This document shows, in pieces, positions 1 to 64,000 of a stretch of 64,000 bases of DNA; the first letter of the stretch is position 1, and each line of letters begins with the position of its first letter. The translations under genes and the position numbers were made by a program. The notes under the pieces were generated by a model. The model was not told the origin of the DNA. It searched no databases and worked only from the letters and a program-made list of their open reading frames with translations. The DNA comes from Platycnemis pennipes (taxonomy: Eukaryota > Arthropoda > Insecta > Odonata > Platycnemididae). Where the stretch lies: positions 131,363,624 to 131,427,623 of the forward strand of contig OW121851.1 of the NCBI GenBank assembly GCA_933228895.1, read 5' to 3'.

Positions 1-540
1 AAATTTAGACTCATCTAGTCATATAATCGAAGGTACCTATTTTTTTGTTCCCATGTCATTAAGTTGTTGCATTTTTGCATCTTAGGATTTATGCATGCCG
101 GCCTGAAGTACTTTTATGTGTTTTACATGCCTGCAGTACTTCTTAAATGTTTAATTGCATTTTGGGTGAAAAAAATAGGTAATGTCTGTCCCGCATGATA
201 TATGAATAGAAATATCACCTTAAATTTGTTGCAGAAGTAAATTAGTTTGGTATATGTGCGCCGTGATCTTGTTCTATAATCGAAGTGACAGTCCCAGTGA
301 TCTAGTCGTATATTTTTGATCCCGTATCAATAAGATGTTGCATTCTTTTCATCTTAGGATTTAAGCATCCCTGCATGAAATACAAATGCGTGTAATGCAT
401 GTCTCTAGCATGTGCATCTTAAAAATTTCTTTGCATGTTGGATAAAAATAGAATTATTAATGTGTGTTCCGCATAGTAATGCTAGAAATATCTCCTTAAG
501 TACGTAGTAGAAGTAAACTTTAGTTCATGTACTCTGTGTC
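1..540. repeat. Diverged tandem repeat, unit about 285 bp
   Basis: Two successive segments, about 11-299 and 300-530, share ordered blocks: ATCTAGTC, a TTGTTGCATT/ATGTTGCATT block, CATCTTAGGATTTA, a GCATG block, a CCGCAT block and AGAAATATC followed by CCTTAA. This indicates a diverged head-to-tail duplication that may continue to the left of the window. No coding content is visible. It could be a satellite-like array or part of a longer repeat. Confidence 0.55.
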
Positions 541-615
541 TATTTGGTGATAAGTCAACCTCTGCCACACACCTTCGACGTGACTTGCAGAGTATTCAGT
601 AGATAGGTAGATATA
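541..615 (+). repeat. LINE family A, 3' tail fragment
   Basis: Contains the conserved family A 3' end (TTGGTGA, CTGCCACACACCTTCG, CTTGCAGAGTATTC) and a degenerate TAGAT tail. No reverse transcriptase sequence precedes it. It lies about 30 bp upstream of the next family A copy in the same orientation. Confidence 0.7.
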
Positions 616-639
616 ATAGCGAAAGCTTCTTTTTCTTGG

Positions 640-1910
640 AATAAGACTGACACATGATCTTTCCTGGGGTAAACACATACGTGAAATAATGGGTCAAGCG
701 AATTGTAAACTGGGATTCATCACAAGATTATTGGTTAAATGTGACGATCATGTACGAGAAATCAGCTACTTTTCCCTTGTTAGACCTCATTTGGAATATG
801 CTGCCAGTGTATGGGATCCCTACGAAATCGGTCTAAATAATGAACTTGAACATGTGCAGCGAAAATCGGAAAGATTTGTAAAGGGACGGTACGATAACCT
901 ATTTAGCGTAACCAGTCTATTAAATGAATTAAATTGGGAATCATTGTCAGATCGCAGGTTGAAATTTAGACTTAATCTCTTAAAAAAATTCCAAGACCAT
1001 ATTTTCAGTGACGATGTTAAAATATTTTGCGAACCCCAACTTATTATGGTAGACTGGACAATAATCACAAAATTAGAGAAAATGATTGCCGAACTGACAG
1101 ATAAAAAATGTCCTTTTTTCCTCGTACAATTACGGATATGAATAACGGTAAATATATCTAATGCGAGTGTAGCAATGGATGACATTGGTAGCTGCATGTT
1201 GGTATAAGGACTTGAGCTAACTCAACTAACAGCATATTTTTCCATGTTTGCTTTGCTATTTTTATCTTTTTTTAAATATTGAAGTTTAGAACAGTAGGTA
1301 CCTATATAGGTAAATACTTGGTAGGCAAGTTGAATTCCAGACCTCTTTTTTTATTAAATATATGGATGCTTTTTCAGGAGTTTGTGTCTTTTATTAAAAA
1401 TGAAAACTATTCAACTTATGGCCGACGTTTTCATGTAATAAAAAAACTGACATTTGTAAAATATATAACAATTTAATACATCGAAATTAAAAAATTGTAA
1501 CATATAGGCCTTAGCAACCAATTTGTAAACAAATTCAATTATTGTTCTTAAGGTATGTAAAATTTATTCCACGTAATCTTTTGATGTTAAAATTTGAAAA
1601 AAATTAATTGTACAGCATTTTTGGCACTGTAAATATCCTTTAGATCATGTATCTTATTATTGTTATGTTATTGGTGGTTCATCTCATTTTTAGCCCTGAA
1701 GAAGGAAAAATACAATTTCCGAAATGTCGGCCAAAAGTTGAATAGTTTTCATTTTTAATAAAAGACCTCAACTCCCGAAAAATCATCCATATATTATATA
1801 AATACTCTATCTTTTTTATACTTGATATGTTGTGCATGTTTGGTGAGAATTCACCCCCTACCACACACATTTATGGTGACTTACAGGGTATTATGTAGAT
1901 GTAGATAGAT
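640..1910 (+). mobile_element. LINE family A, 5'-truncated copy with 3' UTR, carrying an inverted-repeat insertion
   Basis: The open frame at 689-1141 encodes the region downstream of the reverse transcriptase palm that is typical of CR1-like non-LTR elements. It begins after SWGKHIREI (out of frame or upstream) and contains YFSLVRPHLEYAASVWDP, VQRKSERFVKGRYD and LSDRRLKFRLNLLKKF. The polymerase and endonuclease domains are missing, so this is a dead 5'-truncated insertion. Its 3' UTR is interrupted around 1351-1802 by an inverted-repeat element. The family 3' block (CCCCCTACCACACACATTTA, ACTTACAGGGTATTATG) and a TAGATG tail close the copy at about 1910. Clade assignment (CR1/L2-like) is inferred from recalled family motifs. 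Confidence 0.85.
1351..1802 (-). mobile_element. Inverted-repeat element with a hammerhead-like core, inside a LINE 3' UTR
   Basis: Arms 1351-1432 and 1721-1802 are inverted copies sharing ATATATGGATG, TTTTTC-GGAGTT and a TCTTTTATTAAAAATGAAAACTATTCAACTT-type core. The sequence next to the right arm (plus strand 1696-1724) reads CTGAAGA, then a GGAAA/TTTCC stem-loop, then GAAA. That is the order of the hammerhead ribozyme core found in terminal repeats of Penelope-like elements. No coding sequence lies between the arms. It could instead be an unrelated MITE. Strand is nominal. Confidence 0.5.
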
Positions 1911-1924
1911 AATTCCTGATTAGG

Positions 1925-2840
1925 GAAGCCCTAGCGTCGAGGGCTAAATGGCATCATTCCCCTCGTCTAGCGTCAGCTTCCGGCGCTGTGGAGTGAGCAC
2001 ATTTTTCAAAGCAAGTGCTCTCGTGTGCTTGACGACTTCCCGGCGATTTTATTCGCGCGGGATGCGTGTGTTCGCTCCACAATCTCTCGCCGAGGACCAA
2101 GCCTTCCCATCATCCCCTCCGCTCACGAGTGCGCGAGAGAGCGGCCCCTAATCTCGCCCCGACGCGCCCGTCCCAGAAATCACCGCGTCGCTCCCGGCTC
2201 CGTCCCTTTTGTCTCTCTCGCCTTAAAAAAAAAAAAAAACAAATAATCCCGAGCACTTCGTCAGAAAAATTAAGACATTAGCGTCACGTTTCCCGCTTTG
2301 TTTGCTTCCCCGGCGCTCGTTTCCCTCTCGTTGTGAGGGATGGAACAGGTGAACCGGACGAAATGCTCTTGCGAGACGCTCGGCGCGGAGATACGGTGAC
2401 GTGTGCGAAATTTTCCCACGCTTTTGTGTTTGCCGTTCTCCCTCCCGTCGGAATTCGTTTTGATGTCGGCACCCGGGATGAGGGGGGTGTGGGGGGGGGG
2501 GGGGGTGGAAAGGGAAACGGAGTGGGGGAGGGGGAGGGAGGATGGGCTGAATGTGTGTGAGCCTGTCGATCGTGAGAGGGAATGGGAAGCGCGGATTGGA
2601 GACGTGTGCGGGCGATGGCGGTGGTGTTGTCCGGGGGACTGAGTGTGTGTGTGTGTGTGGCAGAGGGTGATCGAGAATAGAGGGGTCAATTTTCTGATCA
2701 CGGAGCTGTGGATGAGGGCGGTGAAAATGGCCATGGCTCTCTCTGATCCTCTTTGCATTTTGAGAGAGAGAGAGAAGGAAGCTTTAACCGCTAAAAGTCG
2801 CTCCCCCTCCAGTAGGGCCGGGTCGAACTAAGATTGAGAC
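1925..2840. other. GC-rich unique stretch with simple repeats, no gene seen
   Basis: The base composition changes sharply to GC-rich. It contains a G-run block (about 2484-2545), a TG repeat (2641-2660) and a GA repeat (2761-2776). Several overlapping open frames exist on both strands, but they are low in complexity and none shows a domain, so I do not call a gene. It could be a CpG-island-like or promoter-proximal segment. Confidence 0.5.
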
Positions 2841-2845
2841 GTGCT

Positions 2846-3171
2846 GGTGTGGTGGCTAGAGTACTGGCCTCCCATCCCGAGGGCCCGGGTTCGATTCCCT
2901 GCAATGGGGGATTTTTCAGTGGAAAACCGGTCCCCACTTGTGTGCCTAGTGGAGGGCATTTCAAGTTCAGTACTCCGTCCGTCGGATGGGACGTTAAGCC
3001 GTGGTCCCCTTGGCGCCTGTCGTTAAGAGTAGGCTGATGCCGACGCCGGGTTTCTTTCCTCCCTTCCTCCATTACCTGAAATGTTCCAACCATTACCCAA
3101 TTACCCACCTATCCTAAAAATGGTGCAAATGGCCTCAGCTGTCGGTCGCCTCCCCTGAATAACCAACCAAC
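2846..3171 (+). mobile_element. tRNA-derived SINE with 12-bp target-site duplication
   Basis: A Pol III A box (TGGCTAGAGTACTGG) and B box (GGTTCGATTCC) lie at the 5' end. A tRNA-unrelated body follows (GGGACGTTAAGCC, CCTTGGCGCCTGTCGTTAAG), and the 3' tail ends in repeated ACCAACCAA. The insertion is flanked by a perfect 12-bp duplication TTGAGACGTGCT at 2834-2845 and 3172-3183. A second copy lies at 27884-28220. Frames across it are not genes. Confidence 0.9.
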
Positions 3172-3436
3172 TTGAGACGTGCTCTTTTTATTTGTACCTT
3201 TAAGTGAGAAGTACTGAGTGATAAGGACGACGGAGGACATGCTGGTTCATTGCGGAGTTAATTTTTCCAATATGTATGTTTCCAACCCGATTTAAAACTT
3301 TATTATTTCTCATATCATCTATTCATTTTATCTTTCAGCATTTGCATTTACCTAAGGAACTGAATCAGTCGGCTTTACGGGTCTTAATGGCAGTAACTCC
3401 ACCATTCCACTTGAAGCGCTCTGATATACTCATAAA

Positions 3437-4036
3437 TTTATGGGATCCAAATGAATAGGGTTTGATCATAGAGCTAGAGTGTGCAGCGTAGAGCAGCTAG
3501 GTTTCTTAATATATGTTGCATTAGGTTTATTAGTGTATCAGAATTAATAGAAGAATTAGGTTGGGAAACATTGTCAGATCGTAGGTTAAAGTACAGATTA
3601 AATATATTGAAGAAATATAAAACGGATAGCTTTTCTGAAGATTTTGAATGCATACTAAAAACCCCTGCGTATCGTGCTATATTCGACCTTATAGATAAGA
3701 TTGTAGAGATAGATTGTCGTGCCGATAGATTCTAAATGTCATTTTCCCCGGAACTATAACGGAACAAAATAGGCAGTATAGCAAAGGGATGAAATATTGT
3801 TAGAGTAGGTGAAATATTGTTAGTTTAGTCTGTAGTGTATGATTCACACAATAAAAATTAATTATGTTTATTAATCTGTAGATACTAACCATTTAGCTGC
3901 ATGTCATCCTGTTATCTAACATGTTACCATGTAGTAGACTAGTTGCATGTTAATAGTGCATGCTTGGTGATCTTCATCCCCTGCCATAAACCCTCTCGGT
4001 GGCTTGCAGGGTATTGCATAGATGGAGATGTAGGTG
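3437..4036 (+). mobile_element. LINE family A, 5'-truncated copy
   Basis: Begins near WDPNE, then an in-frame stop, then a readable segment (3481-3735) with VQRRAARF, SELIEELGWETLSDRRLKYR and ILKTPAYRA. The 3' UTR and the conserved tail (CCCCTGCCATAAACCCTCTC, GGCTTGCAGGGTATTGCATA) follow, ending in a GATGGAGATGTAG repeat. Catalytic domains are absent. Confidence 0.85.
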
Positions 4037-4039
4037 TGA

Positions 4040-4690
4040 ATTGCCTTCATAGCTGCAAAAACTCTGATGTGCAATGGTAAAGCAAATAATTATCCCAACC
4101 CTGAGCATGATCAGCCCTAAAATTGAAGAGTTTGTAATGATGCAGTGGAATCGCTAATATTTGAAAAAAATCTTGGGCATTACGATGTTATTATGATTTG
4201 CTAGTTAGAAATGAAATGAAAGTTTGAAATCCGTCGGATGTATTAAACGGTGCAGAATATTACATTGCCTCCGCCACCGTTATAGTCTGCGAGGAGGAGG
4301 CTTAAGTGAAGGGTCGGCGAGAGGGAGGAGTTGGTGTTCTGGGGATTTCGGGGATTTATGGAAGGAATTGAAACTCTCGGCGCGCGCGGAACAATGCCGG
4401 GGAGAGGCGAGTTAAGCCACGGAACGGGGAAAGGCTTGGTGTGAGGGCGCTCGGGAGAGACGTGCGTGGGTGGGGAGGGGGGTGGAAGGCGAGCGACATC
4501 TATCAACGACTCTGTGGTATCCACCGAAAGGATGTGTGGCAGGTGGTGACTCCACACTAGACATCCACACAATCTTATTGTAAACAACTATATAACCGGA
4601 ATGAGGCTTCCGTGCAATACAGCTTCTAATATCCAAATTTCATCATGCGTATTAGCTCTGCACTGTTCTCATACAAATTCCGTTGCAGCC
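4040..4690. other. Spacer with purine/GC-rich block, no gene seen
   Basis: Contains a GC-rich, G-run-rich block at about 4270-4500. Short open frames on both strands are low-complexity and unrecognised. Confidence 0.5.
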
Positions 4691-4694
4691 TTTT

Positions 4695-5165
4695 ACATCT
4701 ATATCTATGTAATACCCTGCGAGCTACCGCGAGGGTGTGTGGCAGGGGGGGAATATCACCAAACTTGCATCGCTTGCATTCAACTAAGAGCTACAATGGT
4801 ACTATTTCATGGAGAAATGTTAGATACAAGAGTCGCGTACAGATAGATGTTTAGTATCCACTTAGTCATGAAGTTATGACTGGGTGGAAAGGCTTTCTAT
4901 AAATATATTTATCTCTATACAGGGTAGGTAATGTTAAAATGTGCATAATGGACTACATATTACTTTTTAATCCACCTATTCCTTTTCTATGCTATCCATT
5001 TGCATGATTGTACGTGGGAAAAATAACATTTCAAATCTATCGATGTGACAATCTACCTCTTTAATTTTGTTTATCTGATCTAATCTAGCATTATATACAG
5101 AGGTACTATAAGCTAAGTACTATACAGAGGTATATGCCTAAATTTTTCAGTAAACTTTTCCGTTT
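4695..5165 (-). mobile_element. LINE family A fragment
   Basis: Read on the minus strand, the copy ends at 4695 with the TAGATATAGATG-type tail and the CTCGCGGTAGCTCGCAGGGTATTAC block. The inner part to about 5165 contains decayed sequence matching the end of the open frame and 3' UTR of intact relatives such as 6411-7303. Reading frame is lost. Confidence 0.75.
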
Positions 5166-5311
5166 TTTATTTCTGCAGGAGATTCAATCTCTACTTTTAC
5201 CTACATGTCATGGATTCAAAGAATTATTAAATGAATTGCGCTTATTTACTCAAGCATATTTATGCACATAAACAGCCGTGCCCAAACATGAAAGACAGGC
5301 AGTTATCCAAT

Positions 5312-5669
5312 CTTGATCCGAATGAATGGGGTTTGGTCAGAGAGCTAGACAGTGTGCAGTGTAGAGCAGCTTGGTTGGCTAAAAGATGTTACGATAGGTT
5401 AAGTAGTGTATCAGAGTTAATACAAAAATTAGGGTGGGAATCATTTTCAGAGCGTAGATTAAAGCACAAATTAAAAATATTACAGAAATTAAAATCGGAT
5501 ATCTACACTGAAGATGTTGGATAACACCTTCGTATTATACTAGATTCGACCAGATAAATAAGATTAGAGAGGTCGATTGTCGTACTGATATATTCAAAAT
5601 GTCATTATTCTTCACCACCTGCCACACACTCGCGGTGGATTGAAGGGTTTCGTGTGGATTGAGATGCAG
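5312..5669 (+). mobile_element. LINE family A, short 5'-truncated copy
   Basis: Starts at a DPNEWGLVRELDSVQ motif and continues through RCYDRLSSVSELIQKLGWES and SERRLKHKLKILQKLKSD. The frame is lost near 5522, and a shortened 3' UTR ends with CACCTGCCACACACTCGCGG and a degenerate tail. Confidence 0.8.
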
Positions 5670-6410
5670 AACTTCCCGTTAACTACTGTGTAATCCATTA
5701 CTGCACCTTATTCTACTCAAAAAATGACTTTATAATGCACTCGGTATTACTTAATAACCTTCAGATTTTATCTGTGTGATACAGCTTGCCATACCAAGGT
5801 GGAATTTTTAGTTTTTAAGCTTTCAAAAAGTATTTGCTTCTCCTCTAAGGAGATCCCGTCTTAGGAGGCTTTTCAGGTTTTGAATTCTGGGAGGGAAGGG
5901 GGAGGGGGAGGTGGCGAGTGGGGAGGGAGAGAGGCGTTAATCCCGAGGAAGGAAGAAAATTCAATTGTGGAAAACAGCATTTGTTAGACAAAGGTGGGGG
6001 GGGAGGGGGGGTGGGAGGGGTTTTTTGGCAGAGGGAATAATCCGGGAGACGAAATTGCCAAGTGGCCTACATTTTCCGTGAAAGTTTAAGAATAGCGTGG
6101 GTTGGAGGAGGACGGAGAGCGGACCGTGAGGGAATGGCATTCGCTGGTGCCGACGCTTCGAGAGCCGGCAAGGCGCACCCCTGCCATCCGGGACTTCCTG
6201 CCGCTCCAAGAGCGGTACCTTCCAGAAATGGGCGAAAAGGAATGATTGTGACGGTCGATTCTTCTTTTGTCTGCACTCATAATGTACGAAAATTTGAATT
6301 TGTTCCCGCCCACTCAGTGATTTTTTTGGGATTTAAAGTCGCTCAGAATTGATTGTCAGACTTGGAAAGGGATTTACTTCGTGAACTTGACTCCTTGGAC
6401 AAGAATAAGG
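5670..6410. other. Spacer with long G-run block, no gene seen
   Basis: Positions 5886-6022 hold repeated G tracts (GGGGGAGGGGGAGG-like, then a GTGGGGGGG-type stretch) that could form G-quadruplexes on the plus strand. The flanking GC-rich part to about 6250 has overlapping open frames with no recognisable domain. Confidence 0.5.
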
Positions 6411-7303
6411 TACATCTACATCTACATCTACATCTACACGATACCCTGCAAGCCACCGCGAGGGTGTGTGGCAGGGGGTGAAGGTCACCAAGCATTCACT
6501 ACTAGCATGCAAGCAAGCAACTAAAGGGTCTCATGCAACTAGATTGTTAGTATCTATAGTATTTGAGGGGTTAATACATGCATCATGCACTACAGAATAC
6601 TCTAAAATATTTCCCCTACCTATCCCTTTCCTATGCTGCCTATTCTGTTCTCTTATAGTACGGGGGAAAAATGCCATTTTGAATCTATCTGTACGACAAT
6701 CTATCTCTCTAATCTTATTTATCTGGTCGAATCTAGCATAATACGCTGGTGTTTTCAATATGTGCCTAACATCTTCAGTAAAGCTATCCGATTGAAATTT
6801 CTCTAATAGATTTAATCTGAACTTTAACCTACGCTCTGATAATGATTCCCACCCTAATTCTTGTATTAATTCTGATACACTACTCAACCTATCGTAACAC
6901 CTTTTGACGAACCTAGCTGCTCTACGCTGCACACTGTCTAGTTCTCTCATCAAACCTAATTCATTAGGATCCCATACACTGGCTGCATACTCAAGGTGGG
7001 GCCTAACTAGTGAAAAGTAACATTGCTCTTTCGTCTTCTCATCGCATTTCCCAAGTACTCTTTTTATAAATCCTAGCTTTCTCTTCGCTCGGCCGCATAT
7101 TTCCCTTATGTGTCTTCCCCATGATAAATCTTTAGTGATTGTTACACCTAAATATCTTACGGTTTCAACGTTTTCGATCTTCGTGTTATTAATTCTATAG
7201 GATCGCTCTATCGAATTATTCCTCCTCCAAAAATTGATAGCTACACACTTTTTAAGGTTGAGTTCTAACTGCCATTTGTCGCACCACATACATGTTACTC
7301 GCA
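6411..7303 (-). mobile_element. LINE family A, best-preserved copy: reverse transcriptase C-terminal region
   Basis: The minus-strand open frame (7316-6531, 261 codons) is the longest family A reading in the window. It begins in the thumb-side region with WQLELNLKKCVAINF, then YLGVTITKDLSW, a GRAKRKLGFIKRVLG segment, YFSLVRPHLEYAASVWDPN, VQRRAARFVKRCYDRL, ELGWESLSERRLKFR and FKMAFFPRTIREQN near the C terminus. These motifs are familiar from CR1-like non-LTR retrotransposons. The palm with the catalytic aspartates and the endonuclease are absent, so the copy is 5'-truncated. The 3' end at 6411 carries a clean four-unit (CATCTA) repeat on the plus strand, the complement of (TAGATG)n, next to the conserved CTCGCGGTGGCTTGCAGGGT block. 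Intactness suggests it is among the younger copies here. Confidence 0.9.
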
Positions 7304-7354
7304 TTGTACGCACCACAGGTACATATTACTCATTACAATGGGCTGAGTAATGTC

Positions 7355-8563
7355 CATCTAAATCTACATAATACCCTGTAGGTAACCTAAAGGTGTGGGC
7401 AGGGGTGAATCACACCAAACATGTATTACATATATAATGTAATATGTAATAAGGATTAGTAATTATATTATAATAGTGTAAACTTCACATTCAAAAAAAT
7501 AAGAATAACAAAGCAAGCGTACGTAAGCGTGCTTTTAGCTGGGTTAGCTCAAAATCCTTATACCAACATGCAACTTCCTATGCTATCCATTGATGCACTC
7601 ATATTTATGCTATCGGATATATTTACAGCTATTCATATCCCTAATTGCACGCGGAAGGAAGGATATTTTGAATCTGTCAGTTCGGCAATCAATTTCTCTA
7701 ATTTTATGGTTATAGTCTACCATAAAAAGTTGGAGGAAGACTGAGGTGAGGGAGGTAAAGAAAATCATTTCGGATACAGTGAAAGTGGTTTCTAAGTAAG
7801 GAATTTTAGAGAGTAGAGAGAACCTTCAAGAGAACCGATAGATAGCAAGTATCATTACTCGGGCACACCACACGGTCACATCTCACGGGATTGGCTTTTT
7901 GATCAGTTCTTGTTGTTGGTAAATTCCTCCTTCCTCTTCCTTTTCCTTTTACCCCTGGTGTACTTACAGCCCTACGACAACCTCAACTCGTTCATTTTTT
8001 CCCGAATCCACTCTTATTAGACAAAGCGAAAGGCCTGTGGGTAGACCGTTGAGCTGCTGACTGGAGGTCCCTGATTTAAATCCCGTGGAGGCCTTTTGAT
8101 ATGTCCAGCCATATTATTTCCTGGAAAACCGCAGACCGCATTGGGAAAGGAATTGGATCCGATATCCTGATGTGTGGATTTCACAATTCATTCACTGTGT
8201 CATGAGCCTTAGTATTTGTTACACCTCAATATCAGACCAAGCTTCAGGCTCTCAACTTTTTGACTTCAGGCATAGCACGTTGGAGGTCGAAAAATATTTT
8301 TAACATCATTAGTGAAAATATTATCTTAATTTTATTTAAGAGATTGTCTTAATTTCAACCTATGATCTGACAATGATTCCCATTTTATTTCATTTAATAG
8401 ACTGACTAATCTAATATAGTTATCATGCCGTCCGTTTACAAATCTTGCCGATCTTTGCCACACACGTTCAAGTTCATAAATTTAAGCCTATTTCGTTGGG
8501 ATTCCATATACCGGGAGTGTAATCCAAATGAGCTCTAACGAGGGCAAAGTTTTCTCGTACATG
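7355..8563 (-). mobile_element. LINE family A copy interrupted by a 542-bp insertion
   Basis: The minus-strand 3' end lies at 7355 (CTACATAATACCCTGTA on the plus strand). Decayed coding and 3' UTR sequence runs to 7736 and resumes at 8279-8563 with the CGTACATGAGAA-like junction seen in the copy at 640. The two halves fit together around the inserted segment 7737-8278. Its 3' end lies about 50 bp beyond the 5' end of the neighbouring copy in the same orientation. Confidence 0.8.
7737..8278 (+). mobile_element. Inserted segment containing a tRNA-like SINE body, 8-bp duplication
   Basis: The segment splits a family A LINE and is flanked by GTTGGAGG at 7729-7736 and 8279-8286. Around 8030-8090 it has a tRNA-like head (GTGGGTAGACCGTTGAGCTG, then TGATTTAAATCCC resembling a B box). 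This is followed by a body (GGGAAAGGAATTGGATCC, GATGTGTGGATTTCACA) resembling that at 45420-45510. The 195 bases before the tRNA-like head are unidentified. No protein is encoded. Confidence 0.6.
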
Positions 8564-8632
8564 AATATGTAATATTAAACTATTCAAACAGTTTGTTTGT
8601 GTCAGCTTAATCTTTGTGGAACTTGCTTAACA

Positions 8633-8741
8633 TTGTGAAATAAAAGCTTTAGCCCTACAATTCCATATTAATTATGGGATATAAATAATTATGTGGAATT
8701 ACAAGGTTACAGATTTTATTTCACAATTTTCAAACTTCCTG
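8633..8741. repeat. Imperfect inverted repeat, about 105 bp
   Basis: Left arm begins ATTGTGAAATAAAAGCTTTA and the right arm ends with its inverted counterpart (GATTTTATTTCACAATT). The arms also share AATTCCATA/TGTGGAATT near the centre. It looks like a small fold-back or MITE-like unit. No duplication was identified. Confidence 0.5.
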
Positions 8742-8953
8742 TGAAACGTTAAAAATAGATTATGCGATAAAAGCTGTTTTCGTGAAGGTCTGAATAACAA
8801 TTCCACCCTCAACTTGTATGTTACTGTTAGGGTAGAGGACCGGTATGTGAGGTCACGAGCGCCATTGGGGATAGGTGGCCATTCTAGGAAGCGGTAGGGA
8901 TATATGGAGTGAAGGGTAGCAGCGCCTGGCTTCGGCCGTCAAATAGCAAAAAG

Positions 8954-9141
8954 TGACGCTTAGTTAAAAGGAAACTTTTCTTAAATAAAATAACCATCAC
9001 CAGCATTTCTTGTGATGAAATTATGAAATATGCAGTTCTTGAAATATGAAATATGACGCTTAATTAACAAGAAACTTTTCTTAAATAAAATAACCATCAT
9101 AAGCGAATATTGTATAAGCTACTATGAAATATGCAGTTCTT
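8954..9141 (+). repeat. Tandem duplication, 100-bp period
   Basis: TGACGCTTAGTTAA at 8954 recurs as TGACGCTTAATTAA at 9054. Both are followed by AAACTTTTCTTAAATAAAAT, AACCATCA and later GAAATATGCAGTTCTT (9024 and 9125). Two diverged copies are visible and nothing in them suggests a function. Confidence 0.75.
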
Positions 9142-10890
9142 TTACAAGCATAAAATGGAAACATTTACCCGTCATACGTTTCCAGTTATTAGCGGCTCAA
9201 CTTTTTATGAGCTAGAAGTACGGATGATAGTGAGCCGCAAGTGTCGCTGTATAAGGATCCTCAAAATGAGGACACTATTCAGAAAGTGGAAAATGCAATT
9301 CACTTGCCATTTAGTGGATTTTTTCTCATCATTTTAATAGCTTAGACGTTTGATGTGGTTAATCGGAACCACATCACTGACATGGTTAATCGGAATCGGC
9401 AAAGGAAAGATTGATTTTAACACGTTTATTCAACTAGTTACGTGCTGCACGTGCACACATGAAAAAGAACAGGCAACAACTGGTGAGTAGTGTAGAGAAA
9501 CACTGGGTGGCAGCATTAGCGCAGTTCAACATGGCCAGATGGCGCTAAAAGGACACTGAAAATAGTGAGGGTTACTTCACTTCAGCAGTGTCCTATTATT
9601 GTTTTATTGTCATGATCAAATGTTTATAACCTCTGGAGAGCACATTTTAAGCCGTTCTATTTTAAAATGACGTTAAGTATTTTTCCTCATTAATTAAAAA
9701 GTGAAAAAAATCAACGACGCGAAAACGCGACGGCAAATTAGTGCATGCTGGTAAATCATACGTGTGACGTGGCACTCTTTCCTCTACCTGCTCGTAGGTG
9801 GAGTTGCGGACGCTTCCAAGCAGACGGTGTACTCTGTTAAAGCTTTATTATCTAGTGTCTGAGGTATTTTTATTCAGTTTATTTATCATGATTAACTAAT
9901 ATTTATTTATTTGAACTTATTTATTCAGTTGATCCATTTAAAAACAGCTAGTATTCATTTTACCAAACGCACAGTGAAATTGGCTAATCGTCGCGCGAAC
10001 TAGGCGTCATGCTTCGTAGTAGCCGAGGACTCCACGAGCAAAATGCCCTGGAGCCTACTGAACGACTATTATTGCCATGTTTAACGGAGGAGACTTTTCG
10101 TACTTTAATAGTTTCCATAGGCGATTATTAATGCATATTTACGTATTATTAAACCATATACTGTATACGCCAAGAAGGCATCCTGCCATTTCTGAGCTTT
10201 TTCGAAGGAACCTAAAATTAACATTTAATTCTCTGGTAAACTGGGATTTCTCAACCCAAATGTTTTTCATGCTTAGAATATATAAATGGTGGGACACGAA
10301 TCTCAATTAATGAATTCTGATTACTTTGATGAAGGAAACTACGCTATTAAACTGCCTAAATTAACTTGCGTCAGACTCTTTTTATGGCAATTAGAAAAAA
10401 AATACACTCATAGCTCGTTCCGTATGATTGCGCTCTATTACTGGAGTCGTATAGAATCTTAAGGAATACAAAAATGGACGGCATTTTCAGACCTTGATGA
10501 AAGTGGTTTTTACCATCATTTCTATCGTAAGCATTACTTCATTATCGGTGTTTCATTTGGCTTAACGAGGCTCTTATTGTGGTGTTAAGTCTTTACCTTT
10601 GTAGCAATATAAATGCAAAAAACTGTAATAGACTGTGAATATTGATCGGAACTCTGTTGTAAGATGATTAGAAATATTTTACTTGGTAAAATAGGTGAAA
10701 AATGGCAGAGAACTTAATTTCAGTGTGCTTGGTACCAGGATTTTTCATAGAAATCATTCTATATACCGTCGGAAAAAGTTACTTTTGTCGTACTTTTTCC
10801 ACTTTTATATCCAAATTCCAACTCAAAATTTTAGGCTAATAAAAGGTTACCAGCCTGGACTTCTCTGCTGCTGTTATTTTCAATGATACG
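9142..10890. other. Spacer without recognisable gene
   Basis: AT-rich sequence with short unrecognised open frames (for example 9131-9337 and 10077-10310). A perfect 9-bp hairpin GATGTGGTT/AACCACATC with a 6-base loop lies at 9352-9375, and TGGTTAATCGGAA is repeated just after it. I see nothing else to annotate. Confidence 0.5.
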
Positions 10891-10894
10891 CTGC

Positions 10895-11850
10895 CGTATA
10901 GTATAATGCTCCAGATATATGTTCTAATGAAATGTTTCCTCACTTCCACGCTTTTATTTGCAGTGTAAGCAGAATATTCTTCTGGTAAAGTGCCCATGTC
11001 GCTTGGGAAATTCTACTGGCAATTTCTCTTTTACTTCGTCCATCGCTGGTTACTCGGCTTCGCAGGTTACAGAACTCTTCCACCTCATTGATTTTTTTGT
11101 ATTTGTAGTTTAACATTCGTCCGGGCTTCCTTTACTACTGAATACCAATACCTTAGTTTTCTTTTTATTGATCTTCAGATGATATCTGGTCATTGTTCTT
11201 TTCATATTTTTTTAGTGTCTTCTTTAAATCTCCTGTTTCTGCAATGACCGCCATGTCATCGGCGAATCGAAGCATGCCGATTTTCTCCCCGTGAATATTC
11301 ACTCCCGGAGACATTTCTTTAACTTCTTGGATGGCTTTCTCGATGTAGACATTGAATAATGCGGGAGACAGTGCACAGCTTTACCTCACTCTTTTCTTTA
11401 TGCTTGCTTCTGTCCTGCTGGGTCCTTATTTGATTATGGCCACCTGGTTTTTATACAAGCTGTGGATAACTCTTCGATCATCGTATGATTCCGATTTCTT
11501 TCAGAAACTAGCATCATGTTCCAACCCACTTTGTCAAATGCCTTCTCCAAATCTACAAATGCAACAAACGTCGGTAGATTCTTCTCTATTCTCTTCTCTA
11601 TAAATAACCTGAGGGCCAAAATTGCTTCTTTTGTGCCTGCTTGTGCTTGTTTCTTCTGAACCCGAATTGGTCAGGGACTCCTCAGCTTTTCGTTCTATTC
11701 TTCTATAAATGATTCTCGTCAATATCCCCCACGCATGTGTCGTCAGTCGTTGTATTGCTATTTTTACTTTGTTGCATTTTAGTGGGTAACCTTTCTTTTT
11801 GCATCTCTGAAGTACTATTCCTATGCATTCTAGCCATCCAATACGACGGC
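10895..11850 (-). mobile_element. LINE family B, reverse transcriptase palm region
   Basis: Read on the minus strand, fragments in shifting frames encode motifs of a non-LTR reverse transcriptase: a RIIYRRIERKAEESL segment, FVAFVDLEKAFDKV (motif A, first catalytic Asp), a poorly preserved B region, then HGEKIGMLRFADDMAVIAET (motif C, FADD). A KKLRKTKVLVF-like tract and the GR(KI)AS stretch follow towards 10895. Frameshifts and stops break the frame several times. I recall this type from insect 'endonuclease-reverse transcriptase' proteins but cannot fix the clade. The 3' end with the (ATG)n tail seen at 15114 is missing here. Confidence 0.8.
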
Positions 11851-13127
11851 TTATGAATGCATGGAGAGTGACTGGAAAGCAAGAGTGAAGAACATGATTA
11901 GGAAATGGATTGTGTAAGTTATCATTTGCTAAGCAAGGTGTGAGAGTTAATTTTTGAACGGACTCTATTTAGAGAGGAAGTATATGTGAGATTGAAAGAA
12001 ACAATGTGACTTTGCACGCCAATAGTCGATGTTTGGTGATTTCACCCCCTGCCACAAACCCTCCCGCGGGCTTGCAGGCTATTGTTCGATATACGTGTAT
12101 ACTACCATATAAGAATATACAAAAAGTTAAAGAAAGAGATCGTTATCATTAATGTTACTCTTAATAGAATCTACAATAGTACCTAATAAAGGGATATAAA
12201 TCGTCTTTAGTCTTTTGTAGTCAGTAGTTCAAAAACTTTTGTAATTAACAATGCCTTATTCATCAAAGGAATAGAGAAACAATGAACGTGGTATTATACC
12301 GTCAATAGTTTTCAACAATTTCAAGGGTTAGAGTTGAGATTTTGTTCATTAACCTGTAACTTATTCTGACGCGCATATTCCCTTAAACGGTGGTACCTGC
12401 TAGTACGTTGCATTATTTTCCACAATTCCCCATAGTCCTGCTTCATTTTCCACATTTACAGATAAAAAAATACCCTGCTATTTTCAGCAGCTGCCTCTAG
12501 GAATCAGCTACTTCCATGAAAACGTGTATGAGCATTTTTACGAAATGTTTATCCAAGCTAAGATGATCTTGCTGTTCCGAGTGTTGGCCACACGTTATTG
12601 GAGACCATCTGCATTCCAAATTTACGCTGCACAAAATATTCCTATGATGTGCCCATAACCACGGGAGTGTACTTATTTTCGAAGCCCTGGTCTTGCATAA
12701 AATGGATCAGCGATGCGTGGATATTGGTTTATTCCCCATGAACTCGGACCTGGATCCACATCGAGGCATTCATTATCGTGGCGTCGGGTCGCAATTTTAT
12801 GTGTGCGTGCGTGTGTTGGATGCGGTGTCCCCTTCATCGCGGCGGGTTAGGGTGTAGTGATGCAGGAGAGGCGTTGGGAGGGTGCGGACTCGTGATTGTT
12901 TGGCCGCATCTCTCAGCGACCGCAAGGCGAGGCATCACTGAACCATCGGCATGCATTTTTATCACGAAAGCGGTAGGCGGAGCATAGTCTTCCATCTAAG
13001 CTTATTTTTCTTACGAACTTTAAGAGTTGAAGCTTAAAGACTCCGTTCATTATAGAAGGAATTACACCATTCAGAATCCACATACAGCGCCAAATGCAAA
13101 TGAAAACTTTGTGATGGGTTATCGTCA
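11851..13127. other. Spacer with one family A tail, no gene seen
   Basis: Apart from the LINE tail at 12025-12090, this stretch is unannotated. A moderately GC-rich patch at 12770-12960 has a 69-codon open frame without recognisable features. Confidence 0.45.
12025..12090 (+). repeat. LINE family A, 3' tail fragment
   Basis: Only the terminal block is present: GTTTGGTGATTTCACCCCCT, GCCACAAACCCTCCC and GCTTGCAGGCTATTG. No coding sequence precedes it. Confidence 0.7.
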
Positions 13128-13310
13128 TATACGCAATATCTTACGTGCTACGAGGGTGTGTGGCAGGGGGTGAAGATCACCAAACTTGCACTATTTATGC
13201 ATTGTAGCTAAGAGCTAAAATTCTACTCCTTCATGGAAACATGATAGATCTTTGAGTCACGAGCAACTAGATTGTTAATTCATGCATCAGCTAGATTGGC
13301 CAAAGGATAA
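13128..13310 (-). repeat. LINE family A, 3' UTR fragment
   Basis: The minus-strand end shows the inverse of the family block (CTACGAGGGTGTGTGGCAGG on plus), the CACCAAACTTGCA segment and AACTAGATTGTTA, with no coding part. The tail repeat is decayed. Confidence 0.7.
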
Positions 13311-14344
13311 TTCTCCGTAGTTCATTCTCCGTCGAGAAATTCGTCGGTCACGCTAACCAGTTCGATAATATATAGACTTGATAACCTTGGGGTGGTTGTT
13401 TCAAAACATGCCTAGAGTATCAGTCTAATCATTTGTTTATCCGAGGATGATGTAAACCATTGGAACACTTAGAGCACGAAGTGAACTGCATCCATGAGCT
13501 CAATACATCTGAATTGCTTTACCTCGGCTCGGTGCGTAATGGATTTGCAATTGTTTTTGAGGTAGCAAGCGTTGAAAGCAGATATACTATTATTCGACAT
13601 TGAAAGGAGAGAATTGGTGCTTGTAAACGCTCTCCGTCAAGAAATACTGACATGAAGTATTAAGTGTTTAATGAATAAGCTTAGAGGAGAGCGATGAATT
13701 GAATTGTACGAAATGTATTAATAGGTAAGATGCCTTCGGTGAATAAATGAATGACATTGCTAAATTGAATGCGTAACGATTTGGCATTTAATTTTGCTCA
13801 CAAACGCGGAGGAAACGAATGCTGTTTAAGTTCATTTTAATTTTACTTTCCAACTGCTTTAATACAGCCAGCTTGAAGACATTGGCCTAATTCCTGCATT
13901 TGCATTTTCAAAACATAAATAATCACAACTCTTGCATAAAAGGATGCTATAAATGCTGTTACGCAGCTTTGAAATTATATTTACAATTTCTCTCGAGAAT
14001 CCCTTGCCAAATTGGCGTTCGTATCGATGTGCGTGCTCTTGGCATGTTCCTTCGAGTGGAACAAAAAAATGTTGGCATGGTTACTGCTACGAGAGACCAA
14101 GCCCAGTAATTTAATTTTGAGACCTTAGGAACTTGGACATTCAAGAAAACTTTACGGGTTGTTAAGGAAGTACCATCTATAGCCCCTCGTCATCACCAAC
14201 GCTTCACATAATAAACAAAGGTCATTTGCATAATACATAAATAAACTGGTTGCAACATGTGTTTGAGCATAACAACACCGGTGCGTACAGTAATTTTCCC
14301 CATTTGTTCAAGAGTGAAAAATAATAATTTTTGGCGTAATAAAA
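13311..14344. other. Spacer, nothing recognised
   Basis: AT-rich sequence with short open frames only (13900-14109, 61-69 codons), with no domain or repeat identified. Confidence 0.4.
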
Positions 14345-14873
14345 GGATTGGTTGCTAATTCATGCATCGTGCACTGCAGACTACTCTAACAATATTTCAC
14401 CCTCCTATCCCTTTGCTATGCTGCCCATTGTGTTCTCTTATAGTACGGGGGTAAATGACATTTTGAACCTATTGGTACGATAATCTTTCCTCCAATTATA
14501 TTTATATGGTCGAAAATAGCACAATACGCAGCGGTTTTTAATATATCTAACACCTTCAGTAAAGCTATCCTTTTTAAATTTCTGCCGGAGGTTAAATCTG
14601 TACTTTAACCTGCGATCTGATATTAATTCCCGACCTAATTTGTCTATTAATTCCGATACGCTACTAAACCTATCGTTAACCTTTAAACAAACCTAGCTGC
14701 ACCCTGTCTAGCTCTATGATCAAGCCTAATTCATTTGGATCCTATACACAGGCTGCATATTCACGGTGGAAGCTAACTAGTGAAAAGTTACTTCGCTCTT
14801 TTGTCTTCTCGTCACATTTCTCGAGTACCTACTCTTTTAATAAATCTTTGCTTTCCCTTGGCTCAGCCGCGTA
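14345..14873 (-). mobile_element. LINE family A, internal fragment
   Basis: The minus strand retains broken pieces of the C-terminal reverse transcriptase region. Recognisable on the plus strand are the complements of WDPNELG (ATTCATTTGGATCC), of the SVQ motif and of the YFSLV region (GTGAAAAGTTAC). The 3' tail is lost. Frameshifts are frequent. Confidence 0.75.
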
Positions 14874-15113
14874 TATGTATGTGGCTGTTAATGGCACGTA
14901 AGGACAACGGAATGCTGAAGGTTGCTATTGAAGCTAAATGCTGGGTGAGAGAGGATGAGGAAGAAAGAGGAAAGGTATTGTGGGTAGTGTGAAGAGGAGT
15001 AGGAATATTGAGGAGAGGAATAGCGTTGGGATGAAGCCTATAGATATAGACGTTGAACAGCCATAACCGCTCCAAGAAATCAGTCGATATTTTTATAACG
15101 ATATCAATAGAAT

Positions 15114-15600
15114 GCATCATCATCAAGGGTCAACAATCCTAGGATTGGTTTGACGCAGCCCTCCACTCGATTCTTCTATCCGCCAACCTCTTCATATTAA
15201 CGTAGTTCCTCTCTTTCACGTCCTTTACCACCTGTGCTATGTATTTCATACGAGGCCTGCCTTTTCCATTCTTCTCGTTCACTTTTCTCTCGATGATTGT
15301 CTTCATCAGGCCATCGTGTCTTAAGATGTGGCCGATCAAGTTGTCCCGTCTTCTTTTTATAGTTTTCAGCAGACTTCTCTTTTCTCCCACTCTTCTTAGG
15401 ACTTCTTCATTTGTCACTCGGTCTATCCATTTTCTCTTCATCATACTTAGATGGCACCATATTTCGAATGCTTTCACCCTTTTCTTCTCCGTTGCTGTCA
15501 TCAACCATTCCTCGCTGCTGTAAAGAAACGTGCTCCGGATATACGTTTTGATTGCTTCCTTACTTCCAAGCTTGTATTTACAATGGAATGCATACATCTA
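15114..15600 (-). mobile_element. LINE family B, C-terminal end of the reverse transcriptase protein plus (ATG)n tail
   Basis: The minus-strand frame 15597-15139 (152 codons) starts at KYKLGSKEAIKTYIRSTFLY and runs through WLMTATEKKRVKAFEIW, RVTNEEVLRRVGEKRSLL, KRRRDNLIGHILRHDGLM, GKGRPRMKYIAQVVKDV and RRIEWRAASNQS. This is a conserved C-terminal segment of insect non-LTR reverse transcriptases. The element ends in AACCAATCCTAGGATTGTTG followed by a GATGATGATG tail. The frame is intact across the segment, so this is a relatively young 5'-truncated copy. The same 3' end recurs at 36203. Confidence 0.85.
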
Positions 15601-15734
15601 TAAAACAACACATGGAATTATTGAACTCACCAGCAGATACAACAATAGATATATGTAATATATTATATCTAGATATATTATATATAATTGCAGCCGACGA
15701 AATATTGATAGATGAACAGCGAAGGTTGATGTCG

Positions 15735-15778
15735 TTGCATGCCTTGAGGCTCGCAGGGTATTTTGTAGATATAGATTA
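15735..15778 (+). repeat. LINE family A, tail remnant
   Basis: Only GGCTCGCAGGGTATTTTGTA and a TAGATATAGATTAGA tail remain. The upstream conserved block is partly degraded. Confidence 0.5.
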
Positions 15779-18300
15779 GAATCTACATTATGCTGATGAA
15801 ATCACTTATCTATAAACTTGCTGAATATTAATAGAACCGATTTTTTAAAGACGAAAATACCTTGTTCGCTGCGTATGGATTAATTACATGGTTTATTCCG
15901 ACATGAAATACTTAAAATACATATATAAAATTAGGCTCCCTTTACGATATTTTCTGTATCATATATATCGAGTGGAGAGAATCGTTGAAATACACGATTA
16001 TAGCCCGAGAATTTGTATTTTTATCGATCCAAATTGATCCGTACTGATCCGGGTCCAACTGATCCAAATTGCGCTGGTTCGATTGTGCCTTAGTCCCCTA
16101 TGCATACAAATATTTATAGGCATTACCAAGCCTATCAATATTTGAGCTTTTACTGATCAATGGAATGTATCAGCAGAATGGATTGAAATTGTTGATCCTC
16201 ATTGACACTTGGACGTGATATTAGGTGATTTGAGGTGGTCATAGTCATATGCACTGGCATTCTTGCAATGAAATGCAAAGGGCCGCCTTAATCCTCGAAA
16301 GCTCTCCTTTTGCGAAAATTATCAATATATTTTAATGTCTCATGATTTGGCTCTATGAAACAACTCATAATGTTATTGCCGTAAAAACAAAAGTTATGAT
16401 ATTTCCTTGGAATTAATGCGAAGATATTCTGATATACATTTTTTTATAAGATTTTCCAAATACATACAACGAAATCAGCTTAATGAAATGTTCGCATTGA
16501 ATGTGAAACTTCAAATTATCACTCACCGTTGGTGCATCTAGCTTACATTGAAACTAGAATTTTGCAGAGCTGTACTTTTTTATAGTAACGGTCCTTGAAA
16601 AGAAACTACAGTTATATCGTCCTCTTTGCCGTTCTAGAACATTTATTTTATATTTATGCAAATTATGTGTCCAGTTTTTGAGCCAGAACCACTATTTATA
16701 ATGGCTTTTTCGTTCAAGTGCCTTCGCCAAGGACTAAAAGATTCAATTGTCATCGTAGATATATAAGTGCATCTCATGGCATGTGAATATTCGCATTTTG
16801 AAATTTTATTTATCCTTATAAGGATGGAAGTATGTAGGTATGTATTAAAGTGAAATCGTGAAAGACTCTCCGTGATAAAATGTCGTGTTAGATGTGTGTA
16901 TTCGACGGTTTTGATTCAGCGAATGATATTTTTTAATGCTGATCGAGGCGAAACAACTACGCAGTCAGCTATGAGGCCGGTCTGGTTCGAGAGGTTCAAA
17001 CGAGTCCAACGCCATGAGAACTACAAGCGGGGTGGTTCCTTTTCGTGTACCGCCGAAACTGTAGTTCAGGAAACGTTTCCCTTTAATTGACTGTGTGGCA
17101 TCGGAGTGTCTGGGATACCCCGGAAGTGGCCTAGAGAAACGAACTGTCCCGCCTACCACCAAGTGTGTATTCGATTCGCCGGTGGTTGAAGTACTTGGGG
17201 GGTTGGGGGGCTCTACCCCCGCTAGCCAGATCGATCTTCGGATCAAAGAATGTGGATTTCTTTTTTTGAGCATAACCGGACGTGTCCAGAATTTAGCCCT
17301 GGCCCTCCAATCAGCAGCCAAAGAAGATAAACACCGAGCAACCTCTCCATTTGGAACCGCACCAATTCCTAAGAATATTTATATCAATCACCATCTTTGA
17401 AATGTCCCTTCTCATTCAAATCGTCTTATAGTGCTTTGAATGGTGCTTGAGTTTTGATTAAATAAATGGTGACGTCTTTAAACGAGTTGTAATTTTACAT
17501 GTTGGGCTAAACTTTAATTCTTGCGAGTGATGCTTTTCCAAACCTTGCTGAAGATAGTTAAGCGAAATGACTCTTCCATATCTTAATAATTCCATTGGAA
17601 TGTGCTGTCCACTGGAGAGCAGGTATCACAAATGCTAACATTTTATTGTAAAAGTATTGCCTCTCAGTATTGTAAGACCTTAGGCTAGGCCATAAATAAA
17701 TTTCGGCGAAGATGAGCATAATGGCAGAATCCAAGATTCCATATTACCCTGGTCAAAGGCCGATGATTCACTCTGCTAAGTGCCACTCTAAAATCTGCTT
17801 ATTTTTCGTGGGGCGAGGGCCGTAAGTCAGTTATGTGTGCGAGGTACCTTAATGAAGTTTCGCATAGGCTTTATGTTCACCAAAAACACTCTGATTAATA
17901 CATTTCTAGGTAACGGAAAAAGTTGCCCATGCAACGGGCACTTTCAACGTCATGATTAAAAATTGCGATAGAATATGATTTATTTAAATGGTTTATTTAT
18001 TCCTACGTTTCCTGAATTTTTAATTTTACTTCGTTCCCGGAAACTGGGTAATAAACTGGTTATCTATTTCTCAGTCAGCTTTCGAGTCATATGACTGGCA
18101 ATCTCATCTATTTGAACGTAAAACAGTAACTGCCGGTGGCCGTGGCATAGTGTCTACCCTCAACGATCGGTAACATTAACCAAACAACATAAAGGTTGGA
18201 GCCTTCCTTAGCTGAACATGGTAAGTAGAGTACGTAGAGTAGAGTAAGTACAATATTAAGATAATGTTCTCATTCCATTGGCATTGTCTGAGTAATATGT
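15779..18300. other. Spacer, no confident gene
   Basis: Mostly AT-rich. A short iteration of GATCCAAATTGATCC-type units lies near 16025-16075. Around 17127-17185 a GTGGCCTAGAGAAACGAACT patch resembles the SINE body at 45450. Open frames at 16965-17400 overlap on both strands in a GC-rich patch and show no domain. Confidence 0.4.
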
Positions 18301-18306
18301 CAATTT

Positions 18307-18601
18307 CACTGTCGCGTTGGAAAATTGGATCTCAGGTTTCCCCTGCGTTTATTTACAATGGTAACGGCGTTCCTCCGCGTCAGGGTGTCTCATGGTGACG
18401 ACAGTTTCTCCAGCCATCCTGCTGGCGCCTTCAGATCAAAGGTCGTTTCCGTTCAAGTCAGGTCAGAAGTCGCTTCTGGCCAAGTCAGGCCACCTGGCTA
18501 CGGACCTGAAGACGCCAGCAGGATGGCTGGGGAAGCTGTCGTCATCATGAAACACCCTGACGTGAGGAATGCCCGAAAGCCGGTACCACTATCGCGTTGG
18601 A
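18307..18601 (+). mobile_element. Inverted-repeat element with hammerhead-like motif and 15-bp flanking repeats
   Basis: Arms of about 80 bp (18360-18437 and 18503-18587) are inverted copies, with GTCAGGGTGT, GACGACAG and CCAGCCATCCTGCTGGCG in the left arm and their complements in the right. The right arm reads CTGAAGA, a CCAGC/GCTGG stem-loop, then GAAG; the left arm's complement has GAAAC at that place. This resembles the hammerhead core of Penelope-type terminal repeats. CACTGTCGCGTTGGA (18307-18321) and CACTATCGCGTTGGA (18587-18601) flank it like a 15-bp target-site duplication with one mismatch. The open frame across it is incidental. Confidence 0.55.
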
Positions 18602-18848
18602 TTTCAATGACTGAAGTACGGTCTGAAGCATTGGAATAAAGAATTCATAAATGAGGAAAGAGGAAGAAATGCTCCCCACTGCTCTTCAGAGGCAAGAGCC
18701 GGGAGCTAATGTACGCACACGTAGGTACTACGTAACCTCCGAGAGCCACTTTCTCTTTTTCCGCCCAAATTGTGGCCACCGGACGAAACCGGTTGCACCG
18801 TGGCGTCGAATTGGAATGTCAAGTCATGAAAACAGTCTGGTTTTCGCC

Positions 18849-18920
18849 GGCTCGTTGGTCTAGGGGTATGATTCTCGCTTAGGGTGCGAGAGGTCCCGGG
18901 TTCAAATCCCGGACGAGCCC
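18849..18920 (+). tRNA. tRNA-Pro (anticodon AGG)
   Basis: A complete cloverleaf can be drawn. The acceptor stem is GGCTCGT/ACGAGCC with discriminator C at 18920. The D arm carries the A box (TGGTCTAGGGGTAT). The anticodon stem CTCGC/GCGAG encloses loop TTAGGGT with anticodon AGG at 18881-18883. The T arm is CCGGG/CCCGG with loop TTCAAAT and B box GGTTCAAATCC. There is no intron, and the CCA end is not encoded, as usual in eukaryotes. A T-run at 18923-18929 is a good Pol III terminator. The sequence matches the highly conserved eukaryotic tRNA-Pro(AGG) as I recall it, so it is probably functional. Confidence 0.97.
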
Positions 18921-18922
18921 AA

Positions 18923-18929
18923 TTTTTTT
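18923..18929 (+). terminator. Pol III terminator of the tRNA gene
   Basis: A run of seven T residues begins two bases after the tRNA 3' end, as expected for RNA polymerase III termination. Confidence 0.85.
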
Positions 18930-19586
18930 GGGGTGGTAATGGTGTTGGTACTACCTATTTACTAAGTGGTTTTTTACACATTTATTTCTACGCTATTATG
19001 TCGTTTTCCTATGTTTTCACTTTTGTATTTTCATAACTTCGTTGCGTGGAAGTAAAACGATCCCGAATTAATTAGACCTTAGGAATCAGCCGTCTTCAGT
19101 TAATCATCGAATGCTCTATATAAAATCCCTCGATGGCTGACAAAACATATAAGGGTGAGAACGATATCCATAATTCATGATTGTGTAGTAAATAATAATT
19201 CCTATTTTTATTTCTTGGTACATTAGTATACTTTGCAGGGTAAGTAATATAATTTGAACTTTTAGAAAAATATGCGCGGAACAATGGTTAAGATGCCGTC
19301 GCAAAATGATAACCACTCGTTGCTCCGCTCTGTGGAGTCGGCATTATGAATAAATTCGAATGATAGGCTGATGATTATGAATGAATACGGATATTTTTGA
19401 TAATGGCTGGCTTTTTCGTTGAGAAATCAATATTTGGGATGGATTTACAATGGCTGGTACTGTCACGAATGTAATTATTATATGCCAATGCCTAATTATC
19501 TACTTAAAATGAACATGGTTAAATGTTTTTTGAGGTAATGCGGCAATTTGTATGCTAATATGTTAAGAATTTAATTCACAATCGTA

Positions 19587-19695
19587 TTCCTCTCTACCTT
19601 GAGGGTGTTTAGTGGTGGGGTGAATAATCACCAAACATGCACCAGGTACATGCAGCTAATAGGTACATACAGTGTTACTTCATCGGAGAAACTTG
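19587..19695 (-). repeat. LINE family A, 3' tail fragment
   Basis: The plus strand shows CTACCTTGAGGGTGTTTAGT and GGGGTGAATAATCACCAAAC, the complement of the family 3' block, without coding sequence or clear tail repeat. Confidence 0.65.
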
Positions 19696-20049
19696 GTAAA
19701 GAAATATATGACTTGTTCTGAGAATCTTCAGCCTTCAATGCTGCTGCTGTTGATGTTTATTCAATGCCCAAATTCTTGATTCTACTCTGGCGTGTTTATT
19801 TCTGTGAATGAAAGTCAATGTATTTGATACTTTGCGATAGGGTGGAAACCCTTCCATGATTTGACATGCGGAAGAGCTGTGCTTGCACACATTTGTGTTT
19901 GCGCATCACCTGCCTAGATATATTCATGATTGGTCACTTAGTTATAGTTATTGGTACCTTCATCAACTTGGTCTGTTTCGAGCTGTTTTAAATTGTTTCG
20001 TGGCAAACAAAATTTGATAACTTCTTACAACAAGGACGTATAATTACTG

Positions 20050-20120
20050 GCTATCGTTCAAGCCACCTCGAGGGTGTGTGGCAGAGTGTCAGTTGTCACC
20101 AAGCATTCACTGCGTAAAGG
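20050..20120 (-). repeat. LINE family A, 3' tail fragment
   Basis: AAGCCACCTCGAGGGTGTGT and GTCACCAAGCATTCACT match the inverted family A end. The tail repeat is gone. Confidence 0.65.
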
Positions 20121-20842
20121 CACTAAAGTTTACTTATACTATCTATCTAAAGAGAGATTTATATGAGTATCATGTGGAATACCCACTACCAATTTTACTT
20201 TTCATCCAACATTTAAAAAAAGTTGAGAAGCAATATAAGCATGCATTATTTGTATTAGTGTTTCATGCAGAAATTCTTCAATCATAAAATGAAAAAATAA
20301 TATCATAGGCGAAATTTGATCCCTGTTTGTTTCATGAATCCCTGTGTTCTAACGTGCGTAATTTTATTTTCATGTTAAGATAAATTTATAAGCACAGGTA
20401 TGGGATTATAATTGCCCAAATGTTCAGCCAAATACCTACTCAAGTCTGATTGAAGTGTATTTATTTCCTTCCAGGCATATGATGCTGTGTATTCATCATG
20501 GGGCATGATGAGAAAGGTTGCACGTCCCGCAATCTAGGAGTTTAGGGAAGAAGTAATTAGAGACAGCGGGGAATTGGCGACCAGGTGTTGCTGGGAGATA
20601 GCAGATTGATACTGCTACCTATTCCTCCGAGGCGATTTCGTCTCATTTCGACGTGGAGCTCCGAACCAATCCAATGGCGTCCTCCGCAGTGTTCTGCTTA
20701 AGTCTTCAGATCCGTAAGTACAATGTAGCGCCTCCGTCACATCCCAGATGTGAGATCTTTGACTCTAAAATTTCCCGCTAAATGAATAATGTCGATAGGC
20801 CCGGCTTCGAATGCAAAAACTAATATGCAATCTTATAAGATA

Positions 20843-21330
20843 CAAGCTGACCCGGCCACGCGTTGCTGTGGCTCAATCTGGTTAAATGGAAAGCGCACGT
20901 TTATAGTATGTTTAATTTCACAATTCTTATGGGTATACAATATATCTCAGCTGATCGATTGTTTTGCAGCTGGACACGCATATTTGTATATAATTTTAAC
21001 GTCTTTACTAGTCGTCACAAAGTAGAATATTTCAGGCAAGCATTTATTTCATCCGCTAGTGTCAATCGAGGAATTACAGGTAATGTTTGCCTGAAATCTC
21101 GTGCAAGCAATATTAGTGCGTTCTCAAAAGGTCTCAGGATTCAACGGAAATCTTGCAATGATCGATCCAGAGCCTCGAGCGATGCTTTGTGCACCATTGT
21201 GCATTCATCCCAAGCAATAACTTGGTATTTCTGAAATATTTGTCCCATGCCGGATGATTTGAATATGTTGCACGTGAATGTTTCAATGAATTGCAAGTTC
21301 AATGGGATGCACATCCCGTCTCCAGTGTCG
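20843..21330 (-). mobile_element. Helitron remnant: Pif1-like helicase fragment and 3' terminus
   Basis: The minus strand encodes pieces of the Helitron RepHel helicase domain: PLNLQFIETFTCNIF, KSSGMGQIFQKYQVIAWDEC (Walker B-type WDE), HKASLEALDRSLQDF, then after a stop RPFENALILLARDFRQTLPV and IPR...ADEINACLK. Towards 20843 the sequence becomes non-coding. It ends with a GCCAC/GTGGC hairpin (20855-20872) followed by CGGGTCAGCTTG, close to the hairpin-plus-CTRR 3' end of Helitrons, with CTTG in place of CTAG. The Rep domain and 5' end are missing, and stops and a frame break show it is inactive. Confidence 0.8.
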
Positions 21331-21966
21331 ATATTGTATTCTCGATATTGTACAAACCTTCATGGAGTGAACAAAACAACTAACCAAAGCTTCATGGAAA
21401 TTGGATGAACGTTGTGGTAATGCATGAAGTTATCAATATTGTATCGATACAGTATCGATATTGTAATGATACTTTATAAAACTTTGATAAAAAACACCTA
21501 AATAATTTCACCTCAATTTTGTATCAACAATGTATCGATGTATCCATATTTTATCGATATTATATCGATACAGTATCGAAATTGAATTATCGATTTTGTA
21601 GAAACCTTCGCGAAGCGTACTCAATAACTTTCCAAAGTTTCATGGCGATCCGATGAATGGTGTAGTAATGCATAAAGGACAAACACATTATATACATTCG
21701 ATACAGTATCGATATTGCAACGATACATTCCTTTTAAAAAACTAAATAATTTCACCTCAATTTTGTATCAATAATGTATCGATTTATCGATACTTTAGCG
21801 ATATTATATCGATAAAACATCGATATTGAAATATCGATTTCGTAGTCCTCTTTTCGGGAATGTACTCAACAACTTCCCAAAGTTTTATGGCGATCCGATG
21901 AATGGTGTAGTAATGCATAAAGGACATACACACACACACATACATTCATTTTTATATATATAGAAG
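21331..21966 (+). repeat. Tandem repeat, about 245-bp units, TATCGATA-rich; RTE-like 3' tail
   Basis: A roughly 245-bp unit repeats about two and a half times. The CCAAAG-TTCATGG...GTAATGCATAAAGG block recurs near 21385, 21637 and 21879, and CACCTCAATTTTGTATCAA recurs near 21507 and 21755. Each unit is dense in TATCGATA palindromes. The right end (CACACACACACATACATTCA then TATATATATAGAAG) resembles 3' ends of RTE-type retrotransposons as I recall them. No reverse transcriptase sequence is present. Confidence 0.65.
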
Positions 21967-24464
21967 ATGGAACCTTAAAAATAAAAATAAACAATCGGTT
22001 TCCAAGCAACCAGGGCGATTTGCTAAATCAAAAGTGGTTTTGTTCTTTATAAAGTTCAAATGCATGCAAGTCAGTTACCGATGACTAGTATAGTGACTAC
22101 ATCATTCATTTGTCTTTCAAAACAATTTCCAGAACATTGAAATTGTTTTGAAAAATCATACGTGTGTTTTGACTGAAAAGTTGCATTGGTTCGACTGTTT
22201 ACTCCTTTAGTGCTATGATTAATTTCGCTAAATGTACGTGAAATGTTCACAGTAAATTAATACATTTCAGATAAAAGGGATTTGTCTTACCCTACGAAAA
22301 CTATTGTATGTTGCTCATGACCCGAGTTGAACCGTAGCCTTGTGGCCTAATAAAGATCCTACATGTAATATGAAGACAAAAATTAAGTCACTTCTTATTG
22401 TAAGGTTTATTCCAACGGTTAGGCAGTTCAAAATTTGGTTTGGTTGGCTTGTCTCTCATTTCGTTGGTAAAAACTCTGTTATATACTACTTGACGCTGTA
22501 CTTTTCACCGTTGCTTAAATATTGGATAGCCGGGAATTCCTTGTTCTGCGTCAGCAAATTTTGCATTTATGTCCGATCTACTTAATGTGATAACAATTCA
22601 ATTCACATTTTCAAGCTTGTTAGGATGTTTTTATGCAGAATTGCCAATTTTTTTCTAAAGTTGGGACAGTACCGGGAAGTTCTAAAAATAAATCATTTAT
22701 TGATACGACGCTATCAACGGTTTTGCTATTTTAGATTTGTTCGAACCCAATACACTCCTAAGTTTGTATTTTTCACGAGTATTGGAAAGGTAAAGGTTTG
22801 GTAGATATGGTTTTTATTTTCATAACTGCAGAGTATTTTTATTGTGAAATAAGTACAGAGAAATGGCAGCTTATTTAAGCAACATTCGTGTATTCTAGAT
22901 TATGCATCTTTTGCGTTATTGTTAGGAGTATTACCAACTTATCATAATCGTAATTCACACAGGTGCATTTCATTGCATGCGTTCCTTGAAAGTCTGCCTG
23001 GCAGCCGGAGGCATTCCTGTAACTTTTCCTTGTGTGGAATGCCGCGAATGCATATAGAACAGTCCTTCAGACTTCCATCTGCGTATTACGCCTGCATTCG
23101 AGGTCGGATTGATTCAACAAGCCAGGCTACGTCCTTATAGCCGTCGGAGCCCAACTATTCCCCCGCCTCTCCCATGGCCCGCGCTCGGCTTCCCATTTTC
23201 AATTATCTACCCCCGTGGGGCGAACGCAAGGCGCCCTGTCCTAACCACGTCTTCCTGCACGACCTGAGGATGTAGGGATGCGAATGCTATGGGCGCCAGG
23301 CAACCGATTGCAAGCTTCGCATCCATTATGAACTCCACCCGTTGGCTTTTGAGGGAGCGACGGATTCCTGCCCTTGTTTCATTCCTGGCGGACTTTCTTA
23401 TGTTTAAGCATGGAGCTTCTCGAGGCGATCGGTGGGATTCGTTCTTTGGTTCGACTTCCGTGACAGTTTCGGGAAGGAATGTCGAATGAACGGTGAGGGG
23501 ATCTGTAAAAGCATTCCCTCCCTCCCATTCAGGTTAATTTAATTTCCAAGAATAAGTTTTACCCCTTTTTTCCTAATTTTTTAGCTTTGACTAATTTTGA
23601 GGTGTATAGATTAATTTTGATCGCTTAACGCTATGGTACTCTTTAAGAGGAGAAATTACATCTTGATTACAAATTCCACACTTTGATAATGACATTGAAT
23701 GCCGAAACCATAGTCGGTAGAAGTAAAGTGTGGAGCATACAAGCTGTAATTCTTTTCCTCTAAGGTGTACCTTAATCGAAAAAAATATAATGCTTCAATT
23801 ATTTTAGGCTGAGGGAATGAGGAGTTCTCAATTTTATTTTTTCTAAAGTAAATTGAATAAATTAGAACTCCAGAAAAACTTAGTAGAAATGCTGATTTTT
23901 TAACTGGAGCATTAATTTGTGTGCTCTATCCAAACCCATTGAAACATGCCAAAAAACTCAGCGTCATGGTTAGTTAACTCATCCATTGTTCTTAATAAGT
24001 CATATGGTTTGGACTTGAAGTGAACGAGGTGCTGCGGCGTGCTTGTAATTCCGATGGGTTGTCTGTCTCTCGCTCCCCGGGATTCAAGCCTAAATGATGA
24101 ATACATATCTTCCGCGTGTGCCGGAGCATGTAACTCCCTCGGAGGCGAAGAATGGAGGCACGACGTCAAGTCTGTTTAAGTCGTCGGTGAGATTACTTGC
24201 CAGTCTGAAGGGGCGTAGCGAACGGCAAAGTGACTTCGTTCGGGATTACAACTGTCACAAACACGTACGGATTCTGGCACGTTTTAATTATTTACTTGTT
24301 GGCTGTGTCTTTAATCTAAACATCATGATCCTTTTTTAATATTTTTCTCATCGTGAAGCATTCTTTGAGCCAGTTTGAGAGGCTGAATTAATTTCGCATC
24401 TACTCACAAGTTTGATAGATAGATTTATTATTGTTCTAGGGCACGCCTTAAAAGAACAAGTGCA
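21967..24464. other. Spacer, no confident gene
   Basis: Mixed AT-rich sequence with a more GC-balanced patch at 22960-23490. The open frames there (22919-23140, 23289-23489) lack recognisable motifs. Nothing else is seen. Confidence 0.4.
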
Positions 24465-25090
24465 TACATCTACATCTACATAATACCCTGCAAGCTACCA
24501 TAAAGGTTAAATGTGCATGGGGTGAATTAATACCCAATATATCATGCATTAAAAAGGATTAGTAATAATATATTATTCTAAATTTTGCAATTAAAAAGAT
24601 AAAAATAGCGTAGCAAGTATGCAATATGACTCTGTTAGTTAGTTAGCTTTAAGTCCTTATACTAACATGCGACTATCTTTTGATGTACTCGCATTTAGGC
24701 TATTGGATATATTTACAGCTATTCATATCTCTAATCGTACGAGGAAAGAAGGACTATATGTCAGTTCGGCAATCTATTAATCTAATTTTGTGAATATGGT
24801 CCACTCTGCCATTGGGGTTCGCAAAATATTTGTAACGTTATTACTGAAAATATTACCTTGGACTTTTTTTAAGAGATTAAGTCTAAATTTTAACCTACGA
24901 TCTAACAATGATTCCCATTTAAATTCATTTAATGGACTAGTTACGCTAATATAGTTATCATGCCGTCCCTATACAAATCTTGCTGATCTTTGCTGCTCAC
25001 GTTCAAGTTCCTTATTTAGACTGATTTTTTATGGATCCCATATACTGGCAGCGTATTCCAAATGAGGTCTAACAAGGGATAAAACATATA
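24465..25090 (-). mobile_element. LINE family A copy, strongly decayed
   Basis: The 3' end on the minus strand is at 24465 (TACATCTACATCTACATAAT on plus). The coding remnant to about 25085 includes complements of the SDRRLKF, YDNL and VWDP regions, with many substitutions and indels. It belongs to the same subgroup as the copies at 640 and 7355. Confidence 0.8.
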
Positions 25091-26600
25091 AGAAGAGAAC
25101 AACTAGGACTTGTACATCATTATTATACATATTCAGTAAAACAATTTTAAATGGAAAACATTTATCGTTTTCCGTCATCATCAGGTGCAACAATCAAACT
25201 ACCAACATGCTTTTCCTATTTGGTATAAGTTACCAATAATTTGAAATTATATATACTAACGTACGCCAATCCAAGTACAATAACACCAAAATAATTACAT
25301 CAATATAAGGCAATATAGTATATAATAATATATTTCCTGCTTCTATGTAACTTACTCATATTATTTCATAATTTTTACATTGAGGATTAATATTTAGGTC
25401 GCGGGTTAAATTTTCTAACTTCATTTATCCTACAATTTCAATAAAAACTTATCTCTGGATAGAAAATTTTATCTCTAAGGATAATAATAATATTTATTTT
25501 TCCATACATGTATTGTTGTAGTTATTATTTCCATTTAAGGAAGTGAGGTAGCCTATGAGTCAATAAGCCTGTATTAGCGTAACTTCAAAATTACAATGAG
25601 CGGAAATAACATTCCTAGAACCAAGTGTTACTTAGCAGGTGCATGTAGAAAGCATAGAAAATAATATATGTGCAAAAGGGAAATTGTTACTGTGGTGGCT
25701 GGAAAGTAGGCATTAGCACATAGAATGTACAATCAGCACATAGAATTTCCAACAGTATATCCGTTCCACTTGTAGGTATGATACTTTATCATGGAATTAG
25801 ATGTTGTATTAAATCGTTGCTAGATTTGAAAAGTTGCAATTATATTTGAAGCACTGTACACAAACTGCCGGAAACATATGGTTGGCAGGAATTATTATAA
25901 AATATAATATGTGAAGAACAAAGCCTTCAAATTTGATTCAAATTGCTCTTCCGGGTGTATTGAAAACTTATTTAACTGTCACTAGCATGGTCCGGATATT
26001 TACTGATGTGGAGTCACCCTCTGCCACACATCTTTTTGGAGGCTTGAAAAGCATTGTGTTCATCGTTATAACTCTTAACTAAATCGAAATATGAATTGCA
26101 GCCGGAGGTTGATAAATGATTACGAGTAATTGATTCGTCGTGGTCAGTTTCAGTACTCGGAAAGGATGGGATTTGTGCATAGATACATTTTTCCTTTCGG
26201 AATGAGCACGTTGGTGTTGTTTGGATTCGTGGAGACGCAAGGGATTTGACTCCGCCCACTTGTGAATGTGTTCTCGAACGCCACCTAATCACGCTGGCCT
26301 GGAAAGTTGCCATATTAAAAAGCAGAGTGCGCTACTACTTATTTGGACGACTGTCAAAATTATTGGCCTTAGAAATGGCTTGGGAGCGCAGTACGTCTGG
26401 GATAAACCGTTAAATCTGTCATTCAATTATTGAACGGAAGCGGATGCACGAAAGCCAAACCTTTTCAACTTTCACTCGCAATTTCAATTTTCTCGCCCGC
26501 TCCATCATCCTAATCGCGAAAAGTGGGGCCTATTTTCGAGATTAAACACCTTGTGAAAAAAATAAGTGATGAATAAATATCACCGGCAAATTGGACAGAA
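25091..26600. other. Spacer with one LINE tail and a hammerhead-like remnant
   Basis: AT-rich. A minus-strand CACCTGATGATGACGGAAAA motif at about 25172-25191 looks like a degraded Penelope hammerhead core. A family A tail is at 26003. The open frame at 26014-26313 overlaps that tail and is not credible as a gene. Confidence 0.4.
26003..26060 (+). repeat. LINE family A, tail fragment
   Basis: GTGGAGTCACCCTCTGCCAC followed by ACATCTTTTTGGAGGCTTG is a degraded family A 3' block. The TAGATG repeat is not preserved. Confidence 0.5.
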
Positions 26601-27540
26601 AGTAGCAGGCCGTTCGCGGCCCCGAGAATCAAACGGAGCTCACGAACCCGGGGACTGTTTTGACGGTGCCGCTCCTCCCGTCCAAAGGGATCCTCGTCCT
26701 AATTTCCCGCCCTGGTGAACAACGGGATGCGTCGTGAACAAATGGAACTCTCCGAATCATCATCCCCCTCCCTCTCTCACCCGACACCCCTCGCATCCTA
26801 CACCCTCCACCCACCCCTTCGTCCGCGTGCGTGCGTCCGCAGGTATGTGCGTGCGTGGAAAAACACGTCGCCCTTTCATGAGCCCGACAGGGTCGAGTGG
26901 AGGTGGGGAGGAATGGGGCCACTGGGGGTTTGTGGGAGGGGTTGGGGGTCTGGCGCCAGGGAAAGGGTGCACCGGGGTTTTTCCCTGGCGTCAGAAAAAA
27001 AGGCGCCTCCTCGCAGCAGTTTTATCCCCGTCGCTTTTTGCATCCCGAGGGAAAAATCCGCCTTTGATCCGAGGCCAACGATGCGTTGCCTCAACTGTTT
27101 TGGGGCCGCAAACGTATTCCCTCCCTCCCATTCCATTCCAATCCTCTCAAATTCACCTTTTTATTCCTCCTTTATAATTCACCCGGCTCGCTTTTTTCCC
27201 GTCCCCTCCCTCGCGCGGCCGCTGCTAATGCCCTCCTCCCCCCTCTCACCTCATTTTCCCACCTCGCGGGAACCCGCGGCCATTCCTATCATTCATTCAA
27301 AAATGCGCGGATGGCGCCCACACGTCCATATTCATGCGCTCCTCCACCGCATTCTTGGGTTACGCCATCTTGGGGCGACCGAAACCGCGGACAGCGACCA
27401 ACCCACCCCCCCACCTTGCTATTTTATACCCAAATATTCGTTTTCACGCTTGGCTTTGACGGAATTTCATCGGCAAATGTTGTGCAGCAGAGTGCGTGAA
27501 TATGACGCGTCGCTTCACGGGATTGTGTGAAAGATGCGAT
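26601..27540. other. GC- and pyrimidine-rich block, stop-poor
   Basis: This is a CpG-containing block with long C/T tracts. Three overlapping plus-strand frames (up to 271 codons at 26715-27530) and two minus-strand frames stay open together. That points to stop-poor composition rather than coding. Proteins would be low-complexity (Pro/Ser/Arg) with no domain. It might be a promoter-associated CpG island; I see no defined promoter element. Confidence 0.5.
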
Positions 27541-27883
27541 CTTGCAAAATGAGTCCGGGGATCCGGTGATCTAATATTTGATTACTCTGGTGTGTTTGCG
27601 AGCGCTTGTGAGGGCAGTTAAAATTGTGATTGATCGCATATACTTGCATGTTTGGGTTTGCTCGCCTGTTTGGAAGTGTACATTCATCATTGTCATAAAA
27701 AAGGTAGTTCACTGAATAAAGGGATTTTGGGAAACCCAACCTAAAACACAGTTGGTTACTATTCATAATGCTGCGTCAGTAAGTTATCTTTTGACATTTA
27801 TATCGTTTTTCCCTGTGTTAGATATTTTTTGGAAGCTAAACATATTCTGTCCCCTGCTCCTAACTATTGAAATTCTTATGAAA

Positions 27884-28220
27884 GGGGATCGGGTTGGTGT
27901 CGTGGCTAGAGTACTGGCCTCCTATCCCGAGGAACCGGGTTCGATTCCCGGCAGTGGCGGATTTTTTCAGTGGAAAACCGGTCCCCACTTGTGTGCCTAG
28001 TAGAGGGCATTTCAAATTCTGTACTCCTTCCGTCGGATGGGACGTTAAGCCATGGTCCCCTTGGCGCCTTTCGTTAAGAGTAGGCTAATGCCGACGCCGA
28101 GTTTCTCTCCACCCTTCTTCCGTTTCCTGAAAACTCCTACCGTTACCCAATTACCCACCTATCCTAAATGGCGCAAATGACCTCAGCTGTCGGTTGCCTC
28201 CCCTGAATAACCAACCAATC
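27884..28220 (+). mobile_element. tRNA-derived SINE, second copy, with 13-bp duplication
   Basis: Same family as 2846-3171, with a slightly longer 5' end (GGGGATCGGGTTGGTGTCGT). A box TGGCTAGAGTACTGG, B box GGTTCGATTCC, body and ATAACCAACCAATC tail are present. Flanks AATTCTTATGAAA (27871-27883) and AATTGTTATGAAA (28221-28233) form a 13-bp duplication with one mismatch. Confidence 0.9.
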
Positions 28221-28233
28221 AATTGTTATGAAA

Positions 28234-29575
28234 CCCCTTGCCCATATTGATCCAAATGTTTTCCGGTTATTCCTGCCTGCCTCCTATTACGTTATGTTAT
28301 GTATTCCATTATTTTAATCTTCATGCTTCAAAATTCACCCAAACCTCATTTACTCCCTTTCATAAGCTATGTCGTGATTGCTTTTTTTCGATTCCGTTTG
28401 TCACATTTTATCATTCGCCTGCTTGTCTGCCTATCAAATTTACTTGCAGATTCTTTCCTCTGTAATAAAAGTTCAAAACAATTCCGAAATTTTATTGCAG
28501 AGTTCGAATCTACGCAGCAGTTTGTGTTTAAGTTGGTAATCTTTCCCTTTGATTGATGACTGAGTCATTTCAATTATTATATTCTAGCTTGTGAATCTAT
28601 TTTCATCGAAATTCTCTCCAGATACGTGAATATTTTATTCGTTGAAAGTTAATGCCTGTTGGTGTGCATGAATGATTTCTCCTCCTATACCATCACCTCT
28701 TCCTTTGACCCGCTTTGTATTTATTTTCCCTCCGTCCTAATTCAGACTTTTATTCCTGAGTGGAAAAGCGGGGATCTCTCTCAATCCCGTGCGCCCGACC
28801 CTGCTGCATCCTCGTGAAGGCTCCCCCTGGTATTTTTTTTTATCTACCTCCACTCTCTGGTTCCACTGCATTTCCGGCGCCGTCGGTTTGGCCCGCCATC
28901 ATGCCCGGCCGCGCTCGCCGAAATGCTCTGCTTCTCTGATTGTGCCCTCTCGGGTAAAGAGAGAGAGAGAGAGAGGAGAGATGGGGATGCAAAGAGGTGG
29001 AATTCGTTTCGCCGAAGTGACTGGTGGAGTCGGGGCGCGGGGATGATGTGGACGGGAGACCGCCCAGAATGATTCCTCTTGTTCTGCACTATTCCCAGCT
29101 TTCCCGACGCGAAGGATCGTCCATCGCGGCCGCGGCCTCCCAAGCCATCGCTTCTGCATCCCGTCCGCGTCGTCAACATTCGATCCTGATTCCCTTATCG
29201 CTCTGATCCTCGGCCTGCACCCGCGGCGGCCCCTTTCGTCTCCGTTCAGCCACGACGCCCGGGATGGAATCGCTATCACTCATCTCTTCCGGATCGCCCT
29301 GCGTTGAAAATACTCGGAATACTCATATTTCGGCCGAGTCCGGATTCTCAAATGAGTAGCCTAAATGCTCTCTTCGAAGGGAGGGGCGCCTATCTTTCTC
29401 TACGCCGTGTTGGAAGTCGTCGATAGAGGCCTCAATGACCGACCCCTGACTTACGCCATCTCCCAATGTTCTTGTCCGAGAAAGATGTACGAGTGCGTCC
29501 ATTGTGTCGCCATACTGATATGAGTAGAATATTTATAATTTTTCTTCTTCCATAACTATTTTAGGGGGTGAATTT
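28234..29575. other. Spacer with GC-rich block, no gene called
   Basis: 28234-28780 is AT-rich and featureless. 28780-29300 is GC-rich with a GA repeat (28958-28976). Overlapping frames on both strands there have no domains. Confidence 0.45.
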
Positions 29576-29900
29576 ATCCTATATTTATGTTCTATTTTCA
29601 GTGATGATGTTAAACATATTTTGCGAACCCCAACTTACTATGGTAGACTGGACCATGATCACAAAATTAGAGAAATTGATTGCCGAACTGACAGATTCAA
29701 AATGTCCTTTTTTCCTCGTACTATTAGGGATATGATAAACGGTAAATATATCCAGTACGAGTGCAGCAATGGATAACATTGGTAGCTGCATGTTGGTATA
29801 AGGACTTGAAGCTAACTCAACTAACAGCATATTTTTGCATGTTTGCTTTGCTATTTTTATCTTCTTTTAAATAGTGAAGTTTAGAACAGTATATAAATAC
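29576..29900 (+). mobile_element. LINE family A, 3'-end fragment without tail
   Basis: The plus strand matches the copy at 640 from the DDVKHILRTPTYYG-like region (TTTTGCGAACCCCAACTTAC) through KMSFFPRTIRD-like sequence and the first part of the 3' UTR. It stops before the conserved tail block. The frame runs only briefly. Confidence 0.75.
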
Positions 29901-31027
29901 TTAATCAATAGAATCAATAGAAATGCAAATCAAAATTGGATAGCATTATTAGCGCATTCGTTCTAATGAGAAATAACTCTTACAGCTACCCTCGTATGGA
30001 TTTTTTGGTAATTGAGGTTCTCCGGTGTCTCCGATGGCTGATGGAACTTGCTTCTAGTTTTTGATCTCTATACATTTCAGACTTGCCTTTAGTGCTACAA
30101 TATTTCAGTTTCCAATAGTAGTATAGTAATAAAATGCAGTCATAATATTCCTGTAACTTAATATTACAATTAATTAGTTATATTTTGCAATTTTGTACTT
30201 AACTTAAAGTACCAAAGGATCCAGTCAATTTCATTTTATTTTCTATGGTAAGGATAAGTATCCTTAGGTAGGAAGATTAAAGTGGGTACATAGCCATAAA
30301 ATGGCTCCAAGTGCTCAATTTACCAACATCCAACACACGCATTTACACCTGGTTAATGATTTCCATGCCACGTAGGCCGTGGTCCATCTGCAGGGTTACT
30401 TGCAAGCTACCTTGTCGGTGCACGATAGGAGTTTTAACATCGCCGAACATGCTTCCATCACATGTTATTTTAAATGGCATATAAAATACAAAATTCCTTG
30501 CTCACAGAAGATTATATATCGCCTATTAAAAAAGAAACATTTACTGAGTTTAACATGCACCCAGAACACTCTACTAAATGTTAAAATTCACGAAACTACA
30601 TTATCGTATTTTCGTGGATTTGAATTTTAAATTCAGTGTGCGTATGTGTTTATTCCACCAGAATGCTGAAATGTAAGGCTCTGTGGAGATCTCGGTTGAG
30701 TTTCCACGAGCATTTTTAATCTTTTAATGCATGAGAATTATATCCATTATGTGCAAATCTGCTTGCTACTTCAAATAAAATTTCATGCGGAGGGGTTCTA
30801 TGTTATTTTTGCATCTTTTTAACATTAAAATAAGGATAACAAATCATGGTTAGTCATGTTTCATTAGTTAATTCTCTTCATTATGAATCGTGGTCAATTA
30901 GTGTCTTTTACTTTTGTATTTTTTGCCATAAGCCTAAATATAATGTAGGTGAGAATAATGAGGATTTTACGGAAATATCGCGTTGTACCACTCATAAACA
31001 CCTTTGGCTTCAATTAAGTATAATACT
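29901..31027. other. Spacer, nothing recognised
   Basis: AT-rich sequence. Open frames at 30379-30630 and 30846-31064 lack recognisable features. Confidence 0.4.
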
Positions 31028-32292
31028 CATAGTTGGGAAAATTGCCAAAAAATTAACTGATTAAAGTTTAAGTTAAACTCTGTAAAAAGTAACTAGTTAA
31101 AGTTAAAAGTTACTTTTCTAAAAAAGTAACTGATTAAAATTTAAAACAAGTAACTTTTACGTTAAAAGTTACTGTTTCAGTTTCTTTGTCAAATTGGATG
31201 CTGTAGTAATAGAGGACTTGATGATTTTTTTTGTTTTGGCAAGCAAGGCGTGCCCTGACAACTATCATTGTGGTTTCTTCCATCCGTATCCATTTGTTTA
31301 AAAATATTTGAATTGGGTATTTTCGTTGTAATTCCATTTAGTGTCCAGAGTGTTGTTGGTCAGGTTTCCTAGTGTCTGCTGAAAGGATTCGGCGATTTTT
31401 CTGAGGTAGAGCTCCAATTCCGGGATTTTTATTTTGTCGTGAATATAAGTTTTTTTAACGAACCATGGTGCGTCTGTAATTGGCCGCCAAAGATTGTTCT
31501 GAGCGGTAGAAAGTGCTTTAAGGTTAGTTTTTGACATCGATCCCCACATTTCGATGTGAAGTATGCCTTCACCCTAGTAAAATTTCAGTGGAAACGGCTT
31601 TTTTATGTGGAGTTACAGTAGATGCTGCGGCTGTGCCTGCGCACCTTTTCTCGCGATTCACTGGGGACTGATGTATTGACGAAGCAATGTCGCCAAGTAG
31701 GGCATACGTAGACCAAAGTCCGTCAAGATCCGGTATAGACGGACCTTGACGTAGACTGGCGCATTGTAATAGATACATTAGTTTGAATAAACCCCTCCCC
31801 CTCGGGGGAAGTTATCCGTAATAGGTTTTTAGATGACCCTTCTTTCTCGGCTTCAACTATGTAGTATTGACGACATGATGTCACCGAGTAAGGCATATGA
31901 GCCCTCCAGGACATGTCTTCGCGTGATTTCGTGTTTTCTCGTCTGAGGGTTTGTTCCTAAACTTTGGCCGTCACTCCCCTCAACCCCGCTTTTGTTTTAA
32001 TGCATTCGTCTGGGCCTATTCATTACATTCTTGCACACCTATCCTTGCATTCTTAGATACATTTTTATTTTCCCATTTGTCTGTTGGGCATCCTTTGTGC
32101 CCAAATTGGAACAGGTCATTGGTCAAAAATTAACAAAAAAAATTAACTGAAGTTAGTTTTGTATCAGTTAATGCATAATTTTAACGATTAAAAGTTAACT
32201 ATTCTAAAAAGTAGCGATTAATTTAAATGGTGAACCAGATTTTTGACGATTAATTTTAATCGTTAATTTTTAAATCATTAATTCCAACTATG
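31028..32292. mobile_element. hAT-like DNA transposon, non-autonomous, with internal LINE fragment
   Basis: Terminal inverted repeats are CATAGTTGGGAA (left) and TTCCAACTATG (right). They are followed inward by iterated AAAAGTTAC/GTAACT motifs on the left and TTAACGATTAAAAGTTAAC-like motifs on the right, a pattern typical of some hAT superfamily ends. Flanks ATAATACT (31020-31027) and GTTATACT (32293-32300) match at six of eight positions, consistent with an old 8-bp hAT duplication. No hAT transposase is present. The interior holds a Jockey-like fragment (31175-31560, minus) and unidentified sequence. Confidence 0.65.
31175..31560 (-). mobile_element. Jockey-like LINE fragment, C-terminal reverse transcriptase region
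   Basis: The minus-strand frame 31549-31298 contains MWGSMSKTNLKALSTAQNNL, WRPITDAPWFVKKTYIHDKI and KIPELELYLRKIAESFQ. This is the conserved 'iQRfQnK..R.It.APWyv.n..ih.dLkip' end of Jockey-clade open reading frame 2. Upstream catalytic regions are missing. An ACAAAAAAAATCATC stretch on the minus strand may be a short A-rich tail. It lies wholly inside the hAT-like element, so it inserted later or was captured. Confidence 0.75.
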
Positions 32293-32300
32293 GTTATACT

Positions 32301-33580
32301 TAATATAATAATAACATTGTATCGTAGTTGAGATTTTCACATGCATTCATCTTATTTTCGATGGCAGTGGGGTCGTCTTTCTCTAGTGGCCGTACTTTGA
32401 AGGGGAAACCATAAAATTTATCATTTCATTACGATCGTTCAATTATTATTCTGAAGGTTGTTGGCAAGTCCGGATCGAAGCCATCTGAAATAGATGCTCG
32501 CCCTGACGACCCTGATGCCTCCACAGTGGTCACCTTTTGAAATTCGATCCTTGTGTCATCGGAAATGTAATGCTAGATATTTCAAAAGAGGACCATAACT
32601 TCTAGGAAAAGGACACGTGGAAATCATATTGATACTTGCGGTGAGTAGGAACTGAAAAGAAAACTTAAAGGCTTCGTTTTCACAGAATTTATTAAAATAC
32701 TAAACCCGTTTCGACACTCTCGTGCCATCATCAAGGGTACTCTGACATTCTCACGGTGATAAACCCATGTATAGATATGTACAAAGAGAGAGAGAGGAAC
32801 TTCAGCAGTGGTTGGAATAGCTTAGATGGCATGATTAAGTGCAATAATCAATATGTTGAAGATCACGATGATGGGGGAATGCTTTTTAAAGATGGGAAAG
32901 ATTTATGATAAAATGGGGACAGATTAATGGGTACAATTTCATTTAACAATTTCGGTCCTAAAGTCTTAGATGATAACCATGAATGAAAGATTTGAAATGT
33001 CTTTTGTCCCTATGTTAAAACGTTTGCCCGTCTGTCCTATCTAAACACAATTGCTGTCCTGAGTGCGTCTTAACAAATACAGTTCACTTTTGTCTACAGG
33101 ATTAGAAACATCTTTAAAAACTTAATTTCCGATAGTCACTCTGGAATAGAAACAAGCCTTCAAATTTACATTACGAAAACTGCTATTAATACTATTGGAC
33201 ATGGAGTTGCTCACGAGAGGCACCTTCGTCAATTTCTTATCGGAGGGAACAATTTGAGAAAGGCCTATGGGTGATGAGATAGTCAACCTTCTTTGTTTCC
33301 TCTTAAGTAGTATGCCAATGATTTAAGACTCATTTCTGTTCCTGATCCCAAGTGGGAAGTCAAGAAGTCGAAAAGAAAGTTAGTTTCAGGCGGTGGGAAT
33401 GAGCTGAAATTTTATTGCGAAGAAAAGTGAGTGGGGGTATATGATCGAAACCTCTCGATAGTAGCTGACAGAATAAATGGGGTGGATGAGAATCAGTAAT
33501 GGCTATCCATAAAAGTTTGTGGAGTACCGGGGAGTTGAATTTTTATCGCGCGAGCAACATTAGTAGTATTTACTTTTCTC
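32301..33580. other. Spacer with hammerhead-like site, no gene seen
   Basis: Contains a minus-strand Penelope-type hammerhead-like motif at 32704-32737. No Penelope reverse transcriptase or endonuclease could be read around it. The remainder is AT-rich and unrecognised. Confidence 0.4.
32704..32737 (-). ncRNA. Hammerhead-ribozyme-like motif (Penelope type)
   Basis: On the minus strand: TTGATGA, a GGCAC-GAGA-GTGTC stem-loop, then GAAAC followed by GGGTTTAG. This is the order of the hammerhead core (CUGANGA, stem II, GAAA), with the first C replaced by T. Such motifs sit in Penelope-like terminal repeats. Flanking helices were not resolved, so activity is unknown. Confidence 0.45.
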
Positions 33581-33955
33581 TACATCTACATAATACCCTG
33601 CAAGCCACCACAAAGGTGTGTCGCAGGGGGTGATTTCTCACCAAACATACACTACATATCATGCATAAAAAAGGAAAAGTATTAATATACTAGTCAGAAC
33701 ATCACTATTTAGAAAAGGTAGAAATTGCAAAGCAAACCTGCAAAAACATTCTGTTAGTAGGGTTAGCTTTAAGTACCTACTCATACCAACAAGAAGCTAC
33801 CAATGCTTTCCATTACTACTCTCCGATTGGACATATTTACCGTTATTTGTATCTTTAATTGTATGAGGGAAAAAGGACATTTTGAATCTATCAGTTCGGC
33901 AATCAATTTCCCTAATTTTATGATTATGGTCCAGTATAATTTCAGTCCAGTCTAC
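33581..33955 (-). mobile_element. LINE family A, 3' UTR fragment with tail
   Basis: The minus-strand 3' end at 33581 shows CTACATCTACATAATACCCT and CAAGCCACCACAAAGGTGTG on the plus strand. Sequence matches the 640-type subgroup to about 33955 (AATTTTATGATTATGGTCCA). Only the last codons of the open frame remain. Confidence 0.8.
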
Positions 33956-36200
33956 TTTTAATCTGGCGTTCAGAGCTGAAGGGCTGAAATTGATAGCTTA
34001 TGACACGGTAGGTGATATTTGCATCTAGACAGAACCCTGTCAGCTCAGAGGGTAAGCGTCAGGGATTCACTTTTCACCAAACATTTAGATCAGTTCCTCA
34101 TGATTTTCTATCTTTTTTTCTTCGCGTATATTATTCATCGAATTTTGCATCTGGCGAGGATTTTTCTGTTCATTCATTCCGTAAAGGATACACTTCTACC
34201 TTACTTGTATTTGACTCGTATAGTTTTTCAATGCATTCCCTGCCAGCATCTCGCACGGGCGCCGAGCGATGGTCGCAACTGGCATTAAGTGCAATAAATC
34301 GTAGTATTTCCTTTATTTTTTCTTTTGGGAAGCGCTCATAGATATAAGTTCTTTTAAAAGGGGTACCTCCATCGATGGAACGCTGTGGATAAAAACCCTC
34401 TTTTACCTCCGGATTATGCAAATAAATATGGGTCAGCTAGGAGAGAGTACTTAAAAAAGACCGAGACAAGAAAATGACTTAACCGTTCCCTTATGCTGGG
34501 GATTCACCGAACGGTTTGTTACCGAGGCGATTAATTACAAATTATCGTTTTTCAATTTAACTCCCATCTTGAGAAAAATCGGTAGCAGTGCGTTAAACAG
34601 GGTTTTGACACGACATATCACAAGAAATTTTGGTATGTAGCACCAGTTACTTAAATAATTAATATGTCCAAATTACAGAGAACCCATCAAACCAATTTAT
34701 ATAATGTCAGATTCTTCAAACATTCTTTCAAAATTCACCTCACAAACAATCTACTCATCATTATTCCATCTGGTTTTAGCGTACTACGTATTTGCTATGA
34801 AATATCTTCACTCGTTTTCCGAGTTATTATTCACCTGGAAGAAACATGTCCCACGGGCATGTGTGGAGTTTGTGCTTTGCAATTGAAATCCTAGTGGCTA
34901 ATAAATTTTTCCCTTTCCTACTGCTATTGACTTAATTAACAAAAGAAAGCTTGGCTTCGTTTCAATTTTGATAACCTGCAGTATTATCGGAAGTTACCTA
35001 ATCAAAAATGACGCTCGCAATTCCGAACATATAAAATCGCATATCACTTCTGGATATCTACCTGTAATTGTCACTTGATATGAACCAGAATCTATTCAGG
35101 CAGTTGATTAATCTTCATTTGTAGTAGTTTTCTAGGAACAATTAACTTGTAAAAATGCTACGCAGTGAGCCTTATTACTTTGGAATCTGCCGTTATGCAC
35201 TGTCACAGATATATGTGATGACGGATGGACGATCGGTTACGCAGTATATATCTGAGATTTCGTAAATTCAAAAATAATTTTGATTATCCATCGATATTGA
35301 CACTATACCTATATGGTCAAACGTGATACTGGGAAATGATTTAGGAGAATTAACTTCATTAGCTCTATTTCATTTTTATAATTTGATTCAATGATTATTT
35401 ATGGCGTCGCCTTCGACTCGCCATTTTTGAAATGAACAGTAAGTATTTCTGTCAGCAACCGTATGAGATAGGAGAAATCCTCCAGGAAGTTTGGACTGGT
35501 GTTTACTGAAGCTCATTGCACAGGAAGAAGTCGATCAGCGGCTTCATTAAACGACCAAACACCAAATACGTTTAGGGTGCAGAGAGACTTGACTCGTATT
35601 TGAAGTTTACTTTAGGCTATAGATATGTCCACTAATATCTCTAGCCCACATTTTGGTCGATTTTCGATGCGATTTAGGCAGTGGTCCCATATCTTCATCG
35701 CCATCGCAAAGTCCTCATTTATATCTGAGAAGCGTTCTTTGTCTGCCGAGCCTACACTCCACTAACCGTGTGAGAACATTGCATTCCAAAATCGACCTCA
35801 AAGAATAATCGGTAAATTCAATGCGTTCCCACACATAACGGTACATCAGACCAGGTGGAGAAGTCAAGGTATTAGACGGGTCAAGGTATTAGACATTAGA
35901 CGGGTAAGGGAAAGGGGTGAGAGATGTCAGTATTAGCATACGCTGAACAAAGGGCTCCAAGGGATGTCACAGTTTTTGTCCCAGCCGACTGACGGCATAA
36001 GTTAACTTCCGCACAAGGTGACAGAGGTTTCAACTAAATACGTCCCAAGATTCTAAACTGAATTCCAAAGGCTGAATAACTGTACTGTTTTCACCGTCTC
36101 TCAATGAGGTATCACGCCTCTGTAAGAAAGCAGCGACGAAAAGTAGCGTGCGTGGTGCTTTCAATAAGTATCCGACCTTTGTGCGCTATGATATAAAAAA
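33956..36200. other. Spacer, no confident gene
   Basis: The open frame at 34012-34341 (109 codons) has no recognisable domain and is overlapped by other frames. A short iteration GTCAAGGTATTAGAC lies at 35864-35895. Nothing else was identified. Confidence 0.4.
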
Positions 36201-36202
36201 CT

Positions 36203-36375
36203 CGTCATCATCATCGGTCAACAATCCTAGGATTGGTTTTACGTAGCCCTCCACTCGTTTCTTCTATCGCCCAACCTCTTAATTTAGGTAACTTCAGTTG
36301 TTCTCTTTTACATCATTCACAACATGCTCCATATATCTCATACGTGGCCTGCCTTTTCCATTCTTTCCATTGTCA
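36203..36375 (-). mobile_element. LINE family B, 3'-end fragment
   Basis: Plus-strand TCATCATCATCGGTCAACAA, then TCCTAGGATTGGTTTTACG and the inverse of the KRLADRRVEW region match the end of the copy at 15114. Coding is decayed. The 5' side abuts a mariner remnant. Confidence 0.8.
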
Positions 36376-36389
36376 TCGCTTGTAACTTT

Positions 36390-36605
36390 CCGCGTTCTAA
36401 CTGCTTTCTCTACAATACTTTGGAGCTCCGCCGTCGCTTTCTTATAATTTTCTCACGGACTCAAATCACTTCCCTTTCTGCGAGGCTTTCAGCTTGCGTA
36501 AGAGCCAGAAGTTACATGGTGTCATGTCGAGAGACTAAGGAGCCTTTCAAACAATTGGTGTGTCGTTATTGGCCAGTAGAGATTGGAGAATTTGAGCTGA
36601 ATGAG
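36390..36605 (-). pseudogene. mariner-like transposase remnant
   Basis: The minus strand reads ENASSHSAQILQSLL (catalytic DNAPSHSA block, with the Asp changed to Glu), then ANNDTPIV, a stop, KAP, a stop, and SLDMTPCNFWLLRKLKASQK. The last segment corresponds to the PPYSPDLAPCDFWLFPKLK hallmark that carries the third acidic residue of Tc1/mariner transposases. Degraded FESV and TAELQSI segments follow. In-frame stops and a frame break show it is dead. Inverted repeats were not found, so only an internal part of the transposase survives. Confidence 0.7.
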
Positions 36606-38960
36606 AGGATGCATTCTCACCGCCGCCGCCAGTACCCTTGTGGGGAAGAATTTCCCTGGCAGACTCCTCATGCATAAATCCTCCGTTAAAACGGCATATA
36701 CTTATGCTGTGCTTTATTTGTACTTATAGAACATTCTTAGCTTGTTATGCGACGGTCCTACAAGAATATTCGCCGGATCTTCCCATTCAGCTCCTCGATT
36801 CGGCTCGTCGATGTGCCTCGCCTGTCTTAGCGTGCCTCGCCCTCCGCTGAGGCGCAGCCAAGGTTAATGTGGCTGTACTTGATCTCAGTTTGGACCATGT
36901 TGTCATCTTCAAAGGCCTGCTAAATCTTCTGTACTGTTTGAGTTTCAGTATCAGCAAGCTTTTGGAAAATCTCAGCTCGTTATGCTCGGGCACCTTCCGT
37001 AGGTCTAACAGCCAAGAGCTGACGCGGGGTCTGCTGTTGCGTAATATTTCAGAGGTACGCAGAAAAGGCGAGGTCACCTCCAGCACAAAGGGTTTTAACA
37101 TCGCGTCAGTTAATTTCGGTGGGCAAAAATAAATTCGAATACCTTTTGAATGCACCACGTATATAGCGCAGTAAAGGCCCAGGGTTGGTTCGGGATTTTT
37201 GCGGATATTTCAATAAAAAATCTTTGAATAGTCTTAAATGATATTGTATTCAATATACTTGGAATGGAATTGAATTGTGATGAGAAAGATTAGATGCCCG
37301 AAGAATAAAAAAGTACCTGAATCAGAATAGTTTTAAACATCTTTTAAATGTAAAATAAATATCCCGCTTAAAAATGCACGGGAAATAAAATCATGGAATA
37401 ATGCATACAGAACTTAATTGCTAAGTTGTGATCCGGTAATTTGGGGCTTTACGTCTAAAAATGAATGGAATTGTCACTATTTTTCGCATAAAATAACTCC
37501 CACAGTGTCTATTCAAATTTCCACAAGCGAGAAATTGAGGTGAAAGTGGAAAATAACAGTAATGACGGCCATGAAAATAATTTCATCCGATGTTTGATTT
37601 CCCGTCAGGCGACGTTCGGTTATCGTCGCCCAGTGTGGCTTGTTGTCATCGTTGCGTTTAATTTTGCGTGATGAGGGGGCTTCCGTGTCCTTTCTAATCG
37701 GTGAACACGTTCGGAATTTATGGATAAAAACAACGACCATGAAATCGATGAAATTGAACCGTGACATCGGTAATTGAAGTGCATTTCTGCAATTTGTTTT
37801 TAGAAAAAGACCTTCGTGAATGTTGAAATGTTATCGTTAGTGTTGGCATGGAACATGTGTTACTTTTGGAGAGTGAAGCCATGTATGTATGATTGTAGCA
37901 CATATAGATTCTTCCATTGTGTAGGAAGTAAAATGATTCTGCTCTTTGGCGGAATAAATATTAATGGGCTTACTCTCATTGATCGAAACGGATGAAACCC
38001 ATTCTTCTGGAAGCAATGCGAGTTGTGTCTTTCGATATGTGAATCAGGGTTTTTTTATTTCACTTGATTTGACCGCATGGCTCGAATACGAGAAAATACG
38101 GGAAGAATGTATAAAAAATACGTGTGAAAGGATTCACTTTGATGTTTTGCTTGCCCCGATGGGTGGTTTAATATTATAGCTTCATTGATAAATCCATTCC
38201 AAATTTTATCCAATTTATTTGAGTATCAGAGGAAATAAAGTCGTTTGGCGCATTGGTGTCCTGCACATGTGCATCATCGATGTGAACAAGTGTTCTCACT
38301 TGTTTGGTTCTTGCTATTTTCTCTTCCCTTGGTTCTCTCTTATCGCGGTTGACGTTGGTTGATTTTGGAAAATAGTTCTATCGATATTTTTTTTCGTGAT
38401 CATTTCTTTTTTAGTATCACTATGATTTCCTTTTTGTATGTCCCGCAAAAGAAACCTTGTTGTTCTAAACTATAAGCAGAAAGATAAATAAAATGTCCTA
38501 AGACCGGAATATCAAAATGCCAAATTACAGTATGGAAAACAATATTTCCGAAATCAATTCTCCGTCAGGAATGGAAAGAGGATAGATTTTCTTAGGATAT
38601 TGAAAGCATTTAGAAAATCCATAACACTACGGCTGGTTTCATCATAAATAGAAATTAAAACTGAGAAAGTTAGCAGGCCGGTCCGATTAAAAATTGCTTT
38701 TTTATTCACTCAGTAACGCATACTAAAAATTCGAATGAAGTTGCCGGGAACTTATAATTTATAATGGCTGATGCAGTGTGTATTCATTTTTTCAAATTGG
38801 CATGATAGGTACTCTAAAATTAGACCTCGAAATTTTGTTTTACAGAATCCCTTGTACATACCGACGGGATGGCGTGAGTCAGCACGAACTTCATCACTCA
38901 TAGCACCATATATGTGCTCGCAATCACCATGTTCTTCCTAAGTGTACGTCTTCTGCATTT
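36606..38960. other. Spacer, no confident gene
   Basis: A 123-codon minus-strand frame (37158-36787) overlaps an 87-codon plus-strand frame, and neither has a recognisable domain. A sequence resembling one arm of the 53669 hairpin lies at about 38494-38560. Confidence 0.4.
38494..38560 (+). repeat. Single-arm relative of the 53669 hairpin repeat
   Basis: GTCCTAAGACCGGAATATCA then AAATGCCAAATTACAGTATG and GAAAACAATATTTCCG align, with substitutions, to the 57-bp hairpin arm at 53669-53795. Only one arm is present here. Confidence 0.5.
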
Positions 38961-38961
38961 T

Positions 38962-39030
38962 TGATATCCTGTAAGCTAACTCTAAGGTGTGTGGTGGGGG
39001 GTGAATAATCAGGTAACATGCTCCAGTGGT
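38962..39030 (-). repeat. LINE family A, tail fragment
   Basis: ATATCCTGTAAGCTAACTCT and AAGGTGTGTGGTGGGGGGTG on the plus strand are the inverted family A 3' block. No coding part remains. Confidence 0.65.
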
Positions 39031-41435
39031 TAAAAAATTAGACATTACCAATCATGTGGGACAGCAGCTACTAAGATCTATTTCTGCGCAACATACGAGA
39101 AGGAAAGGTTTATGAATCATACAGGCTTAAATTTAACTTTTGATAATTTATTCATATATGCAAAAAATCCGTAAAACATCATTAATCCAAATATGCCATC
39201 AACGTCTTGACCTTATCTTCATTTGCAATATAATATTCTCCATTATTTTCTTTTATAGCATTGTATCTTGCGCTATATTTCTTTAAGATGTTTTTCACTC
39301 TCCTATAGGCAACTTCAATATTTTCACTGGCGAGGTTGTTTTGTGTTTTTGCATAGATTATTTATCGACATTTCTCTAGCATTGGAAGTGAATTCCATGT
39401 AATTTTCCTCACTCTTTATTTTACCTGTGCCGTTTTAAACGTGTGCACGTCATTATCAAGAGGTTCAATTGAAAAAACGTTGAAACTGGTAGATTACCGG
39501 TAGGTAAAATAAAGAAAGTAAAAAATTACAAATAATTATCTTTTTCTTAATATGGAGAAATTCCAAACGTCAACACATCAACGATTGATTTTACTGGGTT
39601 TATCAACATGTCATAATCATAAAAAATTAGTGGGTTGTAACAATTTCAAAATTACTTGTTATTACATTTCATATTAAAACATTAAATCGTAATAATGTCA
39701 ACATAGCCATAAGAAGAATACTGTGACGAAATCATGGAGCCATGAGCGTGGTTCACTGGCGTCATATAGTTCCGCACTGTAAAATTCACTTGCAAAAGAG
39801 ACCCCCATACGTTGTAAGTTGGCCTTAAACTATCCATGTAAGTTATATCTATTTTATGCTCCTCTTAACACAATTTGTAGGAGAAGGATAAGTTTGGATG
39901 GAGATGGGAATTGCAGAGGAGACTTGGGCACAAGAAAAAGTAGGTTTCGATGCCGTAATCTCTCTTCTCTGATAAATATGGTAAAATATTCAAAACTTGA
40001 AGTATGTACAATGCCTTTGAAAGTTCTTCTCCAGCCCGGTCGCAGGCCGGTATCTATTCATTCCCTAAATGTGTCTCAAAACCACTGTTTCACCTAATGA
40101 CCCTTGCCGTAGAAATGAAAAATACATGGTGTGCAGTAAATTAAACGAGCACTTCAAACCTCCCGAGAAAATTTTATTATTCTGTAATTCTGTATATTTT
40201 AACGAAGTTCAGGAGCACTTGATCCGTATCTCTCGCCACTTTTTTCGCCCTCGGGTAATGAAAGCAATATAATTAATGACTACACACACCGTTCGCTGCG
40301 GTTTTGTCCCTTCTCCCTTCAGCCCTTCTACGGAAGTCTACTTTCTCTTTCGTAATTAAATTATTTCAGATGTGTGAAGTATTAAACTCTTCGATGTACT
40401 GAATTTTTTTTTTTTATTTCCTTGGTGTGTATTTCAAAGTCGAATCTTTTGAAATTATTCTTGAGGGTCGTTATATTTGATCTTTCTCCTGTTTCAAGTA
40501 CCGATGTAGACATCATATTTCTAATATTTTTTGACGTAAAAGTTATTTATTGTTTAATTTTGTTTTATTTGAATATAGTTTTGATTTATAAGTATTTAGT
40601 GTCCTAAGAATTAAACTTAGACTCCTACTTTTGTCGAGTTCACTAGAATCTCGGAGAACATAAAAATAACGCGCATATTGCCTTACTTATATGTAATTTT
40701 AATGGTGTAGCATTAATTTATAAGAAATTACGTTACTTGGGTATTTGTGAGGTGCACTTTAATTCAAAAGAATATCTTTGATTCATGTGGAATGAAAATA
40801 AAAAATCAAGTTTTTACGCCTTTTATGAACTTAGCTTAAGATAAATCTAATTTTTGTCACGTGAGGAGTACTTCTCATGCATGGAAGTAGCTCTCATAAT
40901 AAATACTTATTTCTCTCCATTTAGTTAAAGTTTCTGGTGAATTTGGCGGCTCAGTTTTATTGATAACTCCATCCTTGCACTCGCAAGAATATTTAGGAAT
41001 CTATAGGTATTATTCGCCTTCAGTCATACTTGACAATCTTCAGTCAAATTGTGGAAAATATAACTTTGAGGAATTCACTCTTCCCTTGGTAGGTAACTTC
41101 TTTTCATTGCTTCTATCTCACTTCACTTTTATTACAATATGGAAATAAACATTTTATCATAATCTGTTGAGCGTGATCAGTATGTGTGCTTGGAATATTT
41201 TGTAGTAATCGAAAAATAAACATTTAGCAGAATTTTTAATCTTTCATATTGTTTTCACTGAAAGGGTGTAATCATAGATTCCAGTTATTCTTTACTGAAA
41301 CTTCGTTGCACACCCAAATCATCATTCCAGGATTAGTTTATCTTGTCTGCCAACTTTATCTCTATACCTTCTCTGCATCCTTTGTTATGGTATGCCAAGT
41401 ATTTTATTTCGAGTTTAAACAGATTTTATTTACTG
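39031..41435. other. Spacer, no confident gene
   Basis: AT-rich. It includes a coding-like 57-codon minus-strand frame (39355-39185) described separately. Other open frames (39819-40097, 40422-40607, 41249-41458) are hydrophobic by AT-rich composition and unrecognised. Confidence 0.4.
39182..39355 (-). CDS. Unidentified coding-like fragment
   Basis: A 57-codon minus-strand frame ends at TAA (39184-39182) and is bounded upstream by another stop. Its composition (charged, with EVAYRRVKNILKKYSARYNA and ENNGEYYIANEDK) looks more protein-like than the surrounding AT-rich frames. No start codon is placed. I do not recognise the family. It could be the last exon of a gene, a decayed transposon protein, or chance. 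Confidence 0.2.
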   Translation of the reverse strand, partial: YAKTQNNLASENIEVAYRRVKNILKKYSARYNAIKENNGEYYIANEDKVKTLMAYLD

Positions 41436-41559
41436 AAATGAAAAACTTAACTTCGTAGTTCCTCATAAATTTACTAACGAACGACCCGGTTTTCGATGTC
41501 CAACGTCATCATCATCATTAGTAAGTTTATGAGGAATTGCAAAGTTAGGTTTTCGTTTC
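41436..41559 (-). mobile_element. Compact inverted repeat enclosing a hammerhead-like core
   Basis: Arms 41436-41479 and 41516-41559 are inverted copies (left contains TTCCTCATAAATTTACTAA, right TTAGTAAGTTTATGAGGAA). Read on the minus strand the loop gives TGATGATGATGACG, then TTGGACATCGAAAACC and GGGTCG. This is a hammerhead order (UGAUGA, stem II, GAAA, with a GUC site), with the C of CUGAUGA replaced. The flanking arm would form the closing helix. Penelope-like terminal repeats carry such motifs. No protein is nearby. Confidence 0.55.
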
Positions 41560-42455
41560 AATCATGAATATGTTCCGTAAAATTACACCTGAAACCATTA
41601 TGTTTCAACTGTAATTGTATCAGGCCGGTTTGCAATTGATTTTCGAGAATTGTCCTAGAAATAGAGCTGGCATATTCTTCATTGTACCATTTCCCAATGA
41701 GCCACATAAATCGAAGATGGAGAACCGTAAAGAGATTTTTATTGAAGATATGATTCTCAATTTGATCCAAGGTTGTGTGACGAGGAAATAACTGCGAATC
41801 TGAAATTATAATTTTAATGAGTTTTCTCTTTTCTTGTGAAGCTTTTTCTGAATCCCACAGAGTTTTCTTCCCCGCAGTAACTCCTGTGGAACTGTAGATA
41901 CTGTGACAGCCTTACCTTTTTGAATTTTAGGGTGGTGTGGAGGGTTATGTATCATTGGTAGGGTCGAGGGAGCGAGAAGGCATCCTCCGGTAAAACGCGA
42001 GGAATTCCCTCCTCCCCCGACTCTTCTCGCGGCATTTCCCAGCTTCTGCGTGTGAGAACTCGGCCGGCTAGCGTCTTGTTCGGACCGTGGGCAGCGAGGT
42101 GTTGGGTGCTTCTGGTAGGAAGTGCGCGGGTCAGAGTAATGGAATTGGGGAAGGGGGTGTAGGGAGGGAGGGACGGAGAGGAAGGGTTGGAATCAAGCTA
42201 ATTAGCCGGAAGGCGAGCGAGGGAGTTTTTCATTCGGGGGTGGGTGTGGCGCGGGTATTCGGAAGTTTCGGCCATTTCCATGGTAATGGCCTACTCCCCT
42301 TATTCCTCTCGACCGCCGAAACTTCCGCCTCTTCCCGCGAGACTTCCAATTGCCGTCTCCTCCTTATCTCCCGTTCTCTCTTCCTCTCTTCTTCCTCTGA
42401 ACACTTCCCCTCTTTCACCACTTTCCCATTCTCCTTAGGTCATTTTTTGGCAGCG
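41560..42455. other. Spacer including a GC-rich block, no gene called
   Basis: 41990-42440 is GC-rich with C/T tracts and overlapping open frames (42087-42593 is the longest). That frame runs into a LINE remnant at its 3' side, so it is not a real gene. Confidence 0.45.
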
Positions 42456-42459
42456 ACCC

Positions 42460-42770
42460 CTGTCTGTTCGGCAATCAATTTCTCTAATTTGGTGATTATG
42501 GTCCGGTCTACCATAGTAAGTTGGCGTTCGCGAAATATTTTGAACGTTATCAGTAAAAATATCATCTTGGAATTTATTTATATAAGAGATTAAGCCTAAA
42601 TTTTAACCTGCGATATGACAATTATTCCCATTTTATTTCATTTTATAGACTGCTTACTGTAATATAGTTATCGTACCGTCCCTTTACAAATTTTGCCCAT
42701 ATTCACTGCACACGTTCTAGTTCATTATTTAGGCCTATTTTGTAAGAACCTCATACACTGGCAACTTACT
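42460..42770 (-). mobile_element. LINE family A, internal fragment
   Basis: Plus-strand TTCGGCAATCAATTTCTCTA, CTACCATAGTAAGTTGGCG and TTTTAACCTGCGATATGACA are complements of the DRLIAEID, YYG and SDRRLKF regions. Stops and indels are frequent. Both ends are truncated. Confidence 0.75.
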
Positions 42771-42784
42771 CAAATATTCAGTAA

Positions 42785-43215
42785 CTTCTCTGTTCACCCA
42801 CTTTTATTATGGCTTCTTCGTTTGTCACTCCGTCGATCTATTTTATCCTCATCATTCTTCTGTAGCCCCACATTTCGAATGCTTCTACCCTTTTCTTCTT
42901 CGCTACTGTCATCGTCTTTGCCTCACTAACATAGAGAAACACTCTCCAGATGCACGTTCTGACGAATTGTTTCCTTACTTTTATGCTTGTATTTCCAGCT
43001 GTTAGTAGATTCTTCTTTTTGTAGGATATCCTTTTTGCCTGGGTTATTCTACATCTATTTCCTTCTTGCTTCGTCTATGGTTGGTTACTCGGCTCGTTTT
43101 CCTAGTTTAACGTTGTTTTTGGCCTCTCCTCTCTTGCTGCCCACCAATACCTCAGTCTTCTTGATATTGATCTTCAGCTGGTGTATAGCCATTGTCATTT
43201 CCGTGGTTCTTAGTG
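42785..43215 (-). mobile_element. LINE family B, internal fragment
   Basis: The plus strand carries complements of the KKKRVEAFEMWGYRRMMRIK segment, the TYIRSVFLYVSEA-like segment and the upstream KINIKKTEVLVGS-like segment. Order matches the copies at 10895 and 15114. The frame is broken. Confidence 0.75.
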
Positions 43216-43744
43216 TTTGTATGTGGCCAGTGCTTTTGGAGTCGTTGGCAAGTGCCGTGGAGATCGCTTGTGGGCTCGCTCATTTTGCACTCTTTCTATG
43301 TCCGTTGGAGGCTCGGGTGTCATATCTCCCGGGATCTGAAGCAAAGGAGTCGCAGGAAAGGGAGGAGAGCCAGCGTTGCATGGGAGAGAACGAGAGTGAA
43401 GGTGGAAAACGAAGGGCTAGAGGGAATGAGTAAGCTTTTAAGCACGGACGATAAAATTCACTGTTGGATCAGCGCTTGAGTTCAGATGGCATAATGGCAA
43501 GAGTATTATCATTATCGAGAAAAATTATTATCATTATGAATTATTATTATATTTTTTTAAAAATATATATGGCTTTTCTTCTGCGCTACTGTCCATGCCT
43601 CACTACCATAAAGAAACACGCTACAGATGCAGGTTGTGACGAATTATTATCATATTTTTTGTAAAAAATATATTAATAATTCATAATATTTCCATCATGT
43701 GTTCGGTCGTAAAGATATCTTATTGTTCATGACATGGTAAAAAA
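43216..43744. other. Spacer with a short family B piece at 43566-43650
   Basis: Plus-strand ATGGCTTTTCTTCTGCGCTA, CATGCCTCACTACCATAAAG and AAACACGCTACAGATGCAGG repeat the FLYGSEAWTVAQKK region of LINE family B. AT-rich ATTATTATATTTTT segments lie on both sides. The rest is unrecognised. Confidence 0.5.
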
Positions 43745-43880
43745 AGTTGTGTTCAACCCGAAGGTTGGTATTTGATAGGGTGAGGGTAGGCTCACCCTGT
43801 ACAAAGCGTTGCCCAGGATTTGAACTCGGGGCTCTTCGGTCAGTAGCTCAGCGCTCTACCTCCGCGACCCCTCATACCGT
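43745..43880 (-). mobile_element. tRNA-like SINE fragment
   Basis: The minus strand reads GTCGCGGAGGTAGAGCGCTG, then AGCTACTGACCGAAGAGCCC and GAGTTCAAATCCTGGGC, a tRNA-like head with A-box and B-box character. A body ending near TTCGGGTTGAACAC follows. It differs from the SINE at 2846 and is not a functional tRNA because the stems do not all pair. Confidence 0.5.
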
Positions 43881-45305
43881 GGTGATAAGTTCACCGCAAG
43901 TGGAAAGTACAAAATCACCTAAAATCGATTGGAATGTTGCGAAAGAAGATGTATGTTTTAATCGAAACGCGCTTGAGATTTTTCTCCGAAACAAAACTTC
44001 TTATTCCTTACGTGCCTAACACTTTTTATTTGAATGCCCATGAAGCATCTTTAACAATATGAGATGGAGTTTGGTGGTCTTCAATGCTATATAAGATGTA
44101 TGATAAGCTAGGAGCCTGACTCCTATTTTCTATGTCATTTATTATCAAATATAAAAGACTTCTGTTTGATTTCATGTGTCAAAATGAAAGCGGGTGCATT
44201 TAAGACCTTTGATTCGGTGGTTAGTTGTCTCTCCGGAACTGTATGAGACATTATCTCGGACCTGTACAGCTGCGACTGAGATTAACCTACCTGTTGTAGA
44301 CTTGATGCGTGGCTCTCCGAGAAGATAATCCCGTTTCCTTGGCGTTAAGTCCCGTGTTATAATTGGCGCGCAGGTTGTGGCAACAAGGGGACTGCTGAGG
44401 GAGGACTTTCTCTCTCTCTCTCCAGAGAGAGAGAGACGGTCCAACTTGTGAGTTGGAGTCGGCGGTGTCATTTGGAGAGCGGTGCCCGGGGGGAGGGTGT
44501 GAGAGGGAGCTGGAAGTTGGGTAGGGTACAGGGATTTCGGCTGGGAGTCAGGGCCGCGGGTGGGGTGAAAGGGCTGCGTGGGGGAACTTCAGGCGAAGTG
44601 ATTATGGCGGCTTAACAGCCAAGCGCTCCTGTGCCATCTTGGCAGCTTTTTGGTTCAGCGAAGAATTTTTCCTGAAACTTAATGATTTAGCCGAGAGGAA
44701 GGAGAGAGTGAAAATCTAGCTGAATGAAGCTCACACCTTTTCCATTTCAATGAGGGTAGCTATTCAATTTCGTTCGCTCCATAGGGAATCAAAGCTTTTC
44801 GAATTCTAAGTCCAGTGTACCCCTGTAATGCCGTTATTAGAAACCCTTTCATTTATAGATTGCATTTTCTGGGCTTAATCTGAAGAAATATATGACTCAC
44901 TGTTTATTCTGTCCATTTTCCAGGCGTATTACGTATATATTTAAATGAAAACTTTGTAAAATTTTACATTAAGTAAATTTGAGACGACCAGTTTCGTCGC
45001 TCTGCCATATCATGTGGTAACAATGCAGGAAATTACACAACAATAAAAACCAACCTAGTAGAGTAAGAGTATATACCCAACCATACAGATCCAGTCTGGA
45101 CCCAGGGTTTATATTGTCGTGCAATTTCCAGTTTCGCTTCGTGATGATGTCGCACAGCGATGAAATGTTCGTATTAAGGTTACTTGAAATTTTACAATGT
45201 TTTCATTTTAATATGAAGAAATTTCACCAAGTCACGCCGCAAACCACTCATTTCGTATTACGTTTAAGTTTCTGTGTGCGGTCGTTTCTCGGATGAAAAT
45301 CAGAG
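43881..45305. other. Spacer, no gene seen
   Basis: Contains a CT/GA palindromic simple repeat at 44408-44435 and a GC-rich patch to 44640. Open frames are short and unrecognised. Confidence 0.4.
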
Positions 45306-45560
45306 CTCTAGCGGTAGCGGAGCTAGGGCGTAAATAGCTCAGCACTCTAACTTTAAAACTAAACTGAGCTATTTACCGGAAATCCCCGGGTCTGGACCCC
45401 TACCCACAAATCTTGAGATTCGATTTTCTGTGTGTCAGAACTTCGTAAGAAATCGCAGGTGGCCCTAGGAAAGGAACTGGTCCCCTACCCAGATTGTGTG
45501 AATTTCACACGCCGATGGTTTAGTAAGGGGCCTTCCTTACTAAACTTACCAACCTTCACA
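45306..45560 (+). mobile_element. tRNA-like SINE with internal 12-bp palindrome
   Basis: The head contains TAAATAGCTCAG (45332-45343) and CTGAGCTATTTA (45365-45376) as a perfect inverted pair, then GGGTCTGGACCCC resembling a B box. The body (GGTGGCCCTAGGAAAGGAAC, TGTGTGAATTTCACACG) resembles the element in 7737-8278. Ends were not resolved. Confidence 0.45.
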
Positions 45561-48500
45561 CTCAACTTTTTACCGTTAACGTTGCCGCTATGCGCTTGAT
45601 GATGATAAGTGTAATCGGAGAGGAAGTGAACGAGGTAATTCAACTTTCTCTTTGTTATAGGGCTATCAGGCAATTTATGAATTATAGGCGTTGAGCGGAC
45701 AAGATAGGCTAAATCACGTCCCGTATCACTGCACTCAGCACCGTCAACTATTGCCCATCGGAAGAGTACCTGACTGTCTCTAATATTCTTTACGATAATT
45801 GGATCATGTTTCAGTGTGAATAAGATCATTCCTATTAAAAAAACAAGGTGTTCAAATAGACAACCCTTTTTTAATCGCTCCTACCAGACGACCCAAAGGT
45901 ATTTTTCAGAATTAAATTTTCCAAAGGCCTCAGGGTTAAATTTTACCTCGAGGATGAGCAGTTGGAGTACATAAAAACCAGGTTGTGTGGTTGAAGAGAA
46001 TGCTTGGCTTACCATTATAATTACCTTACTCAGCATTGGATGACATATACTGCGATATCTTTATATTATTTACTTTGGCAAGAAATACGTTTTAAAATCT
46101 CCTCGATTATACCCTGTCACTGTATGCATGGGAATACAACAGAATTTGTAAAATGCATTTAACGTAACTGTCAAGAGCACCATCTTCCAGTTTGTCCAAG
46201 ATAGATGGCTCCAGATTTCATCCTATTTTCTTTCTACCTTGTGTACCTGCCTTATGAGAGGGGTAAATAATAATTTAGAGCTACAAAAGGTATCGCTGAA
46301 CCTAGCCAAATCTGTCGGAATCAAATTCCATCTCAACTGGGTAAGAAAAAGGTTAGCTTTTTAAATTTCAATAAAGACCATTAGCTTATTTGTAAAAAAG
46401 AATTAATTGTTTCGAGCCACTATATTTTCCCACTACTAATGTCAAAGGAATTTACTTCAATGAAATGTTCATTGATCTGTTGGCGTTTATTAATAGTAAA
46501 CCTGATATTAATGGCCGCTAATAGTCAAGGGAAGAAAAATCGACTGAGCTTTCCTTTTATGTAAATACCAAATACCAACTTGAGTTTGAATCTAGCTTCT
46601 ATACCTTGTTACATATAAAGGACGAATCTTTCCGGTTGATACTATTTTTCTCTTCCCCTGAGTTTCCCACTTAGTTTCTTTTGATTGAGTAGCACGTTCA
46701 TGGTGTATATCTAACGTGCACCAATTTTATTCTTTGTATTTGTACCTTTTGTATGCATGCACGTAGTGGATTTTAGGTGGTTATTTACTCCCTGCCAAAT
46801 ACTAACGAGTTTCTGGTTGGTTGTGGGCATAAAAATAAGAATAGGATGTTGGCTGGAGTATCATGCATTAAAATTACCTCATTCCCGTGGAATCGTTTCC
46901 GTTAGTGTTATCTCGCGCGCAATTCATAACTGTTTTAATGTCGCTCCGTAAAGATTGGATTGGGCGTGCAGACTATTCAAAGAAATCTTTTAAATCCCGA
47001 TGAGAATGAAGCATAGTACATGATGATGACTTTGGTGCCTCCATATGAAATACCAAAGATGCAATGGAACGATTTGATGAAATGTGTAACTATAATACGC
47101 GAGAGGTGGCCCTTCACACACTTAAATTATTTAAAAAATGTGTTCAAATGTAATCTATAGTTGCCGGAGGCCTTTGCTGCATATCATCTTCATCTTAACG
47201 AAGTATTATTTACTGGTTTAATTTCCAGATACGTGTGAGTGAATTTAGCCTCACGTTCTGCTACTCATTCTGGTCAGGTTTATGTTTCGATGAGGTTCGT
47301 CCTTATCATTTAATTACGCTATTGTTGAGAAGGCAGGCGGTCTCCAAACAAAAGCCGGTTAGCCTCGCAATTGTTGTCATTACTTACCATTGTTTCATTC
47401 TCTTCTAAAGTTTATAGTAGGAGTGCTTTTCTTGACATAGGCACAGTTTGATGCCCACGTCATGGTTGGTTGTTTTATTTTTATCGGTGTCCACAGTTGT
47501 TCGGTGGTAACGGCTTGATATGGATTTACTCCCGATAGGCTTTGCATTATCCCTTTGGTATTCCCCGCATTCTAAGCCCAAGGAATCATTCGAGTCGTTC
47601 CCGGCGGCGACCGACGGCATCTTATCGCTGAAGAGCTGTCGGTCCGACGTCCAATCGATCCGCAATTCGTTCGGCACGGCGATTGCGTACCTCGATCTGC
47701 CTGCGTGCGCTTTTAACTTGTGAATTCGAAGTCGTGCGTAGGCGAGCGTGCTTGGCAGCGGCGGGATCCGGGCATCACACCCCGATGTGCCCGGGAACCG
47801 TGTTGCGTTCATTCCAGTCATTTTATTTTTTTATGCCGTTCATCTATTGTTTTTTGTTTTTCTGTACAGACGTCCGGTTTATCGATGCATGGACTTTCCG
47901 AGCTTGCTCTCCGTTGGGGCAACGGGGAGGGAGGGTGGGAAGGTCAAACTGGCAGTTTGAGCTGCCGTAACAAAAGAGAGTTGAGAGGGTGTTGGGGGGG
48001 GGGGGGGGGGGGATGGAAGGGGGTGCTACTGCCCCCTGGCGGTTTGGAATATGAGCTCTTGGCCGCCACCCCTCTTGTACTCTCCCGGCGAGGGATGCGT
48101 GGTGGTATAGTTGAGCCTGGTGGAAAATAGAAAAATACACATATGTAAAGAGAACAAGCACGTTTTAGGAAGCTGTTTTTAGCACGTCCTTCCCTCATCC
48201 TCTTCGTTCCTGCCTCCCTCACCCTCCCTGGCAACTCCCTTAAATAACCTCTTTTGTTGAGAGCGTGGGCTAGCTTGCCGCTCTTCATTGTCAGCTTCTA
48301 TTGTTGTTTGACCGAAATGGCGGCGCCTGGAAATCGTTTGTCATTCCGGCTCTACTTGCGTCTGCTGTTTGTGTGTGTGTGTATGTTGGTGTGCGTGCGT
48401 GCGCGGGCGCGTAAACGTATTGTTTTAAGCTTTTTCCTGTGGTTTATTTTCCCCCCGAGGAGCCTAAGGAAAAGATAAAACGTGTGTGGGTCACTTTTCT

Positions 48501-48956
48501 GCTAGTAATTGCGTCGTTTTCCTCGTAATTTTGGCAAAACGCTATTTCATTTCGGTACTTTTAAATGGGATCATCTCCCGTTTGATCTCTTCTGGCTTCT
48601 TTTTTGTGGGCTCGTAAATACTTATGAAATGCTGTAATTCCAAATCTCTCCGCATGGTATGGCTTTTGGTGATGTGCATTCATCCTGGACGGGTGTTCTC
48701 CAAGGATAAACATGTGAACATTATTTTTCAGTGATCATGTAGGCATGTATGTACATTGCTAATACAATCGGCGAGAAATATTTTGAAAAGCATAAGTTTT
48801 CCCTTTATACCCACCTTGTCTAAAAAGTGCCCTTTTTTACGATGCATGTAATTGAATCATCGACTAGAAGCTACATCTTTCTCGCCTGTTAGTAGTTTAA
48901 AAAGCTTAATTGCATAAAAGTGAAATTTCGCCTCTTGTAATTTGTAGATAGGTTAT
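45561..48956. other. Spacer with GC-rich block, no gene called
   Basis: A G run (47991-48012) sits inside a GC-rich block at 47560-48110. The 138-codon minus-strand frame (47821-47405) and several overlapping plus-strand frames have no recognisable domains. An alternating TG/GC run is at 48370-48415. Confidence 0.45.
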
Positions 48957-49112
48957 CATCTACCTCTACGACAACGTAATACCATGCGAGCCACCACGAA
49001 GGCGTGTGGCAAGGAGTGAAGATCACCAAACATGCATTACTTACATGCAAATAAGAGCTATAATGCTACAACTTCATGGAGAGATGTTAGATTTAAGAGT
49101 CGCGTACAATTA
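48957..49112 (-). repeat. LINE family A, 3' UTR fragment, opposite in orientation to the next copy
   Basis: Plus-strand CATCTACCTCTACGACAACG, GAGCCACCACGAAGGCGTGT and CACCAAACATGCATTACTTA show the inverted 3' block. It stops abruptly where a plus-strand copy begins, so two 3' ends point outward. Confidence 0.7.
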
Positions 49113-49132
49113 GGCGGTAACGCACGCATAGC

Positions 49133-49970
49133 GGTGCGACAAATGGCAGTTAGAACTTAACCTTGAAAAGTGTGTAGCTATCAAATTTTGGAGGAGGAAT
49201 AATTCGATAGAGCGATCCTATAAAATTAATAACACCTAGATCGATAACGTTGAAACCATAAGGTATTTATGTGTTACAATCACTAAAGATTTATCGTTGG
49301 GAAGATCTATCCTGGAAATATGCGGCCGAGCGAAGAGAAAGCTAGGATTTATAAAAAGAATACTTGGAAAATGTGACGAGAAGACGAAAGAGCGATGTTA
49401 CTTTTCTCTAGTTAGGCCCCAACTTGAATATGCAGCCTTAGTATGGGATCCTATGAATTAAGTTTGATCAGAGAACTAGACTGTGCAGCGTAGAGCAGCT
49501 AGGTACGTTAGTTCGTTGAGTAGCGTTTCAGAATTAATAAAAGAATTTGGGTGGGAATCATTATCAGAGCGTAGGTTAAAGTACAGATTGAATCTATTAG
49601 AGGAATTTCAATCGAATAGCTTTACTGAAGATGTTAGGCACATAATAAAAAAAACCAGCGTATTATGATAGATTAGACCAGATAAATAAGATTAGAGAGG
49701 TGGATTGTGGTACTGACAGATTCAAAATGGCATTTTTCCCCCGTACTATAAGAGAACACAATGGGTAGCATAGCAAAGGGATAGGTAGGGGAAATATTTT
49801 AGAGTATTCTGTAGTGCATGATGCATGTATTAACCCCTTAAATACTATAGATACTAACAATCAAGTTGCATGAGACAATATAGTTGCTAGTTTGCATATT
49901 AGTAGTGCTTGCTTGGTGATCTTCACCCTTTGCCACACACCCTTGCTTGCAGGAAATCGTGTAGATGTAG
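49133..49970 (+). mobile_element. LINE family A, long decayed copy
   Basis: Starts at the WQLELNLEKCVAIKFWRRNN region and passes a YLGVTITKDLS-like segment, GRAKRKLGFIKRILGKCDEK, and YFSLVRPQLEYAALVWDP. It continues to VQRRAARY and ELGWESLSERRLKYR-type sequence before the 3' UTR and a GTAGATGTAGATG tail. Several small deletions break the frame. It closely parallels the 6411-7303 copy. Confidence 0.85.
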
Positions 49971-50480
49971 ATGTTAAAAGGTGTTATGATTGGTTGAGTA
50001 GTGTATCTCAATTAATACAAGAATTAGGGTGGGAATCATCATCAGAGCGTAAGGTCAACGTACAAATTAAATCTATTAGAGAAATTCAGATCGCAAAGCT
50101 TTACTTAAGATGTTAGGCATACATTAAAAACACCAGCGTATTATGCTAGATTCTACCAGCTAAACAAGTTTCAAGAGATAGATTGTCGTACTGATAGATA
50201 CAAAATGTCATTTTTACCCGTTCTATAAGAGAACACAATGGGTAGCATAGCGAAAGGGATTTAGGTAGGGTAGATGAAATATTTTAGCCTTTAGTGCATT
50301 ATGCATGCATTAACAACCAATTTCTTTATTACTCTGTAGATACTAACCATCTAACTGAATGCGACCCTAATTTTTCTTGCAGTAGATTGTTTGCATGTCA
50401 ATAGTGCATGGCTGGTGACCCTCATCCCCTGCCACACACCCTCGCGGTGGCTTTCAGGGTATCGAGCACATGTAGATGTC
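49971..50480 (+). mobile_element. LINE family A copy abutting the previous tail
   Basis: Begins directly at the end of the previous TAGATG tail with a KRCYDWLSSVSQLIQELGWE segment. It ends in CATCCCCTGCCACACACCCT and CGCGGTGGCTTTCAGGGTAT plus a short ATGTAGATGT tail. Strongly 5'-truncated. Confidence 0.8.
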
Positions 50481-52317
50481 CGCTCGGAATTAACGAATGT
50501 CGCCTTTTGTACTGTATGTGGGCAAAAACTGGCGCCGGAATGACCCAGTTAGAGCCAAGTGAGCCAGTCAGCGGATTCCACAGTCACGGCCGCCTTTTTA
50601 GTGCCCTCTCCGCCTCTTTTCGAATTCCCGCCTCGCCTCTCTCGTTGACCTCTTGTGCCTGAGGACTCGGTTTTTTTGCCCACACCGTTTGTCTCTGCTT
50701 TTGCCTTTGAGGAGTCGAAGGACCATGTTGAAGATTGCATGCGAGTACATGTTTTTTTTTGTCGAATTCAAGTTCCTGTTGCAGTCGCGACTGGAAATAC
50801 AGCCCATGGCGGATCGGATATGATTTTTTCGTCTCCGTTTTCCTTTGCTCTTCATTTTTTTTTCGAACGATAGGCTGCCATAAATCTTTGCTGATGAAAC
50901 GTCCGATATTTGTTATATTCACTCTCGCAGCGTTTTCCATCTCCATTCCGCCACGTCCCCGGGCACGACTGTGAATGAGTGCATTTGATGCGCAGGTCTT
51001 CCCTGGATTTGATTGCTGGCTGAATAAAATAAGAAAAGGTTTTTTTAATTTTCGGCCCTGGGTGGGTGGGTGGGTGAGTGGGAGGGTGACGTAACGAGTA
51101 TTTTATGCGCGTGCACGATAAAGGCTTTTGTGAGTGCCGAGAGCGAGTCTCGGTGCTTTTAGAATCGGGTGCACGCTTCCGCGGAGCGTGATAATGGCAC
51201 TCGCGGGGAAACACATCATCGCGACCCGAAGACCGGCGACAGAAACTTTGTGTCCATGGCAATCGTTCCGCGAAAATGGCACGCGGAGCTTCGAGGATGT
51301 TATTCGTGACGCACGTGGCCGTGAGTTATGGAACTATTTGAAGTCTATTGTGACCCAGTGGGCCTCTTAATACTCCAGTCAAAAGACCTTGTTGTCGCAT
51401 TATCCCCCGATTCCAGAGGGGTTGTGTTTGTATCTGAATCGCTCTTTACAACAGCATTAATTGTTTTCAGTTGAGTTTTTCTCATCTATTCCAACCTAAA
51501 GAGCCCCCAGTTAAGGTATAAAAGGTGTGTAAACAAAGAATGAGGTTGCAATCAGCGGTTTTAACTCACCAAATTTGCGAAGCATTCGTGTTTATACCAC
51601 GTGACTCCTTGGTTACCTATTAGAGATAATCCCGACGGTTTCAAACACAGCCCCCCAGAGTGGTTGAAAAAAATCGATGCATTCAAAATGCATATATAAC
51701 CGTTCGTAACACCCTAGGAAGTAAAATCATGACCAAATACAAGCATATGACTGTAAGAAATGTTACTCCATTATCCAAAAAAATTGGGATACTTTAAGCG
51801 TGCACCATTCACAGGAAATTATGTGATTAGTAACTGCGGTAGATTTAAACTTTTATGAATGTGCTACAATTGAAGTCAATGGGAAATGTTCTGCTATAGT
51901 CTGGCTAGCAATAGTACCATCAATAAACTAGTTCATCCGTAACACTGATTATATTGCCTGCAGGTCGTAATACGTAACCTCTTCTCGTAACTTGTTGATT
52001 CCTTACCTTATCTCGTTACGATTACGTCTAGTGTGATTTTTAGTATCTTTCACGGGTAGAAAGTACTTTTTAAACTATCTATACGGATGTTAATCTACCT
52101 TATCTTGTTTCAGTGATCAAATATGCGAAGAACTCTGCTATTGCCAACATATTTCTAATTTCTGCAGAAAACATATTGTCTTCAAATTTATTTAAATTTA
52201 AGCCTACGGTCTGAGTATGGTTTTATCATCACTTAGTTTTGAAATTGCCAAGTGATACCTTGGATTCTATCTGAATGACCAGTTTATCATTGTATGATGA
52301 ATGACTAGGATCACTAG
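50481..52317. other. Spacer with GC-rich block, no gene called
   Basis: 50520-51300 is GC-rich with overlapping frames on both strands and a GGGTGGGTGGGTGGGTGAG repeat at 51060-51078. 51380-52310 is AT-rich. It contains one copy of a 31-bp direct repeat (51971-52001) and a possible LINE remnant near 52190-52220. Confidence 0.45.
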
Positions 52318-52472
52318 TTTATCAGTGCATGCTTGGTGATCTTCACATTCTGCCACACACCCTCGCGGTGGCTTGCAGGGTATCGTGTAGATGTAGATGA
52401 TCTTATCTGAGTTTAATGTGATATAATCTCGGTGATTGTTTTACGTAACCTCTTCTCGTAACTTGTTGATTC
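51971..52472 (+). repeat. 31-bp perfect direct repeat pair
   Basis: TACGTAACCTCTTCTCGTAA CTTGTTGATTC occurs at 51971-52001 and again at 52442-52472 without mismatch. The 440 bp between the copies includes a family A 3' tail. Confidence 0.8.
52318..52400 (+). repeat. LINE family A, 3' tail fragment
   Basis: TGCATGCTTGGTGATCTTCA, CTGCCACACACCCTCGCGGT and GGCTTGCAGGGTATCGTG, then a TAGATGTAGATG tail, form a well-preserved 3' end. Confidence 0.75.
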
Positions 52473-53083
52473 AAAAATAGAAGCTATCTCTCTCAATATG
52501 AGTTATTTTTTATAATTTACAGTGAAATAAGTAATGGTAGTCTAACGTCATCAAAACTAAGTTTAAGATGGAATATATTGGCGATTAAATTGAGCACACT
52601 ATTGATAAATAACTCTCACCACATGCCGAAAAACACGTATAGTAGTGGAGACTAGGGCGTAGTTATGCGGTAATCGGCATAAATCATAATTGCCTTCCTT
52701 GAAAACAGAAATGAGTCTAGGTTGAAGCTTTCGTGGCTCATCGTGAAGCGAAAGTATTTTTAGGGAAATTGCCGCGTGAGTTTTGGTAAAAGCACGTCGT
52801 TTCGTGACTCGTGCTGGTCACCTCCACACCATTTCACACCACCATCTTTCTTTGTTGTGAGCAGCTTTCCAGCCGAAAAACAAAAGTTGAAAGCCATTCT
52901 GCGCTTGAATGGATAAGACGATGGAGCTATTATGCGAAAATTTTGAAAAATTATTAAAGATGTTGGCAACTCATTGAAAATGAAGGCTATGAAAAATTTA
53001 TAAGTGTCACAGATAAAATAGGATACGCTCTCCACACATACTATTTTCCTTTATTCCTCAAATTAGTACTGGGAAAATGTGAT

Positions 53084-53333
53084 ATCAATGGTTAGCTACG
53101 CATAGATATTTGCATGTTGGTATACGTACCTTAAGATAACCAAACTAACAACATGTTTTTCCATGCTTGCTTTGCTATTTTTATCTTTTTTAAATTGTGA
53201 AGTTTAGACTAGAATATTATTACTAATCCTTTTTTATGCATGATATGTAGTGCATGTTTGGTGTAAATTCACTCCCTGTCACACACCTTTATGGTGGTTT
53301 GCAGGGTATTATGTGGATGAGGTGTAGATGTAT
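53084..53333 (+). repeat. LINE family A, 3' UTR with tail
   Basis: Matches the 3' UTR of the 640-type subgroup (CTTGCTTTGCTATTTTTATC, TTGTGAAGTTTAGA) and ends with ACCTTTATGGTGGTTTGCAG and a TGGATGAGGTGTAGATGTAT tail. Confidence 0.8.
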
Positions 53334-53399
53334 ATGAAATTAAGGCCATTTCCAAGCCACATTCTCAGGTAAGAAATTATGTTAGAAGCATGAAAGACA

Positions 53400-53660
53400 G
53401 AGCTCTTCTTCAAGTAGGAGTCTTCGAATCAGCTGCGGTACTTGAGGAAAAATGTATTGGGAAGACTGGACATTCCATCAAAACTCGACTAGAAGAACAC
53501 TAGCGTGCCATACGAATGGGGCAAACGTCGAAGTTGGTAGTTGCGGAACATTCGGACTCGGGACACGCGATTGACTTAGCAAGAACTAGAATCATCGCCA
53601 CGGTAGAAAAATTCAAGCACCGGCTAATAAGTGAGGTCATTGAGATAAGAATGAACTAAG
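53400..53660 (+). pseudogene. Penelope-like element, GIY-YIG endonuclease remnant
   Basis: The plus strand reads VGVFESAAVLEEKCIGKTGH, SIKTRLEEH, a stop, RAIRMGQTSKLVVAEH, SDSGHAIDLARTRIIA and HRLISEVIEIRMN before TAA. This corresponds to the C-terminal GIY-YIG-like endonuclease of Penelope-like retroelements (the family pattern is GVYKIPC..YIGeTGRsi.tRL.EH then AEHs...GH.i....). The YIG-equivalent is CIG, and an in-frame stop interrupts the domain, so it is inactive. The reverse transcriptase is absent. A 57-bp-arm hairpin follows 9 bases after the stop. Confidence 0.75.
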
Positions 53661-53668
53661 AAAAATAA

Positions 53669-53795
53669 ATTGTCCGAAGACTAGAAAATCCAAATGCCAA
53701 AATAATTATTGAAAACGATATCTCCGGAGAGGGATAAAGGAGATATCGTTTTCCATAATTAATTTGGCATTTGGATTTTCTAGTCTTCGGACAAT
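53669..53795. repeat. Near-perfect long hairpin, 57-bp arms
   Basis: Arms 53669-53725 and 53739-53795 are inverted copies with two mismatches and a 13-base loop (GGAGAGGGATAAA region). They start ATTGTCCGAAGACTAGAAAA and end GATATCTCC. It lies immediately downstream of the Penelope endonuclease remnant and may be part of its 3' region. Confidence 0.85.
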
Positions 53796-54060
53796 GTCAA
53801 TCAAGCCAAATTAGAAGCTCTCATTATTTCATCTATGAAAAATTATATAGGGGTGGGGTGGTCTCAAAATCGGACACACATGGGACCCAATCATTAGTAA
53901 CAATTCCCCGCCTTACCCGTTTCCCCCACTCCCTTCCGCCTCTCCCATTTGATATAAATACAGAGCAACAGCGGGCATTTATTCCCTTGAAGAAGTGAGC
54001 GACGCGTCGGTCTGTTATCAGATCACTCACGTGGCAAAATCACGGAAAATTCTTGTACTT
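53796..54060 (+). repeat. Possible Penelope terminal region
   Basis: After the hairpin, CATTTGATATAAATACAGAG, then CCCTTGAAGAAGTGAGCGAC and GCGTCGGTC resemble the promoter-like and hammerhead-like ends of Penelope elements. The GAAA core is not preserved. The open frames here are incidental. Confidence 0.35.
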
Positions 54061-57000
54061 CAGAAATGAGCCTAGGTGGCATATTCAGAATCCCAACAGC
54101 ATTCTCGCTTCCACTGCTTATGTCCTAAAATCCTCGCAACGAGAAATTATAGAGCCTCCCAGTAATTATCCAGTTTTTATATTTATCAATGGACCTACTG
54201 CACAATAAGTCCTAATGTACATCGTTATTGTATAAATAGGCTCTGCTGGTGGCATTTTCCGTTTATGTAATACCAAATGTTATCAATTATTTTGGGGACA
54301 TAATGAAGTCAATTTATGGAACTAACTTATTACACTAAATTCCTGCGTCACATATTTTCCAAGTATTAAAAGCTTTTCAGTTTCCCTTATTTAGTACTTT
54401 TCGGGTAAGTTCAGAATATTATTCATCTGAATGAGAGGTAGTCATCTTAGTGTTTTTTTGCAGTTTTTATTGTTATCAGGAGAGACGTATATCATCTTCT
54501 ACTATTTGTTTTCGAGTACGGGTGTAAATGATGATCGGACGAGCAGTTTTTCTCTTCAAATCAATCGAGATATCGCTCTATCTCGTTTCCGGCAGATGTC
54601 TTGTTTACCAACAAACCGTGATTTCTAGCTCCTTAACTACCTTTGAAGAGAACAGTTCAGAAGTTTAGCAACCGATGCCAGACAAGAGGTGGACCCTAGG
54701 TCATCTATTTTATGGTGGTTTGGTCTATATGTTTTTTGTTACTTATATTTAGATTTAATTAGGGTTATTTGAATACGAATGTGATTTTAATTTACGCTGA
54801 ACTAAGGCATTCTCCTGCTCACCATAGATTGAAATGATACCCATCCCGAAAGGGTATTATAAATATTCGTGCATTATTTTCTACTTGTTATTGCGTGCCT
54901 AACTTTCCACCGTTACTCCGGCGAATTTAAAGTAGTTACTTTGTGTCCATCCTTCTTGCAACGGACTGGTAGTTTATGCGCCCCGCATTTTTTTTAAAAG
55001 TAGGTACCTACCTTTCATTACCCGTGTTTGGTGGTCTATTATTTGCTTCAAGTGGTTCAATTTGTCCCAAGTTGTCCCAATGCTGTCAGTCAGTTGGTTA
55101 ACGGAAATGATTCAACTGATATTCCTGCAGTCTCAGTGTCCCTTGTCCTTATTCTTGATTTTTCCGGTTATTTTACAATTTATAAAAAGACAACCCGAAA
55201 CTTAGTAACTCGCGTGTATATATTTGCGCAGATATATGTTACTGTGCTTTCGCATGGTGAATATTTGTGTGGCCTCCTCGCTTTATTATTCGGTGAAAGA
55301 TATCGAGTGGGGAAAGCCCTCCCCGGGGGCTCTCTCATTGATATTATTTCGCCCTCATGTCTCGCGCAGATCTTAATCCGGCCGGAGTGGCGTCTCCTTC
55401 TTGCGTTAACGGCGGCCCTCCCAGGAGACCTCCCCTCGCGTGCGTTATGACTCTGAAGGGCCTCCTCCATCTTTAACCCCATCCGCTCATTTTCATGACC
55501 TCGAAAGAGGGTTGAGGGGGGGGGGGGGGTAGGAGCGTCCTTGTCTTCACTCTGTGGACAAGACCCAGGAGCATTCTCGGATTTATTTCGTCTCGTTTTT
55601 CTCCCTCCGGGCCATCTCACTATCCTGCCCTCCCATCTCTCTCTCTCGCGATCTTTTTAAACGGTGCTGTTCCCGCCCCTGGCAACCGCCGCGTCGCTCT
55701 CTGCACTCCCTCCTACCCCTTGCCGCCCCCACGCAAACTTTCGGCTTCCCCTTTGCCGCCACTCCCGGCGTCCTCTCCGTCCCGACGCCCTTTTTTACGG
55801 CTCTCCGCCGCAAACAGAATCGGCTGTTTTCACTCCGTATCCGCGCCTCATACCCCTCCTCTTTACGAACATTTTTAACCGCTTATCTGTTTACCATCTC
55901 CTTTTTTAGATACTCCCCCGGCCCTCATCCCTCCGAAATTCCGCTCATAAGAGAGGTAATTTAATCTCATTTCTATGCCGGAGTGTTGCGACTTTCATTT
56001 CGAAGGCTCGGAATTATAGCTTTGTTTTCTTCCATAACCACATCCCCTTCCTTCCCTCTCGTTCCCTCTCACTCACAGACGAACTCGGCGTCCCATTCAT
56101 TCATTGCCCCTCCCCTCATCATAACTCCCCTTTCTCCGTCTCCTCCATCCCTTGAGTTTTCTCTCTCTCTCTAAGCGACGTTGAATTATACGGTCGTGGA
56201 ATCACGATTTTTCCTCCGCCCTCATTCTGATATTGGGATGAAATATCGCGGATCCCGTCGTCAAGGGCGGAAGACGGACCGAGATCACCCTGACGAGAGC
56301 CTTGCTCCTTTGAATTTTGGCTCCTGCCTCGAGCGACTCTCTCTCTCTCTCTTCTCCTTCTCACGCCATGGACCGCCCTTCGTCACATCCAGCCGTATCT
56401 AATCTGTTCATCCGTCTCTCTTCCTCCTCACCCCGCATTCTCTTTCCAGGGAAAGTGTCGCCAATGCCGCTGCCAATTCTTCAGATCCGCTTCCGAAACT
56501 TAATTTGTTATCCCTCATCCGCCGCAAATCGACTCCTCGGGTCATGGTAGTTGAGAATTTTTGCCAGTGAACCCTTTACTCGCAGTTAGGCTTTGTTGAC
56601 TGTATTACTTTGAAATAAAATTCGCAATCATAACTATTCCTGCAGAAATGTTATTTGTATGTAATAAATTCTATTAATTTTTTAAAAACTAGGTTTAAGC
56701 CAAAAGTCTCACCTATTTGCGAAATACTATCGTTTTGCCTCTGAAAACCTACGGTAAGTTTTCTCTTTTATTTCGAAACGTTTTTTATGGCTGCTTGAAC
56801 ATGTCTATATCAGCGTCTTCCATTTCCCCCCTCAAGTTGGCAGATTTATGGTCCTTTAATTATTTCCTGATATTTAGTTACAGCTCCCCATTGCTAACTA
56901 AGATATCTAATACATACTTAAGTATATTTTGGACTCTCTTCCTCCTAGCAGTCTGGCACCGTTTGGCAAAAAGATATGGCTTATGGTGGCCTTTTAATAT

Positions 57001-57929
57001 CTTTCTCTAACATTATGTGTTTCATCTATATTCTCAAAAAGTTTAGTATGAATGGACTAACGAAAAATTGATTTTAATACCTACCTTTGCTTTTCTGGTC
57101 CGCATAGGCACTTATCATGTACCTTGCTAATAGCCTCCATTAAATAAAAAAACCTTCAGTGCATATACATATATACAAGTGTTGGTGACGTAAATCAGTT
57201 TGTTTTTATTTTAACTGGCTATTTCATTTATGAGGGTATAATTCTACCAATAATCCTTAGGAAGCAGCTAAATGTTTTGTTGATAACTATCCAAATTTAA
57301 ATGGCTCCGTCATAAAATGAGAATGGTATATTTCCGAATTCAATGTCAAACCTAAGATGCCATAAACTAAACATTTCAAATTGAGAAACATCAATCTGAG
57401 GTTGTACACTTTACTTTATCTGGCTGGCTGCGGTGTTAAATGGTAAGCCTATTGTCGTGTCTTCGAATTCCACCTTGGGTAGTAGTAATGTGGGTGTGTT
57501 AAAATAAGGCTAGATGGCGGCAAGAGCAAAATAGCAGTTGTGCCACCCAAATTCCAAATAATTTATTTCATGAAACTTCGACACATAATAGTTCAACGAC
57601 TGTGCAGTAATCGCTCATATTGTCCTAAGTAAGGGAATGCGATGGTCACAAACTGATGAGTTTACTCTTTTACCCATAATTCCCTTCCCAGCCGGCGCTG
57701 CGGTTGTGAATACTCTAATGCATAAAATACATAGCTATTGCTCTGCGTTTAGATCATGCATTTCGCTGGACCTCTGTGATCCCTTTGTCGAGCTTATTGA
57801 AGAAACTTCTTTCTCACCATGATTACGTAGTATTTTTTTTTTAACATCGCTGTAAGTCTCTTAAAATGTAATTAGTTCGCTGTGGCACTTTCGAGGGTTT
57901 TTAAAATTTGTGATCTGTCAATTTTATAG
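54061..57929. other. Spacer with large pyrimidine-rich block, no gene called
   Basis: 55270-56540 is C/T-rich and GC-rich with a G run (55513-55531), CT repeats and many overlapping open frames (up to 146 codons on minus, 140 on plus) lacking domains. 56550-57929 is AT-rich. A B-box-like TCTTCGAATTCC at 57461-57472 hints at a decayed tRNA-like sequence. Confidence 0.45.
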
Positions 57930-57954
57930 TAGGGTAAAGGGGGGTGAATCGGAC

Positions 57955-57959
57955 CAGCG
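57955..57959 (+). repeat. Transib target-site duplication, left (CAGCG)
   Basis: CAGCG directly precedes the terminal CACTGTG and is repeated at 61831-61835 directly after the right end. A 5-bp GC-rich duplication is characteristic of Transib. Confidence 0.95.
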
Positions 57960-57997
57960 CACTGTGGTCTGAAATCGGATATAGCCGGACAAAAGTC
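57960..57997 (+). promoter_or_regulatory. RSS-like transposase recognition site, left end
   Basis: Heptamer CACTGTG (57960-57966), 22-bp spacer, then ACAAAAGTC (57989-57997). The vertebrate RSS is CACAGTG, a 12- or 23-bp spacer, then ACAAAAACC, so six of seven and seven of nine positions agree. RSS-like Transib ends are known in the family; the match here is read directly. Confidence 0.75.
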
Positions 57998-58636
57998 CAA
58001 AATTGCTTCTTTTGAGGTACACACTTGAAACTTGTCATAAACGCTCAGAATTGATCACTGATCATGGAACAATAAGCCATTTTTGGATGATCTCATCCGT
58101 TTTTCAGGTACAGAGGCCCGAACTTGGCCAAGTTTCCAAAAACACACCCGATCTTGCTTTTCTTCAAAAATATTTGAAGTTAAGTTGCTGGTGGAGTTTT
58201 GGAAGGATTTTTATGAAGTAAAAAACATTATATTCCGGTAATATGGTACTTTATCTATATTATCTGTTAGTTTCGAAGATTTTGGTTAATATTAGTGTGG
58301 TATTACGTCGCAAAATGGCGGACCCTTTTTCCGGGTAAAATTTGACATAAAGTAGACAATATCTTTAGTTTAAGAAAATTGCCACCGCAAAAACTTTCAT
58401 GAAAGTATGTAACAAAGATATTTTAAGAATGTAAAGCAAAAATCTTGGAAAAAAGTTGGCGGCTGCGAAAATGAACGCAATTTTTCGATCGCGCTTCACG
58501 GCACGGCTCCGCGACGCGGTGACTCCGTTGGATATTTCAAGTTGTTTGGAACTAATTATTGAAAATTGTCATTTTAACCATGGTATACAGTCTCTATTGA
58601 CCTGAAATACTATATTGAAGGTATTACGAGGATATT
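57960..58636 (+). repeat. Transib left terminal inverted repeat, 677 bp
   Basis: Matches the right arm base for base in length. I count about four mismatches (for example TTTTTCAGG versus TTTTTGAGG, CCCGAAC versus CCCAAAC). A 72-codon frame (58003-58221) lies in it and, inverted, in the right arm; it has no known domain and is treated as incidental. Confidence 0.95.
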
Positions 58637-59370
58637 GGATTGATCGAATTGATCACTGAACGCGTGACTCTGGTATACATGCTCTGGTTTGTATACTATA
58701 CGGATTCTTGCCGCATGTTGGAACATCTTTTGGTGCAGAATTTAAGTTTTCACGCGAAAGGTACCCTACACATTTACCAGGAAAGGCAACAGTCAGAGAT
58801 TCTTCTTCTACTCCTTACCCTTTTCACACTTGCCGAGGAGGAACGTGCGAAAAGGGGCTTTTTATGACACCGCGCAGCCTTTAACGGGTATTTCCGAAGG
58901 GCTTTTTCCTTTTCCCTTCAAAAACGCATTTTAGCTGGCAGTTCTTATTTGGATTTGGAGGATGAGTGTTGTGCCTGTAGTGATTTAGTGATTTGCTAAA
59001 ATCTGTGTGTGTCTAGTGAATTGATTCGTCATTGAATATATATCATATACACGTACATGGAATATACATATATATCATTGAATTAGTTTCGCTGTTTATT
59101 TCCTGTGTTGGTCAGCGGTGTTTCTGGTTTACTCAATAGTCTTTCTTTTTCAAGGTTAGTATTTTGAATATAATTTTCAGTATCGCTATTTTATCTTAGC
59201 ATTTCACTCCGACGCTTATAATATTCCTTTTTATAAAGCTTCACGGCGTTTTTTCGCCGATCTTATATTATGGAAAATATAATCGTGAAAGGTATTCATC
59301 GTGCGACTTTCATTACATAATTTTATCTGTCGGATCCATACACAGATTTTTTGTGTTGTCCAGCTCTGAA

Positions 59371-61153
59371 ATGACATCATATCAGATCACACGTTTGGAG
59401 CTACACAACAAGATAATTGAGATGAAAGGAAAATCATTGCACGATAAAAAAATATTCTTGCTGGTTTGTTATCTCGGACTTTGAATTTAGAGAATCATTT
59501 CGATGCCCTAGATAGTCTCCGTGAATTTCTATGAAGGTTCTTGGTATATTACCAGAAAAAGTGGGAAGAATGTTTTCAAAAAAACGAGCAATTTTTAGCT
59601 CGCAATAATGCATGGCTCAAAGAGCCAATTATTTTCCCGGAAGCAGTCCGTGAGTACCTACCAGGTACTTCTACAATGACCGGAATGTATTTTCTGATTT
59701 ATTTCTTTTGCCCAATATCATGGACGAAGGTTTTTACATGGAATTTATATCTTAACATTATTGATTCATTAGGTTCATTGGGGCGACCAAAAAAAGGTTT
59801 TAGGACTTCCTCAGACAGGTCAAAAAGAAGAAAAGTCCAAAATATTGAAAGTTCTTCCTCTCCTGCCGAGCTCGCATTGGCAGCCTCTTGGCAGAGAGGA
59901 AGGTGATAGTGCTACCGCTCAACTTCTCATGGAAGTAACGACTACCACTCCCACTAGAGCAAGAAGAATTCTCACTAGGTGGAGGAAAAAAGATGAGATG
60001 CAGTCGGAGATGTCGCCAGAGGAGGCTCTATCTCTGATGATCACCACTGAGCTGACAAAGAATCAGTATAATTGCTCCGCTCTTAGTTACGGGCACAACC
60101 TGTAACCTAGCTATGTGCGAGTGTTAAATGCAAAAAGCGCTGCATACCCCGAAGGAATACACATAACAGAAAACATTAGCGAAGTGAGTTTACAAGATCT
60201 ATTGAACCATACAGAATCGCGGATACTGACATGCGTTTCCACGACTCTAGCATCCGGCAACAAAGTAAATTGCACATTAATTTGCAAGTATGGATTTGAT
60301 GGGAGTTCGGGCCTTTCTCAATATAAACAGTTGTGGGAAGAAGCAGATACTTCAGATGAATATTTATTTATGAGCGAAATGGTGCCACTTCGTTTGCTGA
60401 ATGACGCAACTGGTACGAGCTTAAGGCATTTCTTGTTTCATACCTTGTTTATCTTTGGCCAATCTGATAGCAGTACAGTTGAGTACCAATAATATATTAA
60501 CTATTTTAGATGAGATTATCTGGAAAAATCCTCGCCCGTCGTCAACCATATTTTGCCGGCCCATTCGCCTTCAGTGGCTAAAAGAAACCAAGGAAGTTGC
60601 TATGGCGGAAAGGAATTATGTACAAAAGCAGATAGACGGCTTAAAAAATTGGAATTGGGGAAATTATTCTGTTAATTTCAGCTTGCTTCTGAGCATGATA
60701 GATAGAAAGGTAAGGATTTTCCCTATTTTTAAATTGATGGACAAGTAAATGGTGGTGGATATTGTAAAACAAATCTATAAAAACATTTTTTAGGTATGCA
60801 ATGCATTGACTGATTGTGCTACTATGAGGTGCTACATCTGCGGAGCGAAAGCTTCCCAGATGAATGATTTAAGGGCAATGAAAGATCGACCAGCAGATGT
60901 TACTAAATATTCCTTTGGTCTGTCTACCCTATACTGCTATATTCGGTTTTTCGAATGCGTATTGCACATATCGTATCGACTGGAGTTAAAACAGGGGCAG
61001 GTGAGAAATAATCCAAACAAGCTGGAAACTGTATTTAAGGTAAAATAAATATCTTTAATGATAAATAAATAATGATAAATCTCTTAATAGGCCCGCGACA
61101 ACGTAAGAACACAGCTAACAGAAAAAAAGATTAGCATTCAGAAGGCATTTAGA
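59371..61153 (+). pseudogene. Transib transposase (RAG1 core-like), truncated and frameshifted, five exon segments
   Basis: ATG at 59371 opens MTSYQITRLELHNKIIEMKG, a typical Transib start. After two frame breaks (near 59480 and 59495) and a TGA (59532), KKWEECFQKNEQFLARNNAW runs to 59664. Four GT-AG introns are placed by reading continuity: 59665-59772, 60413-60509, 60710-60793 and 61040-61090. The second segment (GRPKKGF) shifts frame near 59890 and has a TAA at 60103 where PSYVRVLNAK continues. Catalytic Asp 1 lies in KYGFDGSSG (codon 60298-60300) and Asp 2 in SMIDRKV (60701-60703). The CYIC zinc-type pair follows at 60830, then LSTLYCYIRFFECVLHISYR. Reading reaches EKKISIQKAFRNI at the right repeat boundary. 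The C-terminal part with the third acidic residue is missing. Confidence 0.9.
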
Positions 61154-61830
61154 AATATCCTCGTAATACCTTCAATATAGTATTTCAGGTCAATAGAGAC
61201 TGTATACCATGGTTAAAATGACAATTTTCAATAATTAGTTCCAAACAACTTGAAATATCCAACGGAGTCACCGCGTCGCGGAGCCGTGCCGTGAAGCGCG
61301 ATCGAAAAATTGCGTTCATTTTCGCAGCCGCAAACTTTTTTCCAAGATTTTTGCTTTACATTCTTAAAATATCTTTGTTACATACTTTCATGAAAGTTTT
61401 TGCGGTGGCAATTTTCTTAAACTAAAGATATTGTCTACTTTATGTCAAATTTTACCCGGAAAAAGGGTCCGCCATTTTGCGACGTAATACCACACTAATA
61501 TTAACCAAAATCTTCGAAACTAACAGATAATATAGATAAAGTACCATATTACCGGAATATAATGTTTTTTACTTCATAAAAATCCTTCCAAAACTCCACC
61601 AGCAGCTTAACTTCAAATATTTTTGAAGAAAAGCAAGATCGGGTGTGTTTTTGGAAACTTGGCCAAGTTTGGGCCTCTGTACCTCAAAAACGGATGAGAT
61701 CATCCAAAAATGGCTTATTGTTCCATGATCAGTGATCAATTCTGAGCGTTTATGACAAGTTTCAAGTGTGTACCTCAAAAGAAGCAATTTTGGACTTTTG
61801 TCCGGCTATATCCGATTTCAGACCACAGTG
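61154..61830 (-). repeat. Transib right terminal inverted repeat, 677 bp
   Basis: Inverted copy of 57960-58636 without indels. It begins exactly where transposase reading stops (after FRN, 61153), so it appears to replace the original 3' coding part and terminus. The terminal RSS-like site is 61793-61830 in inverted orientation. Confidence 0.95.
61793..61830 (-). promoter_or_regulatory. RSS-like transposase recognition site, right end
   Basis: On the minus strand, heptamer CACTGTG (61830-61824), a 22-bp spacer and ACAAAAGTC (61801-61793) are identical to the left end. Confidence 0.75.
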
Positions 61831-61835
61831 CAGCG
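61831..61835 (+). repeat. Transib target-site duplication, right (CAGCG)
   Basis: Identical to 57955-57959 and directly adjacent to the element end. Confidence 0.95.
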
Positions 61836-62996
61836 GGTGAATAGGAACGCTTTTCAAAAAGTGCGCTCAGACCCGAAACGGTATCACTTGAGACTGACTA
61901 CGTTTTAGGAATTGCTTCTTTGTAATCTTGTCCTTCTAGTAGAGTGAAAACGAGAACTCGACGACTGAATTTAAGCAAATGATACTCTGTCGAATGGAAG
62001 CCTACCATACGAGAGAGGTGTGAAATTGGGTATTTAGAAAACCTCGTATAGGTTCAAAGTAAGGTGACATTGTAGCGCTTACTCAGATTTCAAGTTTTTC
62101 TTTCCTGAAAGGAAATCTAATACCATAGCTGCCACATTAGGTTACTTTTTTGAGCCTTGTATGAATATCGGAGTTACCAAACATGATACAAAATCATATT
62201 ACTTAGTCGGGTGAAAAGGACCAGCACGCGCAGGAGTTCAGTTCCAAGTCGCTGATCGAGGGTGAAGCATTGAACCAGTTATACTCAACTGACACTTGGA
62301 AAAATTCCTTCTGCTACTGAAAAGTAAGTAGATATACAACTAATATTGATAAATTGCTTACTTACACTTAATGTTTTACATTAAAAACATCAAATGTTTA
62401 TAAGAATGTTTGAGCGATAGTGGCTAAAAATTTGTTTTTAGGCCATACTCTTTTATTTAAGTATTATAAGAAGTTTAATGGAATAAACCTATTTTAATGC
62501 TATTCTATATCACGTTATAGATATTTACTACGTATAACGAGGAGGAGGAAAGAGATTTTCCCCGTCATAGAGGTGAATTATTACGGCGACGAGCACGATT
62601 TACAGGCTGAGCGAGAGGTAAGCTACCTTCGTTTGATGTAACATATGTTGTGTACTGTTCCATATATATTAACCAATTATTCGCTGAAACAATATCATAA
62701 AACATACGCATTTCGTGATGGAAATTTATTGTTAATAATTCACATTGAGTTCCATACCTATACATTCTACATTACTCAGTGGTCTATATTTTCCAATCTG
62801 AAAGAAAAGGAGGTGATATAATGTACGTGATAGAGGGATTGCCAGAGTATTAAATATTATATATGGCAACAGAATTAGTTGTGGAACGCCTTACAACCTC
62901 CTTTTGATAGCGTAACATTAGCAAAATTTCATTTAAAACGTATTTATGAAAGTGATAATTTTCACTTACCGTTAATGTTTTTCCTTTTGGATTAAG
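61836..62996. other. Presumed 5' region of the pogo-like element
   Basis: No convincing frame links this stretch to the transposase. The bases before the ATG at 62997 (TTTTTCCTTTTGGATTAAG) could act as a 3' splice site, so an upstream non-coding exon is possible. The minus-strand frame 62765-62565 is treated separately. Confidence 0.35.
62565..62765 (-). pseudogene. Possible piggyBac-like transposase C-terminal remnant
   Basis: The frame includes NFHHEMRMFYDIVSANNWLI and ends PVNRARRRNNSPL. The MRMFYDIVSANNWLIY stretch resembles the segment near the end of the piggyBac catalytic domain (WP-R-FY...N-W/A-IY). No catalytic Asp block or Cys-rich tail was seen, so this is tentative and may be chance. 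Confidence 0.25.
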
Positions 62997-64000
62997 ATGG
63001 GGAAGTACCGGCGAAAAACGGAACAGACATGGACAGAGGAGGATATGAGAATGGCGCTGAAAGCTTTCAGAGAGGGAAGAAGCATGAGGCATTCTGCCGA
63101 ACTTTTCAATGTTCCCCGTACTTGCCTCTATCGTAGGATAGTAGCGGATACGGAAAAATTGAAGACAAGAGGGGGGCAAAATGTCTTCTCAGTGGAAGAA
63201 GAGGAAGCATTAATTACACTGTAAAAAGTTGATCTGATTTTCAGTGCGATCTGAATTTAAGCGCTGTCTGGTTGTAAGGCAGGAACACGGATTTAAGGTA
63301 CGGAAGAGGCAGGAACATGGATGGTTGGTACAGGAGCAGTTGAGCAGGAAGCAGAGGAAGCAGGATTCTGGATGGTCTGATATTCAGCCGTTCACTTGCC
63401 TTATTTTTAGACAAGATACTATTGCTGAAATTCAACATACCCTGTCTTAAAATTGTTGCATCTGAAATTCAGATCGCTTTTGTACCTTAAAATCAGATCT
63501 ACTTTTTACAGTGTAGAATAATTCTTAGGTTATGTGAAATTGGGTTCGGATTGACAAGAGATGATGTCATGAAGGTGGCATATGGGTTTTCCATTGAAAA
63601 CAACATAAAAAACAATTTCTGTGCGTTAAAAAAACGAGCAGGCAAGGATTGGTTCTTGAATTTTATATCTAGACATCCTTTAAGTCTTCGAAAACCCGAA
63701 GGTTTGTCAGTGGAGCTGAGGGTTTAAATAAGGAAGATGTAGACGATTTTTTTTCAAAGTTAACTATTTCGATGGCTGAGGCTGGAGTTATGGATAGGCC
63801 CCACCTTATATACAACGTTGACGAAACGGGATGTGTATTAAATAATCGCCAAACCCAAAAGAATGTTGCAAGAACAGGATCTAAGGTAGTCATAAAACAG
63901 ACGTCAGTGGAAAAGGGGGAATTGGTGACAGTTGTTGCGTGCTGCAATGCAAGTGGACATTACATACCACCTTTTGTAATTTTTAAGGGGAAAAAGTTCC
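62997..64000 (+). pseudogene. pogo/Tigger/Jerky-like transposase, interrupted by a MITE, runs off the window
   Basis: ATG at 62997 starts MGKYRRKTEQTWTEEDMRMA. A psq-type helix-turn-helix follows (GRSMRHSAELFNVPRTCLYR, residues about 28-50) that would bind transposon ends. At codon 73 the frame meets a MITE (63217-63513). After it, GFGLTRDDVMKVAYGFSIEN and WFLNFISRHPLSLRKPEG continue the helical CENP-B-like region. A one-base frame change near 63705-63712 moves reading to the frame of GLNKEDVDDFFSKL, and the DDE catalytic domain begins: PHLIYNVDETG (first Asp), NVARTGSK, GELVTVVACCNASGHYIPPF and VIFKGKKF at the window edge. The remaining catalytic residues lie outside. The role is cut-and-paste transposition by the Tc1/mariner-related pogo group. 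Both interruptions make this copy non-functional. Confidence 0.85.
63217..63513. mobile_element. 297-bp MITE inside the transposase gene
   Basis: Terminal inverted repeats of 25 bp with one mismatch: CACTGTAAAAAGTTGATCTG on the left, CACTGTAAAAAGTAGATCTG on the inverted right. A second shared block GCGATCTGAATTT lies further in. A TA duplication flanks it (63215-63216 and 63514-63515), indicating Tc1/mariner-type insertion. The interior has a repeated AGGCAGGAACA block and no credible gene. Leaving it out rejoins the transposase frame. Confidence 0.92.

Follow-up and report, generated by a model that had tools for sequence, protein, structure and literature searches.

Results

A Transib insertion with long arms

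The window, that is, the whole 64,000-nucleotide stretch of DNA from Platycnemis pennipes analyzed here, contains a Transib insertion at 57960-61830, whose features are listed below.

57955..57959, no strand: left target-site duplication (TSD) CAGCG, a perfect match to the right TSD
57960..58636, + strand: left terminal inverted repeat (TIR), 677 bp in the window copy, with a 15-bp deletion common to the right arm
57960..57997, + strand: RSS-like end, composed of the heptamer CACTGTG, a 22-bp spacer and the nonamer-like ACAAAAGTC
58637..58679, + strand: remainder of the 735-bp left arm, whose right-arm counterpart was removed by an internal deletion in the window copy
59371..59664, + strand: transposase exon 1, with the start codon at 59371, a frameshift near 59470 and a TGA stop at 59532-59534
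59773..60412, + strand: transposase exon 2, with a frameshift near 59888-59893, a TAA stop at 60103-60105 and the first catalytic Asp codon at 60298-60300
60510..60709, + strand: transposase exon 3, with the second catalytic Asp codon at 60701-60703 (SMIDRK)
60794..61039, + strand: transposase exon 4, encoding the CYIC zinc motif
61091..61153, + strand: transposase exon 5, ending after ...IQKAFR at the internal deletion
61154..61830, - strand: right TIR, 677 of 735 bp left, an inverted match to the left arm
61831..61835, no strand: right TSD CAGCG, a perfect match to the left TSD

An earlier, sequence-only reading of this DNA had described indel-free inverted arms of 677 bp, CACTGTG ends and a perfect CAGCG duplication, all of which were borne out. 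The arms differ by four substitutions, at left-arm positions 58105, 58120, 58185 and 58458, and by no indels; the element begins with CACTGTG and ends with CACAGTG; and the arms terminate precisely at the TSD. Three of these mismatches lie close together, though not significantly so (P 0.13), and self-comparison of the window arm detected no internal tandem repeats. The flanks are unlike each other, and a second copy of neither exists within the window. The nonamer-like ACAAAAGTC agrees with ACAAAAACC at 7/9 positions, which is expected by chance in about 0.9% of base shufflings. As judged by eye, two further Transib groups of this genome have GGACAAAA at equal spacing, and the remaining two have an A-rich run there.

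The RAG1-like motifs KYGFDGSSG, SMIDRKV and CYIC that the earlier reading had listed are present in the window translations, and comparison with HzTransib confirmed the Transib assignment: three pieces match PDB 6PQN consecutively, at 44-144 (E 3e-12), 141-212 (E 3e-10) and 212-284 (E 3e-11). The window transposase has 441 homologs at E ≤ 0.001; among the matches listed, the named ones are from insects, and the closest named ones are from the Odonata Ladona fulva (62%) and Ischnura elegans (50%). A Pfam search with the window pieces and the full transposase gave no match above the cut-off. Profile searches of viral contigs yielded 115 and 30 pattern matches, and that of genome contigs 45, none of which was confirmed, and the search of viral contigs with the 22-base element end gave no matches.

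The transposase gene of the window copy carries two frameshifts and two stops and has lost the third catalytic residue. The frameshift near 59470 is absent from another copy, L009, while the TGA stop is present in 20/21 copies (the window copy and the 20 described below) and the TAA stop in 4/21. An A-run near 59455 was also considered as the site of the first frameshift and rejected, because comparison with L009 points to a position near 59470 and because 21/21 copies agree in the length of the A-run zone. The internal deletion spans about 290 bp, equivalent to L009 3210-3499. The transposase homology breaks off where the right arm takes over, leaving the copy without the final 205 residues of the relative P0002, and a search for the C-terminal part in the remainder of the window gave nothing significant (best E 0.09).

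Copies elsewhere in the genome

From the window alone, we first read the element as a one-off accident, in which an ordinary short-TIR Transib had its right end replaced by the inverted left end, the join lying inside the transposase gene. When the window is considered by itself, the transposase homology, which breaks off precisely where the right arm takes over, speaks for such an accident. This reading was refuted by a search of the same 1.79-Gb genome with the arm, in which 40 scored matches held 23 further elements, 20 of which were fetched. All 20 carry long arms, of 734-735 bp, in elements of 4.18-4.51 kb, with an arm-to-arm identity of 98.9-99.9% and perfect 5-bp TSDs of varied sequence, all of the C...G form. 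Moreover, the join in the window corresponds to the about 290-bp deletion from a longer armed element, and the accident now has practically no probability left.

An assembly artefact, i.e. an inverted duplication arising from chimeric or hairpin reads, is, judged from the sequence, just as improbable. Artefacts of this kind typically produce perfect foldback arms, but here the flanks differ, the arms differ by substitutions, and in 20/20 copies the arms end exactly at 5-bp duplications with many different sequences. The sequence-only reading had named short, unrelated arms in the other copies, with the window copy unique and assembly-induced, as one finding that would overturn it, and the recurrence of the same shape with varied TSDs in 20/20 copies would point to the opposite. 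Long arms are a family trait, as that reading had suggested checking by collecting genomic copies, and not a peculiarity of the window copy. The length of 677 bp that it gave, by contrast, is correct for the window copy and does not hold elsewhere (734-735 bp in the 20 others and about 1,019 bp in two full-length copies).

The 4.2-kb type represented by the arm-fetched copies is devoid of the C-terminal exon bearing the catalytic Glu, and the 15-bp deletion found in both window arms is not present in the 20 copies compared. The window element is incomplete and dead: it derives by further deletion, of about 290 bp and of 15 bp per arm, from the 4.2-kb type, which itself arose by deletion. The transposase piece is carried at no fewer than about 100 places in the genome. 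Five more copies were fetched by protein match, four of which have both 735-bp arms, while L059 has a single arm. TSDs are perfect in L056, L057, L058 and L060 (CATCG, GTGCG, CTACT and CAACG, respectively), and 2/4 armed copies found by protein show the C...G form. One or both ends are missing in the related copies L059, L063/L065 and L066. The C7 relative is truncated at both ends and uninformative on TIR length.

Two copies, L053 and L054, are full-length (5,354 bp), the complete set of transposase exons being enclosed by arms of about 1,019 bp, which are 99.8% and 99.1% identical across 1,020 and 1,019 bp, and with the TSDs CACCG and CGCTG, respectively. The gene of L054 is uninterrupted and encodes 683 aa with GT-AG splice sites, or 719 aa with one in-frame intron retained; its product matches HzTransib 6PQN with E 8e-119. 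That of L053 has a frameshift. In both copies the second catalytic Asp is replaced by Asn (MINGK), and the DDE triad is incomplete in the others as well, the Glu exon being missing in the window and 4.2-kb copies. The incomplete triad is a defect of these copies and not of the lineage, and it bars calling them autonomous; no source of active transposase within the lineage was found among the copies examined. As to the age of the arms, one copy 87-90% identical to L054 already carries about 900 bp of the right arm. At the right inner border, which falls within a microhomology about 10 bp long, the difference between 1,019 and 735 bp could reflect either deletion or extension, and L066 would favor deletion.

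Short-TIR Transibs of the same genome

In other Transib families of this genome, the TIRs are 37-46 bp long in 12/12 full-length copies examined, measured as BLAST alignments into which some TSD bases fall, and those of Drosophila transib1-4 are 40-45 bp (PMC10299278 Table 1); the arms were rightly called unusual for Transib. HzTransib is described with "long TIRs" in text whose figure alone gives their length (PMC1852546), and may be a partial precedent. The 12 short-TIR copies share only 54-59% identity with the long-arm lineage over the C-terminal exon. Because no short-TIR copy with a closely related transposase was found in the comparisons made in this genome, the step from short to long TIRs is one that we infer. 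By eye, the short-TIR Transibs likewise show ends that are nearly identical and symmetrical in spacing. Symmetry of the ends therefore does not set the long-arm family apart, and the suggestion that the element bears on how RAG-like transposases pair identical ends is weak. What is distinctive in the long-arm family is the length of the arms together with their concerted evolution.

Concerted evolution of the arms

The 21 copies compared (the window copy plus 20) are 97.8-100% identical pairwise, and L014 and L016 are identical across 4,204 bp at two different sites, which indicates recent activity. A very recent spread of the family might therefore by itself explain why the arms are alike, with no conversion between them. 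Under such a spread, however, divergence between the two arms of a copy should equal or exceed that of a given arm between copies, while the divergence in the 20 copies was 0.27% within a copy versus 0.78% between copies, and the lowest value in 500 re-pairings of arms was 0.58%. The older set, six copies chosen independently of the arm, likewise averages 0.49% within and 2.70% between copies. In this set, the arms of L054 and L056 are 1.25% apart, above the lowest between-copy value of 1.11%, which agrees with spread alone, whereas those of the other four are 0-0.14% apart; homogenization is uneven among copies. Shared arm variants, which affect both arms in 28 copy-instances and a single arm in 8, again contradict spread without conversion, as does the presence of the 15-bp deletion in both window arms, and we regard that explanation as very unlikely. 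Private variants are in both arms in 13 instances and in one arm in 32.

The lower within-copy divergence and the doubled 15-bp deletion mean that the arms evolve in concert, and since the arms of one copy share mutations more than they do with other copies, one arm overwrites the other. Diversity in the arm-independent set is 2.6-2.9% in the arms versus 4.1% in the non-coding interior. The lower arm diversity among the 21 arm-ranked copies is confounded by sampling, because ranking by arm similarity biases it downward. A comparison of lesion number with arm divergence was void, as it assumed that all lesions arose in the window copy and that no arm conversion took place, both of which are false.

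Discussion

The transposase of Transib elements is related to the RAG1 recombinase, which shuffles antibody genes. We consider the window element to be a dead derivative in a Transib lineage with TIRs of 0.7-1 kb, whose origin and spread would be as follows, and assign to this reading as a whole a probability of about 0.87. One end of an ancestor, consisting of a TIR of tens of bp and adjoining DNA, would have served as the template for an inverted copy that replaced the other end during the repair of a break or gap, as has been proposed for Galileo. The 4.2-kb type, which cannot make active transposase itself, would then have spread by transposase supplied in trans, and gene conversion from arm to arm would keep the arms alike. 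For the putative transposase binding sites, the outer ~40 bp alone would suffice.

None of the copies of the lineage seen has a complete catalytic triad, and for that reason a variant can be put forward tentatively, though we lean against it, in which the burst was driven entirely in trans by the transposase of another Transib family and conversion coupled to transposition, through gap repair or the repair of broken copies, maintains the similarity of the arms. A composite origin, in which two opposed Transib copies were mobilized via their outer ends and then trimmed, seems improbable. Paired inverted left ends would be expected to yield the same outline, but the full-length copies have a single central transposase gene, and neither a second transposase match nor a second right end was seen in the comparisons made. 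Such an origin concerns the first long-arm ancestor only and is compatible with the preferred reading of a long-TIR Transib lineage.

Among known systems, the lineage is closest to Transib as represented by HzTransib and Drosophila transib1-4, with which it shares homology throughout the catalytic region, CAC heptamer ends, an RSS-like second motif and a 5-bp TSD mostly of the C...G form. The RAG1-like transposase, the 5-bp TSD and the CAC/RSS-like ends of the superfamily are thus present, while a complete DDE triad and the short TIR are not, the TIRs being 677, 734-735 and about 1,019 bp instead of the ~40 bp that is typical of, though not defining for, Transib. A RAG1-like catalytic core is also common to RAG1-RAG2 and ProtoRAG, but the transposase of L054 resembles HzTransib much more closely than it does ProtoRAG RAG1L (6B40), with which it gives a weak C-terminal match (E 3e-5).

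The arms themselves recall elements of other superfamilies. Galileo, a P superfamily element of Drosophila, has TIRs of 18-1,250 bp, some of which have been lengthened by inverted duplication of the adjoining flank, and many non-autonomous copies, the TIRs of one copy being 98-100% identical, according to the account in PMC3573991. The long-arm lineage resembles it in its long, variable TIRs that are alike within a copy and in its many non-autonomous copies, a resemblance confined to apparent arm growth: the matches to solved structures are to Transib transposase and not to a P-type one, and Galileo TIRs are described as growing partly by internal tandem repeats, which the window arm does not contain. 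TIRs of hundreds of bp also characterize MULEs (14-500 bp in the account in PMC6446971) and Foldback-type elements, which differ from the present lineage in having another transposase and, as described there, a longer TSD of about 9 bp. One genome offers a natural series of full-length, C-terminally deleted and further deleted copies with arms of 1,019, 735 and 677 bp, with several families having 40-bp ends as controls, in which any effect of long arms on cleavage and synapsis by a RAG-like transposase and on its silencing through long hairpin RNA, as well as the way living genomes homogenize inverted arms, can be tested. The findings indicate that kilobase-scale TIR expansion, known in P-type, MULE and Foldback elements, has also occurred in Transib.

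Structure of the window copy

The Transib insertion of the window is assigned to that superfamily by its transposase, target-site duplication (TSD) and end motif. The sequence-only reading of inverted 677-bp arms without indels and a perfect CAGCG duplication was confirmed, with four substitutions and no indels between the arms over 677 bp.

57960-61830, Transib insertion, perfect CAGCG duplication on either side
57960-58636, left arm, 677 bp
61154-61830, right arm, 677 bp
57942-57955, short tandem repeat flanking the insertion on the left, GGGTGAATCGGACC
61835-61848, short tandem repeat flanking the insertion on the right, GGGTGAATAGGAAC
62209-62222, third near copy of the insertion-site repeat

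Each arm begins with CACTGTGG and contains, after a 22-bp spacer, ACAAAAGTC, which agrees with seven of the nine letters of the RSS nonamer consensus, a match that arises in ~0.9% of base shuffles. The insertion fell within a short, imperfect tandem repeat; ~0.4% of random 14-mers (15/4,000) are followed by such a near copy at a distance of 10-40 bp.

Between the arms lie the remains of a Transib transposase gene. Three reading frames give consecutive matches to residues 44-144, 141-212 and 212-284 of HzTransib (PDB 6PQN), and an exon-intron layout is discernible despite two frameshifts and two stops. The homology stops at the right arm's inner border; the related transposase protein P0002 extends 205 residues further, including the catalytic Glu (E595, aligned with E436 of HzTransib, whose DDE residues are given in PMC6941560). 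Compared with the 4.2-kb type, which comprises C-terminally deleted relatives with 735-bp arms, the window copy lacks a further ~290 bp, running from the exon into the right arm, and 15 bp from each arm.

The window also holds a 127-bp near-perfect palindrome at 53669-53795 (86.6% self-complementary), possibly a small foldback or MITE, and related repeat stretches at 6531-7325 (-) and, e.g., 620-1141, 3439-4037, 14356-14874 and 49102-50479. At least 6531-7325 (-) and 620-1141 encode LINE-type reverse-transcriptase fragments, the best homologue of the former having 67% identity with 81% of the query covered.

Long arms as a family trait

When the arms were searched against the species' own genome (1.79 Gb), the best 40 of 1,643 first-look candidates scored represented 24 elements including that of the window, and 20 of the 23 others were fetched. 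All 20 are 4,184-4,507 bp long, with arms of 734-735 bp that are 98.9-99.9% identical and perfect 5-bp TSDs of C...G form. Long arms are thus a trait of the family, and the length of 677 bp belongs to the window copy only. Pairwise identity among the 20 and the window copy is 97.8-100%, and two copies at different sites, L014 and L016, are the same over 4,204 bp. The 4,507-bp copy (L019, C8:19975753-19980659) owes its length to a ~290-bp interior insertion.

A search with the transposase piece (107 of 4,324 candidates scored) matched at least ~100 separate places, almost all of them 79-98% identical. Five more copies were taken from it. Four carry a 735-bp arm at each end and a perfect TSD, which in two cases (GTGCG and CTACT) departs from the C...G form; the fifth, L059, has a single arm.

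Full-length members and the 4.2-kb type

Two of these places, L053 and L054, run on into the C-terminal exon that the 4.2-kb type lacks.

Full-length long-arm copies
L053, 5,354 bp, TSD CACCG, arms 99.8% identical over 1,020 bp
L054, 5,354 bp, TSD CGCTG, arms 99.1% identical over 1,019 bp

The transposase gene of L054 is stop-free. With six exons and introns bounded by GT-AG it encodes 683 aa; retaining one in-frame intron leaves five exons and 719 aa. The protein aligns with HzTransib over residues 180-668 (E 8e-119). L053 has one frameshift. In both, the second catalytic Asp is replaced by Asn (MINGK versus MIDGK of relatives); at this position two copies of the 4.2-kb type, L014 and L016, carry His.

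With the C-terminal exon as query (40 of 95 candidates scored), the two places at 100% were L053 and L054 themselves. A further place matched at 89% and three more at 91% along a portion of the exon, followed by weaker matches. Of the three at 91%, L064 retains some of the exon together with a 735-bp right arm. The 89% place (L063/L065) has neither end. L066, a relative at 87-90% identity, has ~900 bp of the right arm without its outer 30 bp; because so divergent a copy already has this arm, the long arm is old. L066 also favors the 1,019-bp arm as possibly the earlier form and the 735-bp arm as the later.

Relative to L054, the 4.2-kb type is without ~843 bp that include the C-terminal exon, and its right arm is 284 bp shorter on the inner side. 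The donor site preceding the lost exon is GC in all 20 copies having the site versus GT in L054. A TGA stop is common to 20 of 21 copies and a TAA stop occurs in four of 21; the zone of the second frameshift is of equal length in 21/21, yet one copy, L017, was read in one frame by the transposase-piece search. Because the catalytic Glu is missing, the type was probably already incapable of making active transposase when it spread.

Concerted evolution of the arms

Over arm columns 1-731 of the 20 copies, divergence is 0.27% within a copy and 0.78% between copies, and the minimum from 500 random re-pairings of arms was 0.58%. Variants common to several copies occupy both arms in 28 copy-instances and one arm in eight, while private variants occupy both arms in 13 and one arm in 32, the pattern expected from gradual arm-to-arm copying. 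Because the arm search had ranked copies by arm similarity, the test was redone with six protein-found copies (L053, L054, L056, L057, L058 and L060), in which mean divergence is 0.49% within and 2.70% between copies. Arm likeness varies among the six: four copies have arms differing by 0-0.14%, but in L054 and L056 the arms differ by 1.25%, more than the 1.11% that is the smallest figure between copies. Concerted arms are exemplified by the window copy itself, whose 15-bp deletion occurs in both arms and in none of the 20 other copies with which it was compared.

Proposed history and comparison with known elements

The transposase would bind the outer tens of base pairs, with the remaining arm as passenger sequence. 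The arms probably arose when one end and its flank were copied inverted over the other end, the route proposed for Galileo in PMC3573991. Internal deletions would then have produced the 4.2-kb type, which spread, probably using transposase supplied in trans from elsewhere, and arm-to-arm conversion probably maintains the likeness of the arms. The copies' structure and spread and the sharing of variants between arms are shown directly; how the arms originated, the trans supply and when conversion takes place are inferred.

As short-TIR controls, 12 full-length copies of other Transib families of this genome were selected from 80 matches and placed in four groups by similarity and ends. All 12 have CACAGTGG ends and clean 5-bp TSDs. 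Their TIRs measure 37-46 bp, as BLAST spans with a few TSD bases included, and are 80-93% identical; identity with the long-arm family over the C-terminal exon is 54-59%. By eye, their second motif is equally spaced at both ends, so a symmetric arrangement is usual in this genome. Other full-length Transib copies with long open frames are numerous in the genome (L029-L040 of the other families, besides others matched), and several form near-identical groups.

The TIRs of the long-arm family are far longer than the 40-45 bp listed for Drosophila transib1-4 in Table 1 of PMC10299278, and Helicoverpa Transib MITEs have TIRs of 13-57 bp according to PMC7764229 and PMC9033116. The arm length is beyond the range found for Transib in the papers searched, with the reservation that HzTransib is described with "long TIRs" in PMC1852546 and may be a partial precedent. 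Long TIRs through inverted recruitment are already known from Galileo, a P-superfamily element of Drosophila, in which the inner flank was recruited into the TIR, as PMC3573991 describes.
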